Positions 1 to 64,000 of a stretch of 64,000 nt of DNA are shown one piece after another. Positions within the stretch are counted from its first letter, which is position 1. Each line of letters starts with the position of its first letter. The stretch is from an uncultured Lachnospiraceae bacterium (GTDB taxonomy: Bacteria > Bacillota > Clostridia > Lachnospirales > Lachnospiraceae). The DNA is taken from positions 62,001 through 126,000 of the forward strand of contig CACZFF010000006.1 in the NCBI GenBank assembly GCA_902780385.1. The letters run 5' to 3'. A model generated the notes under the pieces. That model worked only from the letters and a program-made list of their open reading frames with translations. It ran no database searches and was not told the DNA's origin. The position numbers were made by a program, and so were the translations under genes.

Positions 1-1
1 T

Positions 2-1183
2 ATACCGGGAATTCTGAGCGAACTGTCAAAATTCGGCAAGATCACGGTGCGCCGCATGTACGGGGACTGGTCCCAGGACCGTCTTCACTCCTGGCTGAAC
101 CGAGCGTCCGGATATTCCCTGACACCGGTGATGCAGCCCAATAATACACCGGGCAAAAATGCCTCCGACATCGGTCTGATCATCGATGCCATGGATATTC
201 TTTACACCGGCGATGTGCAGGGTTTCTGTATTGTGTCCAGCGACGGCGATTTCAACAAACTGGCCACAAGACTGCGCGAGGCCGGCAAGGTTGTCATCGG
301 TATGGGTGAAAAAAAGACGCCGGAATCCTTCCGCGTCTCCTGTGAGCGTTTTATTTTTCTGGAAGTCATCAATGAGAGCGAGAGCGATCCGGACGATGAT
401 GTCGTGACTGTGGCGGGCAAGCGGACCCGTACATCCCGGAAAAAGAGTTCCGGAGCTCAGCTTCCGGTACCTGCCGGTTATTACGGCAGTGCTTCCGCCG
501 GCAAGAGCAGCGGCACTGCTTCTGCGGGATCCGATTCCGGCAGCAGGCGGCGCAAAGCGGGGGCTGCTGCATCCTCCTATACGGATACGGGAAGCTACGG
601 TTCCTCCGGCGGCTCCTCCTACGGATCGGGGTCCTATGGTTCTTCTGCCTACCCCGGCAGCACAGACCCCTATATCTATGACGGCACAGGCAGCTACAAT
701 TTCGATCCGGAGACGGTAAGCGATGAGCAGCTTTTTACTCCGCCCGAGACCATTGAGGCCACGATCGTCAAGATGATCGAGGACAATAACGCCGAAGGCA
801 AAGAGACCGGTCTGGGCGAGATCGGCTCCCGCCTTGTGAAGATCTTCCCCGATTTCGATATCCGCAACTACCACTACAGCAAACTTTCTGAGTTCCTCAA
901 GGACCTCCCCTCTCTCTCTGTCGAAAACCGGGACAATGCGGTGTGGGTCTCTCTGAGCAGTTCGCCCGACTCTGATATAGAGAGCCAGATCCTGAAAATT
1001 TTCGAGAAGCATCAGACAGATGACATCTATATCTCGACCCTGAAAAAAGAACTCGAGGAGATAAACGACAAGCTCGATGCCACCATCCGCAAAAGCGGCG
1101 TGACACGCTTCTCCGTCTACCTCAACCGCATGATCCCTTCCGTACAGGTCAACGGCCGGCATGTGATGTTGCGCAAAGACTGA
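2..1183 (+). CDS. NYN-domain (LabA/DUF88-like) protein with C-terminal LOTUS/OST-HTH domain, 5' partial
   Basis: The reading frame is open to the left edge, so the N terminus lies outside the window; 393 residues are visible. The first ~125 visible residues resemble the PIN-like NYN ribonuclease fold, with the acidic stretches DIGLIIDAMD and VSSDGDFN that supply metal-binding aspartates in this family. Visible residues ~245-320 look like a LOTUS/OST-HTH winged helix, a domain known to bind RNA. A second, weaker helix-turn-helix-like stretch runs to the end. Between the domains, roughly residues 145-240, is a low-complexity linker very rich in Ser, Gly and Tyr. The likely role is cytoplasmic RNA binding or cleavage; the substrate is unknown. 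A strong terminator follows at 1278. Confidence 0.8.
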   Translation: MPGILSELSKFGKITVRRMYGDWSQDRLHSWLNRASGYSLTPVMQPNNTPGKNASDIGLIIDAMDILYTGDVQGFCIVSSDGDFNKLATRLREAGKVVIGMGEKKTPESFRVSCERFIFLEVINESESDPDDDVVTVAGKRTRTSRKKSSGAQLPVPAGYYGSASAGKSSGTASAGSDSGSRRRKAGAAASSYTDTGSYGSSGGSSYGSGSYGSSAYPGSTDPYIYDGTGSYNFDPETVSDEQLFTPPETIEATIVKMIEDNNAEGKETGLGEIGSRLVKIFPDFDIRNYHYSKLSEFLKDLPSLSVENRDNAVWVSLSSSPDSDIESQILKIFEKHQTDDIYISTLKKELEEINDKLDATIRKSGVTRFSVYLNRMIPSVQVNGRHVMLRKD

Positions 1184-1277
1184 CCATGGCAGCCCCTCTC
1201 CCGAAGGCAAAAAAAGGCTTCAGCTGTATTTCACATATGCGGCCGTGAGCAGGCGCCTGAAAATATGTATGAAAAGA

Positions 1278-1306
1278 CCCCCGGCGGAACAGCCGGGGGC
1301 TTTTTT
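1278..1306 (+). terminator. Rho-independent terminator of the NYN-LOTUS gene
   Basis: An 8-bp G/C stem (CCCCCGGC at 1278-1285 with GCCGGGGG at 1292-1299), a six-base loop and six T residues at 1301-1306, about 95 bases after the stop codon. Confidence 0.9.
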
Positions 1307-1310
1307 CAGT

Positions 1311-1399
1311 CTCAGATCATCACATGCGGGGGATCATCCCATACGGAGCCGTCCTTGTTGAAATCGATATACTCAGGTCATCACATGCGGGGGATCATC
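1311..1399. repeat. Two direct 28-bp repeats with a protein-like tail between them
   Basis: Positions 1311-1338 and 1372-1399 match at 27 of 28 bases, 61 bases apart. Read on the minus strand, both copies can encode a tail ending DDPPHVM(I/T) and a stop. The left copy is preceded by an open stretch reading EYIDFNKDGSVW. This looks like the remnant of a gene 3' end, partly duplicated, downstream of the alpha/beta hydrolase. No start or ribosome binding site is visible. Confidence 0.7.
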
Positions 1400-1411
1400 A
1401 CTTAAGCGGTA

Positions 1412-2461
1412 TTACATAAGGGGAATTTCATGTGCGTGAAGAAAGCGCTCGACACGTGCCCAATAGGTCTCAGGATCGACATTGACAGATTGGACGTGGT
1501 CGGCCTCGGGAATCCAGAGAAATGCTTTTTCACAGGATGCCGCTTTATAGAGGGCGGGCATCATCCGCGGCGGAACAAGGCCGTCGGCCTGTCCGTGGAT
1601 AAAGAGTGTCGGTGTCTTGGAGTGTGCTACTGCCTGAATCGGTGCAGCTTTCCTGATATCATAGCCGGCCTGCACAAGCGCAATGGCACGCAGGGCTTCG
1701 AGCATAACAGGTGCGGGGACCACCGCTGCATCCTCCTTCTTGTAGACAAATGTCAAGACATCCACAGCAGATGTGTAGGAAGAATCGGAGACAGCTGCCA
1801 CCACCTGTTTGGGAAGATTATATCCCGTGGTCATCAGGACTGTAGCCGCACCCATGGAAATACCGTGGAGGATGATCCTGGCTGCAGGATCTTTTTCCAG
1901 GATCCAGTCGATCCAGCGCAGAATGTCACGGCTGTCATCATAGCCCATACCCACATAATTGCCGTCACTCCGGCCGTGGCCGCGCAGGTCCGGGAGCAGC
2001 ACATTCATACCGTAGCGGTCGCGGTAGACAGATGCATAAAGCCCCACGCTGTCGGCTGCGTTGGCGTAGCCGTGTACACAGATGGCATAATAATGTCTGG
2101 CGGTTTCCGCGGGAATATAATTGCCGTGCAGGTGAAGCCCGTCGTCGCTCCGGATATAAATATCCTCGCGCATGGAATGGGTTTTCATCCACTTGCGGCC
2201 GGCAGCATATTCTTTCTCAAGAGGCTTTGAGTCAAGTCGGGGATCATGTTTTTTGGGCGTCAGTGCATACTTGTAAAAATGTCCTGCCGCCCCGACCAGA
2301 GCGCCCGTACCCGCACAGGCTCCGGTCAGTAATACAAGACCTGCCGCATCGCAAAGGCTTTTGCCGATTCTTGATGTCATAGATTTTTCCTTCTCTTCTT
2401 TCCTGTTTACAGTATTTCCGCTGCTGTCTTTTACCTTGCTGTTTTTTCCCGTTTTTTTCAT
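1412..2461 (-). CDS. Membrane-anchored alpha/beta hydrolase
   Basis: This 349-residue protein has a basic N terminus, one hydrophobic segment at about 36-62 and an alpha/beta hydrolase domain (serine aminopeptidase S33-like). The probable triad is Ser202 in the nucleophile elbow GISMG, Asp293 in HGQADGLVP and His322 in EADHVQS. PDLRGHGRS near 157-165 is the usual oxyanion-region signature. The substrate cannot be read from sequence; relatives are esterases, lipases or peptidases. The start at 2461 has GAGG nine bases upstream. An internal ATG at 2380 has a better AAGGA site seven bases upstream and may be the true start, removing the charged leader. The gene is transcribed separately from its neighbours. 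Confidence 0.85.
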   Translation of the reverse strand: MKKTGKNSKVKDSSGNTVNRKEEKEKSMTSRIGKSLCDAAGLVLLTGACAGTGALVGAAGHFYKYALTPKKHDPRLDSKPLEKEYAAGRKWMKTHSMREDIYIRSDDGLHLHGNYIPAETARHYYAICVHGYANAADSVGLYASVYRDRYGMNVLLPDLRGHGRSDGNYVGMGYDDSRDILRWIDWILEKDPAARIILHGISMGAATVLMTTGYNLPKQVVAAVSDSSYTSAVDVLTFVYKKEDAAVVPAPVMLEALRAIALVQAGYDIRKAAPIQAVAHSKTPTLFIHGQADGLVPPRMMPALYKAASCEKAFLWIPEADHVQSVNVDPETYWARVERFLHAHEIPLM

Positions 2462-2539
2462 AACACTATGCCTCGCGCTGTTTCAGCGTTCCCTTCGATG
2501 CTCTCAGGGTTCTGAACGTTTACTTTTGATCAGCTCTCT

Positions 2540-5332
2540 CTATCGAACCCGCAGGGCTGCTGTCAGCAGGAAACGGGTTGAGCCGGAGCTGCTCCGTGCA
2601 TTGAGGCTGCCGCCCATGAGGGCAGCGGCTTCCTGCGCCGCATAGAGTACCGGTCTTCCCGCGGATGCGGCATCAGCCGGATCTTCCGCCTCAAACATGG
2701 CCTGCATCCCTGTCTCCGGAATCCTTTTTCCGTCGTCATCAATCCTGAAGTACAGATTTACCAGACCTCCGGAAGGGCGGTCAGCACGGCAGTGGACACT
2801 GATGATTCCGCCTGTCCTCGCACGGCCTACCGCATTCTCAATGATCTCGCACAGAGCCTGTCTGAGAAGCGAAGCATACCCGTATACATTTGAGGGAAAT
2901 CTGCTGTCCAGATACAGACGGAGTGTGATCTCCCTGTCCGAGCAGATGCTGTCCTCATAGACCATAATATCCCGTATAAAGGACTCCGGGGAGAAAGCCT
3001 CCTCCCGCAGAACAGTCTTTCCGGGGGAGGCACTTGCCGCAGGGGCAGCGGGAGTATCAAGCTGCAGCTGTTCCTCTTCCCCGTCATCGGCCGGCCCCAT
3101 AGAGGAAAACACCTTCAGGGACCGGCCCCGGGTCATCCAGTCCCCTTGGCGGATGACTGTTTCCGAAGGCTGCATTACTGCCGAAGACTGCATTTCTTTC
3201 GAAGGCTGTATTGATGCCGAAGGATGCATTTCTTTCGAAGGCTGTATTGAGATCGGAGAATGCAATGATGCCGATGGCTTCATTGCTGCAGAAGGCTGCA
3301 TTGTTGCCGCAGACTTCATTGATCCCGCGGATGATCCCGCCGCGGACGACTGCAGCGTCGCCGCAGGCAGGATCGCAGGTCCCATAGCCTCCGTGATTTT
3401 CACACGGTCTGTATACAGGCCGTCTGTCTGTTCTTTTTGACGTTCTTCGTTCTGTTCCCTGAGCTGCCTGAGCTGCTCTTCGAGAAGAAGACGCCGGGAT
3501 CTTTCCCTCTGCAGCTGCTGTTCCAGCTGACGGCTGCGCTGCTGAGCCTCGCGCAGCTGCTCTTCGAGAAGGCTGCGGGCACTGCAGGCTTCTTTGACCT
3601 GCCTCTGGGCGCGGGCTTCGTGATTGCGGATCCTTCGGGCAGCATCTTCTTCAACCCTGTCGCGCTCCGCCGCGATCTGTTTCTGCGCCGTCCTGGCTTC
3701 TTCCAGCTGACGGCTCATCAGGGCGCCGCGCTTCTTTTCCTCCGACAGACTGTATTCAATACGCGTCATCTCCTCGGCATGCTTTTTCTCAGCTTCCTTT
3801 AAGGAGATGCTGAGCTCGCCCAGCTTGCCGGCCGCATTTTCCTTAGCCTTTTTGAGGTCTGCCCGGAGCTGTTCCTGACCGGCACGTCCCATCTTCATAG
3901 CACGGTCGACCCGGGTTTCCATTTCCTTCTGCGCAGCTTCCCGGTCATAATAGAACAGATACAGCCGCATGGTCCCGTCTTTTTCCCTGACGCGCCGGAC
4001 CATCAGTTCCACCCGGACAGCCTTTTCGTCCGCCTGGTCAGGTCTTTTGACACGGAAGATCCCGCATGAAACCGCCTTGCCGGTCGCTGTCTTGTCCGGA
4101 TTGAAAATATAGGATGTCAGCAGACGGTCGCGGGTGATACTCGTGAGTTCCAGCCCGTAGAAAGGGTCCTCCAGGATGTTCTTCATATACACACTGTTGG
4201 ACACACCGAACATGGAAGGAATATTTTTACTGGTAAAAAACACTCTCGGACCGCCGTTGGAAATCTTTACGGCCTGTGCTTTTGCCGCAGCCGCCTTCTC
4301 CGTGAAGTTGTTTTCCCTGCGGCGTCCGCGGTAGATCTTGACATCGCCGTCCTCCTGCACAGCTTGTTCGGGGGCGGTTTTCCCTCTGCTGTCAGTGCTG
4401 TCAGTTCTTTCAGTGCTTTCACCGCCGGAAGCTGCAGCATTCTCCCCTGCGGGATCCTTTTCCTCAGCTTTTTTCAGCATAGTCCCCGGAGGATACTCAA
4501 TCCCGCAGATTGCCTCCGGAATCTGACGCAGGATCTCAGTGGCTGAATCCAGCCGCTCCTGGAGCCGGTCTGCGGTGATCCGGAAGCCGGTCGTCTCCTG
4601 AAAGACACAGTAATAGACGGTGCCGCCGTCTGCCTGATAGGCGGGCGCCCCCTTCATCCGGTAATAAAAGCTGTTGCCGTCCCGGCGGTAAAAACGCAGA
4701 TTTGCAGTGATGCTGCCTCCGTTTTTGCGCGCCTCCGCAATTTCCTCCTGAATTCTGTCCCGGTCTTCCTCCGAGGCCATGAAAAAGGGATTCTGTTCCA
4801 TTGCGCGCGCAAATTCATCCTGCTTGTAACGAAGCCGGTGGGCAAAAAACTCATTGTAATAAATCGCCTGTTCCCGCCGTCCGTCCAGACAGGCGAGGAT
4901 CATCACGCCGCACGGAAGATTGTCAATAAATCCGCGCAGCTGTTCAGAACTGTCACGCTCGGATTTTTTGGAAAAATGCAGAAATGTGATCTCAAGCTGT
5001 CTGCTGCGCCGGCAGATTGCCATGGAACACCGCAGATAGAGCGGCCTCTCCTCTTCCCTTGATACGAGATTAATCTCGTAGGCCACTGTCATGATATTAT
5101 CCGCGCTCGGGGAACTCTTGATGGAGATCAGGTCAACATATCGTGGCTCTGTCTCCTGCTTGATCTGCTTGCGCAGAAACTTCAGCACCGCACCTTCCGA
5201 AAGGAAATGGTGCATGTTCTCCGGTGTGATCCATACCAGATCTCCCGCCAGCATTTTCTGACAGGCATCGGCATCTCTTTGATCAAATAATCTATATAAA
5301 AACTCTTTTCCGAAATCAATAGGTGTTTTCAT
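2540..5332 (-). CDS. Large multi-domain sensor: SnoaL-like, PAS, coiled coil and HATPase-like C terminus
   Basis: From the ATG at 5332 the protein has 930 residues. Residues ~1-120 look like a SnoaL/NTF2-type fold. Residues ~135-250 form a PAS-like domain, and another PAS-like region follows at ~370-480. A long Glu/Lys/Gln/Arg-rich coiled coil spans ~480-640, then nine hexapeptide repeats (672-725). A GHKL ATPase-like end follows, with an N-box-like EIIENAV near 835 and a degenerate G1 box, DDDGKRIP. No phosphoacceptor histidine helix is evident and the G2 box is weak, so kinase activity is uncertain. No response regulator lies nearby. The frame extends to 5437, but the ATG at 5332 begins the conserved-looking domain; neither start has a good ribosome binding site. 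No membrane segments are visible, suggesting a soluble sensor. Confidence 0.75.
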   Translation of the reverse strand: MKTPIDFGKEFLYRLFDQRDADACQKMLAGDLVWITPENMHHFLSEGAVLKFLRKQIKQETEPRYVDLISIKSSPSADNIMTVAYEINLVSREEERPLYLRCSMAICRRSRQLEITFLHFSKKSERDSSEQLRGFIDNLPCGVMILACLDGRREQAIYYNEFFAHRLRYKQDEFARAMEQNPFFMASEEDRDRIQEEIAEARKNGGSITANLRFYRRDGNSFYYRMKGAPAYQADGGTVYYCVFQETTGFRITADRLQERLDSATEILRQIPEAICGIEYPPGTMLKKAEEKDPAGENAAASGGESTERTDSTDSRGKTAPEQAVQEDGDVKIYRGRRRENNFTEKAAAAKAQAVKISNGGPRVFFTSKNIPSMFGVSNSVYMKNILEDPFYGLELTSITRDRLLTSYIFNPDKTATGKAVSCGIFRVKRPDQADEKAVRVELMVRRVREKDGTMRLYLFYYDREAAQKEMETRVDRAMKMGRAGQEQLRADLKKAKENAAGKLGELSISLKEAEKKHAEEMTRIEYSLSEEKKRGALMSRQLEEARTAQKQIAAERDRVEEDAARRIRNHEARAQRQVKEACSARSLLEEQLREAQQRSRQLEQQLQRERSRRLLLEEQLRQLREQNEERQKEQTDGLYTDRVKITEAMGPAILPAATLQSSAAGSSAGSMKSAATMQPSAAMKPSASLHSPISIQPSKEMHPSASIQPSKEMQSSAVMQPSETVIRQGDWMTRGRSLKVFSSMGPADDGEEEQLQLDTPAAPAASASPGKTVLREEAFSPESFIRDIMVYEDSICSDREITLRLYLDSRFPSNVYGYASLLRQALCEIIENAVGRARTGGIISVHCRADRPSGGLVNLYFRIDDDGKRIPETGMQAMFEAEDPADAASAGRPVLYAAQEAAALMGGSLNARSSSGSTRFLLTAALRVR
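3158..3319 (-). repeat. Nine tandem 18-bp units encoding hexapeptide repeats
   Basis: Inside the PAS/HATPase gene, nine in-frame 18-bp units encode hexapeptides of the form (M/I)-(Q/K/H)-P-S-x-x, for example MQPSET, IQPSKE and MHPSAS. The units have diverged, so this is an old expansion. It forms a probably disordered linker between the coiled coil and the ATPase-like domain. Confidence 0.9.
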
Positions 5333-5554
5333 GTCCCCATTATAACAGAGCCGGCGGTATTTTTCGCATCTTTTTCTCTCAGTTTTTGAACACGCAGTTT
5401 TAAATCGGTTACAGGAGTACAGGTCCATCTGAATCATCTGAACAGAGGTGAGCTTTCACACAGGTTTTACTGCCCTTTTCAGCAGCTTCTTCCCTTCGGG
5501 ACCCGCTGATTTCAGGCGGGTCTGAGCCATCATCCTGCTTATGCCCTGCGCAAG

Positions 5555-5577
5555 TAAAAAAACGGGCTGCCGCCCGC
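5555..5577 (-). terminator. Minus-strand hairpin followed by a T tract
   Basis: On the minus strand CGGGC, a GGCA loop and GCCCG (5576-5563) are followed by seven T residues (5562-5556). It would terminate minus-strand transcription coming from the R1 region (5732-5878), although no minus-strand gene is visible there. Confidence 0.6.
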
Positions 5578-5731
5578 CAAATCAATGTGACAGAAAATCC
5601 ACTCATCTTTGAATTATCCGGCGTTATTTTTAGTGTTTATTGCGCTAAAAAGCACTTTTTCTCCCATTATTGCATATACTTGTGGTTATGACCTCGTGTT
5701 CATAAACATGTCTGAGTACGTAACATTATAT

Positions 5732-5878
5732 GATGTAAAGGTCAAAAGGTATCCAATGGCTCTGAGTCTCGTCAAGCTACACAAACAGCCGAAGGGCCTT
5801 GGCGAGCGGCCGGTACTTGGCCGCTGTTTTTTAGCGGCCTTAGTACCGCTGCCAGCGAGGGTAGAGCGAGAGCGTGCC
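5732..5878. repeat. Dispersed modular element R1, copy 1
   Basis: It shares three blocks with 54065-54182. The 22 bases at 5732-5753 match 54161-54182 exactly, inverted. The 35 bases at 5844-5878 match 54126-54160 exactly, inverted. The 21 bases at 5767-5787 match 54099-54119 with one change, in the same orientation. The order and relative orientation of the blocks differ between copies. A plus-strand terminator (5805-5832) is present only in this copy. No transposase or long ORF is associated. It ends 26 bases before the start of the XRE gene at 5904. Confidence 0.85.
5805..5832 (+). terminator. Plus-strand terminator inside R1 copy 1
   Basis: GCGGCC (5806-5811), a seven-base loop and GGCCGC (5819-5824), followed by TG and six T residues. 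No coding sequence precedes it on the plus strand for over 4 kb, so it may end a short untranslated transcript starting within or just before R1. Confidence 0.7.
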
Positions 5879-5903
5879 TATATTATCTATATGGAGATTA
5901 CAT

Positions 5904-6128
5904 ATGCGTTACACAGAAAGACTTCGTACTTTGCGGGAGGAAAGATCTCTTACCCAGGAAAGCATTGCGGAAGTACTTACAGTATCGCAGCGCACTTACA
6001 GTGATTATGAATCCGGCCGAGTGCGCATTCCTGTGGACAGACTGATAAAGTTGGCACAATTCTACAATTGCAGCCTCGATTATATCTCCGGGGCAAGTGA
6101 TATACGCAGGCCCTATCCCGGAAAGTAA
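5904..6128 (+). CDS. Small XRE-family helix-turn-helix regulator
   Basis: The 74-residue protein is almost entirely one XRE/Cro-type DNA-binding domain. The helix-turn-helix spans about residues 15-45, with SLTQESIAEVLTVSQRTYS followed by a DYESGR-type turn. The C-terminal part, YNCSLDYISGAS, is typical of single-domain XRE regulators. The ATG at 5904 is chosen because GGAG lies seven bases upstream; an upstream in-frame start at 5874 would begin inside the R1 repeat. A terminator follows at 6170, so it is monocistronic. Its target is unknown; XRE proteins of this size often regulate themselves or adjacent genes. Confidence 0.85.
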   Translation: MRYTERLRTLREERSLTQESIAEVLTVSQRTYSDYESGRVRIPVDRLIKLAQFYNCSLDYISGASDIRRPYPGK

Positions 6129-6169
6129 AAATATAAAATATGGTATATTCAATGCCCAGGCAGGGAACA

Positions 6170-6193
6170 GGCAGGAGCCTTTCCTGCCTTTTT
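6170..6193 (+). terminator. Terminator of the XRE gene
   Basis: GGCAGG (6170-6175) pairs with CCTGCC (6183-6188), followed by five T residues. It lies about 40 bases after the XRE stop codon. Confidence 0.85.
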
Positions 6194-6453
6194 GTAGTGC
6201 ATGGCCCATTGGAGTCTGCGGCATTCCCAATGAGCCATGTCGACAGGTTCGCAAACGCGCAATCTTCAGTTGAATTCTTTTGTGTGTCTTGTTAAGATAA
6301 TCAGAGTCGCAAGTCAAAGTTTCCGGCCATGCCGGAGCACTTGGGCGGGCAGGCATCGAAGCGGCTTTTCGCAGTTTTTGCGTGAAGATCCGGGTGCGGC
6401 TGATCAGAATGATTTGATTTTTACAGTAAAGAGGACCTGTCGAAAGGACACAG
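6194..6453. other. Gene-free leader before rlmH with an imperfect inverted repeat
   Basis: No credible ORF is present. Positions 6201-6212 (ATGGCCCATTGG) and 6227-6238 form an inverted repeat with one mismatch around a 14-base loop; no T tract follows. The rest should hold the rlmH promoter, but no hexamers are clear enough to name. Confidence 0.5.
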
Positions 6454-6939
6454 ATGATAAGACTTTTATGTGTCGGGAAAATGAAAGATAAGGCTCTCCA
6501 GTCCTTAGTTTCGGAATATGTCAAGCGGATCTCGGCTTTTTCCAAAGTTGACGTGCTTGAGGTAAAGGATGAGCCCAATGCCCATGCGGAGCGGGACGCG
6601 GAGACTGTCCGCATCAAAGACAATGAAGCGGAGCGTGTGCTCTCAAAGCTTCGGGACCAGGACCTGGTCATCCTGCTGGATCTGGGCGGAAAAATGTGGG
6701 ACAGCGAGAAATTCGCACAGCAGCTGGGCAGCTGGCAGCTGAAAGCCGGACAGAAGGGCGGCGATCTTGTCTTTGTCATCGCAGGTTCCCTGGGGCCGGG
6801 CAAAGCGCTCCTGGAGCGCTCGGATGTCCGCTGGAAGCTGTCCGACCTGACATTCACACACCTCATCACCAGGGTGCTGATCCTGGAACAGATCTACCGC
6901 GGGTTCATGATCCTGAACGGCCGGACCTACCACAAATGA
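6454..6939 (+). CDS. rlmH: 23S rRNA (pseudouridine1915-N3)-methyltransferase RlmH
   Basis: The 161-residue length and sequence match the SPOUT-class RlmH family, which uses SAM to methylate pseudouridine 1915 of 23S rRNA on assembled 70S ribosomes. Visible family features are the N-terminal MIRLLCVGKMKDKAL, the GGDLVFVIAGSLGPG segment that forms the SAM-binding trefoil knot near residues 107-122, and the C terminus ending RGFMILNGRTYHK. An AAAGGA ribosome binding site lies seven bases before the ATG. proA follows on the same strand after 55 bases, with its own strong ribosome binding site. Confidence 0.97.
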   Translation: MIRLLCVGKMKDKALQSLVSEYVKRISAFSKVDVLEVKDEPNAHAERDAETVRIKDNEAERVLSKLRDQDLVILLDLGGKMWDSEKFAQQLGSWQLKAGQKGGDLVFVIAGSLGPGKALLERSDVRWKLSDLTFTHLITRVLILEQIYRGFMILNGRTYHK

Positions 6940-6994
6940 CGTTACAAGGCACGTACCCCCTAAGGGCGTGTTAACCAGTACAAGGAGGTATATG

Positions 6995-8305
6995 ATGAAT
7001 ATCCGTGAAGAAGCGAGGAAAATGAAGCTTGTCGCTCCTGTGCTTGCCGCATCTTCCAACGAAATGAGAAATGGTGCCCTGCGCGCGATCGCAGAAGCCC
7101 TGACGGCAAGAAAAGACGAAATCTTTGCCGCAAACGCCCAGGACTGCCAGGCCGCCGCTGAGAACGGCATCGCACAGGCAGTCATGAAGCGTCTCGTCTT
7201 TAATGACGCAAAGCTCAACGATGTCTGTAAAGGCATTGATCAGCTGATCACCCTTCCCGATCCGATCGGAAAAACCCTCCTGAAAAGGGAGCTGGACGCC
7301 GGGCTTGTCCTCGAGCGTGTCAGTGTCCCCATCGGCGTGATCGGTGTCATTTTCGAGGCGAGGCCGGATGCTCTGGTACAGATTTCCACCCTCTGCCTCA
7401 AGAGCGGCAACTGCGCGATCCTGAAGGGCGGTAAAGAGACCGCAAAAACAAACCGCGTCCTCTTTACCATCATCCACGAAGCCGCTGTCGCGGCAGGCCT
7501 TCCCGAATCCTGCCTGCTGCAGGCTGAGCTCCACAATGAGATCGACGAGCTTCTGCAGTGCGAAAAAGATGTGGACCTGCTCATCCCCCGCGGCTCCAAC
7601 CAGTTCGTGCAGTACATCATGAACAACACAAAGATTCCCGTCATGGGACACGCGGACGGCATCTGCCATATCTACCTGGACCGCGATGTCGATATGGACA
7701 TGGCAACAGACGTCATCCTTGACGCCAAGACCCAGTACACAGCTGCCTGCAACGCTGTGGAGACTCTCCTGATCCACCGGGAGATCGCCCCGGTCTTCCT
7801 TCCCCGCCTGGCCCGCGAACTCAAAAACGCCGGCGTAAAACTCAGAGGCACACAGGAGGCAGAGGACCTGATCGCGCGCTCCTCTGAGGCTGCCGCACAG
7901 ATCGAAGCTGTCGATATCATGACAGACGACGATTTCCGCACGGAGTACCTGGATATGATCATCTCCATCAAAATCGTCGCGGATGTCGAGGAAGCCATTG
8001 ACCACATCAACCGCTACGGTTCCCACCACACAGACTCCATTCTGACCCGTGATGATGCTGTGGCCGCCCGCTTCATGCAGATGGTCGACTCCGCAGGGGT
8101 CTATCGCAACTGCTCCACCCGCTTCGCGGACGGTTTCCGCTACGGTTTCGGTGCCGAGGTAGGCATCAGCACCAGCAAACTCCACGCCCGCGGTCCTGTC
8201 GGACTCGATGGCCTTGTGACCTACAAATACCTGCTCAACGGCAGCGGACAGATCGTCGGCGACTACGCCAGCGGCAGAAGTCACTTCCATTTCAGGGACC
8301 TGTAA
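6995..8305 (+). CDS. proA: Glutamate-5-semialdehyde dehydrogenase (gamma-glutamyl phosphate reductase)
   Basis: ProA reduces gamma-glutamyl phosphate to glutamate-5-semialdehyde with NADPH, the second step of proline synthesis. The 436-residue protein is of normal length. The aldehyde dehydrogenase-type nucleophile is the Cys in YTAACNAVETLL, and NCAILKGGKE and IPRGSNQFVQYI are family signatures. The ATG at 6995 is six bases after AAGGAGG; the ATG at 6992 is too close. The kinase gene proB, usually adjacent, is absent here: rlmH lies upstream and a convergent CotH gene downstream only 23 bases away. proB must be elsewhere if the pathway is complete. Confidence 0.97.
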   Translation: MNIREEARKMKLVAPVLAASSNEMRNGALRAIAEALTARKDEIFAANAQDCQAAAENGIAQAVMKRLVFNDAKLNDVCKGIDQLITLPDPIGKTLLKRELDAGLVLERVSVPIGVIGVIFEARPDALVQISTLCLKSGNCAILKGGKETAKTNRVLFTIIHEAAVAAGLPESCLLQAELHNEIDELLQCEKDVDLLIPRGSNQFVQYIMNNTKIPVMGHADGICHIYLDRDVDMDMATDVILDAKTQYTAACNAVETLLIHREIAPVFLPRLARELKNAGVKLRGTQEAEDLIARSSEAAAQIEAVDIMTDDDFRTEYLDMIISIKIVADVEEAIDHINRYGSHHTDSILTRDDAVAARFMQMVDSAGVYRNCSTRFADGFRYGFGAEVGISTSKLHARGPVGLDGLVTYKYLLNGSGQIVGDYASGRSHFHFRDL

Positions 8306-8328
8306 ATCAAAGGATCCGGTCTGTCTAT

Positions 8329-10575
8329 TTACCGGAGCGGTTCCGTGAGGGCTCGCACCGTCACCTGCACTGCGCTGCCCGCCTCCGCAGAGGACAGGCT
8401 GTCGCTGATCACCAGGGTTTCTCCGCTTTGGGTGCCGGAACCGGATGCTCCCTCTGCATGGGCGGCCTCACCGTTGATCTCCCAGCCGATGAAGCGATAG
8501 CCCTCCATGGGCTTCGCCGTGACCGCAAAGGAAGTGCCGCGGTAGTATTGGTTCGACCACTTCCTGCCCGGGCCGACGATCATATTGTTCCAGGAAACAG
8601 AGACTCCGTCCCCTGCCTCGATCGAGACATGGTAGCGTTCCTGCAGCCCCATATATTTGGCGATGTCCGCCCGGTAGAGACCTTCCTTTTCCCGGACGTT
8701 GTTTTTGGTCTTTTCTGCGGTATCTTCCATTTCCGTCCAGAAATCCTGCCCGTAGTCAAGGATATATTCGCGCTCCAGATCCGTGTAGAGGGCATCCAGA
8801 ACCGCACAGGCATAATCCGGTTCGAAGGTCGTACGCAGAAGATCGTCAACATAGGTCAGGAAGGTATCCCTGTATTTTCTGCATGCCATGACATGGTAAA
8901 AGGTATTTTTCTCATCCCGCATCAGATAATCGATCAGTTCCGTTGACCAGTGCTCCGGCGCACTGTGCAGATCATTGGTAAGAATCTGATCCATGTCATC
9001 CAGCAGGAATCTGAAACGTCCGTCCGAATAGGGATTTCCCGGATCCTGCTCCCCGTTATAGCGCCACATGGTGACATTGTTGAAGGGCCAGTCAGAATTA
9101 TTAAAGAGCACCTCGAGTGCAAAATAAAACAGATAGTTGTCCATATCGACTGCATTTTCAAGAGCTTTCTGGTTTTCCGTCTGTGTCAGATCCGCATTGA
9201 AGAGATTGAGGATTTTCGCACTTTTGTAGGCATCGTAGTCACTGGTGTCGTATCTTTCGATCGCATCGGGTACTCCCAGATTAAAGATCCTGCAAATATA
9301 GTCTTTGGTCACACTCGGCGTCACGTCACAGTCCGTGTAGAACTGCCCGTTGAGGAATGCCACACCCAGACGGGCTCCGGCAAGCCCCGGAAAACCGCTC
9401 GCATCGCTGATGATCTTGGCATATTCGTTGCGGACGCTCCGGTTGTGATACTGGGGAACTCCATGTGTACGGAAGCGGATCTTCTGAAAAGAGACAGGAT
9501 CTTCCGGAATAGCTGTGGTCCCGATGTCCGTCCCCGTCTCCTCCGCCTTCTGCAGATTGCCTGCGCGGCTGTAGGAGCCCCCGGTGAAAATACCAAGGGC
9601 AAAAGAAGAATCAGAACTTCCTTTGGCCGGTGATGCCACGATACGGAGCGTTTTCGCCGGAAGATTACGGGAGCTGAATCCGCCCACCTCGATTCCTGTA
9701 TCCTCTTCGAGCAGGACTTCTCCCTCCGGCGAAAACAGGGTCACGTGACCGTCTTTGGTCCATTCAGCACCCTCCTGATAATAATTTCCGCAGCGGTCCT
9801 TGCGTATGCCCTTGTCCAGATCTTTCCAGTAATGACTCCCGCGCACCATGATGCCCTTGTCATAATCAAACAGGTTGGAGGAATCCGTACTGAGACAGAC
9901 CACATACCCGTCGTATCGTTCAAACACACCGGGGCCGACCACGTAGGTCCTGGTCACTACAGCACTTGTATCCTCTCCCTGCACCAGGCGGGCCCGGACG
10001 GGGATCACATAGATCCCGTCCTCAGTCCGGTCCACATAAAGGCCATTGTCAGACGACGCAGTGTTTTTTTCCTGCTCCCATTGTCTGCGCTGATTCTCAA
10101 TGGAATATTCTTCCGCAGTCTCACTTTTCTTCTGAGCGGCTTCCTCCTCTGAAATTTCCTCCTCTGCGGAATCTCCGGCCGATTTCGCTTCTCTTGCGGC
10201 CGCTGTCTCTTTTGCTGTCTCTGCCTCTTCCGCTTTCTTTAGCCGGATCACTTCCCCTATGTCTATGCCGTCTTTATAAAGGAGGCTGTCCCCCGTCGGA
10301 TCATCGCCGTTTACCGTATAGCGGATCTCGATCGTATCATCCTCCGGGATATTCCGGTCAGCTTTCAGCTCCAGCAGGAAGCTTTCCTCAAAAAAGCCGC
10401 TGTCAACACTGAAGGACACCGGCGGCCCCTCTAGTTTTTCCAGAGAAGCCCGGAGTGTCCTTGCTCTTTCGAAAACAAAATAATAAAACATCCACACAAG
10501 GATCAGAAGCAGGGTCATGATCCCCGCCGCTGCCACGGCAATATTCCGTCCTGTGTTTTCTCTTTTATGACGCAT
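8329..10575 (-). CDS. CotH-kinase family protein, membrane-anchored
   Basis: The 748-residue protein has an N-terminal membrane anchor (about 10-35) and a chitobiase-C-terminal-like beta domain (about 55-100, with IRYTVNGDDPTGDS). A Glu/Ala/Lys-rich linker (~105-170) leads to a CotH-type domain across ~210-620, with the aspartate cluster RFRFLLDDMDQIL. An InlB B-repeat-like domain (~650-745, containing GYRFIGWEINGE) ends the protein. CotH proteins are atypical kinases; the spore-coat founder phosphorylates coat proteins. This architecture points to an extracytoplasmic, surface-anchored protein rather than a coat component. It follows the zinc-ribbon gene by 16 bases and is probably cotranscribed with it. 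The substrate is unknown. Confidence 0.85.
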   Translation of the reverse strand: MRHKRENTGRNIAVAAAGIMTLLLILVWMFYYFVFERARTLRASLEKLEGPPVSFSVDSGFFEESFLLELKADRNIPEDDTIEIRYTVNGDDPTGDSLLYKDGIDIGEVIRLKKAEEAETAKETAAAREAKSAGDSAEEEISEEEAAQKKSETAEEYSIENQRRQWEQEKNTASSDNGLYVDRTEDGIYVIPVRARLVQGEDTSAVVTRTYVVGPGVFERYDGYVVCLSTDSSNLFDYDKGIMVRGSHYWKDLDKGIRKDRCGNYYQEGAEWTKDGHVTLFSPEGEVLLEEDTGIEVGGFSSRNLPAKTLRIVASPAKGSSDSSFALGIFTGGSYSRAGNLQKAEETGTDIGTTAIPEDPVSFQKIRFRTHGVPQYHNRSVRNEYAKIISDASGFPGLAGARLGVAFLNGQFYTDCDVTPSVTKDYICRIFNLGVPDAIERYDTSDYDAYKSAKILNLFNADLTQTENQKALENAVDMDNYLFYFALEVLFNNSDWPFNNVTMWRYNGEQDPGNPYSDGRFRFLLDDMDQILTNDLHSAPEHWSTELIDYLMRDEKNTFYHVMACRKYRDTFLTYVDDLLRTTFEPDYACAVLDALYTDLEREYILDYGQDFWTEMEDTAEKTKNNVREKEGLYRADIAKYMGLQERYHVSIEAGDGVSVSWNNMIVGPGRKWSNQYYRGTSFAVTAKPMEGYRFIGWEINGEAAHAEGASGSGTQSGETLVISDSLSSAEAGSAVQVTVRALTEPLR

Positions 10576-10591
10576 TGTAGATCGGGCTCCA

Positions 10592-11959
10592 TCATATACC
10601 GCCGGGACCGGGACCTTTCCCCCCGCCCCTGGGCTGTGCGTTCTGGATCTTCACCCTGGACTCTGTCGTCCGGATATAGCGATCATCCTTAACATGAAGG
10701 CGGACTCCTCCGTCCGTCACATAGGCCGCCGCACGGTTCTTCTGTGCAACCGGTTTCATCTGGCTGCACAGGACAGCGTTGACAATAGCTGCCGGTACAA
10801 AGGCAAAAATAAATGCGATCAGATAGGATACCGCAGTCACGTCCTCCCCCGTCAAGAGGAAGGATCCGAACAGCAGGAAGCTGAGGATAAATACAGCGAG
10901 GAACCAGATCGTCTGTTTTGCTCTGGACACGGGGAGATTGCCGATCATTTTGCCGGTCTGGCCGTTCATGGCGAAGAGGAAATTCTGCCCCTGCCATTTT
11001 GTGCTCAGAAGCCATACCGGAAGAACTGCGTACTCCGTCTTCTCGTTGTAGATCTTTTCGTCGTGGGTGCGGGTGGTGACACTGGTATAACCATCGACTG
11101 TGCCCCGCAGTGCATCCTGGGCGCTGTTTCTGGATCGTTCTGCCGCCCGCTTTCCGCACTCCTGTCTGCTGACATCGTATTTATTGGCCAGATATCCCGG
11201 CATATATGCAAGAGAAAACTCCTTCAAATCCCTGTAATCAAAGGGCTCGATGCTGTCCATGAGATCATCGGGCATTTTCGTGGATGCGTCGACCGGCACA
11301 CGGCTGAAATTGATGGTGCCCTCGCGGCTAACCTCATAGTGTCTGGATCTTGTGATCTCATATTCTCCCTGCCGGTGGACTTCATCCTGCCTTGCCTCGT
11401 AAAGACCGCGCGCATCCACATGTCCGCTGTAAAGCCAGAAGGGGACATAGACACCCTTGATCTCCTCCAGATGATTCGAATTATTAAAAGATCCGGGGAG
11501 AAGGGTTTTCCCTTTGTAGTAGCCCTTCAGCGCTTTGACTGCATCCTGCTTTTCATACTTGAAGGGAATGACACAGTCCGGCTTCAGAGTACCTGCAAAC
11601 TGTCCCGGAATAACTGTATTATTTCCGCAATAAGGACACTGTGTCGCTGCGGTTGTCTCATCACAGATCAGCTCCGCGCCGCAGGATGTGCAGTTATATG
11701 CCCGCATTTTCGCGGCATCACTGCCCCAGCCGGATCCGGAATCCGCGTTTTCTTTGGCTTTGTCCGCGTTTTCTTTGGCTTTGTCCGCGTTTTCCTTTGC
11801 CTTCTCCGCGGAAGCATTTTTAGCCGCGTAGAGCTTTTCGACTTCCTGGACAGTAAAGTAACTCCCGCAGTAGTCGCATTTCAGCTTTCCGGTTTTCCCA
11901 TCAAAACGAAGCGGACCTGTACATGCCGGACACTGATAATTGGTAACCTGATCTGCCAT
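10592..11959 (-). CDS. Double zinc-ribbon membrane protein (TFIIB-type zinc ribbon family)
   Basis: The 455-residue protein begins with a zinc ribbon (CPAC and CDYC, residues 10-33) and has a second one near 90-117 (CTSC and CPYC). A KAKENAD repeat lies between them. A long soluble region follows, then two hydrophobic segments around 345-400 and a tail ending in a Gly/Pro-rich stretch. Such proteins are often annotated loosely as zinc-ribbon or PriA-like, but no helicase motifs are seen. A GGGAGGAAGG site precedes the ATG. It lies between an SPFH protein that also carries zinc ribbons and a CotH kinase, suggesting a shared membrane-associated function. No biochemical role can be assigned. Confidence 0.8.
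   Translation of the reverse strand: MADQVTNYQCPACTGPLRFDGKTGKLKCDYCGSYFTVQEVEKLYAAKNASAEKAKENADKAKENADKAKENADSGSGWGSDAAKMRAYNCTSCGAELICDETTAATQCPYCGNNTVIPGQFAGTLKPDCVIPFKYEKQDAVKALKGYYKGKTLLPGSFNNSNHLEEIKGVYVPFWLYSGHVDARGLYEARQDEVHRQGEYEITRSRHYEVSREGTINFSRVPVDASTKMPDDLMDSIEPFDYRDLKEFSLAYMPGYLANKYDVSRQECGKRAAERSRNSAQDALRGTVDGYTSVTTRTHDEKIYNEKTEYAVLPVWLLSTKWQGQNFLFAMNGQTGKMIGNLPVSRAKQTIWFLAVFILSFLLFGSFLLTGEDVTAVSYLIAFIFAFVPAAIVNAVLCSQMKPVAQKNRAAAYVTDGGVRLHVKDDRYIRTTESRVKIQNAQPRGGGKGPGPGGI
11745..11807 (-). repeat. Three tandem 21-bp units encoding KAKENAD heptads
   Basis: Positions 11745-11765 and 11766-11786 are identical; 11787-11807 differs at three bases. The encoded charged heptads separate the two zinc ribbons and may form a helix. 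Identity of two units suggests recent expansion and possible copy-number variation. Confidence 0.9.
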
Positions 11960-12085
11960 GCCTTCCTCCCGGTATATTCATAAATGCAGCTATGGTCTCG
12001 CGGCCTCAAATATGCGTGATTTATGTATGATCAAACTCCGCATTGCCCCGCGCCCGGGCGCTTCACAATGCTGTTTATTCATAAA

Positions 12086-12116
12086 GTGTGTCAGGAATGA
12101 AGTATTCCTGACACAC
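12086..12116 (-). terminator. Perfect 13-bp hairpin after the SPFH gene
   Basis: GTGTGTCAGGAAT (12086-12098) pairs perfectly with 12104-12116 around a five-base loop. On the minus strand only TTT follows, so it may act as a partial terminator or RNA-processing hairpin between the SPFH gene and the zinc-ribbon gene. Confidence 0.6.
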
Positions 12117-12157
12117 CTGTTCTCATCTATTAAAAAGATTGCCGGCTGTTTTGCAAT

Positions 12158-13474
12158 TTATGCCCTGGGCTTACCGCATCCGGAGCAGAACTTGCCGGTG
12201 TTGTCCGCCTGACCGCAGGAAGGGCAGGTCCAGGTACCGCTGGAGTCAGCGGGTTTTGCCGTGCCGCAGCCGGGGCAGAACTTGCCTTTGTTGCCGGTCT
12301 GGCCGCAGGTAGGGCAGGTCCACTCTTCAGGCTCCGCGGGTTTGGCTGTGCCGCAGCCGGGGCAGAACTTGCCGGTGTTGCCTTCCTGGCCGCAGGCAGG
12401 GCATTTCCAGCCGGCTGCCGCCGCGCCGGGTGCCTGCATCTGAGGTGCCGCCTGCTGCTGCGCTGCTGCCTGCTGCATGAGCTGTCCGACGTTGACGCCT
12501 CCGGCCTGCTGTGCCATTCCCATGCCGGCAAAGCCCATCATGGCGCCGTTGGGATTCTTGGCTGCGTCCTTCATGGCCTGTGCATTCGCCTGGACAGAAA
12601 TACCGGCTGCGATGGCTGCATTGCCGCCTGCCGCAAGACCCAGCTGGAGATTCTTGATCGCCTGCTCGTCCTCTTCGGAAGCCTTGACGCTGCTGACGCC
12701 GCACGTAACGATCTCTATGCCGTAAACCTGTCCCCATGTGGAGGAGAGTTCGGTGTTGAGAGCCTCAGAGAGTTCTCTGGTGTGGCCGGGCAGTGAGCTG
12801 TAGCGGATGCCCATATCGGAGATTCTGGCGAAGGCAGGCTGCAGGGCTGTCAGGAGCTCGGAGCGGAGCTGATCATCGATCCTGTCACGGGTGTAATCCC
12901 TGTCCACATTGCCGCAGATATTCTTGTAGAACAGAATCGGGTCAGTCATCTTGTAGGTATATTCGCCGAAGCACCTGACGGATATATCCAGGTCCAGGCC
13001 GATGTTTTTATCGACGACACGGAAAGGGACCGGGCTGGCAGTGCCGTATTTATTTCCGATGATATTCTTGGTATTGAAATAATAGACCCTCTGGTCCTTG
13101 GCTGTGACGCCGCCGTAGCTGACACGCGCCGCGAACTTTTTGAAGCTCTCTTTGATACCCTGTCCCAGATTACCGGAAAAGATACTGGGTTCTGAGGATG
13201 TGTCATAGGTGTAGGCGCCGGGCTCCGCGCAGATATCCACGATCGCGCCCTGGTCGACAATGATCATACACTGGCCTTCGTTGACAACGATCGTAGATCC
13301 ATTGGTGATCACATTCTCGCTTCCGCCTTTGTTGAGGAGGCCTGACTTGCCGGTGTGATGCTCTCCTTTGCGGACAAGAACATTCGTCGGCATTTCAGAG
13401 CAGTAAAAATATTCCTTCCACTGATCTCCAAGAACAGTACTGAGTGAAGCGCCTGCTGCTAAAATAAGTCCCAT
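12158..13474 (-). CDS. SPFH/band-7 domain protein with three C-terminal zinc ribbons
   Basis: The 438-residue protein has an SPFH-type domain over roughly residues 20-280 (motifs include GAIVDICAEPGAYTYD and GIRYSSLPGHTRELSE). A Gln/Ala-rich stretch follows at ~310-345, then three tandem zinc ribbons from ~350 to the end. Each ribbon is CPxCGQ, a five-residue turn, KFC and a second CG pair. SPFH proteins oligomerise on membranes as scaffolds; ribbon-tailed versions are known in Firmicutes without firm function. AGGGAGGT lies five bases before the ATG. The downstream zinc-ribbon and CotH genes lie on the same strand. The ribbons are close copies at DNA level too, about 90 bases apart, showing internal duplication. 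Confidence 0.85.
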   Translation of the reverse strand: MGLILAAGASLSTVLGDQWKEYFYCSEMPTNVLVRKGEHHTGKSGLLNKGGSENVITNGSTIVVNEGQCMIIVDQGAIVDICAEPGAYTYDTSSEPSIFSGNLGQGIKESFKKFAARVSYGGVTAKDQRVYYFNTKNIIGNKYGTASPVPFRVVDKNIGLDLDISVRCFGEYTYKMTDPILFYKNICGNVDRDYTRDRIDDQLRSELLTALQPAFARISDMGIRYSSLPGHTRELSEALNTELSSTWGQVYGIEIVTCGVSSVKASEEDEQAIKNLQLGLAAGGNAAIAAGISVQANAQAMKDAAKNPNGAMMGFAGMGMAQQAGGVNVGQLMQQAAAQQQAAPQMQAPGAAAAGWKCPACGQEGNTGKFCPGCGTAKPAEPEEWTCPTCGQTGNKGKFCPGCGTAKPADSSGTWTCPSCGQADNTGKFCSGCGKPRA

Positions 13475-13542
13475 TGTGTACCTCCCTTTGATACATGTTT
13501 TCTTTGTTTTCCAGGTTTTTTGTGTAACTGTTTATTGTTTTG

Positions 13543-13719
13543 TTATGCCTGATGCCGCACAACTGTGTATTCATCTCCGCCCTGATAATAGGGGCAGGAA
13601 GAGTGGCTGTCTGTCACAAAGCGCACATAGTCATCCTCGTCCATATCCGCCTCGCAGATATAGTCGCAGTACTCTTCGTCATATATGTAGAGCGCACAGC
13701 TGTCACATTCATTTTGCAT
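13543..13719 (-). CDS. Small cysteine-rich acidic protein (DUF6472-like)
   Basis: A 58-residue ORF begins MQNECDSCALYIYDEEY and ends CPYYQGGDEYTVVRHQA. It has five cysteines, two of them in the N-terminal CDSC, with CPYY near the end, and many Asp, Glu and Tyr residues. This pattern matches my recollection of DUF6472, a small family common in Lachnospiraceae; the cysteines could bind a metal, but this is not shown. An AAGGTC ribosome binding site precedes the ATG. The ORF starts 26 bases after the S41 peptidase stop codon on the same strand, so they are probably cotranscribed. The function is unknown. Confidence 0.85.
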   Translation of the reverse strand: MQNECDSCALYIYDEEYCDYICEADMDEDDYVRFVTDSHSSCPYYQGGDEYTVVRHQA

Positions 13720-13745
13720 AGATCTGACCTTATCTTAACTGTCCG

Positions 13746-15176
13746 TCACCTGCCGTTAAGGATCTGTTTGGCCTTTTCAAGCTGGTTGTCAGTCTCATCT
13801 TTTTCATACTGGTCCTTGTCAAATTCGAGGACCTGGTCGGGCTCGATACCCACCTTGTGGATGTTGCGGCCGTTACGGGTGTAGTAATCGGCGACAGTAA
13901 TCTTGATGGCAGAGCCGTCACCCAGGGGATAGAGGTTCTGGACTATGCCTTTTCCGTAGGTCTGGGTGCCGACAAGGGTTCCTGTCCCCGCGTCCTGGAT
14001 CGCGCCGGCGAGGATCTCGGAGGCGCTGGCGGAATAGCCGTTTACAAGGACAACGAGAGGGATATTGAAATCTGCGCCGGGGCAGGGATATTCGTCACGC
14101 TTGCCGTCTTTGTACTCCATGTAGAAGATCAGGCCCTCGGGCAGGATCTCGGAAGCAATCTGTGTGACTGCGGACACAGTGCCGCCGGGGTTATCGCGCA
14201 GATCCAGGATCATGGATTTCATTCCGGCCCTCTTCAGCTTTTCGAAGTTCTCATCGAACTGGCCGGGTGTCACATCATCAAACTGGCTGATCTTGAGATA
14301 GCCGATTCCGCCGTCCAGCATCTCGGATGTGACTGTGGGAACATTGATGGTCGCGCGGGTGGCTTTCACGGTGACATATTCGCCGTCTCTGCTGACTTTG
14401 ATCGTCACCTCGGTGCCTTCCTCTCCCTTGACGAGATTGGCCACCTCTGAAGTATCCATGGACAATGTATCCACACCGTCCACCTGGCAGATGATATCGC
14501 CGACTTTGAGTCCGGCTTTCTCGGCAGGTGTTCCGGGCATGATACCTGTAAAGACCGGTGCTCCCGTAGCGCTGTCGAGACCGATATAAGCGCCGATTCC
14601 CTTATATATACCGGTCGTTTCCTCTGTCATGGACTTGTATTCTTCCTGTGTATAGTAGACTGTATAGGGGTCGCCCAGGGAATCCATCAGGCCCTTGTAC
14701 ATACCGGTTTCAAGCTTCTCGACGGTGGCATCTTCGGGCTCATAGTAGTAGTCGCGGATGCAGTCTTCGAGAAGCTTCAGCTTTTGGATCGACTCCTGGT
14801 TGAGGGCTGAATCTGTCGTCGAGTCGGGATTCCTGGCAGGACTGACTGTCTGCTCCGCGATGGTCCTGACCGGAAGGATATGCATGACGACTGCCAGAAA
14901 TGCGATACCGACAGCCATGCCCACCGCAAAGATACCGGCTCTGGACGCAAACCCGCCTTTTTTGCGCCTTCGGGACACAGGATAGCCGGTGTCCGGCGTG
15001 CCGTTTGCGTACTGAGGACTGCCCGCATACTGTCTGTCTGCCCTCTGCGCGGTATCCGCGTACTGTCTGCCTGCTGCCGTGTACTGCGGATCACCCTGCT
15101 GCGGAATCTGCGGTTTATTGTAGACAGATAAATCTCTTGTTATATTTCCGGATTCGTTGTAGTCTCTCTCATCCAT
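13746..15176 (-). CDS. S41 carboxyl-terminal processing protease (CtpA-like)
   Basis: This is a 476-residue membrane-anchored serine protease. A cytosolic, Tyr/Gln-rich N terminus (1-70) is followed by one membrane segment at ~75-97. A PDZ domain at ~185-260 binds substrate C termini, and the S41 catalytic domain spans ~275-450. The likely nucleophile is the Ser in NGYSASASEILAGA and the general base the Lys in GTQTYGKGIVQ, giving the Ser-Lys dyad of this family. The extracytoplasmic domain would process envelope or secreted proteins. GAGG lies about 12 bases before the ATG. The small DUF6472-like gene follows directly. Confidence 0.95.
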   Translation of the reverse strand: MDERDYNESGNITRDLSVYNKPQIPQQGDPQYTAAGRQYADTAQRADRQYAGSPQYANGTPDTGYPVSRRRKKGGFASRAGIFAVGMAVGIAFLAVVMHILPVRTIAEQTVSPARNPDSTTDSALNQESIQKLKLLEDCIRDYYYEPEDATVEKLETGMYKGLMDSLGDPYTVYYTQEEYKSMTEETTGIYKGIGAYIGLDSATGAPVFTGIMPGTPAEKAGLKVGDIICQVDGVDTLSMDTSEVANLVKGEEGTEVTIKVSRDGEYVTVKATRATINVPTVTSEMLDGGIGYLKISQFDDVTPGQFDENFEKLKRAGMKSMILDLRDNPGGTVSAVTQIASEILPEGLIFYMEYKDGKRDEYPCPGADFNIPLVVLVNGYSASASEILAGAIQDAGTGTLVGTQTYGKGIVQNLYPLGDGSAIKITVADYYTRNGRNIHKVGIEPDQVLEFDKDQYEKDETDNQLEKAKQILNGR

Positions 15177-15386
15177 ATTGCTGTTTTTCCTCTATCATCC
15201 TGTGTATATGCTGTTATCTTCGCGGACCTGCCGGAAAAGTATCCGTGTTTCCGGACTGTCAATGAATATTTTAATGAACAGGCGTCCGTTTGTCACTGTG
15301 TTCGACAGATTCTTCACCGCAAATACACAGAATAGTTACACTGCATGTCCCTCCGGGAGTGTGTTCATGTGAGGGATCGTAAGCGG

Positions 15387-16475
15387 TCAGAAATCGTATT
15401 GCTCCATGTATTTCATATATTTCACGACCATGAGAGCAATCTTGAACGTGATCGCGTCTTCAAACACACGCAGATCCAGCCCGGTGCTTTTCTGAAGCTT
15501 GTCAAGACGATATACCAGCGTATTTCTGTGGATGAAAAGCTGCCTGGATGTTTCCGAGACATTCAGACTGTTTTCAAAGAACTTATTGATGGTCGCAAGA
15601 GTCTCCTGATCAAAATCATCGGGATTTTTGCCCTTGAAGATCTCACGGATAAACATCTTGCAGAGGGGGATCGGCAGCTGGTAGATGAGCCTGCCGATTC
15701 CGAGCTCATTGTAGGCAATGACGGTGCGGTCTTCAAAGAAGATCCTGCTGACGTCCAGAGCCATCTTGGCTTCCTTGAAGGAACGGCTGACTTCTTTGAT
15801 CTCGTCTACCACCGTGCCATAGGAAACACGGATATCCATGATGCCCAGCCGGTGCAGCTGCTGTTCGATATTGAGCGCCGTCTTTTCAATCTCACGTTCC
15901 TTGCTGTTATCGGAGAGATCCTTGACGATCACAACATTCGTCTCGTCCACAGCAGTAACAAAGTCCGCGCTGGACACACCGATATATTCCTGCAGTAACT
16001 CAAGAACGTTGCGGTCCTTGTCGGATCCGTTCTCAACGATCAGGACGACACGTCTGACATCCGGGATAATCCGGAGCTTCTTGGCGCGGCTGTAGATATC
16101 CACGAGAAGCAGGTTATCCAGGAGCAGGTTTTTCATGAAACTGTCCTTATCGTAACGCTCCTTAAAAGCAGCCATCAGGCCGCGGAGCTGGAAAGCGGCC
16201 ATACGGCCCACCAAAAGGGTATTGTCCGTATCACCGTAAACAACGAGGACATATTCCAGCTGCTGGTCTTCGAGAACCTTAAAAAACTGGAAAGGACCCG
16301 CCGACTGTGAATCAGCCGGAGACACTGCGAAATCCGGGATCGCTTTCGATGCTTCTTCAAAAACCGGAGCTGTAGAGACGACTTCTCTTCCATCTGCATC
16401 CATTATACAGATTTCCTGTCTTGTAATATCCTTAATCCCGTCAATCGTATTCTGTAAAACCTGATTAGAAACCAT
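15387..16475 (-). CDS. PucR/CdaR-type transcriptional regulator
   Basis: The 362-residue protein ends with the helix-turn-helix of PucR/CdaR regulators (NVSETSRQLFIHRNTLVYRLDKL, near 315-340). Its N-terminal part, opening MVSNQVLQNTIDGIKDITRQEICIMDADG, looks like the diacid-sensing domain of CdaR. A GGDEF-like middle region lies between. Regulators of this type respond to small metabolites; the ligand is not evident. The frame extends four codons to a GTG at 16487, but the ATG at 16475 matches the expected family start. The genes on either side are functionally unrelated, so the target is unclear. About 200 AT-rich bases upstream should hold its promoter. Confidence 0.85.
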   Translation of the reverse strand: MVSNQVLQNTIDGIKDITRQEICIMDADGREVVSTAPVFEEASKAIPDFAVSPADSQSAGPFQFFKVLEDQQLEYVLVVYGDTDNTLLVGRMAAFQLRGLMAAFKERYDKDSFMKNLLLDNLLLVDIYSRAKKLRIIPDVRRVVLIVENGSDKDRNVLELLQEYIGVSSADFVTAVDETNVVIVKDLSDNSKEREIEKTALNIEQQLHRLGIMDIRVSYGTVVDEIKEVSRSFKEAKMALDVSRIFFEDRTVIAYNELGIGRLIYQLPIPLCKMFIREIFKGKNPDDFDQETLATINKFFENSLNVSETSRQLFIHRNTLVYRLDKLQKSTGLDLRVFEDAITFKIALMVVKYMKYMEQYDF

Positions 16476-16683
16476 ATGATCCCACACTTTCCTGCAGACA
16501 ATAACCCTGCATGAAAAATACCGACATATTCCTTCTTATTATTCTAAAGTAAAACCCGATAATTTTCCACAAAAAACACAAGAAATTTTGTATGAAATCC
16601 ACAAATCAGGCGCTTTATTTTCTATTTCACAAGACTTTATGCACAAAATAGCACAGAAATAATACGATATACTGTCAGGCATG

Positions 16684-16712
16684 AAAAAAACACAGCTTTC
16701 GCTGTGTTTTTT
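16684..16712. terminator. Bidirectional terminator downstream of cvfB
   Basis: A 12-bp perfect stem (16685-16696 with 16101-16112 offset, i.e. 16701-16712) with a TTTC loop has A/T runs at both edges. On the minus strand it lies seven bases after the CvfB stop codon. Confidence 0.9.
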
Positions 16713-16718
16713 CAGGTT

Positions 16719-17552
16719 CTACAATAATACAATCCGATCTTCCTCAATAGAAATCTTGTTTTCCTTGAGGAGGTGTCCGATGGCACGTTTGAACTCATTC
16801 TTGCTCATATGGGCTTTTTCGCGGATGAGCTCCGGCGAAGCCTTATCAGTGAAGGGAATCGATCCGCCGCCTTCATTGAGCATATTGAGAACGGTCTCCA
16901 CATCTGCCTCGATCTGCAGAAGGCCCTTTTCACGGATGCTCAGGTCCAGCTTTCCATCAGGTTTGACACTGGTTACACGCGCCTGAACGACTTCTCCTGC
17001 CTTGAGCTCGCGGACAAGTTCACGGCGGGGGATCAGGGCGGAATAAATGCTGTCTACAGCGACAAAAGCGCCGAAATTGCGGCTTGTCTCATAGACGATG
17101 CCGGTGACCTGGTCACCTGTCTGATAAGGACTGTCTGTGCGGAGCCAGGGGTAAACATTCATTGTGGCGCAAAGCCGTTCACTCTTATCCAGATAAACAG
17201 CAACCAGAACAGTCTGGCCTTCCTTAACGCGCTCACGCGGCTGTTCATGGTAAGGGAGCAGCAGGTCCTTGTCCAGGCCCCAGTCCAGAAATGCGCCGAT
17301 GCGGCTGACCTGTATAACGGTGAGATATCCCACCTGGTGCAATGTCAGCTTCGGTTCTTTACGTGTGGCGATCAGTCTGTCCTCAGAGTCTTTATAGAGG
17401 AATACCTCCAGCTCATCGCCGATCGCGGCGCCCTCAGGCACCTGGGAACGGGGAAGCAGTACTCTTTCGTTGGGAACATCCCCGGTCAGGTAAACCCCGA
17501 AGGGCACCTGTTTGTCTATTCGCAGTATTTGTTTTTCTCCGATTTTCAGCAT
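16719..17552 (-). CDS. cvfB: S1-domain RNA-binding protein CvfB (YitL)
   Basis: This 277-residue protein has the CvfB layout: S1-like OB folds at ~1-65 and ~70-140 (YLTVIQVSRIGAFLDWGL), a third S1 domain at ~145-215, and a C-terminal winged helix (SPELIREKAHMSKNEFKRAIG). In Staphylococcus aureus CvfB binds RNA and affects virulence gene expression; in other Firmicutes its role is little studied. AAAGGA lies six bases before the ATG. It is probably monocistronic, with the thioesterase gene 160 bases upstream and a terminator directly downstream. Confidence 0.93.
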   Translation of the reverse strand: MLKIGEKQILRIDKQVPFGVYLTGDVPNERVLLPRSQVPEGAAIGDELEVFLYKDSEDRLIATRKEPKLTLHQVGYLTVIQVSRIGAFLDWGLDKDLLLPYHEQPRERVKEGQTVLVAVYLDKSERLCATMNVYPWLRTDSPYQTGDQVTGIVYETSRNFGAFVAVDSIYSALIPRRELVRELKAGEVVQARVTSVKPDGKLDLSIREKGLLQIEADVETVLNMLNEGGGSIPFTDKASPELIREKAHMSKNEFKRAIGHLLKENKISIEEDRIVLL

Positions 17553-17712
17553 GTCGATCCTTTCCGATCTATACTACTTCGGCATTACGGAAAGCTATTT
17601 TCAGTAAAGCTGCTGTGCAGCTGTGAGCAGGATATTTTCCAATGGAAATCCCAAAATCCTGTACACCCGCATCAGTTATATTTGAAAAAATGGAAAAAGA
17701 ATGACTGTTAAA

Positions 17713-18435
17713 TCATTTGCTCTTTGAAAAATGCACTTCCATGATCGCATAGGGTTCTCCGTCATCTGCATTGAGAGAAACATATGCCGCTGAAGGATCA
17801 GCTGCATAGACCACAGGTGTGATCCGGTCTCCCAGGACCGCCTGCCGTCTGTATTCAATGCGGAGAACATCTGTCTCCTGATCTGCAGGCAGAAGGCCTG
17901 CTGCGATCCGGACATATTGTCCGTTGTTCATATGCCGGTTTGTATCGAGATGATATTCCTGCACAGTGATAGTAGATTTTGAAGTGCCGGGAAAATCCGG
18001 GAGGCGGATCTTCCGGGAGTCGTACTTCATGTCCAGCTTTTTTTCAAGCGGATATTTCTCAAGTATATCTGCAGGAATACGGACAAGATGCTTTGTCTGT
18101 GTGTTGACCAGTGTCCATACAGAATTCGCGGCAGCAAGCCTCTCGCCGCCCGTTGTTTCCATAAGGAAATTGCGAAGTCCCACTCCCCCCTTCATTTCAT
18201 AGGGCAGTGTACCGATCCTGACTTCCTCGCCCAATGAAGGCATTCTGTATATTTCCACACGCCAGTACACGATAATCCAGGCAAGATCACACGACAGCAG
18301 TCGTTTTACGCCGATGTCAGAGTCCTCCGACTGAAAAGTGGAACAATCCTGAAAATAATCAATCAGTTTTTCCGGCGTCAGACGCCCTGTTGCATCTGTT
18401 TCGCTGTAGCGAATCCTGCTGGTGAAAATGTACAT
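17713..18435 (-). CDS. Acyl-ACP thioesterase (FatA-like)
   Basis: The 240-residue protein carries two hotdog folds. The first begins FTSRIRYSETDATGRLTPEKLIDYFQDC, with the N-terminal pattern of bacterial acyl-ACP thioesterases. The second contains EYHLDTNRHMNNGQYVRIA, where the Asn/His residues match the catalytic NxHxxN segment of FatA/FatB. The enzyme hydrolyses acyl-ACP to free fatty acid, ending elongation. GGAGG lies five bases before the ATG. The neighbours, CvfB and a wall-binding amidase, do not suggest a shared pathway. Confidence 0.93.
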   Translation of the reverse strand: MYIFTSRIRYSETDATGRLTPEKLIDYFQDCSTFQSEDSDIGVKRLLSCDLAWIIVYWRVEIYRMPSLGEEVRIGTLPYEMKGGVGLRNFLMETTGGERLAAANSVWTLVNTQTKHLVRIPADILEKYPLEKKLDMKYDSRKIRLPDFPGTSKSTITVQEYHLDTNRHMNNGQYVRIAAGLLPADQETDVLRIEYRRQAVLGDRITPVVYAADPSAAYVSLNADDGEPYAIMEVHFSKSK

Positions 18436-18566
18436 CCAATCCTCCGTTGATATCTACGCTGTAAATTCCGTATATGTTTTTCCGTTCACGTATATATTCA
18501 CGTATATAACTTAGATATCATCTGTGTTTTACCGTCCGGCTGCGGCAAAATGCTTCATCCATGGCT

Positions 18567-20513
18567 TCATCCATGTTTTCCTATTTTCAGAATGCCCTTG
18601 GAATCAAAATAGCATTTTTTGCCCTTGATCGTCTTCCATCCAGTTGCCTTGACCATGGTCTTCTTGTCAAAGTAGTACCATTGTCCGCTGATCTTCTTCC
18701 AGCCTTTTACGAATTTTCCGGTTTTTTTGTCTGCGTAATACCATTTTTTACCGATTTTGATAAAACTGGTCTGACGCACTCCTTTGCTGTTGAAATAATA
18801 CGTCGATCCTCCGATCCAGTACCTTCCGGAAGAAAACCTGTGGTAATCTTTGGCAGAGAAGTAGTAGATCTTGCCGCCAGTATACTGGAAACCCTTCAAA
18901 AGCTTTCCGTTTTTGACGGATGCATAATACCATTTTGAGCCGACCTTGAAGAATCCGGTGACCCTCTGTCCGGAAGAATTGAAATAGTATCTTCCGCCGT
19001 TGATGGTGAGAAATCTATTTGTGACCCGTTTGCCGTCCGATCCGATATAATATACTTTTCCGCCGATAGTCTGCCATGCATTTCTGGCAGGAGCAGCAGT
19101 TCCCGAAAAACTGCCGCTTTTCCCGGTTTTGTTGAGTACAATGGTCCCTCGTCTGCCCCGGCTTCCCATGCTCCACGGAACATGATACACATTACTGGTA
19201 TGTGCATCCACAACAGGCATCCCGGAAGCATTCCTGCCGACACAGATACCTACATGGTCATAGGTACCGTTTCCGTTCCAGTCATAATAAACGGGATTGC
19301 CGTAGCTGACATTTGCATTGGATGCTGTCAAAAATGTTCCGTATCCTTTAAAGTGACGAATATGGCCCATGACGTTGATCCAGTTCACAGACTGAGGATA
19401 CCAGTCGATCGTCTGGGGCATTCCGCCTGCATACAGGCATTGAGAAACAAAATTGGCACAGTCCACGCCTCTGTACTCTTTATAGCTTCGATTATAGTGT
19501 TTCCAGTATTTATCCGCATAAGCTGCCGCCTTTGCCGGCTTATAGGTGTAATTTGCGGATGTCGCATACAGTCCGGATTCCCCTGCATACAGCGTATCTG
19601 CTGTAAGGTCCTCCGACTGCAGGACCGCCCCGGAGGGAACCGCCGCGCTCTCATCGATCGTATAAGATAGCACCGCACCGGGTTCCTGTCCTGCATCCTG
19701 TGCACTGTCAGCAGCCCTGTCTGAGCTGATCTGCGCATATGCAGCAGGCACCGTATCCATGTCCGATTTCACCTCGAACAATACTGCGGGGGATTCCTCA
19801 GATTCCGTCACCGGATCCTCTCCCTCGCCGAGCCAGGCAAAATTGATATCCGTCCCATTAATCTCAGAAGGCGTCCATGCGCCGTTTTCTCCACATTCCA
19901 GTGTCAGGGTAAATGTATAGCTGTATGACGAAGCATTTACAATGTCAGCCTCTGCCGAGTTGCTGTAGCCCAGCGTCATCCATTCGTCCACATCCAACTC
20001 CAGGGTATCGTTCCTTTTCGTACAGGATACAATCTGAAAACGTGGAATCATCTCCCGGATCAAAGCCCCCTCGGCAATCATCATCCGGGTATATTTATCC
20101 TGTCGGTCCCATTCCCGACGGACAGCATCATCCCGGCATGCTGCCTCTGTACTATTGATCGAAGATGTCAGATACTGAGCCTTGGCTTCCTCGTATGCAG
20201 ACACTGCATCAAAGGCATTTCTGCTCTCATCCTCTTTCAATTCGGAATACAGTACGTCTCCATCTGAAAGAATATCCCTTGCGGATGCAAGAATCTGATC
20301 ATCTGTGATACTGCCGGACTTCTGATAAAACGATTCAATTGCCTCCTCAAAAGACAGCCTCTCCGTGCTCTCTTTGATCCCGGCAGTTTTTTCATATCCG
20401 TCCTTCACTACTGAATCAGGGTTCAGCGCATGCACGGCAATCATCACTGCAATGGCAGCTGCTGCCGCGGCAATCTGCACGGACTTCCTTAAATATTGCG
20501 TTACTGTTTCCAA
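18567..20513 (-). CDS. Secreted amidase-domain protein with C-terminal cell-wall-binding repeats
   Basis: The 648-residue protein has one hydrophobic N-terminal segment (~10-28, signal or anchor) and a long acidic region. An Amidase_6-type domain spans ~320-450: GVDCANFVSQCLYAGG holds the probable catalytic Cys and DHVGICVGR the probable His. Seven to eight aromatic, Gly-rich repeats (WYYADKKTGKFVKGWK type) from ~475 to the end resemble choline/glucan-binding modules. It is probably an exported peptidoglycan amidase or peptidase held at the wall. The start is TTG at 20513; only a weak AGGTGA precedes it, so the start is uncertain. The first downstream ATG would remove much of the signal region. 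Confidence 0.9.
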   Translation of the reverse strand: METVTQYLRKSVQIAAAAAAIAVMIAVHALNPDSVVKDGYEKTAGIKESTERLSFEEAIESFYQKSGSITDDQILASARDILSDGDVLYSELKEDESRNAFDAVSAYEEAKAQYLTSSINSTEAACRDDAVRREWDRQDKYTRMMIAEGALIREMIPRFQIVSCTKRNDTLELDVDEWMTLGYSNSAEADIVNASSYSYTFTLTLECGENGAWTPSEINGTDINFAWLGEGEDPVTESEESPAVLFEVKSDMDTVPAAYAQISSDRAADSAQDAGQEPGAVLSYTIDESAAVPSGAVLQSEDLTADTLYAGESGLYATSANYTYKPAKAAAYADKYWKHYNRSYKEYRGVDCANFVSQCLYAGGMPQTIDWYPQSVNWINVMGHIRHFKGYGTFLTASNANVSYGNPVYYDWNGNGTYDHVGICVGRNASGMPVVDAHTSNVYHVPWSMGSRGRRGTIVLNKTGKSGSFSGTAAPARNAWQTIGGKVYYIGSDGKRVTNRFLTINGGRYYFNSSGQRVTGFFKVGSKWYYASVKNGKLLKGFQYTGGKIYYFSAKDYHRFSSGRYWIGGSTYYFNSKGVRQTSFIKIGKKWYYADKKTGKFVKGWKKISGQWYYFDKKTMVKATGWKTIKGKKCYFDSKGILKIGKHG

Positions 20514-20851
20514 ATCACCTACCCATACCTCTCTCTATTCCCCTTGAAATGCAGCTGTTTAATCCGTCCTCAACCATTATTTTTTCTGTGCCTCATCAGG
20601 GTCCCTGTTTTTTGATAACCCAATTAAAACATAGCGTTTTGGAATTTAAATTCTCATCTCCTGTCTCCGGGAGAACCTTTTCCAAACAACTATGTCTAAT
20701 TCAGCATCTAAAAGAAAAAAATCAGGTATCAGCTTATTATATACTTGTAGAAACAACATGTCTACCTGTAAACTTCCGAAAAATTCTTTATCATTTTTGT
20801 AAGTTTTATTTATGAATCATGCAAAAACAAGTTCCGGCGTCAATGGATTTT
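20514..20851. other. AT-rich gap without a recognisable gene
   Basis: No convincing ORF or repeat was seen between the amidase gene start and the tRNA terminator. It should contain the amidase promoter, but no clear hexamers were identified. Confidence 0.5.
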
Positions 20852-20852
20852 C

Positions 20853-20886
20853 AAAAAAACAAGCTCCTGATTCCAAAATCAGGAGC
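20853..20886 (-). terminator. Terminator of the tRNA-Gln gene
   Basis: On the minus strand GAGCTCCTGATT pairs with AATCAGGAGC around a short loop, followed by seven T residues (20859-20853). It lies about 12 bases beyond the tRNA 3' end. Confidence 0.9.
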
Positions 20887-20897
20887 TCATCATGTAA

Positions 20898-20970
20898 CTG
20901 GGCTAGTAGGATTCGAACCTACAAAATGACGGAGTCAGAGTCCGCTGCCTTACCGTTTGGCTATAGCCCA
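20898..20970 (-). tRNA. tRNA-Gln, anticodon CTG
   Basis: The 73-base cloverleaf has acceptor arms TGGGCTA and TAGCCCA plus a G discriminator. The anticodon loop CTCTGAC lies on a CGGA/TCCG stem, giving anticodon CTG for codon CAG. The T arm is GTAGGTTCGAATCCTAC. The 3' CCA is not encoded and must be added. It stands alone, not in a tRNA cluster. Confidence 0.95.
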
Positions 20971-21183
20971 TTATTCGAAGCCGTTTCTATCTGTCGGCTA
21001 CGAATTGAAATTATAGTGCATCAGTCCGGAAAAAGCAAGCACTTTTTCAAAAATATTTTGTCCGGGTTTTATCACTGGTTTTTGTCAAGTGTCCGGCAGC
21101 GTCGATCAAAAGGATCGGCCAGATCACTTTCTCCATTTGCAGGACAGAAGGCAGAATCCTTAAACCCTGATTCCCGGGCTGTC

Positions 21184-22638
21184 TCACTTCCTCCATGTAT
21201 AGGGGTAGAACAGCAGGAGCATGGGATAGAGCTCCAGCCTGCCGGCCAGCATGTCAAACATGAGGACATACTTGGAAGCAAGTGAAAACTGTGCGAAGTT
21301 GGCTGTGGGGCCTACGGCAGAGAGGCCGGGGCCGATATTGTTGAATGTGGCGGCCACTGAGGTGAAAATCGTCTCCAGGCTCTGGTCCCCGTCAAAGACC
21401 GTGACCAGCAGAACAGAGGCAAAGAAGATGACGACATAGACTCCGATATACATGACAACGGAACGTACCGTCTCTCTCTCAACAGGCTTTCCGTCCATGC
21501 GGACAGCGGTGATGCTGCGCGGATGAACATAGTGATGGATCTCCTGAAGACCTGCTTTGACCAGGATAACGATACGGGAGACCTTGATGCCGCCGCCGGT
21601 GGAACCGGCGCAGGCTCCGCAGAACATGATCATGACAAGCAGGCACCTGGAGTATTGCGGCCAGACGTCAAAATCCGCTGTGGCGTAGCCGGTGGTCGTA
21701 ATAATGGATCCCACCTGGAAAGCTGCATGGTGGAAAGCAAGAAAGAGATTGTCAAAAAGGCCCCTGATATTGATGGTGATCGTGATGACAGCGAAGGCAA
21801 TGATCCCCAGATACCAGCGGATCTCACTGATGCGGAAAGCTTCCTTTTTATCCTTCCCCAGGAAAAGGATAAAGTATGCATTAAAGTTGATGCCGAACAG
21901 GATCATGAAAATCGTGATGATGGCCTGCTGAAGAATCGGATAGCTGGCAATACTGTCGCCGAGAACGCCGAAACCTCCGGTACCGGCGGTGCCGAAGCTC
22001 AGGCAGAGACTGTCAAAAAGAGGCATGCCCGCGATGAGGAGCAGTACGATCTCTGTGACGGTCATACCGAAGTAGATCATATAGAGGATCATGGCGGTGT
22101 CGCGGATCTTGGGAACAAGCTTTCCCACGACCGGGCCAGGGCTCTCCGCCCGCATCATATGCATCTGACTGCCCATTCTCCGCTTGCGCATGGGCATTAT
22201 GGCGAGGACAAAGACGATGACGCCCATACCGCCGACCCAGTGGGTAAAGCTTCTCCAGAAGAGGCTGGCATGGCTGAGCGCTTCAACATCTGTCAGGATA
22301 CTGGATCCTGTGGTCGTAAAACCGGAAATCGTCTCGAAAAGCGCATTTGAATAGTTGGGGATATCACCGCACAAGACAAAGGGAAGCGCCCCGCAGAGAC
22401 TGATCACGATCCATACAAGTGCGACACTGATAAAGCCTTCCTTGGTATAAAACTCGGTGCCCGTATCTCCTTTGAGGTTGATCAGAAAGCCGATCGCGAA
22501 ATATGCGGCTGCCAGTGCAAAATAAATTACGCCTTCCCGCTCTCCGTAAAGAAAACCTGTGAGCGCGGGCAGAAGGAGAAAAATAGCTTCAAATTTGAGA
22601 ACCAGCCCGGTGGTGCGCCGGATGATGGAATAATTCAT
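21184..22638 (-). CDS. trkH: TrkH-family potassium uptake channel subunit
   Basis: The 484-residue membrane protein matches TrkH/KtrB channel subunits. Four pore-loop-like segments are visible, with selectivity-type sequences such as SGFTTTGSSIL, GTAGTGGFGVLG, TTTGYATAD and FNNIGPGLSAVG, each with the usual glycine. It imports K+ across the membrane and is gated by TrkA, whose gene lies 135 bases upstream on the same strand. AAGG lies about ten bases before the ATG. The pair probably forms one operon. The R-rich MGSQMHMMRAESPGP loop is characteristic of clostridial TrkH. Confidence 0.96.
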   Translation of the reverse strand: MNYSIIRRTTGLVLKFEAIFLLLPALTGFLYGEREGVIYFALAAAYFAIGFLINLKGDTGTEFYTKEGFISVALVWIVISLCGALPFVLCGDIPNYSNALFETISGFTTTGSSILTDVEALSHASLFWRSFTHWVGGMGVIVFVLAIMPMRKRRMGSQMHMMRAESPGPVVGKLVPKIRDTAMILYMIYFGMTVTEIVLLLIAGMPLFDSLCLSFGTAGTGGFGVLGDSIASYPILQQAIITIFMILFGINFNAYFILFLGKDKKEAFRISEIRWYLGIIAFAVITITINIRGLFDNLFLAFHHAAFQVGSIITTTGYATADFDVWPQYSRCLLVMIMFCGACAGSTGGGIKVSRIVILVKAGLQEIHHYVHPRSITAVRMDGKPVERETVRSVVMYIGVYVVIFFASVLLVTVFDGDQSLETIFTSVAATFNNIGPGLSAVGPTANFAQFSLASKYVLMFDMLAGRLELYPMLLLFYPYTWRK

Positions 22639-22773
22639 ATCGTAAACCTTCTATTGCGTGATGTCAGGATCAAAAGCCGGGATCGTCAAACCCGTCGCTG
22701 TTCACATTCCCTTCGGAACTGTGACAGTAACTTGCTAAAGGCCGTGAATAGCAGCAGCCTGTCCCGACTGAGA

Positions 22774-24174
22774 TCACAGCGGGATACCTGTCCCCGGTAT
22801 GGGCTCGTCTACGAGGATATCACGGACGTCCTGGAAACCCATGAGAGTAGTCACCACGATGACGCGGTCATCCACCTCGATCATGGTCTGTCCATTGGGG
22901 ATAATGACCTGCCTGTTCCTGTAGATGCAGGCGATCAGGACGTCTTTTTTGATCGGAAGGTCAATCAGCGGAATACCGATGACGGGAGAGCCCATCTGGA
23001 TCAGGAATTCGAGGGCTTCTGCTTTGTTCTCGATGATATTGTAGAGGGTCTCCACATTGCTTCCGATGGAATTTTCCATAGCACGGACATAGCGGACGAT
23101 GTACTCCGCGGCGATATGCTGGGGGTTGAGGATACTGCCCAGGCTCATATCATCGATAATATCATCGTAATTGATCCGGTTTACTTTTGTGATCAGTTTG
23201 ACATCCCTGGCCGCGGCCTTGCGGGCATAAAGAGACAGGAAAATATTTTCCTCGTCCATTCCGGTCAGGCTGACAAAGGATTCGATCTGTCCGATTCCCT
23301 CTTCGAGCAGGACATTCTGGTTGGCAGCGTCGCCGCAGATGACATTTGCCCCCGGAAGATCTTCGCTGAGGACCTCGCAGCGCGCGGGATTCTTTTCGAT
23401 GATCGTGACCGCAATACGGCTTTCGAGCAGGTTCTTTGCCAGATAATAGGCGATGGTGCCGCCGCCGATGATCATGCAGTTGGTGACCCTGCGGGTCTTG
23501 AGGCCGACGCGCTCGACAAAGGCACGCGCACTCTTGGATCCCGCTACGATACTGATGGTATCGCCTGCCTGAAGCCTGAAATTACCGTTTGGAATCGTGA
23601 CATCGTGGTTTGCGCCCCGCTCCACGGCGCAGACGAGGACATCGCCCTTCACGTTTTTGGAGATCTCCGCCAGGGTCTTACCGTCCAGGGGAGAGCCGGC
23701 CGGAACAGCAAATTTGAGCAATTCAACATGGCCGCGGGCAAAAGTCTCGATCTTGATGGCCGAGGGGAACTTGAGCAGACGGGCAGCTTCCATGGCTGCA
23801 GCATATTCCGGGTTGACCGTGAGTGACAGGCCCAGTTCTTCACGGATAAAGCCGACTTCACTGTTGTAGATCGGATTTCGCACACGGGCGATGGTGTTGC
23901 AGTCACCGGCTTTCTTTGCGATCAGGCAGCACAGCAGATTCAGTTCATCTGAATCCGAAGCGGCGATCATCAGGTCGGCCTCCTCGACACCCAGATCCTT
24001 CTGTACGGAATAACTGCCGCCGTTGCCGACAATGCCAAGGACATCGCAGCTGCTGGAAACCTCGTTGACGACCTGCTGATTTTTATCTACAACACTGACG
24101 TCATGTCCTTCTTCACTGAGCTGTCTGGCAAGCGTCGATCCCACTTTGCCGCAGCCGACCACAATGATTTTCAT
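22774..24174 (-). CDS. trkA: Trk potassium transporter regulatory subunit TrkA
   Basis: The 466-residue protein has duplicated RCK halves. Each starts with a Rossmann nucleotide-binding motif: VVGCGKVGSTLARQL at ~4-18 and MIIGGGTIAYYLAKNL at ~236-251. An RCK-C domain follows each half (~130-215 and ~375-460). TrkA binds NAD(H) or adenine nucleotides and gates TrkH on the cytoplasmic face. GGAGGA precedes the ATG. trkH follows on the same strand. Confidence 0.96.
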   Translation of the reverse strand: MKIIVVGCGKVGSTLARQLSEEGHDVSVVDKNQQVVNEVSSSCDVLGIVGNGGSYSVQKDLGVEEADLMIAASDSDELNLLCCLIAKKAGDCNTIARVRNPIYNSEVGFIREELGLSLTVNPEYAAAMEAARLLKFPSAIKIETFARGHVELLKFAVPAGSPLDGKTLAEISKNVKGDVLVCAVERGANHDVTIPNGNFRLQAGDTISIVAGSKSARAFVERVGLKTRRVTNCMIIGGGTIAYYLAKNLLESRIAVTIIEKNPARCEVLSEDLPGANVICGDAANQNVLLEEGIGQIESFVSLTGMDEENIFLSLYARKAAARDVKLITKVNRINYDDIIDDMSLGSILNPQHIAAEYIVRYVRAMENSIGSNVETLYNIIENKAEALEFLIQMGSPVIGIPLIDLPIKKDVLIACIYRNRQVIIPNGQTMIEVDDRVIVVTTLMGFQDVRDILVDEPIPGTGIPL

Positions 24175-24255
24175 AGTTGTTCCTCCATACGTACGCCGCT
24201 GCGCGGAAAAGCGTCAGCGCCGCCGGTAAACCCCGTATTCCAGTAATAGCATAAA

Positions 24256-25518
24256 TCATCTGCTGACCCGAAGAATATCGCCGGCTGAAGCCTGTGCGTC
24301 CAGCTGCAGATAAATCAATTCGCCGGGATGCGGGGCGCTCTGCACCTCTTCTCCCTCAGCGTTTTTCATACCCAGTACACGTGTCTGCAGATCCCTGCCG
24401 TCGGGACACATGATCTCGATCGTCTCCCCGACGGAAAATTTATTTTTCTGATGAATGGTCACGAGGCCGGGCAGATCAGTGCCGGACCTTTCTGCCTCCT
24501 CGACAATACCCAGAAACACAGCGTCGCTGGCATAGGTATTGTCGGTGTAGACCATAGACTGCGTGTCCGGCCTTCCGAAATAGAAACCGGTCGTGAAGTC
24601 ACGGTAGGTGCACTTGCGGATCTCCTGCCGGTACCATTCCATGCCCGCGGCGTATTTTTCATCGCTCTCGAGATAGTCGTCGATCGCACGGCGGTAGGCA
24701 CGTGTAATCGACGCGACATAGAGAGCCGTCTTCATGCGTCCCTCGATCTTGAGACTGTCAATGCCGGCCTTTGCAAGCTCCGGCAGATGCTCGATCATGC
24801 ACAGGTCGCGTGAATTGAAGATATAGGTTCCGCGCTCGTTTTCCTCGACAGGGAAATACTCGCCCGGCCTGGTCTCTTCCGCGACGGCATATTTCCATCT
24901 GCAGGGATGTGTGCAGGCACCGCGGTTGGCATCGCGCCCTGTAAACCAGGCGGACAAAAGGCATCTTCCCGAATAGGAGATGCACATGGCACCGTGGATA
25001 AAGGCCTCGATCTCCAGATCCGCCGGTGTCCTCTCCCGGATCTGCGCGATCTCGCTGAGGGAGAGTTCCCTTGCACAGACAACGCGGGCAGCGCCCATGT
25101 CGTGCCAGAAACGGAAGGTCCCGTAATTTGTATTATTTGCCTGTGTGGAGATATGGATCGGGATCTCCGGACAAAACTGTCTTGCCAGTGAAAACATGCC
25201 CGGGTCCGCCACCAGAACAGCATCGGGTCCCATCTGCGCAAGCTCCTCAAAATAAGCTGCCGCGCGGTCCAGATCCTGATTGTGAGCGAAAATATTGGCG
25301 GCCACATGTACGTGCACACCATGCTCGTGTGCATAGGCAATGCCCGCCCGCATATCTTCAGGGCTGAAATTCCTGGCCTTTGCCCGCAGACTGAAGGCCT
25401 CTCCTCCTATGTATACCGCATCCGCGCCGAAATTCACTGCCGTCCGCAATACTTCCAGATCTTTGGCAGGGATCAGAAGTTCCGGCTTCTCGCGGTTTGT
25501 CTTCCATCTTTTTTCCAT
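24256..25518 (-). CDS. Peptidase U32 family protein
   Basis: The 420-residue protein begins with the U32 pattern PELLIPAKDLEVLRTAVNFGADAVYIGG. It contains the family signature EIEAFIHGAMCISYSGRC near 185-202, whose cysteines, with CTHPC nearby, are thought to bind an iron-sulfur cluster. Members include collagenase-like peptidases and RlhA/TrhP-type RNA hydroxylation enzymes, so peptidase activity should not be assumed. It follows the O-methyltransferase gene by about 140 bases, an order conserved in many Firmicutes, with a short hairpin (ACACATG...CATGTGT near 25610) in the gap. No clear ribosome binding site is seen before the ATG. Confidence 0.92.
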   Translation of the reverse strand: MEKRWKTNREKPELLIPAKDLEVLRTAVNFGADAVYIGGEAFSLRAKARNFSPEDMRAGIAYAHEHGVHVHVAANIFAHNQDLDRAAAYFEELAQMGPDAVLVADPGMFSLARQFCPEIPIHISTQANNTNYGTFRFWHDMGAARVVCARELSLSEIAQIRERTPADLEIEAFIHGAMCISYSGRCLLSAWFTGRDANRGACTHPCRWKYAVAEETRPGEYFPVEENERGTYIFNSRDLCMIEHLPELAKAGIDSLKIEGRMKTALYVASITRAYRRAIDDYLESDEKYAAGMEWYRQEIRKCTYRDFTTGFYFGRPDTQSMVYTDNTYASDAVFLGIVEEAERSGTDLPGLVTIHQKNKFSVGETIEIMCPDGRDLQTRVLGMKNAEGEEVQSAPHPGELIYLQLDAQASAGDILRVSR

Positions 25519-25661
25519 ATCTATATCTGTGCTTTGTGCTTATTTATCTGTCTTTATTGTCGTAAACTGATCGATTTATCTTTCCGACATGCCGCTCGTA
25601 AGGGCGTCAACACATGCTTCGCATGTGTATGAGGAGAAATACGCGGAGGCCTCTGAGGGTC

Positions 25662-26357
25662 TCATTTTTTTAAAGAGACCGCAGCCCCGTCTCCTGTCGG
25701 AAGAAGCAGGGTCTCCAGCCTTTCCTCCTCCATCAGCGCACGGATATAGGTGCGCATGCGCGCATGGATGGTACGATTGCGCCGGGTCACCGCAAAGCGG
25801 GAGGAAAGGACCTCCCCTTCCTGCAGTATATTGTCGGTGATCAAAAGACCGCCGCTGCCCAGCAGGCGGACTGCGTCCGGGAGGAAACGAATGTACTGCC
25901 CCTTGGCCGCATCCATGAATACCAGGTCAAACGATGCATCTTCGCGGATTCCGCCCAGGACCTCTATCGCATCGCCTTCCATAAGTGTAATACCTGTCTG
26001 CCCGTCCTCAGTGCTGATCCTGCCGTATCTGGCAAAATTCTCCCGCGCCTTCTGCGCGCGTACGCGGTCTTTTTCGATGGTGATGATCCGGCACTCTGCA
26101 GGGGCATAGTGCTGCATGAAAAGAGCGGAAAAGCCCACCGCTGTCCCGATTTCCAGAATGCGGGACGGTCTCTTCATGGTCAGAAAAAAACGAAGCAGAT
26201 TCTGTGTCTGGGGCCTGATGATCGGAACGCCTGCCGCCAGGGCCTCAAGTTCCAGATCCTGCAGATGCACCGGTCCGGGCGGTGTCATCGCTTCGATAAA
26301 CACTTCCATGCGTTCCGGATCCGGCGATATGGTCCGCTTATCCCTGTCCCCAGACAT
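25662..26357 (-). CDS. SAM-dependent O-methyltransferase (YrrM-like)
   Basis: The 231-residue protein is a class I methyltransferase of the caffeoyl-CoA/catechol O-methyltransferase type. Motif I is ILEIGTAVGFSALFMQ (about 63-78), motif II is around CRIITIEKDR and motif IV is FDLVFMDAAKGQY. Its substrate may be a tRNA nucleotide: the Bacillus subtilis relative is TrmR, which methylates tRNA hydroxyuridine. That would fit the adjacent U32 gene, since U32 relatives make the hydroxyuridine. The start overlaps the end of the preceding gene by 20 bases, indicating translational coupling. GGAAGAG lies upstream of the ATG. Confidence 0.93.
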   Translation of the reverse strand: MSGDRDKRTISPDPERMEVFIEAMTPPGPVHLQDLELEALAAGVPIIRPQTQNLLRFFLTMKRPSRILEIGTAVGFSALFMQHYAPAECRIITIEKDRVRAQKARENFARYGRISTEDGQTGITLMEGDAIEVLGGIREDASFDLVFMDAAKGQYIRFLPDAVRLLGSGGLLITDNILQEGEVLSSRFAVTRRNRTIHARMRTYIRALMEEERLETLLLPTGDGAAVSLKK

Positions 26358-26823
26358 CTTTGTTCTCTTCCTGTGAATCCTTAATTGTGCTGTCCTCCGG
26401 AGCTTCTGTTCCGTCCTGTTCCTCCCCTGCGGGAACTGCGGCCGGATCGGCAGAGAGCTTTACAAGTATCTGTTCCATAGTCATATCAGAAGAGATCACA
26501 TAAGTGCCCGGAAGGATGGAATGGCTGTATCCGGTGAGTCTGGCCTTGACAGCAAAGGCATAGCGGCTGCTGATCAGGTCCAGATCCTGGAGGATGCCGC
26601 CGACCTTCAGCGCGGAAGCTGCATCCGTGTCGGACACCGTCACCATCTCACTGTGGGCTTCGCCGGGTTTATCAAGCGGTGTCTGTACAAAAAGACCAAA
26701 CCCCTCTGTATAGGCACGTCCGGCCCATACTACTATGATGATCGCGCATATGATCGGGACCGCATCCATAATGGCACCGACGGCCATCTCAAGAATGCCT
26801 GTTTTATTGATTTTGTTATCCAT
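26338..26823 (-). CDS. Short MltG-like membrane protein lacking the catalytic domain
   Basis: The 161-residue protein has one membrane segment (~13-37). A region resembling the small N-terminal LysM-like part of MltG (YceG) follows, from ~55 to 128: LTGYSHSILPGTYVISSDMTMEQILVKL. It ends in an acidic, Ser/Glu-rich tail. The large transglycosylase domain with its catalytic Glu is absent and no remnant follows, so lytic activity is unlikely. Short versions like this occur at the same place in Clostridia. GGAGG lies seven bases before the ATG. It is cotranscribed with the overlapping O-methyltransferase gene. Confidence 0.75.
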   Translation of the reverse strand: MDNKINKTGILEMAVGAIMDAVPIICAIIIVVWAGRAYTEGFGLFVQTPLDKPGEAHSEMVTVSDTDAASALKVGGILQDLDLISSRYAFAVKARLTGYSHSILPGTYVISSDMTMEQILVKLSADPAAVPAGEEQDGTEAPEDSTIKDSQEENKDVWGQG

Positions 26824-26853
26824 AGAGATACCTCCGGGATGACGGTTGACTCA

Positions 26854-26886
26854 CCCGCATGCGGGGTGACGGACTCGCGGGCGAGT
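26854..26886. repeat. Palindrome pair including element R3, copy 1
   Basis: CCCGCATGCGGG (26854-26865) is a perfect 12-base palindrome. ACTCGC GG GCGAGT (26873-26886) is a second inverted repeat. The latter and the following TTGAAT match 46543-46563 and, as a half-copy, 43221-43233. It begins seven bases before the rnj stop codon side of the gap and lies between rnj and the mltG-like gene. Confidence 0.7.
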
Positions 26887-26892
26887 TTTGAA

Positions 26893-28578
26893 TTAAACTT
26901 CAAGGATCATAGGCAGGATGACGGGACGGCGCTGGGTCTTTTTCCAGAAGAAGTCGCTCAGTCCGTCTTTTACCACATTTTTGTAGCGGTTCCAGTCGGT
27001 GACACCATTCTCGATACAGCGGTAGATCGCCTCTTCGGCAACAGCACCGGCACCGGTCATAAGATCGTCCGCCTCCTTGACATATACAAAACCGCGGGAA
27101 GTGATCTCGGGACCCGAGAGCAGCTCGCAGGTCTGGGCATCGAGGGCAAAGGCCACAATGACAATACCGTCTTCGGCAAGATGCTGGCGGTCGCGCAGGA
27201 CGACATTTCCGACATCGCCGACACCCAGTCCGTCGACCAGGATATTGCCGACCTGGACCTTCTCGCGGACAGCTGCGCCGTCTTCAGAGAGCTCGAGCAC
27301 ATCGCCCGAACGGAGAATGAAAATATCCTCTTTCTCGTATCCAAGCGAGCGGGCGATTTTGGCCTGTGCCTTGAGGTGGCGGAATTCACCGTGGACCGGG
27401 ATGGCGTATCTGGGCTGGACCAGGTGATAGATCAGCTTGACGTCCTCCTGACAGGGGTGTCCGGATGCGTGCACATCCTGGCTGATAACATCAGCACCCT
27501 TCAGCAGGAGTTTATTGATCACGGAGGTGACTGCCTTCTCGTTGCCCGGGATGGGGCTGGAGGAAAAGACAACCGTATCGTTGGGGCCGATGGTCACTTT
27601 GCGGTGCATGCCGTCCGCCATGCGGCTGAGGGCTGCCATGCTCTCGCCCTGGCTGCCGGTGGTGATAATCACGGTCTTCTCTCCCGGATAATTTCTGAGC
27701 TGATCAATGTCGATCAGGGTATTGTCCGGCACGTTCAGAACGTCGAGGTTGGTCGCAGTCTCGATGATATTGACCATGCTGCGGCCTTCGACGACGACCT
27801 TTCTGCCGTATTTATAGGCGTGATTGATGATCTGCTGCACGCGGTCCACGTTGGAGGCAAAGGTTGCGACGATAATGCGTGTGTCTGCGTGATCGCGGAA
27901 AATCTGATCGATGTGCCTGCCGACGGCCTTCTCGGAAGGAGTGTGGCCGGGGTGTTCCGAATTGGTGGAGTCGCACATAAGGGCAAGTACACCTTCATTG
28001 CCCAGCTCAGCAAAACGCTGCAGGTCGATCGCATCGCCATAGACCGGTGTGAAATCGACCTTGAAATCACCGGTGTGCACAATGGTGCCTGCCGGAGATT
28101 TGATGGCCAGCGCAGCAGCATCTACGATGCTGTGATTGGTCTTGATAAATTCAACGTCAAACTCTCCCAGCTCGACAATATCCCCGAAAGAAACGACATG
28201 GCGCTCCGTAATCTCGAGAAGATTATGCTCGCGCAGCTTGTTTTCGATGATGCCCATTGTCAGCCGTGTTCCGTAAACGGGAACATTGATCTTTTTCAAA
28301 ACATAGGGCAGGGCGCCGATGTGGTCTTCGTGACCGTGGGTAATAACAAAGCCCTTTACCTTGTCAATATTCTCCTCCAGATAAGTTGTATCCGGAATGA
28401 CAAGATCGATACCGAACATGTCGTCCTCAGGGAAGGCAAGGCCGCAGTCCACAACCACAATACTGTCCCCGAACTCGAACGCGGTAATGTTCATGCCGAT
28501 CTGTTCAAGCCCGCCGAGCGGAATGATACGCACGGAAGGAGCGGGCTCTCTGTTCATTTTTTCATGGTCTTTTTTCAA
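26893..28578 (-). CDS. rnj: Ribonuclease J
   Basis: RNase J is a metallo-beta-lactamase/beta-CASP enzyme with 5'-3' exo- and endonuclease activity in mRNA decay and rRNA maturation. The zinc site HGHEDHIGALPYVL is visible near residue 80, with TNHSIVDA, HTGDFKVD and HASGHPCQED further on and a C-terminal domain completing the fold. The chosen TTG at 28578 has a perfect AGGAG five bases upstream and gives 561 residues, close to the usual ~555. The frame stays open to a TTG at 28938, adding 120 Lys/Arg-rich residues. That tail may be a real disordered extension, but the strand there is purine-rich, which alone keeps stop codons out. Confidence 0.93.
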   Translation of the reverse strand: MKKDHEKMNREPAPSVRIIPLGGLEQIGMNITAFEFGDSIVVVDCGLAFPEDDMFGIDLVIPDTTYLEENIDKVKGFVITHGHEDHIGALPYVLKKINVPVYGTRLTMGIIENKLREHNLLEITERHVVSFGDIVELGEFDVEFIKTNHSIVDAAALAIKSPAGTIVHTGDFKVDFTPVYGDAIDLQRFAELGNEGVLALMCDSTNSEHPGHTPSEKAVGRHIDQIFRDHADTRIIVATFASNVDRVQQIINHAYKYGRKVVVEGRSMVNIIETATNLDVLNVPDNTLIDIDQLRNYPGEKTVIITTGSQGESMAALSRMADGMHRKVTIGPNDTVVFSSSPIPGNEKAVTSVINKLLLKGADVISQDVHASGHPCQEDVKLIYHLVQPRYAIPVHGEFRHLKAQAKIARSLGYEKEDIFILRSGDVLELSEDGAAVREKVQVGNILVDGLGVGDVGNVVLRDRQHLAEDGIVIVAFALDAQTCELLSGPEITSRGFVYVKEADDLMTGAGAVAEEAIYRCIENGVTDWNRYKNVVKDGLSDFFWKKTQRRPVILPMILEV

Positions 28579-28961
28579 TCTGTCTCCTCTTCCGAAGATC
28601 TTTTCCCGCCTGCCCGGCGCTGTATACCTGCCTGCAGATGTCTTTGTTCTTTTATTCCTGTCATTCTTTTCTGCGGTTTTTCCTGATCTGTCTGATCTGA
28701 TCCTCTTTGATGCGGTTTCCGATAGCTGCTTCGATCCGACTTTATTTTTACCTGGAACTTCCGTTTCTGTTGACTTATTGTAAGCGCTGCCTTTCAGCGA
28801 TGTTTTCTTTTTTGCTCCGTTCTTTTTGTCTGCCGCCTCTAATTTTCTTATCTCTTTCTTCTTGTATCCCTGTTTCTTTAATTCTCTCCTGGCGGCGTCT
28901 TTTTTGATCTCTTTTTTCTTAAAAATACTCTTCTTCAACTTGTGTCTTCTAACTCTTCTCT

Positions 28962-29038
28962 TTCTGTCTTATTTCTGTCGTATTTCTATCTTACTTCTGT
29001 CTTCTTTCTGTTTTACTTCTGCCTTATTTCTTTCTTTT
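28962..29038. repeat. Seven tandem 11-bp units upstream of rnj
   Basis: Units such as TTCTGTCTTAT, TTCTGTCGTAT, TTCTATCTTAC and TTCTGCCTTAT run head to tail, giving pyrimidine-rich plus and purine-rich minus strands. Eleven bases is about one helical turn. The array sits between the 20-bp array at 29058 and the rnj leader. Confidence 0.9.
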
Positions 29039-29057
29039 TTCTTTTCTTGCTGATTCC

Positions 29058-29157
29058 CCTCTGCCGAAGAAGCTTTATCTCTATGGGAGAAGCTTTGTCT
29101 CTATGGCAGAAGCTCTGCCCCTATTGCGGAAGCTCTTCCTCTATAGCAGAGCCGGCA
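29058..29157. repeat. Five tandem 20-bp units upstream of rnj
   Basis: Five 20-base units (29058-29077, 29078-29097, 29098-29117, 29118-29137, 29138-29157) follow the pattern TCTCTATGGCAGAAGCTCTG with substitutions. It lies between the DUF1292 and rnj genes, immediately beside an unrelated 11-bp array. Confidence 0.9.
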
Positions 29158-29196
29158 GAACCGATTCCTCCATGGCAGAAGTGCTCTGCGTCTTGT

Positions 29197-29463
29197 TCAG
29201 ACCTCGACTTCAATCCCAAGTTCCTCGAGGCTGTCGCGCATCAGCAGCAGGACTGCGGTCTGCTCACGTTCGTCTTCCACGATCTCATAGGTGATCTCAT
29301 CTGCGTTTCCGCCCTTGTCCGCGCGGAGGATCAGGGCTTCCCCGTCGCCGTCCGGACTGTCTGTGACGAGCAGATACTGCTTTCCACCCAGCATTTCCTC
29401 GTCAAGCACATAAAAATCCACTGCATGGTTTTCGCCTTCCGGCATAAACTGTACTTTTTCCAT
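29197..29463 (-). CDS. DUF1292 domain protein (YrzB-like)
   Basis: The 88-residue acidic protein starts MEKVQFMPEGENHAVDFYVLDEEMLGGKQYLLVTD, matching the DUF1292/YrzB family, whose function is unknown. The ATG at 29463 has AGGAG six bases upstream; the longer frame to 29568 lies inside ruvX and is rejected. The order ireB-ruvX-DUF1292 is strongly conserved in Firmicutes and identifies it even at low sequence similarity. Confidence 0.9.
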   Translation of the reverse strand: MEKVQFMPEGENHAVDFYVLDEEMLGGKQYLLVTDSPDGDGEALILRADKGGNADEITYEIVEDEREQTAVLLLMRDSLEELGIEVEV

Positions 29464-29479
29464 AGCTTCTCCTGAGCTT

Positions 29480-29941
29480 CTACTGCTGAACAGTCCGGCG
29501 CCCGGCAAGACGGTCCAGCTCATCGCGGTGATTTTCCATGTATTCCCTGAGAATAATGCCTGCGGCAATCATATCCACATAGTCATGGAATTTTTCACGG
29601 GGGATTCCCTGCTCTTTCATAATTTCGTCGGCTTCGACTGTCGTGAGGCGTTCGTCGGACATGACAACCGGGAGACCGGTTCTCCTCTGCAGACTTTCCT
29701 GGAATTCCAGAGTCTTTTGAGCCCGCTCTCCCTGCGAATCATCCATATTTAACGGAAGCCCCAGAACAATCAGACCGACATCGTACTCCTCGATCAGCTC
29801 CTCAATACGTGCAAATGTCCTGCGGAGCTTGTTTTCTCTGTCTCTGCGGATAATCTCCTTTGGCTGCGCCGTGATCAGAAGTGCATCACTGAGCGCAACA
29901 CCGCAGGTCTTTCCGCCAAAGTCCAATCCCATTATTCTCAT
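29480..29941 (-). CDS. ruvX: Putative Holliday junction resolvase RuvX (YqgF)
   Basis: The 153-residue protein has the RNase H-like fold of RuvX/YqgF. MGLDFGGKTCGVALSD supplies the first acidic site, LIVLGLPLN the second strand, MSDERLTTVEA the third and HDYVDMIAAGIIL the final Asp. The family is implicated in Holliday junction processing and, in Escherichia coli, in pre-16S rRNA 5' maturation. It starts 44 bases after ireB and is followed 16 bases later by the DUF1292 gene, consistent with an operon. Its ribosome binding site is weak. Confidence 0.95.
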   Translation of the reverse strand: MRIMGLDFGGKTCGVALSDALLITAQPKEIIRRDRENKLRRTFARIEELIEEYDVGLIVLGLPLNMDDSQGERAQKTLEFQESLQRRTGLPVVMSDERLTTVEADEIMKEQGIPREKFHDYVDMIAAGIILREYMENHRDELDRLAGRRTVQQ

Positions 29942-29985
29942 ATCTGCTTCGTCATTTCTGTTTACAGCCGTCCTGACATCTTCGG

Positions 29986-30273
29986 TCAGTCAGACCAGTG
30001 GTTGGCCTGAATATAGCTGCGCATTATCTCCTCGACCAGTTCGTCCCTTTCCACTTTCATGATCAGACTGCGAGCCCCTTTGTAGTTGGTCACATAGGTG
30101 GGGTCTCCCGACATGATATATCCGACAATCTGATTGACCGGATCGTATCCTTTTTCAGAAAGTGCCTCATAGACGACAGCAAGAATCTTCTGCACGCCAT
30201 TCACCGGTTCAGGCTGAATCCGGAAAAACTGTGTGCTTTCCAGATCCGTATTTGATGTATTCTTTTCTTCCAT
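29986..30273 (-). CDS. ireB: IreB-family regulatory phosphoprotein (YrzL, UPF0297)
   Basis: The 95-residue protein contains [50 protein letters not shown], in which the UPF0297/IreB core is clear. In Enterococcus faecalis IreB is the substrate of the PASTA kinase IreK and affects cephalosporin resistance; the N-terminal Thr-rich segment ([10 protein letters not shown]) is the likely phosphorylation region. GAGGAG lies just upstream of the ATG at 30273; the longer frame to 30390 has no such site. First gene of the ireB-ruvX-DUF1292 operon. Confidence 0.95.
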
Positions 30274-30487
30274 ATACTCCTCACAAAAAACTACATCCCG
30301 CCGGAACTGCGCGTTCCTGTCTCTTCTGCACTCCCGGCTGCGGATCCCGATCGATCCGCCCTTCATCATCAGCCGGCAGCTCATAGTCACGCACAGACCC
30401 GTACTGAACTGCTTAAAAGCCTATTCTTTATCTTACCCTATTTGTTCTGTTGATTCAATATCGTTTAGTGACATTAACAATGCTTTG

Positions 30488-30546
30488 TTACACCCCGGGT
30501 TTTGCACGGAAAACACCCGCAAAGCGCCTCGCGTTTCAGGTGGGGT
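30488..30546. repeat. Dispersed element R2, copy A, overlapping the mtaB stop codon
   Basis: On the minus strand it reads CCACCTGAAACGCGAGG, then a hairpin with arms CGGGTGTTTT and AAAACCCG. Related copies lie at 32061-32140 and 55576-55638. The TGA of the opening motif is the mtaB stop codon, so the element forms the last codons and 3' end of that gene and may also act as its terminator. Confidence 0.75.
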
Positions 30547-32041
30547 TACTCATTAACATGGCTATCCCTCTGGACAGTTCTATTGTGCCGCCGCAAAAAG
30601 TCCCGGACACCAGTGACCCGGACATGTTCTCGGCCGCGGCATGTCCCATGTCATGCAAATCGTCTGCACTGCCGCCGGGTGCGCCGTCCTGCATTTGTGC
30701 GCCCAAACCGTTCTGCAGAAGCTTGCTGCAGTCCTCCACAGCAATCGCTCCTGTCACATAGCGGGTCGTACTTCCTGTCCAATACTGTTTTCCCTTGTAT
30801 TCACATACTTCCTCCAGGAGGATCGTCTCCTGCTCTCCGGCAAACTGTGCGCGGAAATCCGCCGCCTGGGAGGCCGTCAGGGCGAGCAGCTGCTCGCTCC
30901 TCATCGCTTTCACGGGTTCGGGAATCTGATCAGGCATTTTTGCCGCCGCAGTGCCGTTTCTCCTTGAATAGCGGAAGACATGGATCTCATAAAAACAGAT
31001 CTCCTTGAGGAACGCGCAGGTCGCGGCGAATTCCTCCCCGGTCTCTCCGGGAAAGCCGACAATAACATCGGTCGTGATCGCCGGCCGGTCATAATACTCA
31101 CGCAAAAGGCGCACGCTCTGCGCATATTCTTCTGTCGTATAATGTCTGTTCATGCGGCGGAGGGTCTCGTCGCACCCACTCTGCAGCGAGAGATGGAAAT
31201 GGGGACACACTTTTTCCAGGCGGGAAATGGCGGCAATAAAGTCTTCCGTCATGATCCGGGGCTCCAGGGAGCTCAGGCGGATCCGCTCCAGGCCTTGCAC
31301 GGCGTTCAGTTCTGTCAGCAGACTGATCAGCGCATTTCCTGCGCGCACAGGGTCGAAGCGGACGGGACCGCCTTCCGCAGTCAGATCCAGTCCGTAGGAA
31401 CTCACATGAATCCCTGTCAGAACGACTTCGCGGATACCGTCTGCCACCAGTCCCCTGACTTCACTCAGGATATCGCTCTGCGCCCTGCTGCGGATACGGC
31501 CGCGTGCAAAGGGAATAATACAGTAGCTGCAGAACTGATTGCATCCGTCCTGAATCTTGATGTAGGCGCGGGTATGTCCGGGACTTGTCAGATTCATATT
31601 TTCAAAAGAAGGAGCACAGGTGAGATCTTCCCTGAAGGAAGGCTTTGCCTGCACAGTCCCGGAAGTCTCCGCCCCGTCTTTTTGCCCTTCCCTTTGTGCC
31701 AGAAAACCGGTGAGAATCTGTCCGATCTGCGTCTTTTTGTTGTTGCCGATCACAAGATCGATGGCATCGTCCGCCTCCACTCTTGCAGGGTCTGTCTCCA
31801 CATAGCATCCCACTGCGATGACAACCGCGTCCGGATTCTGTTTTTTTGCCCTGTGCAGCATCTGACGGCTTTTGCGGTCCGCGATGTTGGTCACGGTGCA
31901 GGTGTTGACAACGTAAACATCCGCCTGGTCCTGGAAAGGTACTTCCTCAAAACCTTCGTCACGCAGAATCTGGCGCATGATATCCAGTTCATAACTATTC
32001 ACTTTGCAGCCAAGATTATGAAAAGCAACTCTTTTTTTCAA
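30536..32041 (-). CDS. mtaB: tRNA t6A37 methylthiotransferase MtaB
   Basis: MtaB is a radical-SAM enzyme that converts t6A37 to ms2t6A in tRNAs reading ANN codons. The N-terminal UPF0004 domain begins KKRVAFHNLGCKVNSYELD. The radical-SAM cluster motif is CNQFCSYCIIPFARGR near 155-170, and the C terminus carries a TRAM-like domain. The TTG at 32041 is chosen because AGGAG lies eight bases upstream; the longer frame to 32191 runs through repeat R2. At 501 residues it is longer than the usual ~430-450. The excess is partly a Gly/Ala/His/Met-rich insertion (LGAQMQDGAPGGSADDL) in the TRAM region and partly a tail whose last codons come from R2 copy A. Confidence 0.92.
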   Translation of the reverse strand: MKKRVAFHNLGCKVNSYELDIMRQILRDEGFEEVPFQDQADVYVVNTCTVTNIADRKSRQMLHRAKKQNPDAVVIAVGCYVETDPARVEADDAIDLVIGNNKKTQIGQILTGFLAQREGQKDGAETSGTVQAKPSFREDLTCAPSFENMNLTSPGHTRAYIKIQDGCNQFCSYCIIPFARGRIRSRAQSDILSEVRGLVADGIREVVLTGIHVSSYGLDLTAEGGPVRFDPVRAGNALISLLTELNAVQGLERIRLSSLEPRIMTEDFIAAISRLEKVCPHFHLSLQSGCDETLRRMNRHYTTEEYAQSVRLLREYYDRPAITTDVIVGFPGETGEEFAATCAFLKEICFYEIHVFRYSRRNGTAAAKMPDQIPEPVKAMRSEQLLALTASQAADFRAQFAGEQETILLEEVCEYKGKQYWTGSTTRYVTGAIAVEDCSKLLQNGLGAQMQDGAPGGSADDLHDMGHAAAENMSGSLVSGTFCGGTIELSRGIAMLMSNPT

Positions 32042-32060
32042 ATGTTCATCTCCTGTGACA

Positions 32061-32140
32061 AAAAGCGCGCGAAAAACATCTCGCGTTTCAGGTAGGCCTG
32101 AACCGTAACCGAAAAATACCTCTCGTTTCAGGCGGACTTG
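32061..32140. repeat. Dispersed element R2, copy C (two half units) upstream of mtaB
   Basis: Two successive plus-strand units each end CTCG(C)(G)TTTCAGG: 32061-32100 and 32107-32140. CTCGCGTTTCAGGT is shared exactly with copy A. It directly precedes the mtaB ribosome binding site, so mtaB is flanked by R2 on both sides. Confidence 0.7.
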
Positions 32141-32347
32141 TATTCCTATAACCCTTTTTCGTTTTCGGCACATCCGTTTATTTTTTATCATTGACTTTTA
32201 TCAATACAGATTTTATATTGACTGTATGGAAACGGTTTGCCCGAAGGGAGGATTGTTGTCCGTCAAAAGGCGGATCTGCATACATTGCGTGTTTGTGATA
32301 TCCTCGAACAGGTGCTCCGCACCGGAAAGGAAAAGAAGGAAAGTATT

Positions 32348-32581
32348 ATGAAAACAGTATCTATTTCTCTGAATTCTATCGACAAGGTCAAATCTTTTGT
32401 AAATGACCTCACCAAGTTTGATGATGATTTCGATCTCGTCTCCGGACGTTATGTCATTGACGCAAAATCGATCATGGGTATCTTCTCTCTGGATCTGTCC
32501 CGTCCGATCGATCTCAATATTCATGCTACCGAAAACATGGACCAGATCCTCAAAGTTCTTGATCCCTATATCATCAAATAA
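32348..32581 (+). CDS. HPr-like protein without the phosphoacceptor histidine
   Basis: The 77-residue protein has the size and C-terminal pattern of HPr. DAKSIMGIFSLDL holds the Ser41 that corresponds to the regulatory Ser46 of HPr, with a final helix ENMDQILKVLDPYI. The catalytic GLHARPA loop is replaced by LNSIDKVKSF, so it cannot accept phosphate from enzyme I. A role in regulation or as an HPr-kinase target is inferred only. AAGGA lies about seven bases before the ATG. It has its own terminator at 32651 and is transcribed divergently from mtaB. Confidence 0.85.
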   Translation: MKTVSISLNSIDKVKSFVNDLTKFDDDFDLVSGRYVIDAKSIMGIFSLDLSRPIDLNIHATENMDQILKVLDPYIIK

Positions 32582-32650
32582 GGGTCACTGTCCAGCGGTC
32601 ACTGTTACGCCCCGGCAAGGGCGGACACACCATTATGATTTTCAAAAACT

Positions 32651-32685
32651 GCGCGTGTACCGGCATCCCGGCACACGCGCTTTTT
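32651..32685. terminator. Terminator between the HPr-like gene and thiI
   Basis: GCGCGTGT (32651-32658) pairs with ACACGCGC (32673-32680), followed by five T residues. Five A residues on the other side allow use on the minus strand after thiI as well. Confidence 0.9.
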
Positions 32686-32769
32686 CTTTGCATTTTTCTC
32701 TGCATAAAATAGATGCGTGCCTGCATCCGCAGATGAAAAACCGGATCCGCGCGGGGCCCTCCCAGTATC

Positions 32770-33993
32770 TCAGCACTCCTCACGGGGACGGTAATTGCTG
32801 ACATTGATGATCTCGTCGGTCTCAAGGGCGCGCTCCACCATCTCGTCGATCTTTTCATCGAGATAGTGCTCGTGCTTGCGGATGACATCCGCTTTCGGCT
32901 TTGTCACAGGATGCTTTGCCACAAAAATGGTGCAGCAGTCCTCGTAAGGCAGGATGGATGTCTCATAGGTGCCGATCTTTTTGGACACCTGGACGATCTC
33001 CTCCTTGTCAAAACCGATCAGAGGACGGAAAACAGGCAGTGTGCAGACCTCATTGGTCACTGCCAGGGCGGCGAGGGTCTGGGAAGCGACCTGTCCGATA
33101 CTCTCTCCGGTAATGAGACCCAGACATTCATTTTCCCTGGCGATCCGCTCGGCGATCCGCATCATATAGCGGCGCATGATGATGGTCAGCTCATCGTGCG
33201 GGCACTGTTCATAAATGTAGAGCTGGATCTCTGTAAAATTGATATTGTGCAGACGGATCGGGCCGGTGTAGACGGAAATCTCGCGGGCGAGATCGATGAC
33301 CTTCTGAAGGGCACGCTCGCTGGTATAGGGCGGTGCATTGAAATAGACCGCGTCGATCCGGACACCGCGCTTAGCCACCATGTAGCCCGCAACAGGAGAA
33401 TCGATTCCGCCGGAGAGCAGCAGCATGCACTTGCCTCCGACACCCACAGGAAGACCGCCGGGGCCGGGGATCACCTGGGAATAGAGATAGATCTTCTCGC
33501 GGACTTCGATGCTGAAAGTGATCTCGGGTTTGTGAACATCTACGCTCATGTTAGGGCATGCCTCAAGCACAGCGTGTCCCACTTCGGCATTGATGACAAG
33601 AGAATCCTGGGGATATTCCTTGTTCATACGCCTGGTGCGCACTTTAAAGGTGTACGCCGTGGCAGAGCTACCTCCGTCAGGATATTCAGACTTGATGAAG
33701 TCCGCCGCAGTCTCACAGAGCTGTTCCAGAGGCATGAGATCATATTCGGCAACCGGGCAGATTCCCCAGATACCGAAAACATGGGACAGGGCCTCGGTGA
33801 CTTCCTCAAAATCATAATCGCTCTTCGCCTCAACGAAAACACGTCCATAGGTGCGTATCACATTGAAACTGCCCTGGCAGGGACGCAGGGCGATCCGGAT
33901 CTGACGGACCAGTGCCTCTTCGAAGATGTGGCGGTTTTTCCCCTTGATGCCGATCTCGGCATATTTGATCAGAAAAGCATCGTATTTATTCAT
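32770..33993 (-). CDS. thiI: tRNA 4-thiouridine(8) synthase ThiI
   Basis: ThiI adenylates and thiolates uridine 8 of tRNA and can also supply sulfur for thiamine thiazole. The 407-residue protein has an N-terminal ferredoxin-like/THUMP region (~1-165) and a PP-loop ATPase domain with LLSGGIDSPVAGYMVAKRG near 182-200. A C-terminal rhodanese domain is absent, as in many Firmicutes, where the sulfur comes directly from a dedicated cysteine desulfurase. Such a gene lies 81 bases upstream on the same strand. GAGGGG precedes the ATG. Confidence 0.96.
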   Translation of the reverse strand: MNKYDAFLIKYAEIGIKGKNRHIFEEALVRQIRIALRPCQGSFNVIRTYGRVFVEAKSDYDFEEVTEALSHVFGIWGICPVAEYDLMPLEQLCETAADFIKSEYPDGGSSATAYTFKVRTRRMNKEYPQDSLVINAEVGHAVLEACPNMSVDVHKPEITFSIEVREKIYLYSQVIPGPGGLPVGVGGKCMLLLSGGIDSPVAGYMVAKRGVRIDAVYFNAPPYTSERALQKVIDLAREISVYTGPIRLHNINFTEIQLYIYEQCPHDELTIIMRRYMMRIAERIARENECLGLITGESIGQVASQTLAALAVTNEVCTLPVFRPLIGFDKEEIVQVSKKIGTYETSILPYEDCCTIFVAKHPVTKPKADVIRKHEHYLDEKIDEMVERALETDEIINVSNYRPREEC

Positions 33994-34074
33994 GTATTAT
34001 TCCCCTCTATTTTCATCACAGCACACGCCCCCGGGAAGGACGCCGCCTGTCCATGGCCGCAAGTACAGAATCTT

Positions 34075-35241
34075 TCATCTTCTCACGAATCTTCTCAAAA
34101 AAGGCAGAAGCTCCTCAATCGCGTCGGCCGCAGCATCCATCTCTTCCATTGTATTCATGACGGAGAGACTGATACGGATCGAATTCTCCAGTTCCTTTGA
34201 AGGAACGCCGATAGCCATAAGTGTCTCGGAGGGCCGGGGATGATTGGAGGAGCAGGCACTGCCCGCAGATACAAAGACCCCTTTATCTTCCAAGGCGTGG
34301 AGAAGCACTTCCGCGCGGACACCCTTCACGCGCACGCTCAGTATATGCGGCGCGGCTGTCTCATCCGTCCTCCCGTTGAAAACAATATCCGGGATGGCGC
34401 CGAGGCGTTCGATCAGCCGGTTTTTCATCGCAAAGAGCTTCTGGCGGTCTGCATCAATATTTTTGTAGAGCATTTGCGCGGCAAGGGCCATTCCGGCGAT
34501 ACCGGGTACATTTTCCGTGCCGGAGCGCAGGCCGCCCTGCTGTCCGCCTCCGTGCATCAGGGGCACCAGGCGGACACCGTCAGCGATGTAGAGAAAACCG
34601 GTCCCCTTGGGGCCGTGGATCTTGTGTCCGCTGACGGATAGAAGATCGATATTCATCTTTTTCGGATAGATCAGGGCTTTTCCGAATCCCTGCACCGCGT
34701 CCACATGGAAGAGGACATCCGGGTTGGCCGCCTTGACCGCTCTCCCGATCTCATCGACCGGTTCCACTGCACCGATGATATTGTTGGTGTGCATGACAGA
34801 GACCAGAATCGTATCCGGACGGACAGCGGCTGCAGCCTCTTCGGGGGAAATCAGGCCGTCGCGGTCGACGCCCAGACGTGTGACCTCAAATCCCCGGGAT
34901 TCCAGGAATTTCATAGCTTCCAGGACAGCAGGGTGCTCGATTTTGGTCGTGATCAGGTGTTTTCCCTTTCGCTGCATTGCCATGGCGGCACCGATGATGG
35001 CGAGATTATCCGACTCTGTCCCGCAGGAAGTGAAACAGAGATTTTTTTCCCTGACCTTCAGAATGCCGGCAAGGATCTTTTTAGCGTCGGTAATGCGGCG
35101 TTCCGCAGTGACACCGCGGTGGTGCATAGCGGAAGGATTTCCGTAATCCTCCAGGAAAAGCTCGTTCATCAGAGCAGCAACTTCCGGAAAACACCGGGTC
35201 GTCGCGGAATTATCGAGATAGATGTCTCTTTTTTCATTCAT
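34075..35241 (-). CDS. Cysteine desulfurase (NifS/IscS family)
   Basis: This PLP enzyme releases sulfur from cysteine as an enzyme persulfide. The 388-residue protein starts MNEKRDIYLDNSATTRC. The PLP lysine is in SVSGHKIHGPKGTGFLY and the persulfide cysteine in SAGSACSSNHPRPSETL. Its place directly before thiI suggests it is the NifZ-type partner that feeds ThiI. The frame opens upstream to 35271, overlapping the rsmE stop codon; the ATG at 35241 fits the family start better, although its ribosome binding site (GAGAA) is weak. rsmE, this gene and thiI probably form one transcript. Confidence 0.94.
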   Translation of the reverse strand: MNEKRDIYLDNSATTRCFPEVAALMNELFLEDYGNPSAMHHRGVTAERRITDAKKILAGILKVREKNLCFTSCGTESDNLAIIGAAMAMQRKGKHLITTKIEHPAVLEAMKFLESRGFEVTRLGVDRDGLISPEEAAAAVRPDTILVSVMHTNNIIGAVEPVDEIGRAVKAANPDVLFHVDAVQGFGKALIYPKKMNIDLLSVSGHKIHGPKGTGFLYIADGVRLVPLMHGGGQQGGLRSGTENVPGIAGMALAAQMLYKNIDADRQKLFAMKNRLIERLGAIPDIVFNGRTDETAAPHILSVRVKGVRAEVLLHALEDKGVFVSAGSACSSNHPRPSETLMAIGVPSKELENSIRISLSVMNTMEEMDAAADAIEELLPFLRRFVRR

Positions 35242-35267
35242 AAGATGATTCTCATTTCTGTAATTCA

Positions 35268-36023
35268 TCAATCCAGTTCGAAGCGGTAAATGAGGAATGC
35301 CATAAAGGCCAGCGCCGCCGTCTCTGTGCGCAGGATCCTCTTTCCCAGGGAAATCGTCCTGGCCCCGCCCTCCAGAGCAGCCTCGACCTCAGACTCTTCA
35401 AATCCGCCCTCGGGGCCGACGAAAACAGCCGCCGTCTGCCCGGTTTTCATGGATTCCAGGAGAGAACGGGTTCCGGTCCCGGCTTCATCCGCCATGGCTT
35501 CGTAGGGCACAAGGACAAAATCCGCAGCCTCTGCGGCATATTGTAGAGCCTCCTTGTAGGAGAGGATATCGTGCACCCGCGGGATCATGGCGCGCCTGCT
35601 CTGCTTTGCTGCCGCCTCTGCAATAGACTGCCAGCGGCTGACCCGCTTGCGCCTCTTGTCACCGGCCAGCTTTACAATGCTGCGGTGCATTTCCACCGGC
35701 ACGATCTCCGTGACACCCATTTCTACGGTTTTCTGGACGATAAAATCCATCTTGTCCGCCTTGGGAAGTCCCTGAAATAGAATCACACGTACGGCCAGCT
35801 CCGCCTCGGACTGTTTCACAGACAAAAGGCGGCAGTTGACCTGACTGTCGGAAAAAGAGACGATCTCAAAGACATACTCCTCGCTGCTTTCGTCCGTGCC
35901 GCGGACCGCCAGCTTTTCGCCGGGGTGCATCCGCAGAACATTTTTAATATGGTTGTAATCCTCCCCGCAGACAGCGAGCATATCGCCCTGCATGGCGGAA
36001 AGGTCCGCGAAAATCTGGGTCAT
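35268..36023 (-). CDS. rsmE: 16S rRNA (uracil1498-N3)-methyltransferase RsmE
   Basis: The 251-residue SPOUT methyltransferase modifies U1498 of 16S rRNA in the decoding centre. Family segments visible are HIKNVLRMHPGEKLAV near the N terminus, EMGVTEIVPVEMHRSIVK in the middle, and the SAM-binding knot VGPEGGFEESEVEAA with LGKRILRTETAALAF near the C terminus. GGAG lies 11 bases upstream of the ATG. It follows prmA by 138 bases; prmA-rsmE is a common Firmicutes pair. Confidence 0.96.
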   Translation of the reverse strand: MTQIFADLSAMQGDMLAVCGEDYNHIKNVLRMHPGEKLAVRGTDESSEEYVFEIVSFSDSQVNCRLLSVKQSEAELAVRVILFQGLPKADKMDFIVQKTVEMGVTEIVPVEMHRSIVKLAGDKRRKRVSRWQSIAEAAAKQSRRAMIPRVHDILSYKEALQYAAEAADFVLVPYEAMADEAGTGTRSLLESMKTGQTAAVFVGPEGGFEESEVEAALEGGARTISLGKRILRTETAALAFMAFLIYRFELD

Positions 36024-36161
36024 ATCTTCTGTTTCTCCAGCAGTCTCGGTTTTCTTTGTTTTCTCTGTTTTCTTAAGTTTCTTAAGTCTGATGTTTTATG
36101 CCGCGCGATTGCCCTGATGGCTCACTGCATGGCCGGAAACATATCAAACATATCCATCGCT

Positions 36162-37166
36162 TCATGCCTTGCGGCCGACTACGCAGCACCACTCGCCCTG
36201 TTCTGTGACACTTACAATCTCAAGACCCTCACGGATCATGGCGTCTTTGACGCTCTGTGCGCGCTCGATGAGAATTCCGGACGTGATATAAATTCCGCCG
36301 GGCTTCATGCACCTGACTGCCTGAGGGGTGAGGGGCACAAGCACATCGGGAAGGATGTTGGCAAGGACTACATCATAGCGTTCCTGACCGACCCTGGCCT
36401 GCACGGAGGGATCATCAATCAGATTGCCGAGCATGACCTCAAAGAGGGACGGGTCTACATTATTGGCCGCGCAGTTGTCCTCAATGGCCGGAATCGCACA
36501 GGGATCCAGGTCTGTGCCGACTGCCCCGCGGATTCCCAGCTTCAGGGCCAGCAGAGCAAGAATGCCGCTGCCGGTTCCCACATCCAGCAGGAATGTGTCC
36601 GGCCTGATATATTTGCGCAGCTCGCGTATGCAAAGCTGTGTTGTCTCATGCATGCCGGTTCCGAAGGCTGTGCCGGGATCGATATGGAAAACAAGATGAG
36701 GAACCTTCTCATGGCCGTCTTCCATAACAGGTTCGGGTTTTTCCCAGGAGGGGATCACAAGTATATCGTCGATCCAGAACTGGTGGAAATACTGCTTCCA
36801 GTTATTGATCCAGTCGATGTCCTCGGTCTCGTCAATGGTCACAGTCCCTTCACCCAGGTCACAGAAGGCGCGGATCTCTGCGATCTTTGCCAGCATCTTA
36901 TCCCTGACTTGCTCGGGGGTACACTGCTCATCGTCAACCATGAGATGTCCGTCTTCTGTTTCTTCCAGGAAAAAACTCAGGACAGCCATCCCGTCATCCG
37001 CAGGTCCTTCAGGCAGAATGTCCACAAACATCTGCTCTTTTTCGGACGCCGTAAGCGGCACGTTGTCCTCAATCTGGGCACCGTAGAGTCCGATATCCTC
37101 CATAAAGCTGATCAGTATATCCTCTGCGTCCGTCTTTGTGCGGACCCTGAATCGCATCCATTTCAT
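36162..37166 (-). CDS. prmA: Ribosomal protein L11 methyltransferase PrmA
   Basis: PrmA trimethylates ribosomal protein L11 using SAM. The 334-residue protein has an N-terminal substrate-binding region (MKWMRFRVRTKTDAEDILI), the linker signature DPGTAFGTGMHETTQLCI, the SAM motif LLDVGTGSGILALLALKLG and the DVVLANILPDVLVPL motif. AAGGA lies seven bases before the ATG. Only the dnaJ terminator region separates it from the heat-shock cluster upstream, matching the hrcA-grpE-dnaK-dnaJ-prmA-rsmE order of many Firmicutes. Confidence 0.96.
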   Translation of the reverse strand: MKWMRFRVRTKTDAEDILISFMEDIGLYGAQIEDNVPLTASEKEQMFVDILPEGPADDGMAVLSFFLEETEDGHLMVDDEQCTPEQVRDKMLAKIAEIRAFCDLGEGTVTIDETEDIDWINNWKQYFHQFWIDDILVIPSWEKPEPVMEDGHEKVPHLVFHIDPGTAFGTGMHETTQLCIRELRKYIRPDTFLLDVGTGSGILALLALKLGIRGAVGTDLDPCAIPAIEDNCAANNVDPSLFEVMLGNLIDDPSVQARVGQERYDVVLANILPDVLVPLTPQAVRCMKPGGIYITSGILIERAQSVKDAMIREGLEIVSVTEQGEWCCVVGRKA

Positions 37167-37257
37167 CTTGCAGTCCTTCCTGCCCGCCTCATCATCGAAG
37201 CGCCTTGCATTGAAACAATTATTCTACGGGCTCAAATATATGCCGGTACAATAACAC

Positions 37258-37290
37258 GAAAAGTTGTCAGGAGACAATTCCCCTGACAAC
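37258..37290 (-). terminator. Terminator of the dnaK-dnaJ transcript
   Basis: GTTGTCAGG (37263-37271) pairs with CCTGACAAC (37282-37290); on the minus strand TTTT follows. It lies about 110 bases beyond the dnaJ stop codon and before prmA. Confidence 0.75.
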
Positions 37291-37402
37291 CTTACGGTTA
37301 CTTCTTTCATTTAAAAGCATTTAAAAGGTGTTTTGCGCGGCTTTGCAAAAAAGTCATGCTTCAGCCGGGGAAAAGGCACCCGATAGGGAGTTATAGCATC
37401 AA

Positions 37403-38587
37403 TTACTTCTCCCAGAAGCGTTTCTTCTTTTCTTTGTGGTCTTTTTCCTTCTTTTCAGGTTCGCTGCCGTAGGCGCCGGCGCGCTCTACAGCTGTCAGGG
37501 AATCTCCGGTCAGCTCATCGAACTTGCGGAGCGCTTCCTTGGCCTCCTTGCTGAGTTTTGCCGGAGTCTCCACCACAAGGGTCACATAGTGATTGCCGCG
37601 GATATCCTTGCTGCGCAGGGACGGGACACCCTTGCCGCGGAAGCGGATCTGGGTGCCGGTCTGTGTGCCGGCCTTGACATCGTAGACAATCTTTCCGTCA
37701 ACGGTATCAATCATAATACTGCCGCCGAGAGCAGCGATGGCATAGGAAATTTTGACCATGGAGAAGATATCGATTCCCTCGCGCTCAAAGGTCTCGTGGG
37801 GGGATACGATGACTTCTACCAGCAGGTCGCCCCGGGGACCGCCGTTGATGCCGGGCTCGCCCTTTTCACGGATGCGAACGCTCTGACCATTGTCAATGCC
37901 TGCAGGAATCGTGACATTGATGGTCTTGCGGCTGGTGATATAGCCTGTGCCGCCGCAGTCGGAACATTTATCCTTGATGATCTTGCCGCTGCCGCCGCAG
38001 TCCGGGCAGGTCTGGACATTCCTGACTGTTCCGAAGAAGGACTGCTGTGTAAATACGACCTGGCCCTTGCCGCCGCACTTGGGGCACATTTGGGGTGACG
38101 TTCCGGGTTTTGCGCCTGTACCATTGCAGGTCGGGCAGGGATCCTTGAGGTTGAGTGTCAGTTCTTTTTCTGTGCCGAAAACTGCCTCGAGGAATGTGAT
38201 CCGGACGCTGGTGCGGATATTGGCACCCTTCACAGGGCCGTTTGAAGGGCCCCTGCTCCGCCCGCCGCCGAACATACCGCCGAACAGATCGCCGAAAATA
38301 TCCGAGAAGTCCGTGCCTGTGAAGTCGAAGCCTCCTGCGCCGAAACCGCCGGTGCCGTCAAAGGCCGCATGGCCGAACTGGTCATACTTTGCCCTCTTCT
38401 CGCTGTCACTCAGAACTGCATACGCCTCGGAAGCCTCTTTGAATTTTGCCTCTGCCTCTTTGTCATCAGGATGCATATCCGGGTGGTACTTCTTGGCAAG
38501 TACACGGTACGCCTTTTTGATTTCTTCGTCACTGGCTGTCTTGCTGACTCCCAGCACTTCGTAATAATCTCTTTTCTGTTCAGCCAT
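37403..38587 (-). CDS. dnaJ: Chaperone protein DnaJ
   Basis: The 394-residue co-chaperone stimulates the DnaK ATPase. It shows a J domain (1-70) with the HPD motif in [10 protein letters not shown], a Gly/Phe-rich region (~75-115) and four CxxCxGxG zinc repeats (~145-215: [32 protein letters not shown]). The C-terminal substrate-binding domains end in a Lys-rich tail. It lies 391 bases after dnaK on the same strand, an unusually long gap filled with hairpins. GGATAG is only a weak ribosome binding site. Confidence 0.97.
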
Positions 38588-38649
38588 AATCTATCCAATC
38601 CAATGTATAGAACATCAAAAACTGTCTTTGCTCTCTAATCACAGATGTA

Positions 38650-38675
38650 GCCCAGGCTGCCTTTGCAGCCTGGGC
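38650..38675. repeat. Perfect 11-bp hairpin between dnaK and dnaJ
   Basis: GCCCAGGCTGC (38650-38660) pairs perfectly with 38665-38675 around CTTT. No T tract follows on the minus strand, so RNA processing or stability is more likely than termination. A smaller hairpin, CCGGTG/CACCGG near 38720, lies beside it. Confidence 0.7.
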
Positions 38676-38825
38676 AGTTATTCATGATTTCTGAATCCGC
38701 CGCCCCCTGAGAGGCAAAACCGGTGTTTTCACCGGATCCTGCGCCCATGGGCGACAATTGACTTTTATACCACACCGCAGTGCCATTCGTCAAGAGAACG
38801 ACATCCCTGCGCTGTGTATCTTTTG

Positions 38826-40925
<2,100 letters not shown>

Positions 40926-40994
40926 TTAAAAAACTGAATGCAGTATTTCTCTTTCCTTTTTCTATATTCAACACGCCCGGCCGTGATTGATTTC

Positions 40995-41684
40995 CTACTG
41001 GACTACGCCGACCATGCTGTAGCGGATAACGGAGTCGTGGTATTTGTAGCCCTTCTGGAACTCCTGGGCAACGGTGCCGGAGGGGTACTCATCGCTCTCC
41101 ACCTGCATGACCGCATTGTGGAAGGAGGGATCGAATTCCTGTCCGACTGCCTCGATGGGTGTGACGCCCAGGTCCTCGAGCTGCTTGACCAGCTGGCGGT
41201 AGACCATTTCCATGCCGCTCGCAAGAGCCGTGTCCTTCTCATTCTCCGGAACAGCTGCAAGGCCGCGCTCAAAATTATCCACGATGGGAAGCATCTTCTC
41301 GATGACATTTCGCTCTCCCATGGAGAACATGGTCTGTTTCTCTTTCTCAGTGCGTTTGCGGAAATTTTCGAACTCCGCCATCTGGCGCTTCACGCGGTCC
41401 TCAAGACCGGCGATCTTTTCCTCCATGGCGGCCTTTTCCTTGTCGCCCTTTTTCCGCTTACTGAAAAAGCCTTTCTTCTTGCCGTCAGTATTATCTTCAT
41501 CCGATTCCGCTTCGGGATCGTCCGTTTCTTTCTCTTCAATGCCGGCCTCATCAGCCTCTTGATCGGATTCTGCTGTTTCCGTCTCAGGATCCTGGGCCTG
41601 AACGGCATCCCCTTCCCCTGAAGCCTCTTCTGTCACAGGGATCTCCTCATCCTGCAGAATCTCTTCCACTTTCTTCTCTTCCAT
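40995..41684 (-). CDS. grpE: Nucleotide exchange factor GrpE
   Basis: The 229-residue protein releases ADP from DnaK. It has a long acidic, Glu/Asp-rich N terminus (1-75) and a Lys-rich segment. A coiled coil (~85-140) contains AEFENFRKRTEKEK, and the beta domain ends with FQKGYKYHDSVIRYSMVGVVQ. AAAGGA lies about 12 bases before the ATG. It is the first gene of the grpE-dnaK-dnaJ unit and is preceded by a sigma-A promoter and CIRCE. Confidence 0.96.
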   Translation of the reverse strand: MEEKKVEEILQDEEIPVTEEASGEGDAVQAQDPETETAESDQEADEAGIEEKETDDPEAESDEDNTDGKKKGFFSKRKKGDKEKAAMEEKIAGLEDRVKRQMAEFENFRKRTEKEKQTMFSMGERNVIEKMLPIVDNFERGLAAVPENEKDTALASGMEMVYRQLVKQLEDLGVTPIEAVGQEFDPSFHNAVMQVESDEYPSGTVAQEFQKGYKYHDSVIRYSMVGVVQ

Positions 41685-41720
41685 GAAATATCGGCTTCCT
41701 TTCTGTCGTTTTTGCTTCTG

Positions 41721-41747
41721 TTAGCACTCACTCGTTTCGAGTGCTAA
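41721..41747. promoter_or_regulatory. CIRCE operator upstream of grpE
   Basis: TTAGCACTC (41721-41729), nine bases, GAGTGCTAA (41739-41747): the perfect CIRCE consensus. HrcA should bind here, downstream of the promoter at 41763-41791, and block grpE-dnaK-dnaJ transcription without heat stress. Confidence 0.98.
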
Positions 41748-41762
41748 CATCTTTCATTTGAG

Positions 41763-41791
41763 AGAATAGCACCCTAAAAGGCGGATGTCAA
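41763..41791 (-). promoter_or_regulatory. Sigma-A promoter of grpE-dnaK-dnaJ
   Basis: On the minus strand the -35 TTGACA (41791-41786) and -10 TATTCT (41768-41763) are separated by 17 bases. The CIRCE operator begins about 15 bases downstream of the -10. Confidence 0.93.
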
Positions 41792-41823
41792 CAAAGATTT
41801 ATAAAGAAAATATGAAAAGAAAT

Positions 41824-41886
41824 AAAAAAAGCTCCCTTTCAGGCAGAAAAGATTTTATGATCTGTCTTGTCTGCCTGAAAAGGAAC
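41824..41886 (-). terminator. Terminator of hrcA
   Basis: On the minus strand a long stem (TTTCAGGCAGA with TCTGCCTGAAA, plus outer pairs) is followed by seven T residues. It separates the hrcA transcript from grpE, which has its own promoter. Confidence 0.88.
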
Positions 41887-41904
41887 CACTCTCATTCCTC
41901 TGTT

Positions 41905-41968
41905 CTTTAATACTGCACTTCTTTAATGCTGTACTGCCTTAATACTGCATTTCCTTAACACTGTACTT
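41905..41968. repeat. Four tandem 16-bp units between hrcA and grpE
   Basis: Units at 41905-41920, 41921-41936, 41937-41952 and 41953-41968 follow CTTTAATACTGCACTT with two to four changes. The array begins nine bases after the hrcA stop codon on the minus strand, before its terminator, so it would be part of the mRNA 3' end. Confidence 0.92.
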
Positions 41969-41977
41969 TTACGGTCA

Positions 41978-43147
41978 TTATATTTCCTTGATCTCAATAC
42001 GTTTGATCTGCGGAATGCGGATCTCCGGAATTGTAAAAGGCTGACCCGGGCTTAAAGGATCCGCAGCCTGGCCGGAATCTGTTCCGGCATCTGCCTTACC
42101 GGCCGGTTTATACAGGTCGCCCAGCTGTCCCATAATGTTCTGCATGACGCCGACGACCTTGTCGTAATCCATACGTTTGGGACCGATAATGCCGATCGTT
42201 CCCTTCATGCCTTCCCCCAGCTCATAGGTCGCGGTGACCACACTGCAGTCGCGCATACGCGCCACAGGCATTTCCTCACCGATATAGACCTGGATCCCGT
42301 TCTGTCCTTCACCGGCAAGGGTCTCCTGGACGATACTGCTCAGGGCCTGTTTTTCCTCAAAGTCGCTGATGATCTCACTCGCGCGCTGATGATCGGCAAG
42401 CTCGGGATACTTGAAAATGTTATTGGCGCCGCTGGTATAGATCTTGAGCTCCTCCTCGCTGCGGACGATCTCCGCCGCGGCATCGATGACATCATTGATG
42501 ATCGCGGTGTGGATACCGGCGTTGCGCTTGATCCCCTCGATCAGGCCCAGGGTAATCTCCTCCACAGCCAGTCCGCAAAGGTTGGTGTTGAGCAGCATAT
42601 TGAGCTTGAGCATGTTTTCAGCCGAGAGCTCCTCCTCCACCGGTATAACCTTGTTGCGGATCAGATTTCCTTCTATAACTATGACCGCCAGCACATTCTG
42701 CGGATCCACCTGGGAGAGCTGGATGAATTTGATCTTGCTGCTCCTTGTTGTCGGCGATGAGATCATGGATGCATAGTTGGTGCTGACCGCCAGTGTCTTT
42801 GCGACCTTCTGGAGAAGGTTTTCAAGCTTGCCCTGTCTTTCAAGCAATATGTCCTGCATATCCAGAAGCTGCTTGCGCTCATCCTGCAGCTCTTTGCGCT
42901 CACTGCTGAGCATATCATCGACATAAAGACGATAACCCGCATCCGTGGGAATGCGCCCCGCAGATGTGTGCGGCTGTGTGATCAGGCCCATCTCCTCCAG
43001 ATCCGCCATCTCATTGCGTATCGTCGCACTGGAAAGTTTGAGGTCCGTGAGCTTGGAAATGGTCCTGCTCCCGACCGGCTCGCCCGTCTCCAGATAATTC
43101 CGGACGATCGCCTTCAATATTCTCATTTTCCGATCCGGTAATTCCAT
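41978..43147 (-). CDS. hrcA: Heat-inducible transcription repressor HrcA
   Basis: HrcA binds CIRCE operators and represses heat-shock genes; GroEL keeps it active. The 389-residue protein has an N-terminal winged helix (MRILKAIVRNYLETGEPVGSRTISK to HTSAGRIPTDAGYRLYVD), a central dimerisation region and the conserved GPKRMDYDKVVGVM near the C terminus. An extra Ala/Asp/Pro-rich and Ile-rich tail of about 35 residues makes it longer than the usual ~345. AGGAGG lies six bases before the ATG. Its own promoter carries a CIRCE copy, so it should be autoregulated. Confidence 0.97.
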   Translation of the reverse strand: MELPDRKMRILKAIVRNYLETGEPVGSRTISKLTDLKLSSATIRNEMADLEEMGLITQPHTSAGRIPTDAGYRLYVDDMLSSERKELQDERKQLLDMQDILLERQGKLENLLQKVAKTLAVSTNYASMISSPTTRSSKIKFIQLSQVDPQNVLAVIVIEGNLIRNKVIPVEEELSAENMLKLNMLLNTNLCGLAVEEITLGLIEGIKRNAGIHTAIINDVIDAAAEIVRSEEELKIYTSGANNIFKYPELADHQRASEIISDFEEKQALSSIVQETLAGEGQNGIQVYIGEEMPVARMRDCSVVTATYELGEGMKGTIGIIGPKRMDYDKVVGVMQNIMGQLGDLYKPAGKADAGTDSGQAADPLSPGQPFTIPEIRIPQIKRIEIKEI

Positions 43148-43220
43148 ATCACGCCTCCTGAGGAGCTGTTCGACAGGCAGTGGAAGTCTGCCTTTTTAAA
43201 CATTTTTCCTTTATATCTTT

Positions 43221-43233
43221 ATTCAAGACTCGC
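43221..43233. repeat. Element R3 half-copy upstream of hrcA
   Basis: ATTCAAGACTCGC here is the reverse complement of GCGAGTCTTGAAT at 46551-46563 and matches 26881-26893 with one change. The other palindrome arm is missing. It lies in the hrcA leader between the CIRCE and the start codon. Confidence 0.55.
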
Positions 43234-43258
43234 TTTTATAAGAGGATAACCAAGGCGA

Positions 43259-43285
43259 TTAGCACTCCATCGATCCAAGTGCTAA
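43259..43285. promoter_or_regulatory. CIRCE operator upstream of hrcA
   Basis: TTAGCACTC (43259-43267), nine bases, AAGTGCTAA (43277-43285); one arm differs from consensus at a single base. It lies just downstream of the promoter at 43300-43328, consistent with autorepression by HrcA. Confidence 0.95.
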
Positions 43286-43299
43286 TAAAACCTATTGAG

Positions 43300-43328
43300 A
43301 GAATAGCACCCTCTTCCCCGGATGTCAA
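43300..43328 (-). promoter_or_regulatory. Sigma-A promoter of hrcA
   Basis: On the minus strand TTGACA (43328-43323) and TATTCT (43305-43300) are 17 bases apart. Core hexamers, the GGGTGC before the -10 and the CTCTCAA after it are shared with the grpE promoter, suggesting duplication. Confidence 0.93.
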
Positions 43329-43439
43329 TAAAGGCTGAGGCCCTGGATTTGGATGGGTTTGAAACCCAGACAGAAGTATTTCCGCGTATTTCCGCGCACT
43401 ATGTATTGTGACAGTCTGTGCGATATACTCACATCATCA

Positions 43440-43516
43440 AAAAAACAGGACTCCCTTCCAGACAGGCTGGAGAAATCAACATTCTCCTGTCTGCCGGGAA
43501 GGGAGTCTTTTTATCT
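43440..43516. terminator. Long bidirectional terminator between ltrA and hrcA
   Basis: GACTCCCTT (43449-43457) and AAGGGAGTC (43499-43507) close a hairpin of nearly 60 bases whose inner arms also pair (GACAG/CTGTC and GGAGAAT/ATTCTCC). A/T runs flank both sides. It lies 28 bases after the ltrA stop codon on the minus strand. Confidence 0.88.
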
Positions 43517-43543
43517 TTTTGTGTGCAGGCGCAAAAGCCGCCG

Positions 43544-44695
43544 TCAATAAGCTGCAGAGCCGGCTTCGGCGGAGGCCGATTTTGCCGATTTCCCCTTGCG
43601 GTAGATGACCATGAAGATTGCGAAGACGTACACGACGCTGATGGCAATATTCAGCGCCATCTGCTCCCTGAAGACAATCATCAAAATGAGGAAACTCAGG
43701 CCAAGCACACCTATGAACTCATGATACTTCAGGTTACAAGCGCATTTCTTTTTTGCGTAAATGTCCGCAAGAAATAAAAATACGAAGTAAAGGATAAAGG
43801 AACCCGTGATAAACAAGGTCTTGGGAAGGATGGCCACTTCTTCCTTGCGCATGAAATCCAGAGCGACAGAGATGTTGTTCAGGGCAAAGATCAAAAAAAC
43901 ATGGATCATCATATAGCCCGTCCCGTTGGTGGTAATTTCCCTGTCCACGATCCTGTCATAAAAAACTTCATAGCTCAGGAACAGCCCCGCAACGATCAGG
44001 AAAGCCATTCCGGAAAAATATAAAGTGTTCAGGGAAATCCTGTCTTCAAAATAGCCGGTGATGGAAATGATCATCTCTCCGAAGGTAAAGACAACATACA
44101 GCATAGCCCGCTCGGTCAGATGGCTGAAGTCTACAGGAATCAAAGAATTCACATCATGGGAAAACAGAGTCGCGGCCAGACCAAACAGAATCGGCACATA
44201 GGCAATGGAGATCCCGAAAAGATGGTATACCAGCATATGAACCAAAATCAGGGATGCTTCCCCGATAATAATAAGCGCTTTTCGCTTTAGCTGCTCCAGA
44301 ATCCAGGGTTCCGCCCTGTGGTTACGCATTTCGATCAGGTGCTGGACACCGATATTTACGAGAATCAGAAACCAGGCTATGCAGAACTGATCGACAGAAG
44401 CCCTCCAGCCGCTGCTGATTCCGTCTGCCATATGGTAGAGCAGATACATGTTGATGAACAGAAAGACATGATCCCTTTTTCCGTTTCTGCCGTAGAGATT
44501 GATATAAAATGTGCTGAAATTCCAGATCTGTATGATGGCAAGTGAGCACAGCACATAAGTCAGAAAGGTGCCGGCAGAGACGAATCCATTCTCAATATAA
44601 TGCAGAAGCGAATTATTCCTGCCGATGAGGTATACAAAAATCAGATCATAGATCAGTTCCAGATACTCTACCTTCTTTTCCTGTTGATCAATCAT
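43544..44695 (-). CDS. Low temperature requirement protein A (LtrA)
   Basis: This 383-residue integral membrane protein begins MIDQQEKKVEYLELIYDLIFVYLIGRNNSLLH, which matches the LtrA family N terminus. It has about ten to twelve hydrophobic segments and the family segment FSHLTERAMLYVVFTFGEMIISITGYF. LtrA was named for a cold-sensitive Listeria mutant; its biochemical role is unknown. The ATG at 44695 has GGAG nine bases upstream; an in-frame ATG at 44710 is also possible. A strong terminator lies downstream. Upstream is the convergently unrelated XRE-AbrB gene on the same strand. Confidence 0.9.
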   Translation of the reverse strand: MIDQQEKKVEYLELIYDLIFVYLIGRNNSLLHYIENGFVSAGTFLTYVLCSLAIIQIWNFSTFYINLYGRNGKRDHVFLFINMYLLYHMADGISSGWRASVDQFCIAWFLILVNIGVQHLIEMRNHRAEPWILEQLKRKALIIIGEASLILVHMLVYHLFGISIAYVPILFGLAATLFSHDVNSLIPVDFSHLTERAMLYVVFTFGEMIISITGYFEDRISLNTLYFSGMAFLIVAGLFLSYEVFYDRIVDREITTNGTGYMMIHVFLIFALNNISVALDFMRKEEVAILPKTLFITGSFILYFVFLFLADIYAKKKCACNLKYHEFIGVLGLSFLILMIVFREQMALNIAISVVYVFAIFMVIYRKGKSAKSASAEAGSAAY

Positions 44696-44815
44696 ATATG
44701 TGTTCTCCATCCTTTAATCTTTTCAGTGAATGACTGGACTTCACCAGATCGCTTCCCGTCAAAAACGGTTAACCGGATGTATTATACCACATATTGTCCA
44801 GCAGCTTATTCGAGG

Positions 44816-45244
44816 TTATTCCAGAGTCTCCATCTTTCTGACCAGATCAGCAAGCTCCAGGAAGTGATCTGCTTTCATGACAGCCAGGCCCTGCGTTTCA
44901 TCTCCCAGCACCACCAGCTGGTCCCCGGCGGAAATGTCAAACAGTTTCCTTGCTTTGGCCGGGATCACGATCTGCCCCTTGTCACCTACCGTCACCAATC
45001 CGAACAGATGCTTGCCCTTAGGAGGCAGGCCCAGTCCAAGATTCTGCTCCGGTTCATAATTTGCCAGATCATCCAGCGAGACGCCGAACATCTCCGCAAG
45101 AATTCTGCATTTATCCAGATCCGGAAGGGTCTCCCCCGATTCCCATTTTGCTACGGCCTGTCTTGTTACACCGACCTTTTCCGCAACATCTTCCTGCGTC
45201 ATCTTCCTCATCTTTCGCATCTGAATGAGATTATTTTTGAACAC
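44816..45244 (-). CDS. XRE helix-turn-helix fused to an AbrB/SpoVT-like domain
   Basis: The 142-residue protein has an XRE DNA-binding domain at ~1-62 (QEDVAEKVGVTRQAVAKWESG). A swapped-hairpin AbrB-like domain follows at ~82-125 (VTVGDKGQIVIPAKARKLFDIS, then GDQLVVLGDE). Both halves can bind DNA, and AbrB domains also mediate dimerisation. The start is GTG with AGGAG upstream. It follows the acyltransferase gene by 80 bases on the same strand and may be cotranscribed. The regulated genes are not evident. Confidence 0.88.
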   Translation of the reverse strand: MFKNNLIQMRKMRKMTQEDVAEKVGVTRQAVAKWESGETLPDLDKCRILAEMFGVSLDDLANYEPEQNLGLGLPPKGKHLFGLVTVGDKGQIVIPAKARKLFDISAGDQLVVLGDETQGLAVMKADHFLELADLVRKMETLE

Positions 45245-45324
45245 TTTTCTTCTCCTATTCCTGAGGCATGTGTGATCTTTTCTTAATATGTCTTCCAGTC
45301 GCTTCGCTCCCGCCCCGGCAGCAG

Positions 45325-46407
45325 TTACCTTTTACCCTTGATTCCCAGCACTGCCCATCTGTATCCCGGAATCCGTGAAATGATTTCGTTTAGAAGATAC
45401 GCCCCCGCAAAGCCGGAAACCAGACTGAGCAGATAAACCGCCGGAGCGGGAAGAACTCCGGACCTGCCGACAAACAGACCCACAGAGGAGATGCCCAGAT
45501 AGTGGAATACATATAATCCGAAGCTTCTCCTGCTCATCCACTGTGTAAAGCGGTTGCTGAAGTCACAATATTTTGCCATCCCTCCCAGGATCGCAAGGCA
45601 GGCAAAAAATCCATACCCCAAAAACAGTACCGATCTGTTGGCGGGGACATCCGCATAGTTTTCTCCGAAATACCGCATACAGAAAAGTATGCCGAATACT
45701 GCCGCGGCGGCCGCAGGTAAAAGAAACCACCTTTTGAGAACATCAACCGCTTCATCGTGGGACAGGACAAAATATCCCAACAGAAAGACAAAGAAATACA
45801 GCCCGAACCTGTAGACAACGATGATGGGTGTGTTGAGAATCTGACCGGACCAATAGACCGGCACTGCCGTGGCAATAAGTACCGGCAGCAGAGGCAGTCC
45901 CGGCTTGCCGAAAAGCTTCCACAGACGATCCTTCTCAATCATGCGCACAAGCACGAGCAGTATCGAAAAGACCCACAGGAGCTGAATGTACCAGAGGACC
46001 CCGATCCCGCTCATCACGCAGATCAGTGCTTTGCCCGGGAAGGGAATGTCCGGTTCTCTCTCAAAGAGTCCCCCCAGGGAGACATTGACATATCCCTGTA
46101 AAAACTGAAAGGCAAAAAGTCCGATAGTAGAAGGCACCAGGTATTTTCTCGTCCTTCTCCGGATGAATCCCCCAGCAGTATGCCTGGCCAGATCAAGCCG
46201 CGCACTGATCCCGGAAACCATAAACAGCAGCATCATGAACCAGGGATATACGATGTACTGGAATATATCATAATACTGCACATCAAGCTTTGTGATCCTG
46301 CCCGCAACACCCGGGATGCCTTCCGCATTGTACATGTAAAATACGTGATATATGACCACGATCACTACCACAGCCCATTTGATGTTGTCTAAATAATATT
46401 TTCTCAT
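45325..46407 (-). CDS. Acyltransferase-3 family integral membrane protein
   Basis: The 360-residue protein begins MRKYYLDNIKWAVVVIVVIYHVFYM, whose His lies at the site of the catalytic His of acyltransferase-3 proteins. About ten membrane segments follow. These enzymes move acyl groups, often acetyl, onto extracellular sugars, lipids or antibiotics; the acceptor here is unknown. The ATG at 46407 has AGGTGG eight bases upstream; the longer frame to 46473 lacks a site. Confidence 0.85.
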   Translation of the reverse strand: MRKYYLDNIKWAVVVIVVIYHVFYMYNAEGIPGVAGRITKLDVQYYDIFQYIVYPWFMMLLFMVSGISARLDLARHTAGGFIRRRTRKYLVPSTIGLFAFQFLQGYVNVSLGGLFEREPDIPFPGKALICVMSGIGVLWYIQLLWVFSILLVLVRMIEKDRLWKLFGKPGLPLLPVLIATAVPVYWSGQILNTPIIVVYRFGLYFFVFLLGYFVLSHDEAVDVLKRWFLLPAAAAAVFGILFCMRYFGENYADVPANRSVLFLGYGFFACLAILGGMAKYCDFSNRFTQWMSRRSFGLYVFHYLGISSVGLFVGRSGVLPAPAVYLLSLVSGFAGAYLLNEIISRIPGYRWAVLGIKGKR

Positions 46408-46538
46408 AAATATCCCACCTTCGCAATTATTATTAACATCATCATAATGCAGGGGCTGGTGACTGTCTACCAACCAAACCTGACATTTCCCCCGGAATCA
46501 TGTCAGGTTCAGTTGCTTTGGATTTATTCTTCATCTTG

Positions 46539-46560
46539 CAAGACTCGCGAGCGAGTCTTG
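46539..46560. repeat. Element R3, copy 2 (perfect palindrome)
   Basis: CAAGACTCGC (46539-46548), two bases, GCGAGTCTTG (46551-46560): a perfect 10-bp inverted repeat followed by AATAAG. It is the best preserved of the three R3 sites seen (others near 26873 and 43221). Confidence 0.8.
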
Positions 46561-46579
46561 AATAAGACCCGCTCAATCA

Positions 46580-46665
46580 TCTTGCGCAGAAAAGACTCTT
46601 GCGTAATAAAGGCTTCTTGCCTGGAAAAGGCTCTTGCGCAGGAAGGGCTCTTGCGCAGGAAAGAA
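46580..46665. repeat. Five tandem 17-18-bp units after the ATP synthase operon
   Basis: Units beginning TCTTGCGCAGGAA run at 46580-46596, 46597-46614, 46615-46631, 46632-46648 and 46649-46665. The array touches the atpC terminator and lies next to R3. Confidence 0.9.
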
Positions 46666-46698
46666 AAAAACTGCCGCCGGACTTTGATCCGGCGGCAG
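46663..46698 (-). terminator. Terminator of the ATP synthase operon
   Basis: CTGCCGCCGG (46671-46680) pairs with CCGGCGGCAG (46689-46698). On the minus strand seven T residues follow. It lies 58 bases beyond the atpC stop codon. Confidence 0.95.
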
Positions 46699-46755
46699 CA
46701 GTATATCCATATATTTTTGTATAAATATTCGATTTATATATAAATGTACGGATTC

Positions 46756-47163
46756 TCAGTGTCTGGCACTGCCGATACGGACCAGTGCGCGATTGAGTTT
46801 GGACTCGGTGAGAAGTCTCGTTTCCTTGGAGAGTTTCTCTTCGCGGAGTTTAGCCTCGGCACGGACTTTGGCAGCCTCTGCGCGCTCGACATCGATATCT
46901 TCGCTCCACTCCCAGGTCGTAGGGAGCAGGTGGCATTCGTTGTCCATCATAGAGCACATGCCACCGATGCAGGCTGCGGTGCGTTCCGACCCGTCTTCAA
47001 GGACGACATGGGCGGTTCCCATTCCGACAGCTGTGCAATAGTTGATGTGCCGTGCAAGGATGGCGAGATCGCCGTGCGTGGAACGAAACATCAGACGCTG
47101 TACGTCCCCTTCAAAAGCGAGACCGTCCACCGTGACAATCTTCAGATGGAAGGTATTTGCCAT
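46756..47163 (-). CDS. atpC: ATP synthase F1 subunit epsilon
   Basis: The 135-residue protein has the N-terminal beta sandwich (TFHLKIVTVDGLAFEGDVQRLMFRSTHGDLAILARH) and a C-terminal helical hairpin rich in Arg, Ala and Glu. The subunit couples the central stalk to the c ring and can inhibit ATP hydrolysis. AAAGGAGG precedes the ATG. It is the last gene of the operon, 15 bases after atpD and followed by a terminator. Confidence 0.95.
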   Translation of the reverse strand: MANTFHLKIVTVDGLAFEGDVQRLMFRSTHGDLAILARHINYCTAVGMGTAHVVLEDGSERTAACIGGMCSMMDNECHLLPTTWEWSEDIDVERAEAAKVRAEAKLREEKLSKETRLLTESKLNRALVRIGSARH

Positions 47164-47178
47164 GGGATGTCTCCTCCT

Positions 47179-48641
<1,463 letters not shown>

Positions 48642-48722
48642 GATAGGATCATCGATCCCGGTGCCATGTGCTATGAGCCCTGCACCGGATCGTTATTGTA
48701 GATAGTCTAAGCTGCGCGTCTG

Positions 48723-49586
48723 TTATGCTCCCTCTGCACCGGCCACGATCTCCGTGATCTCCTGCGTGATGCTTGCCTGTCTCGCACGGTTGTAGTAGAG
48801 ACTGAGCTTTTCAATCATCTCACCCGCATTGTCCGTCGCGGCCTCCATGGCCGTGCGGCGTGCCGCCAGTTCACTGGCGACCGAAACGTTGATACTGGTG
48901 TACAGGATTCCCGCCAGATATTCGGGAACGATCGTATTGAAGACTTCTTCCCCGGAGGGCTCGTACAAAATCAGGTCTTTGGTAGCAGGCGTGTCATCCA
49001 GCTCAGGATTCTCGAAATCTGACAGCGGCAGAAGCGCACTGGATTTCGGTACCTGGGACATCATGGAAACAAAGTTGGTGTAGCACATGGACACATGTCC
49101 GAACTGTCCTGCCTCATAGGCCTCACACACGGACTTGGCAATACGGAAGCACTCTGAAATGGTCACTTTTGCAACCTCCGCATATGCATCCGTAAAGATT
49201 TCCGCGTTCCTGTGACGGAAGTACTCCACTGCTTTTTTTCCGATCGGAAGGACCGCATACTCATATCCCTCCACCTCTTTCTCCATGAACTTGAACAGGT
49301 TTGCATTGTATCCGCCCGCAAGTCCTCTGTCGCCGGCAATGACGACAAAAAGGCGTTTGGGATTGGTACCCGGTTTTGTAAAAGGAGACTGAAAGTCCGT
49401 ATTTTCATTGGCGATCTTGGCGAGAGTACCCTTCATGGTGCGGAGATAAGGCTTGCTCTGCATCGCTTTATCCTTGGCTTTTCTGAGCTTGGAAGCGGCG
49501 ACCAGCTGCATGGCCTTGGTGATCTGCATGGTATTCTGAACGCTTTTGATCCGCAGCTTGACTGCTTTCATATTAGCAGCTGCCAT
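48723..49586 (-). CDS. atpG: ATP synthase F1 subunit gamma
   Basis: The 287-residue central-stalk subunit has the paired terminal helices of the family: VKLRIKSVQNTMQITKAMQLVAASKLRKA at the N terminus and MEAATDNAGEMIEKLSLYYNRARQASITQEITEIVAGAEG at the end. The middle holds the Rossmann-like domain with FVVIAGDRGLAGGYNANLFK. GGAGG precedes the ATG. It starts 33 bases after atpA. Confidence 0.97.
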   Translation of the reverse strand: MAAANMKAVKLRIKSVQNTMQITKAMQLVAASKLRKAKDKAMQSKPYLRTMKGTLAKIANENTDFQSPFTKPGTNPKRLFVVIAGDRGLAGGYNANLFKFMEKEVEGYEYAVLPIGKKAVEYFRHRNAEIFTDAYAEVAKVTISECFRIAKSVCEAYEAGQFGHVSMCYTNFVSMMSQVPKSSALLPLSDFENPELDDTPATKDLILYEPSGEEVFNTIVPEYLAGILYTSINVSVASELAARRTAMEAATDNAGEMIEKLSLYYNRARQASITQEITEIVAGAEGA

Positions 49587-49619
49587 TATTATCCTCCATA
49601 AGAAAGGACTATCTGGTCC

Positions 49620-51170
49620 TTATGCCGGGCTGGCCTGGCTGTTTCCTGCGCCTTTAGCTGCGACAAAGCTGTGCGTAAAGCCTTCCAGCACGGATTTCAG
49701 CTTTTCGTCGTCTTCCTTGCTGAGCGCACCGGTCTCTCGGATCGCTTTCATGACTGCGATGGCATCGGGATCCTGGGTCAGGCGCCTGTTCAGCTGCTCC
49801 TGATACTCTGCGATATCCGCCACCTCGACGTCCTTGAGGATACCGTTGACGGTTGCGTACAGGATCGCGACCTGGTTCTCGACTTCCCACGGCACGTTCT
49901 TGCCCTGCTTGAGGACTTCTACGATACGTTCGCCCTGTGCAAGACGGGACTTGGTGTCCTCGTCCAGGTCTGAGCCGAACTGGGCGAAACTCTGCAGCTC
50001 TCTGTACTGGGAGTAGACCAGCTTCAGAGTACCGGCGACCTTCTTCATGGCCTTGATCTGGGCGTTGCCGCCGACTCGGGAGACAGAGATACCGGGGTTG
50101 ATCGCAGGCATGATACCGGAGTGGAAAAGTTCGGTCTCAAGGAAGATCTGTCCGTCTGTGATGGAAATGACGTTGGTCGGGATATAGGCCGAGACGTCGC
50201 CCGCCTGTGTCTCGATGATGGGAAGGGCTGTCAGTGAACCGCCTCCCAGCTCATCGGAGAGCTTGGCCGCACGCTCAAGAAGTCTTGAGTGCAGATAGAA
50301 GACGTCGCCGGGATACGCTTCACGTCCCGGAGGCCTTCTGATCAGCAGGGAGATCGCACGATAGGCGACCGCGTGCTTGGAGAGGTCATCGTAGATGATG
50401 AGGACGTGCTTGCCCTTGTTCATGAAATATTCGCCCATCGCGCAGCCCGCATAGGGGGCGATGAACTGCAACGGGGAGGGCTCGGAAGCGGTCGCCGCCA
50501 CAACGATGGTATAGGACATGGCGTCTGCGGCGCGCAGGTCGGAGACCAGACCGGCCACGGTAGATCTCTTCTGGCCGATCGCGACGTAGATGCAGATGAC
50601 GTCCTTGCCCTTCTGGTTGATGATGGTGTCCATGGCGATCGTCGTCTTACCTGTCTGACGGTCACCGATAATCAGCTCACGCTGGCCTCTGCCGATCGGG
50701 ATCATGGAGTCGATGGCCTTGATGCCTGTCTGCAGGGGCTCTTTGACCGGCTGGCGGTCAATGATGCCGGGTGCGGGGGATTCTACCGCGCGGAACTCGC
50801 TTGTGTCAATCGGGCCTGCGCCGTCGATCGGCTGGCCGATCGCGTTGACAACACGTCCGATCATGGCCTCGCCGACGGGAACGGAAACGACACGGCCTGT
50901 GCGCTTGACAGTCTGTCCCTCGCTGATACCTGTGTCCTCTCCGAACAGAACGGCTGAGACGCTGTTCTCCTCGAGGTTCTGCGCCATGCCGAACGTGCCG
51001 TCTGCGAATTCCAGCAGCTCGCCCGCCATGCAGTTCACCAGCCCGCTGACCCTGGCGATACCGTCACCGACTGTGAGGACAGTGCCGGTCTCGTTCTGGA
51101 TGATCGCATTCTCATAATATTTGATCTGACTGCGGATCACCTGGGAAATCTTCTCTGGTTTTAATTCCAT
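49620..51170 (-). CDS. atpA: ATP synthase F1 subunit alpha
   Basis: The 516-residue nucleotide-binding subunit has the Walker A motif [13 protein letters not shown] (~170-182), the arginine-finger region [20 protein letters not shown] and family segments [13 protein letters not shown] and [26 protein letters not shown] lies six bases before the ATG. The short gap upstream of it holds AT-rich sequence without structure. Confidence 0.98.
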
Positions 51171-51252
51171 TGTTATTCCTCTATATATGCCTCTATTTAT
51201 GTAAATAGGTATAGATATGTCCGGTTTAGTACTTTAATGCGGCTGCAGCCGT

Positions 51253-51792
51253 TTAAAGTACGGTTTCTGTGACTCTCCTGCGGAGCTCGTCCAGCCTGCC
51301 GCCGACGGTTCCGTCGTACAGCTTTCCGTCGAGTTCGACGCTCAGGCCGCCCAGGACCTTTGCGTTCACTTTCCGGGACAGCAGGACTTTCTTTCCGCTG
51401 AGCTTCTCCAGTTTGGCCTGCAGCGCGGACGCCTGCTCGTCATTGAGCGGAACTGCGCTGATCACAGTCGCCTCAGAGATTCCGTGATCCTTGTTATAGG
51501 AACTGCGGTAGGTGCTGCAGCAGGTCGAAAAACCTCGCAGCATCCCCTTCTCCACGAGAATCTTGAGAAAGTTCAGCAGATAAGGATGGATCTGTCCGCC
51601 GAAGGCCTCATCCAGCAGCTGAGTACGGTTCTTGACCGGGATCGAGGGTTCGCAGAGAAGCGTGATATAATCGGGATTCTCCGCGAAAATACCGCGGACC
51701 GCATCCAGCTCCTCCATGATCTGGTCATCGGCCTTTTCCTCAACAGCCAGATCATACAGGCTCTGCCCGTAAAGACCCCATGCTGTCGTCAT
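51253..51792 (-). CDS. atpH: ATP synthase F1 subunit delta
   Basis: The 179-residue peripheral-stalk subunit has the N-terminal helical bundle (GLYGQSLYDLAVEEKADDQI) and the C-terminal signature LRGFSTCCSTYRSSYNKDHGISEATVISAVPL. It links the b subunits to the top of F1. The start codon overlaps the atpF stop codon by four bases (ATGA), a sign of translational coupling. Confidence 0.95.
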   Translation of the reverse strand: MTTAWGLYGQSLYDLAVEEKADDQIMEELDAVRGIFAENPDYITLLCEPSIPVKNRTQLLDEAFGGQIHPYLLNFLKILVEKGMLRGFSTCCSTYRSSYNKDHGISEATVISAVPLNDEQASALQAKLEKLSGKKVLLSRKVNAKVLGGLSVELDGKLYDGTVGGRLDELRRRVTETVL

Positions 51793-52292
51793 GATGCCTC
51801 TCCTACATTCTTGATAAATTCATCAATGAGTCTCTTGTGGTCGGCTTCATCGATCTCTTTCTCGACAACCTTGCCGGCAATATCCATTGCCAGTCCGCCG
51901 ATCTCATTCTTGACCTCATTGATCGCTTTCTTGCGCTCCTGCGCGATATCGGCTTCCGCCTGCGCCTTGATGCCGGCGGCCTTTGCCTGGGCCTCCTGCA
52001 CCAGTTCATCGGCGCGGCCCTGGGCCTCTTTCTGTGCACTCTGCACGATTCTGGCAGCCTCTTCGCGCGCTTTTGCAATGCCGGACTCGTACTGGTTCTT
52101 CAGATCATCCGCTTCTTCCTTAGCCTGACGGGCATCCTGGATCTCCTTGTCCGCCGCCTGTCTCCTCTTCTCGAGGATCTCATTGATGGGCTTAAACAGG
52201 AATCTCTTGATCAGATATAACTGAATCATCAGGTTCAGGAACTGGGCGACCATAGTCCACGGTACGAGTGTAACCAGTGGCTGTGTATTCAT
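51789..52292 (-). CDS. atpF: ATP synthase F0 subunit b
   Basis: The 167-residue protein has one N-terminal membrane helix (WTMVAQFLNLMIQLYLIKRFLF, ~12-33) followed by a long charged helix rich in Ala, Glu, Lys and Gln that forms the peripheral stalk dimer. GGAGG precedes the ATG. The 131-base gap from atpE contains degenerate tandem repeats. Confidence 0.95.
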   Translation of the reverse strand: MNTQPLVTLVPWTMVAQFLNLMIQLYLIKRFLFKPINEILEKRRQAADKEIQDARQAKEEADDLKNQYESGIAKAREEAARIVQSAQKEAQGRADELVQEAQAKAAGIKAQAEADIAQERKKAINEVKNEIGGLAMDIAGKVVEKEIDEADHKRLIDEFIKNVGEAS

Positions 52293-52312
52293 ACCTTTCC
52301 TCCATGGATTTT

Positions 52313-52375
52313 GGCTTTTCGCTTTTAACTGTCGGCTTTTCGCTGTCAGCTTCCCGCTGTCAGCTTAAAGCGGCC
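52313..52375. repeat. Degenerate tandem repeat between atpE and atpF
   Basis: GGCTTTTCGC, TGTC and GCTTCCCGCTGTCA units of 21, 15 and 14 bases follow each other at 52313-52333, 52334-52348 and 52349-52362, then decay. It lies in the transcribed gap just upstream of the atpF ribosome binding site. Confidence 0.65.
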
Positions 52376-52423
52376 GGCTCTGCGCATTTTCTGATTATCT
52401 TTGCGCTTATCCTTTGAGCCGGA

Positions 52424-52738
<315 letters not shown>

Positions 52739-52760
52739 CTAAAATTGTATTCAGAAAAAA

Positions 52761-52953
52761 GATTCAAATTTCAAAAAAGATTCAAATTTCAATTTCATAA
52801 AATCCGATCGCTTTTTGAAATTGTTCAAGTTGATTTTGTTCAGGTTGAATGATTCAATTTGAAATTGTTCAGGTTGATTTTTTTCAGAGTTCATAACAGC
52901 CCCGACAGTAACTGCCTTTGCAATAGCTGCCTTTGCAATAACTGTCTTTGCAG
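52761..52953. repeat. Tandem and direct repeats filling the atpB-atpE gap
   Basis: Three sets are present: 18-bp units at 52761-52778 and 52779-52796 (GATTCAAATTTC core); a 21-base direct repeat at 52816-52836 and 52860-52880 (TGAAATTGTTCAGGTTGATTT, one mismatch); and 15-bp units at 52909-52923, 52924-52938 and 52939-52953 (TAACTGCCTTTGCAA type). Together they make up most of this 334-base gap inside the operon; no gene is visible. Confidence 0.88.
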
Positions 52954-53038
52954 AAACTATCGATATTGTGACAGTTTCCTCTGTTCTGTTTTAAACTGCT
53001 GAAAAAAGCAGCTGTGCCGTTTTCTGATGCGCTGTTTC

Positions 53039-53803
53039 TCAACCCTCCGCGGCGTTCGCGATGTACATGATGGTCAGCATTGTGAAGATAAATGCCTGCA
53101 TCGCGCCGGTGAACCAGTCGAAGTAGACCGACAGGACTGCCGGAAGACCTACACTCAGGATCGGAATGTTGCTCAGGAAATCGCCGACCGCGCCGGGAAT
53201 CAGTCCCAGTAAGGCACCGGATGCGATGGCCAGAGCCGCATAGATCAGACCGTTGATGACGATACCTGACAGGATATTGCCGAAATGACGGCAAGCCATA
53301 CTGACAGGTGTCGCAAGCTCGGACAGCATATTGAAGGGCGTCATCACGGGAATCGGTTCCGTGAATCCCTTCAGATAGCCGAGGACGCCTCCGGCCTTGA
53401 TCTTGTTGGCCGTGATCATAGCAAATACCACGATTGCCCAGGCAGCTTCCGTCGACAGGTCCGCCGTCGGACTCCGGAAAATCGGGATCAGACTGATCAG
53501 GTTCGAAACAATACTGGTGGCGAAAATTGTGGAAACAAAGGGAATCAGGCTGTCAAACTTTGTGCCTCCCGTGTTGTTCCGCACCAGGTTGGTAGCCGCT
53601 TCCACGATCATTTCCGCGATTGCCTGCCGTTTTGAGATTTTCTCCACTTTTAAATTGCGCGTCAGGAAAATGCACAGTCCCGTGATGATAAGCATGACGA
53701 TCCAGCTTACCACGATTGTCTCCGTGATCAGGATATCTCCCAGAATCGGGATCCCGGTCGGGATTCTCGCGAATATCTTCGCACCGGAAATGTCAAATTC
53801 CAT
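53039..53803 (-). CDS. atpB: ATP synthase F0 subunit a
   Basis: The 254-residue integral membrane subunit forms the ion path next to the c ring. It has about six membrane helices. The essential stator arginine is probably in SMACRHFGNILSG, near residue 175, and the later helices contain LVPGxx-like segments such as LLGLIPGAVGDFLS. AGGAGG lies about 11 bases before the ATG. It is separated from atpI by 453 bases containing repeat R1 copy 2, an unusually long interruption. Confidence 0.95.
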   Translation of the reverse strand: MEFDISGAKIFARIPTGIPILGDILITETIVVSWIVMLIITGLCIFLTRNLKVEKISKRQAIAEMIVEAATNLVRNNTGGTKFDSLIPFVSTIFATSIVSNLISLIPIFRSPTADLSTEAAWAIVVFAMITANKIKAGGVLGYLKGFTEPIPVMTPFNMLSELATPVSMACRHFGNILSGIVINGLIYAALAIASGALLGLIPGAVGDFLSNIPILSVGLPAVLSVYFDWFTGAMQAFIFTMLTIMYIANAAEG

Positions 53804-54064
53804 TCAGAAATCTCACCTCCTCCTCTTCTTCTGCAGTAAATAATTGTTGTGTGCATCTTGTAACAGTTGCGTAACGTAAGGACTGTTTACGTTTTTATAT
53901 GGCAGCACAGGCAGCAGGAACTCTGATCCCCGCTTCACTTTACTGCCGCAGACCGCTGTTCCGGTTCCGGTTCCATCCCTGTGAAAGAAAACCCCCATCA
54001 TCTTTTTCACAGATCAGGCCTTGTGCCAGTGGTTCAGCGGAAAGCTTCTATAGATATTAGATAT

Positions 54065-54182
54065 GATGTTGAGGTCAAAAGGTGGTTAAGTGAACACCGT
54101 CTCGTCAAGCTGCACAAACGCCTTGGGCACGCTCTCGCTCTACCCTCGCTGGCAGCGGTAGATACCTTTTGACCTTTACATC
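54065..54182. repeat. Dispersed modular element R1, copy 2, inside the ATP synthase operon
   Basis: It is bounded by inverted ends: 54065-54083 and 54164-54182 match at 17 of 19 bases (GATGTNNAGGTCAAAAGG). The inner 35 bases (54126-54160) match 5844-5878 exactly in reverse orientation, and 54099-54119 match 5767-5787 with one change. It lies in the atpI-atpB gap. Size and ends resemble a MITE, but no target duplication was identified. Confidence 0.85.
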
Positions 54183-54183
54183 A

Positions 54184-54226
54184 TTAGATATTCAGAATAT
54201 TAGATATTCAGAAAATATTCAGATCA
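54184..54226. repeat. Short 16-bp tandem repeat beside R1 copy 2
   Basis: TTAGATATTCAGAATA (54184-54199) and its near-identical neighbour (54200-54215) are followed by a partial third unit. The array abuts the right end of R1. Confidence 0.85.
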
Positions 54227-54256
54227 ATCATTATCCGGAACGATCATTCAGACTGT

Positions 54257-54847
54257 TCAGCCGTTTTCATGCTCCCCAGCTGATTCCTGATCAGCTGTCC
54301 CCTCCGCAGGCGCTGCCTGCAAAGGTCTTTCAGCCGGCTCCTGCACAGATGCTTTCTCCGAAACTGATTCTTGTAAAAGGGCATCCTGTCCGGCTGCATC
54401 TCCCTCTGCTCCGGGCTGAGCCGGGGACGCGGCATTTTTACCTGTGACACCCATCTTTATCCCTCGCAGCTTGATCACAAAGCCCGGAATAAAAAGAGGA
54501 ATGATGCCTGCTGCGTAGTTGAAGCAGGGCGCCACGATCGCGATGATGATCCAGATCCCCCGCATCAGCATGCGGTTGCGGTAACTGACGCGCATCATGC
54601 GGAGCGCATCGTCCCGGTTGGTGACATTCACGACATTCTGGACCGTGACCGCCATGAGAAAAAAGTTGGCGACAGCGACAGCGCCGCCGACAAGAGCTCC
54701 CAGTACCACCCTGTAGTCAAACTTGACCGATGACTCAGGGAAAATCAGATAAAAAACCAAAAACAGCGCGATCAGGACCAGACAGCCGATGCCTGTTCCT
54801 GTCGCTACCGCGACTGTTTCTTTTTTAACTGCACTCTGTAATTTCAT
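54257..54847 (-). CDS. ATP synthase subunit I (AtpI-like)
   Basis: The 196-residue protein has four membrane segments at ~17-38, ~47-67, ~96-112 and ~113-130, then a Glu/Ala/Pro-rich cytoplasmic tail of about 55 residues. AtpI-type proteins assist c-ring assembly and stability. AGGA lies just upstream of the ATG. The gene follows the AtpZ-like gene by about 80 bases. The acidic tail is longer than in most AtpI proteins. Confidence 0.8.
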   Translation of the reverse strand: MKLQSAVKKETVAVATGTGIGCLVLIALFLVFYLIFPESSVKFDYRVVLGALVGGAVAVANFFLMAVTVQNVVNVTNRDDALRMMRVSYRNRMLMRGIWIIIAIVAPCFNYAAGIIPLFIPGFVIKLRGIKMGVTGKNAASPAQPGAEGDAAGQDALLQESVSEKASVQEPAERPLQAAPAEGTADQESAGEHENG

Positions 54848-54926
54848 AAATCCTGTTTCTGTCTTTCTATATGTTTTCTATTTATTCTTTATATTCGTAA
54901 TAATAAGGCTGATCAGGCAGACCTGA

Positions 54927-55190
54927 TCATAAATGCCTGTTGTAATTCTTCTCGTTCTCACCGCGCTGCTGCTTCTTTTCCTTTCCGGTGACGGACAAAT
55001 AGACCTTATAAGCCGTCATAAAAGATGCCCCGAGTCCCAGAATCATCCCGGGAAGATAAACCCAGAGACCGACACCCAGCCGGGTGCAGAGCAGATAGCA
55101 GGCGCCCAGACACATCAGAATAGGCATGGCCAGGGACAGCCCCAGCTGAGCGAGGAGGGTCAGCTGCGCAAATATCTGATTCCACTTCAT
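54927..55190 (-). CDS. AtpZ/AtpI-family small membrane protein
   Basis: The 87-residue protein begins MKWNQIFAQLTLLAQLGLSLAMPILM and has two membrane segments (~8-32 and ~38-62), then a Lys/Gln/Glu-rich end. This matches AtpZ, a small companion of AtpI at the head of clostridial atp operons, probably involved in Mg2+ handling or F0 assembly. GGGAGG lies nine bases before the ATG at 55190. It is probably the first gene of the operon; a candidate promoter lies about 100 bases upstream. Confidence 0.82.
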   Translation of the reverse strand: MKWNQIFAQLTLLAQLGLSLAMPILMCLGACYLLCTRLGVGLWVYLPGMILGLGASFMTAYKVYLSVTGKEKKQQRGENEKNYNRHL

Positions 55191-55289
55191 GATGCAGACC
55201 TCCCTTTGCCGGCGGGCTTGCCACATTGAAATGCGGTTTTGGAATCGATCCGCTCAGCTCCCAAGGGTTCTGAGCAGAAACCATGAGTT

Positions 55290-55298
55290 ATTGTACCA
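55290..55298 (-). promoter_or_regulatory. Candidate extended -10 promoter of the ATP synthase operon
   Basis: On the minus strand TGG TACAAT (55298-55290) forms an extended -10; no good -35 is seen 17 bases upstream. It is about 100 bases before the atpZ start codon. Confidence 0.4.
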
Positions 55299-55497
55299 TA
55301 ATTTCAAAAGAAACTCGACTCCCACAGTGTCCAATATTTCCAGTCTTTTCAAACGAATTCACAATATATTGATATCCTTTCCCGGAATCCTCAATAAAAA
55401 AGTCTTTTTCATGAATCACAAAACCAAATAAATAACACAGCAGTGTCATAACAATAGCTTTCTTGTTATAAATATATCCATAATAATCTTCGTTACA

Positions 55498-55638
55498 GTA
55501 CACGCCCCTTCGAAGGGCGTGTACATGTAACGCTGCGCGCGGCGATTACAATGCGCATATGCGCCGCCGCGCGCCATACAACTCGGGTTTTGCGCGAAAA
55601 AACCGCGCAAAACTCCTCGAATTCCAGGTGGGTCTGTA
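55498..55638. repeat. Highly structured block with R2 copy B
   Basis: A 10-bp hairpin (GTACACGCCC at 55498-55507 with 55515-55524) is followed by a G/C hairpin (GCGCGCGGCG at 55535-55544 with 55565-55574) that encloses ATGCGCAT. R2 copy B follows (55576-55638: CGGGTTTTGCGCG, CCGCGCAAAACTCC, CCAGGTGGG). The flanks (55300-55497 and 55640-55920) are AT-rich and show no supported gene. Confidence 0.75.
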
Positions 55639-55934
55639 AACAATCTTACACGTTTCTCTTCAGGACAGCAATACACAAAGACAGTCAGACTGTGCAATTT
55701 ATCATCAGATTGTTACATTCGGGAACTGTTATTTACCTACGATTGATCCGGAGCTCACTGTATAAACAATTCACAAAACAACGCAAATATAATTCCGTCT
55801 TTTTGTTCATTTCATCGCATTTTTCAGCATTTATGCACGATTAAGCGTTATAATTTTATGCATCAACAGGGCATATGCTGCATAACAGAATGCCTGTAAA
55901 GTCACACTATCACAACAACACAAGGAGGACAGAA

Positions 55935-56061
55935 ATGAAAAGTCAAAAAGAATACCCGCTACTACGTCCGGATCGTCACAAGGCGCAAACGCAACGGTGT
56001 CTTCTGCACCGTGCCCATGCCCGCATCCAACACCTATATCGGATCCTTTATCATCAAGTAA
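55935..56061 (+). pseudogene. Small ORF with an apparent one-base frameshift
   Basis: AAGGAGG (55922-55928) lies six bases before an ATG at 55935. After MKSQK the zero frame gives a compositionally odd peptide. The +1 frame, entered at the A5 run at 55945-55949, reads NTRYYVRIVTRRKRNGVF, then a further 20 residues ending SFIIK and TAA at 56059-56061. Third positions there are mostly G or C, as in core genes. Removing one A restores a 41-residue basic protein. It could be a disabled gene, a slippage-controlled gene or a sequencing error. I recognise no family. Confidence 0.6.
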
Positions 56062-56541
56062 AAAGATCCTTTAGGGAACTTCCGTGACAGCTCTGAGCCA
56101 TATCGGAAAGACCGTTGCTGCTCACACCCCTCGTGAGCATGAGCAGTTACGACAATTCGCCTGAATCAAGACGCTGCGTAAGTATCAAATAAACAATGTT
56201 ACAGATTGTTCTAGCCGGATCTGCCATACGGTTACCATCTGTAACGAACAGCTTCTGCAGGACTCTTTTACGAAACGATATTCACAAACGGGCGTAAAAT
56301 TATTAATTTGAGCAATAATACATCCCCAATTCTCTTTACGATATGTTAATCTATAAAAGTACAGGGCCCTGTACGGATCCAATATATTCCAATCAATATG
56401 ACATACCAACGGACTATGGTCTTACTGCTTACGGATGCCGAAGATCACATCTGACCGAAGCACCGAACAGCACTATTGTCATATGCACCACAGATACAGT
56501 GCCACAGAATGATTCATAGTAATAGTGGAGGAAAGGACAAA

Positions 56542-57054
56542 ATGGTACGGAATAAACGAAAGATGTACCGGAAAAACAATGCTACATTATCCAATTATAC
56601 GACTGCAGACAAGAACAATACAGGAGATTTCACTGAAGAAGCAGGCCATACCATTTCCTATAATCATCAAGAACTGGCGGCGGCCACAGTTTCAACAGAC
56701 AATAATGTGGTATCTGCTTCTCTGAATTACTGCAATAAGTCGCTGGCATTCACATTGAAAAACATGACCGATCTAGTAACAGCCTATGAATCGTACCGAA
56801 AACTTGAACAATCCATCTCACTGATTACAGGTACCATCCCGGACAATGCTATTCTGGACGGTCTCCATCATATCGATGAGATTCTTTTGTGCATCAGTCC
56901 GGTATTCAATAACATTGATGACGAAAATGATGATGTAGAGTATGACAAATTTACAGCAATTCTGGATGATCCGGTGATGGGTGCCGGAGAGAAGGCCAAG
57001 ATCCTGATGGGGGCAGCTCCGGTTCCGGCGTCCTCTGCCGCGTTTCATTCATGA
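56542..57054 (+). CDS. Hypothetical 170-residue protein
   Basis: The ATG at 56542 is preceded by GGAGGAAAGGA, a strong ribosome binding site. The product starts with a basic Asn/Thr-rich segment (MVRNKRKMYRKNN). From about residue 70 it turns mainly helical (LAFTLKNMTDLVTAYESYRKLEQSIS), with an acidic stretch NNIDDENDDVEYDKF near 130-144 and an Ala/Pro end. There is no signal peptide or membrane segment. I do not recognise a family. It lies in the AT-richer accessory region, between a structured non-coding block and a large inverted repeat. Confidence 0.65.
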   Translation: MVRNKRKMYRKNNATLSNYTTADKNNTGDFTEEAGHTISYNHQELAAATVSTDNNVVSASLNYCNKSLAFTLKNMTDLVTAYESYRKLEQSISLITGTIPDNAILDGLHHIDEILLCISPVFNNIDDENDDVEYDKFTAILDDPVMGAGEKAKILMGAAPVPASSAAFHS

Positions 57055-57135
57055 GCTCGCGTTTGTAAATACACCTGACAAACAGAAGCAGCCGTGCTCT
57101 GACGCGCCGCCAGAACAAAAGCAAAAGATACTAAA

Positions 57136-57214
57136 GACCACCGTGTGATCAGCGTCCCGCATAAGATATTTACTCTAATGAGCATATCTTCATGCAAGGC
57201 TTTCACACGGTGGT
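57136..57214. repeat. Large inverted repeat, about 80 bases
   Basis: ACCACCGTGTGA (57137-57148) pairs perfectly with TCACACGGTGGT (57203-57214). Inside, GCATAAGATAT (57159-57169) pairs with ATATCTTCATGC (57184-57195) with small bulges. It lies 80 bases after the 170-aa gene. No T tract follows, so a structured RNA or mobile-element end is as likely as a terminator. Confidence 0.75.
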
Positions 57215-57315
57215 GTATTTACTACTTTTTTCTGACACAAAGTGACACCTGCAGCAATCATAACACCCCGGCGCCTTTTACAAAGAAACCGGCAGGGTAC
57301 CCTGCTTGTCAGACT

Positions 57316-57633
57316 TCACTTTTCACTCTGTTTCATATTCGCTTCGCACATTTTCAAATTCTCTATCCTCCTGCAGATCTCCTCGCCCGGCTGATCAAGA
57401 ATATCCTCATAGGACACATCCAGTTCCTTCCGGATGCCCCGTAGCTGCGACAGTTTGATATGTTGTCTTCCTCCTTCAATCTTTACAAATGTCTCCCTTG
57501 TTATGTCAATATGACACAGCTGAAGACGGGCCACCATTTCAGTTTGCCGAATATGTAAAGATTTTCGAATCCATCGTATATTATTTCCAATCGTATTGCT
57601 CCTATCATCAAGCACAATCTTATCAGTGTTCAT
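57316..57633 (-). CDS. XRE-type helix-turn-helix protein
   Basis: The 105-residue protein has an N-terminal DNA-binding domain: GNNIRWIRKSLHIRQTEMVARL, then ITRETFVKIEGGRQHIKLSQL, with the usual XRE helices between about residues 15 and 70. A helical tail, DILDQPGEEICRRIENLKM, follows. GAGGTG lies eight bases before the ATG at 57633. It has no close neighbour on its strand and may regulate the adjacent unknown gene or the polysaccharide genes. Confidence 0.8.
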   Translation of the reverse strand: MNTDKIVLDDRSNTIGNNIRWIRKSLHIRQTEMVARLQLCHIDITRETFVKIEGGRQHIKLSQLRGIRKELDVSYEDILDQPGEEICRRIENLKMCEANMKQSEK

Positions 57634-57875
57634 AATGCACCTCACCTTATTGATTCATTTGCTACCAAACAGGAACCAAATCGGTTCATTATTTAATTCT
57701 ATGCATGTTTTTTATCAATTTGGTACTTGTTTCAGTCCACTTTTTATTCCAGTATAGATTGTGAATGAGTAATACAGTTTACCATAACAGTACTTTCAGC
57801 GTATTGTTTCGTTGCCATCAGAAAACTTGAAATTATCAAGAGGAAAAGCAAGACAAAGGTTATATATCTAAATAT

Positions 57876-57913
57876 AAAAAAACGGATTGCCATACATGGT
57901 AAATCCGTTTTTT
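57876..57913. terminator. Bidirectional terminator in the 57.6-58.3 kb gap
   Basis: AAAAAACGGATT (57877-57888) pairs with AATCCGTTTTTT (57902-57913) around a 13-base loop. It could end minus-strand transcripts from the SGNH gene, although it is 350 bases beyond that gene's stop codon. Confidence 0.75.
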
Positions 57914-57956
57914 CATAATTAATTATTTGTTAATGATTATTCTACCAACATTTTAG

Positions 57957-58000
57957 GATAGCATTGCGAACTTACGGAGCGAGTTTCGCAATTACCTATC
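57957..58000. repeat. Hairpin in the gene-free 57.6-58.3 kb gap
   Basis: GATAG and ATTGCGAA (57957-57970) pair with TTCGCAAT and CTATC (57985-58000) around a G/C-rich loop. The remainder of 57634-58265 is AT-rich and shows no supported gene. Confidence 0.6.
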
Positions 58001-58265
58001 TTCTGGTTATGAGCTTTTCTTTTTGTCAACAAATTATTCTCATGACATAGGTAGTATCCTGGTTTTCCGCCCAGTGTCTTTCCGCATAGCTTTCTCCTAT
58101 CAAGTATTCTAAGCCGACATTTGTGAAAGATGTTATAGCTTATTTATTATATATCTATACGATATTTCTAGTTAAAGAATCTTTATGTAAGATTGTATAT
58201 GAAACAGTTAATTTCTATCTTTGTAATTCTATCTTTGTAATAGGTATAAACAGTGAAAGAAAGAG

Positions 58266-59771
58266 TTAATATCTTGTCATTGTCATTTCAGGAATTGTTG
58301 TGTTGATGTTCACCTTGTCAACTATCATCCTAAAATCAGTATCATATACGACGATATTAATACCGGGATTATGACTCCCACACTCAGCACCTGCAACAAA
58401 CATTGAATATTTGTGATATTTTTTGCTCATATTAGTGGTATCAATAGTAAATCTGTACATTTCCAGACCATTTCGTATCGATCCGGAAAACACGAAATCA
58501 TCAGTTGTATGTTTTTCAGTCATGGAATCCGCTTTCGCCGCACAGTATTTTTCGCCGTCAGATACTTCCCTGAGGTCAACTGTAAACCCCAAGTTATGCC
58601 ATTCATCAGCGAACGATTTATCTATGCATTCGCCAATCTTGTTTGGAACTAGCGCAAACACAGCATAATCGGGATCATTGATCCGATTCAGATACTGATA
58701 TGCGTCAGTCATCTCCTGTAAGTCCAGATTTTTTACACGATGCTCATATACTTCCCTGCTTTTGTCAAAAGAAAGATCCTTGAAAGCAGGAACATGGTAT
58801 CTATCTCTAAGAAGCTTTCCAATATAAAGCGACACTTTTTCCGCACCATGATAATTCGGATGAGAAATCAAATCTTTTTCCCGGTTATATCCTATCTCAT
58901 GATACAATTCCTCTTCATTGAAATCGAAAAAGGGAATGCCGTGTGCATCAGCATATTCTTTGGTGGCTTTATACCTCTCAATCGGTTCCCCGCAGGGAAT
59001 ATTAATAAATACCAGCTCTATTTTCTTGTCACGGCACAAATCCACAATTTTTCCCAAATATTCATCCGCAATCTTAACCATGGGTTCTGCTTCTGCCGCT
59101 TCGGCGTCTTCAGCCTTAAACGTAATATCTTTCGCTCCTTCTGATACCCCTCCCAAAGCTGTAAAACCTTTTATTCCTCCATGTTCAACCATTTCTTTTA
59201 GCGAGAAATCATCTTCTCCGAGACTCTTCCACCGTGAGTGATATCTTATATTCAACAGTGGAAAACTCAGGCCTATTTGTGTCGGATCAACTTTCTCAAT
59301 TGCCATTCCCGCTTCAACTTTAAGAGGTGATAACTTCATGCAGTCCAGAGCTTTATGGACATGAGCTTCACTGCTGTTCATATTGTTATAGACATAGCAG
59401 TCGATATATTTATGAAAAGTATAAGTGTCCAACACCATCACACTGGGGGACTGGTACTTTAATGCCTCCCTCAGCCAGAAGTATGTGATGACCGGACTCT
59501 GTTGCTCGCAAGACAGATTATAACTGCGAATACCATAAGTATCGTAAATGACCTGAGGATTCAATGATGAAGCAGCATGAGAGGAACCAAACAGGAGTAC
59601 GTCTACAGTGTTTTTTTCTAATTTGTAAAAATCCGTATATGTGTTTGTTGTCGGCCAGTTTTGATTAAAATAATTTTTAGGTATCAGTATATTATTCACA
59701 GTGCCCACACAAATTAGAGCAACAGCAATGAATACTGTACATTTGACGGCAAGCATTAATCTGTATTTCAT
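58266..59771 (-). CDS. SGNH/GDSL-like protein partnering an MBOAT acyltransferase
   Basis: The 501-residue protein has one N-terminal membrane segment (~8-28). An SGNH-like domain follows, with VLLFGSSHAASSLNP near 60-74 holding the candidate nucleophile Ser, and SHPNYHGAEKVSLYIG near 315-330 holding a candidate His. Such proteins (DltD, AlgX/AlgJ type) complete acyl transfer to an extracellular polymer together with a membrane acyltransferase. The ATG at 59771 has GGAGGG eight bases upstream and lies two bases beyond the MBOAT stop codon, so the two genes are translationally linked. A C-terminal region of ~150 residues is of unknown function. Confidence 0.82.
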   Translation of the reverse strand: MKYRLMLAVKCTVFIAVALICVGTVNNILIPKNYFNQNWPTTNTYTDFYKLEKNTVDVLLFGSSHAASSLNPQVIYDTYGIRSYNLSCEQQSPVITYFWLREALKYQSPSVMVLDTYTFHKYIDCYVYNNMNSSEAHVHKALDCMKLSPLKVEAGMAIEKVDPTQIGLSFPLLNIRYHSRWKSLGEDDFSLKEMVEHGGIKGFTALGGVSEGAKDITFKAEDAEAAEAEPMVKIADEYLGKIVDLCRDKKIELVFINIPCGEPIERYKATKEYADAHGIPFFDFNEEELYHEIGYNREKDLISHPNYHGAEKVSLYIGKLLRDRYHVPAFKDLSFDKSREVYEHRVKNLDLQEMTDAYQYLNRINDPDYAVFALVPNKIGECIDKSFADEWHNLGFTVDLREVSDGEKYCAAKADSMTEKHTTDDFVFSGSIRNGLEMYRFTIDTTNMSKKYHKYSMFVAGAECGSHNPGINIVVYDTDFRMIVDKVNINTTIPEMTMTRY

Positions 59772-59773
59772 GA

Positions 59774-61237
59774 TCAAAACCCTCCGTAAATAAATGCCTG
59801 TGCATCATATCCATATCCATATGTGCCGAAGATGACAATGAACAAAATCACTCCAATATAGATTGCCCATCGTACACAAATATTTTTTTCTAAAACACGG
59901 TCCCGGATATTGATTCCATTCTCCTGTACTGCGCTCACAAGCAGAAGGACGATTATACAAAACAAAAGTAGATGGAATTCTTTCCAATCGAGCCCTAAAG
60001 AATACAGGGCATCATTTGTCAAAATCCATGGGTTATGCACTGTGACAATAGAACAAATCATGGATATTCCTGTTTTGAGACAATCGGCTCTGAAAATGAT
60101 CCATGCCAGCATGACCAGTATATAGGTTATAGTCCTGTGAATCGTCGGGGAAAACATCTGATCTCTGCGGATTTTTAATGTAGCTCTGACTTTTTCTTTT
60201 ACCGGTTTAATACAATCACCTATCACCTGATATAGTCCATGTAACAATCCCCAAAACAAGTACTTGTATCCATTGCCATGCCATATCCCACTTACTGCAA
60301 AAGTAAGCAGCATATGAATATGTTTTCTAAACGTTCCCTTACGATTTCCCCCAAGCGGGATATAGACATAATCTCTCAGCCATGAACTCAGGGAAATATG
60401 CCATCTCCTCCAGAAATCCTTTACAGATACAGCAAAGTAAGGATGCATAAAGTTGTCAACGAGATTAATTCCAAACAGATTGGAAACACCCTGCGCCAGT
60501 GAAGTGCAGGACAAAAAATCCGCGTACTGCTGTATACTATACAGAACGCCTGCTATTATGACATAAATGCCTTGATAAGTTGGAAAGCTGTCAAAGACCC
60601 TGTTTACAACTATTCCTGCTTTATCAGCAATACATAGCTTCAGAAAGAACCCCCATATTATCAGCATAAAGCCTTTCACAAATATTTCTGCATCAAAGCG
60701 CCTGCCTTTTAAAAGCTGATCTGACAATTGAGAATACCTGGGAATCGGCCCCTGAATAATCTGCGGAAAAAAAGAAATGAATAGAGCATATTTAAACGGA
60801 TTTCTCTGCGCCTTAATTTTCCCACTGTATATATCAGCAAGATATGCGATAATCTGCATGGAATAAAAAGATAAACCAACCGGAATAACCCATGCGTTCA
60901 GGTTTTTTTCCAGAACACTGCACAGGAACCCTCCCCCCACTTTTGAGATCAGAAGCGGAAGTGTGGACAAAACAATGCCTGTGCCAAGCACGATCTTCCT
61001 TACTATTGTAGTAGAATCATAATAGTTTTTCAGGTTATACAAGATAATTCCAAAAAACCAGGAGATAATAATGGAAGACCCGAAAACTATTAGCTGCATT
61101 TTCCTGTCAATAACGCTGTAATAAAAGATAATACTTGCAGCAAGAAGCGATATCCACCTGTATTTCATCGGGAGCAGATAATAAATCACCAACAAAACAA
61201 TAAGGAAGAAATAATAAACCAATGATGGATAATTCAT
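59774..61237 (-). CDS. MBOAT family O-acyltransferase (AlgI/DltB-like)
   Basis: The 487-residue polytopic membrane protein has roughly eleven hydrophobic segments. The MBOAT signature DFWRRWHISLSSWLRDYVYIPLGG is at ~275-298, and the active His is in GIWHGNGYKYLFWGLLHGLYQ near 320-340. It passes an acyl group, often acetyl, across the membrane for transfer to a polysaccharide or teichoic acid, with the SGNH protein encoded directly downstream. Several rare codons and AT-rich third positions set it apart from core genes, as expected of a surface-polysaccharide island. Confidence 0.92.
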   Translation of the reverse strand: MNYPSLVYYFFLIVLLVIYYLLPMKYRWISLLAASIIFYYSVIDRKMQLIVFGSSIIISWFFGIILYNLKNYYDSTTIVRKIVLGTGIVLSTLPLLISKVGGGFLCSVLEKNLNAWVIPVGLSFYSMQIIAYLADIYSGKIKAQRNPFKYALFISFFPQIIQGPIPRYSQLSDQLLKGRRFDAEIFVKGFMLIIWGFFLKLCIADKAGIVVNRVFDSFPTYQGIYVIIAGVLYSIQQYADFLSCTSLAQGVSNLFGINLVDNFMHPYFAVSVKDFWRRWHISLSSWLRDYVYIPLGGNRKGTFRKHIHMLLTFAVSGIWHGNGYKYLFWGLLHGLYQVIGDCIKPVKEKVRATLKIRRDQMFSPTIHRTITYILVMLAWIIFRADCLKTGISMICSIVTVHNPWILTNDALYSLGLDWKEFHLLLFCIIVLLLVSAVQENGINIRDRVLEKNICVRWAIYIGVILFIVIFGTYGYGYDAQAFIYGGF

Positions 61238-61346
61238 CTAAACACCCATCTATTTTAAATAGCACTTCCGATCTACCTTTGAAGATTTTTATTGTATATT
61301 GAAGACACTGGCTGTCAGAATCAGAGCCCGCTCCTGTCTGTCATAT

Positions 61347-61733
61347 TCACCGGTCATCTACCATACTTTCCAGCAATGACAAGACTGCCTTTCGCTGCGT
61401 GATGGAAAGACATCCCCATAGGTGGAGGAGATCGTTCTTGTCTTTCGGGATCGCATGGACAGATTGTGCATCCCCTGTTGATGATTTTTGTTCACAGCAG
61501 TCAGTAACCTTAACTGTTTCTTCCATAAAGAATTCGGACAGACTCATTCCGAATGCGGTACAGATTTTTTCCAACGAAGCCACAGAAGGCTGCAGCTCCT
61601 TTCGGTACCAGGTCGAGATCGTAGATTGAGTCACCCCCGCATTCCGGGCCATGGTATACACCGTCCATTTGCGTTTGATCCTTTCAGATTTAATGCGTCC
61701 CAGAATATCAAAGTTTGCCTTTTCGCGTTGCAT
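61347..61733 (-). CDS. XRE-type helix-turn-helix regulator
   Basis: The 128-residue protein has an N-terminal XRE domain (RIKSERIKRKWTVYTMARNAGVTQSTISTWYR, about residues 12-45, then PSVASLEKICTAFGMSLSEFF). A C-terminal part, QRKAVLSLLESMVDD, resembles that of clostridial XRE regulators. The ATG at 61733 is 12 bases after AGGGG; an in-frame GTG at 61742 is possible. It lies between two acyltransferase genes on the same strand and may control the surface-polysaccharide genes. Confidence 0.85.
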   Translation of the reverse strand: MQREKANFDILGRIKSERIKRKWTVYTMARNAGVTQSTISTWYRKELQPSVASLEKICTAFGMSLSEFFMEETVKVTDCCEQKSSTGDAQSVHAIPKDKNDLLHLWGCLSITQRKAVLSLLESMVDDR

Positions 61734-61825
61734 AATATACACTATCCCCTTTTACATATGTTGCATATACTTGCCCCGACAGGGCGTGCAATGAAACTGT
61801 ATGCGAATAATACGTTCAAAGTCCT

Positions 61826-62890
61826 TCAGGAAAGCCAGATAATAAGCCTGTGGGTAATTTGCTGTAAAGGCTTCTCCACCAAGTAATATGAGAGAAATGC
61901 AGCCAGCAGAGTAGGCAAAATAGAAATAATCAGAATGGACATAAAGCCCAGGTTCATACCGTTTCTTCTTATGTACTGCATTGTCAATTGCTGGAAGAAA
62001 AAACCGTATAAAAAAATCCCATATGATAGATCCATTTTCCTGCCATATCCTTGAAACACAGGCTCTTGTGCCAAGGCAAAAGAAAATACAAAATAAGGAA
62101 CAAGCAGATCCATAAAAAAATACACTAGTGGAGCAGGTGCCCGGGTAAGTATCAATAAGACTCCCATTCCAACACAGGCCTTTTGGATATTCAGGCACTT
62201 TTTCATTTGCGGATAGGTGAAAAGAACCCCTGTCATATAGGAAAGCCCCATGTGGTGCGCTGATATCAGATCTGTCCTGTAAATAACAACCTGTGTTCCC
62301 CGCATAAATGCAATGAAATATAAATCCAGCATCAGGAACATTGCTGTAAGCACGGCTGCCGCCATGAATGACCGTTCAGATCTTCTTCGCATATGAAGCA
62401 GCGCTGCGATTAAGGGTGTGATCACATACATTGCAGCTTCTACAGGCATAGTCCAAATAGAGCCATTTACTGTGTTCGGAACCGGGAGGTCCGTAAATAC
62501 TCCGGGCAATGAGTATGTAATGTACAGACGAAGGTTATTTAAGTACGCAATATACCAACTTTGAAAATACGCGGAAAAACCCAGCCCGGAAACCAATGGT
62601 CCTGCAATAAACGTCATGATCAATACCATAACAGCAAAAGGAGGCCATAACCTTAAAAAGCGTCTGATTCCATAGCGAAGCAGATCCGGGTCTTTTAACC
62701 AGCTCTCTGTCACAAGATATCCTGCCAGCATGAACAGGATTGCAACCCCCATTTCATGTAGAACATATCCAGAAAAAGCAGGAGGCTCAGTGCCCAGGAT
62801 TCTTCCCATATGCCCCGTAAAAACAAACAGACATGCAGCTGTACGTATGATGTTAAAATTGTTTTTTCTGGAATCTCTTTTTTCAGCCAT
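61826..62890 (-). CDS. OafA-like acyltransferase-3 family membrane protein
   Basis: The 354-residue protein begins NFNIIRTAACLFVFTGHMGRIL, with the Arg and His of the acyltransferase-3 active region, and has about ten membrane segments. It ends with LSYYLVEKPLQQI, a strongly conserved OafA-type signature. It probably O-acetylates a surface sugar. AAGG lies just upstream of the ATG. With the flippase upstream and the MBOAT/SGNH pair downstream it fits a polysaccharide modification locus. Confidence 0.93.
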   Translation of the reverse strand: MAEKRDSRKNNFNIIRTAACLFVFTGHMGRILGTEPPAFSGYVLHEMGVAILFMLAGYLVTESWLKDPDLLRYGIRRFLRLWPPFAVMVLIMTFIAGPLVSGLGFSAYFQSWYIAYLNNLRLYITYSLPGVFTDLPVPNTVNGSIWTMPVEAAMYVITPLIAALLHMRRRSERSFMAAAVLTAMFLMLDLYFIAFMRGTQVVIYRTDLISAHHMGLSYMTGVLFTYPQMKKCLNIQKACVGMGVLLILTRAPAPLVYFFMDLLVPYFVFSFALAQEPVFQGYGRKMDLSYGIFLYGFFFQQLTMQYIRRNGMNLGFMSILIISILPTLLAAFLSYYLVEKPLQQITHRLIIWLS

Positions 62891-62985
62891 ACCTTATACT
62901 TGTTTCTCCACCACAATCCGGCCGCAGGATCTTTCAATCAACAGAGAAGCCTTATCGCACCAGGCGCCTTCTTCTTTCCAATCGC

Positions 62986-64000
62986 TCATTTGCCGGCAAA
63001 ATGTCTCCGCAATATTAAGAAATATCCAGACATAAGGCACATCTGACTGATCGTGAAGCTGAGCCAGGCCCCTCCAAGCGCTATGCGGGAAATCAGGATT
63101 ACCCCAATCGGTATCGTAATTGCAATACTGATCATATAGTTGAGCAGAAGCTCTTTTCGTTTTCCAAGGATTACCATAAGGAAATAGAGAAGCTGGTTCA
63201 CTGCCAGAAAACCACCTGAAATCATAAATAATGACATCAAATTACGATATTCTGATAGGTCCTGCCCAAAAAAGATTCCGAATAAAAGCACCCCAAAAGC
63301 CCAGATGCAAAGTGCGCCTCCGATTACAATAATTTCAATCAAAAAGACCTGCTTTGTAAAAAGCCTTCTGAACCCTTCCTGTCCCTCTTTTAACATCAAA
63401 GAATACTGATGCAGATAGGGTTTAAAAATGAACTGACTCATAAGATTAACTGCATAAACCGGCATGAACAAAAGTGTATATGCTCCCTGCGCTTCATCAG
63501 AAATCAGCAGATAAATCATATAGTTCTGGGCATTCATCAATACCAGAGATGCAAGTACGCTTACTGCAAGTGGAAATGCCTCCCGAACCAATCTCCAGGT
63601 TTTCTCCATCTGAAAACCATAGCCCGAGTCCCTGAATTGCGAAGCATATCGTCTTATCCAATACACTGTTGCGACAATATCTGCAATCAGCATGGAAGCA
63701 CACGCATATACGATATTTCTTGTCTTAACCAACGCCGCCATAAACGCAAGCGTAGAAAGTAAATACCGGAAAAACAGCGACTTTCCGGATAAATCGAGAC
63801 GCTGATTCTGGAAATACAGACTCTGATACAATTCTGCAAACGAATTTATCATCATGAATCCAGTCAGCAGCACTGTATACTTGCAGGCTTTTTCTCCGAA
63901 TCCCAGAACATTTACAGCTGTCAGACAGAAAAACACAGCTGCTGCCGTACTCCCAATCTTCAGCCAGAAGTAGTTCGTAAATGAATAACGTCTGGAATAG
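62986..64000 (-). CDS. Polysaccharide flippase (Wzx-like), 5' partial
   Basis: The frame is open to the right edge of the window (codons before the GTG at 63936 continue as TNYFWLKIGSTAAA), so the start lies outside; 337 residues are visible. Hydrophobic segments occur throughout, with the polysaccharide-transport-type sequences KTRNIVYACASMLIADIVATVYWIRRY and AVSVLASLVLMNAQNYMIYLL. It resembles oligosaccharide flippases of the MVF/PST superfamily that move lipid-linked repeat units across the membrane. The C terminus ends RRHFAGK. It is 95 bases upstream of the OafA-like gene on the same strand. Confidence 0.9.
   Translation of the reverse strand, partial: YSRRYSFTNYFWLKIGSTAAAVFFCLTAVNVLGFGEKACKYTVLLTGFMMINSFAELYQSLYFQNQRLDLSGKSLFFRYLLSTLAFMAALVKTRNIVYACASMLIADIVATVYWIRRYASQFRDSGYGFQMEKTWRLVREAFPLAVSVLASLVLMNAQNYMIYLLISDEAQGAYTLLFMPVYAVNLMSQFIFKPYLHQYSLMLKEGQEGFRRLFTKQVFLIEIIVIGGALCIWAFGVLLFGIFFGQDLSEYRNLMSLFMISGGFLAVNQLLYFLMVILGKRKELLLNYMISIAITIPIGVILISRIALGGAWLSFTISQMCLMSGYFLILRRHFAGK

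Follow-up and report, generated by a model that had tools for sequence, protein, structure and literature searches.

The closest described counterparts of the repeat studied here are the IS1182-related MITEs of Methanosarcina acetivorans, which, according to the available part of PMC3852290, are 160 and 169 bp long and have ISMac2 as their partner. A word search of the text available for a MITE review (PMC10969869) returned none of IS1182, Lachnospir- and Clostridi-, and a literature search of partial coverage found no published description of the Lachnospiraceae MITE clan presented below. The repeat occurs twice in the window, i.e., the whole stretch of 64,000 nucleotides that was analysed, from an uncultured Lachnospiraceae bacterium. 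We consider it very probable that it is a MITE moved in trans by an IS1182-like transposase, and that the apparent rearrangement between its copies arises from assembly joins.

The preliminary description of the window had reported two copies that share exact blocks of 35 and 22 bases and a 21-base block with one mismatch. All three were recovered by comparing the window with itself: an exact block of 35 nt (5844-5878 vs. 54126-54160, inverted), an exact block that measures 24 nt instead of 22 (5730-5753 vs. 54161-54184, inverted) and a block of 21 nt with one mismatch (5766-5786 vs. 54099-54119, direct). Block order and orientation do differ between the copies as had been stated, and the similarity of the two is far beyond chance. 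Their features are the following:

5725..5731, no strand: probable left target-site duplication of copy 1, ATTATAT, read from the sequence and of AT-N3-AT shape
5732..5878, plus strand: copy 1, running from the left inverted repeat through the left arm and the central hairpin into the right arm, without the right end
5779, plus strand: base found in copy 1 alone (A, as opposed to G in the other matched copies), 99 nt ahead of the junction at 5878
5878..5879, no strand: probable assembly join truncating copy 1, 99 nt past the private base at 5779
54056..54064, no strand: left target-site duplication of copy 2, ATTAGATAT, 9 bp exact
54065..54182, minus strand: copy 2 in reverse orientation, its right end at the low coordinate and its middle 90 nt missing
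54160..54161, no strand: probable assembly join inside copy 2, which retains 98 nt on its low side and 24 on its high side
54183..54191, no strand: right target-site duplication of copy 2, ATTAGATAT, exact, a perfect 9-bp pair with the left one

The left duplication of copy 1 is listed as probable because it is one-sided, its right counterpart being missing. Copy 1 (5730-5878) aligns with positions 1-149 of the 212 of the element at 97%, and its end at 5878 is no natural element end. The boundaries given earlier for copy 2 (54065-54182) are precisely those of the element as flanked by its target duplications. A helix-turn-helix gene lies 25 bp beyond the end of copy 1; copy 2 is situated, within window 53803-54257, between the genes for the ATP synthase A chain and the ATP synthase I chain.

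The window contains several other repeats. At 3161-3322, overlapping 36-nt windows repeat at 18-nt steps in eight copies (64-83% to the reference), within a minus-strand reading frame in which PAS and histidine-kinase ATPase are matched. Three 87-nt direct repeats, 64-80% alike, are spaced 90 and 87 nt apart at 12156-12419. A perfect 20-nt inverted repeat that does not belong to the MITE has its arms 9 kb apart (4213-4232 and 13401-13420), and a 39-nt direct repeat that is 82% alike occurs at 41758-41796 and 43295-43333, 1.5 kb apart.

The two copies are part of a much larger set. Queried with copy 1, its own genome (G000; 3.3 Mb in 96 contigs) returns 65 BLAST matches up to E = 10, of which 13 have E ≤ 6e-39, the copy itself being counted. 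The end motif ATGATGTNNAGGTCAAAAGGT has 59 matches there at up to three mismatches, compared to zero for a reversed control motif. The idea of a dispersed, recently copied element is borne out, and the two copies are not the only ones in the genome. Across 61 genomes (its own, 36 of the same genus and 24 of the same order), an element match at E ≤ 0.001 is present in 10, all in this genus and several of them partial. A wider clan with ends GATRYNNRGGTCAAAAGG extends to named Lachnospiraceae, for example Muricomes intestini, with 158 ends in G066, and Blautia wexlerae, with 10 in G069. No match to the element was found in the plasmid and phage collections searched, and viral contigs yielded four stretches with the end motif and zero end pairs.

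When intact, the element measures 212 bp (L002:1504-1715), and a second form (L007-L009) has 19 additional bases in the left arm, reaching 230-231 bp. The element is a near-complete palindrome (-113 kcal/mol, z = -10, as good in 0 of 200 shuffles) bordered by terminal inverted repeats of about 20 bp, GATGTAAAGGTCAAAAGGT on the left and GATGTTGAGGTCAAAAGGT on the right. It carries no transposase gene, for which both forms are too short. Fifteen aligned copies, including the two in the window, follow one colinear plan when placed in element orientation. Exact target duplications of 7, 8 and 9 bp flank 38, 11 and 2 of 71 end pairs, respectively (51 in total), whereas a shuffle control (n = 100) gives means of 2.98, 0.15 and 0.03. 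These 71 pairs represent all loci then collected, from several species, with a few nested alternatives at one place in L101. In G009, which has at least 11 pairs, an exact 7- or 8-bp duplication accompanies all 11 that were fetched. The duplications are of the form AT-N3-5-AT, most of them starting and finishing with AT, which may belong to the target or to the element, as AT adjoins the ends in nearly all flanks. Terminal inverted repeats, target-site duplication, short length and many copies are all features of MITEs that the element shows; a further one, an autonomous element with the same ends, is found in relatives only (L301, L306, L307, L308 and L321).

The likely autonomous partner is an IS1182-like insertion sequence of about 1.85 kb with similar ends and duplications of 7-8 bp. 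No transposase had been noted near the copies, and a Pfam scan of the eight proteins around both of them agrees. The search for an encoded transposase with matching ends was successful in relatives. In L301 (G026, same genus), a 536-aa transposase with DUF772 and DDE_Tnp_1_6 domains is located between the ends GATGTTGAGGTCAAAA and GATGCTGGGGTCAAAAGG, the second of which occurs twice, with no exact duplication. Its residues 43-517 match the IS1182 model NF033551 at 1.7e-39 with 136 bits; as this is below the curated cut-off of 270, we name it IS1182-like and regard it as related to the family but divergent, not as formally belonging to it. Relatives of L301 occur in 16 of 299 family genomes drawn at about one per genus, with at most three matches per genome and several with stop codons. 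L307 (1863 bp, duplication ATGACAT) has the same ends at zero and one mismatch and a frame with one stop codon, and L306 (1848 bp, duplication ATCAATAT) has ends at two and three mismatches and an open frame. End pairs at up to two mismatches without a 7-bp duplication are present in L308, L319 and L321, while L311 combines variant ends with a 7-bp duplication; at the remaining transposase loci the ends are weaker, single or not recognisable. A PF01609 (DDE_Tnp_1) search of four host genomes gave 17 matches. These ends are absent at all four PF01609 loci of the own genome, in which no transposase of the L301 type was found at E ≤ 1e-30 (four of six first-look candidates scored; assembly 92% complete).

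The lack in the own genome of a match to this transposase and of such ends at its PF01609 loci counts against this partner, as does the lack of an exact duplication in L301, and mobilisation in trans is inferred: most likely, an IS1182-like DDE transposase acts on the MITE ends, and insertion would take place at AT-N3-5-AT sites with 7-9 bp being duplicated. The case named in the preliminary description, that all copies are fragments of a known insertion sequence, applies in spirit, in that the copies belong to an element that is non-autonomous and related to an IS1182-like insertion sequence. The IS256 family was also considered as partner and rejected, PF00872 being found in none of G000, G026 and G066, and once, in pieces, in G067. 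Long end pairs with a duplication, sought in the loci then collected as a sign of an autonomous partner, amounted to one of 425 bp in L169 and, at six mismatches, one of 4.7 kb in L105, the latter taken as chance. Among the 25 listed groups of recurring proteins adjoining the ends, no transposase was recognised in the first 150 residues inspected.

One possibility is that the element is retained because its transcript has a function, e.g., as a terminator, mRNA stabiliser or small RNA. This would fit the very stable hairpin (-113 kcal/mol) as well as the position of copy 2 between ATP synthase genes and of copy 1 25 bp before a helix-turn-helix gene. The target duplications oppose it, however, as does the absence of both insertions from relatives: copy 2 is missing from the aligned neighbourhoods in G010 and G026 (the two matched relatives aligned) and copy 1 from those in G013, G026 and G010, where the intergenic stretches have diverged so that the exact uncut target is not legible. 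In addition, Rfam recognises one tRNA only in the window at gathering score. We therefore regard an RNA function as unlikely. The 400-bp flanks of 42 family copies show one weak neighbour match (L005-L062) and zero shared insertions.

The differences between copies can be accounted for by the way in which short repeats are assembled. The default maximum k of IDBA-UD is 100, and a scaffolder trims the supposed overlap when joining contigs. In a de Bruijn assembly with k of about 100, contigs would end about k-1 bases into the repeat, and these contig ends would then be joined with trimming of the supposed overlap. Such scaffold joins have probably cost copy 2 its middle and copy 1 its right end. 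Of the 42 family copies, 31 (10 from G000 and 21 from G026) have one deletion of at least 8 nt at more than 85% identity and were used to examine the junctions. The other 11 were left out, as eight have no deletion, L111 has two, and L165 and L182 are too diverged. The length kept on the low-coordinate scaffold side is 90-105 nt in 25 of the 31 copies, compared to three on the high side. This applies to 8 of 9 copies in plus orientation, in which the left arm is kept, and to 17 of 22 in minus orientation, in which it is the right arm. As scaffold direction is arbitrary, a breakpoint fixed on the low-coordinate side in either orientation is probably not biological. The six exceptions are L011, L013, L030, L098, L130 and L151. 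In a third genome, G009, the low-side run exactly shared with another copy measures 95-99 nt in 7 of the 11 listed pairs (misfits: L330, L333, L334 and L338); in none of these 11 is the high-side run as long as 90 nt.

A second regularity concerns the distance between the junction and the last base by which a copy is distinguished from another. This distance is exactly 99 nt in five of ten G000 copies (L011, L012, L016, L023 and L024) and 69, 65, 48, 0 and 0 nt in the other five. In G026 it is exactly 99 nt in 7 of 21 copies (best of ±3 nt); the other 14 give 97 (three times), 98, 96, 94, 91, 102, 78, 72, 70, 61, 59 and 49 nt. Copy 2 of the window (L023) has its junction exactly 99 nt past the last base separating it from another compared copy. 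In copy 1 the same spacing separates the junction from the private base at 5779; the word with this base occurs only in L001, L031 and L194, all one place, and the longest run that copy 1 has in common with any compared copy is 69 nt. Ns are present at two junctions (NNN in L005 and 24 N in L329), and three G026 contigs start 97-98 nt inside the element. Ten one-ended copies from loci L001-L030 were examined, excluding L004 and L019/L028, which are at contig starts; the high-coordinate side is missing in nine of the ten and the low one in L017. Altogether, there is strong indirect evidence, weaker for copy 1, that the missing parts of both window copies are due to scaffold joins.

G026 corresponds to RUG375, with contigs named scaffold_N, and the available part of the RUG genomes paper (PMC5830445) reports assemblies by idba_ud and by MEGAHIT with k up to 87. 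Local assembly errors are suspected to be particularly prominent in IDBA-UD according to the portion of PMC7111523 at hand, which states that scaffold ends usually overlap perfectly by the largest k in IDBA-UD and by one base fewer in metaSPAdes; the 99 nt observed is hence near, not exactly at, this rule for IDBA-UD. The IDBA-UD default maximum k does not appear in the accessible text of PMC6795807.

The competing explanation for the missing parts, and the first choice before the low-side and 99-nt evidence led us to drop it, is that the deletions are real, i.e., that the palindrome is unstable and each copy, once inserted, had its centre removed by cruciform cleavage or by slippage during replication. 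In its favour, the hairpin centre lies within 30 of the 39 deletion intervals, compared to 17.7 expected for random placement inside the ends. Yet contigs that end about 98 nt into an element of 212 nt stop on either side of its centre, so centre-spanning deletions are expected from assembly too. The breakpoint fixed on the low-coordinate scaffold side irrespective of element orientation, the 99-nt distance rule in G000 and G026 and the Ns at two junctions all speak against real deletions, which we hold to be quite improbable. Short sizes do recur in G066, and this also speaks for real deletions: among 29 listed pairs, 23 measure 182-184 bp, four 69 bp and two 128 bp. These 69- and 128-bp forms look like real short copies in the wider clan; in G067, 5 of 5 pairs are 193 bp (counted by eye). 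The mostly uniform lengths in these two assemblies contrast with the pattern described above and favour the assembly explanation. Some diverged one-ended copies (L014, L015 and L021) may likewise be true remnants. Changes beyond a plain deletion are 43 extra nt in L081, a 23-nt insertion at the junction of L122, several gaps in L165 and a repeated right end in L333. We give very little credence to a variant in which at least some copies truly lose the palindrome centre post-insertion through hairpin processing coupled to IS1182-like transposition; if true, nearly every copy in the genome would carry its own private deletion through such processing.

Modular recombination that shuffles blocks among copies, as originally proposed from the differing block order and orientation of the two copies, is hardly credible, because local BLAST reduces each of ten one-ended copies, for the form that it matches better, to one main colinear segment, or two in order, the only extra match being a weak arm-to-arm one as the palindrome predicts, and aligned parts are at least 88% identical in 40 of 42 copies (in a global alignment, which is blind to reordering). 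Copy 2 is simply the other orientation without the middle: it comprises, in order, the left end, the right-arm block, the right-arm inverted counterpart of the 21-mer and the right end. The 21-base block in copy 2 belongs to the right arm of the palindrome and is not a left-arm module that has moved; its counterpart in the left arm is the 21-mer of copy 1. With scaffold joins as the preferred explanation, the apparent reordering would follow from the opposite orientation of the copies, the resemblance between the two arms of the palindrome, and the joins themselves. More generally, scaffold joins in metagenome-assembled genomes can mimic private deletions and "modular rearrangement" in successive copies of a short repeat. 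Two checks expose them: a breakpoint fixed on one scaffold side, and junctions at a constant distance past the last distinguishing base.

In conclusion, the repeat represents a MITE family that is new but of a known kind, its likely partner is IS1182-like, and the feature that made it look strange most probably stems from assembly. Compared to the IS1182 family, the partner transposase in L301 matches NF033551 and has the DUF772 and DDE_Tnp_1_6 domains, yet its 136 bits stay under the cut-off of 270. Like the MITEs of M. acetivorans, as far as these are covered in the available part of their description, the element is short and multi-copy, has inverted-repeat ends and probably has a partner of the IS1182 kind. 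The two differ in their target sites, with 4 bp or no target duplication for the M. acetivorans MITEs (by a column reading of that same part) against 7-9 bp of the form AT-N3-5-AT here, and in their host, which here belongs to the Lachnospiraceae.
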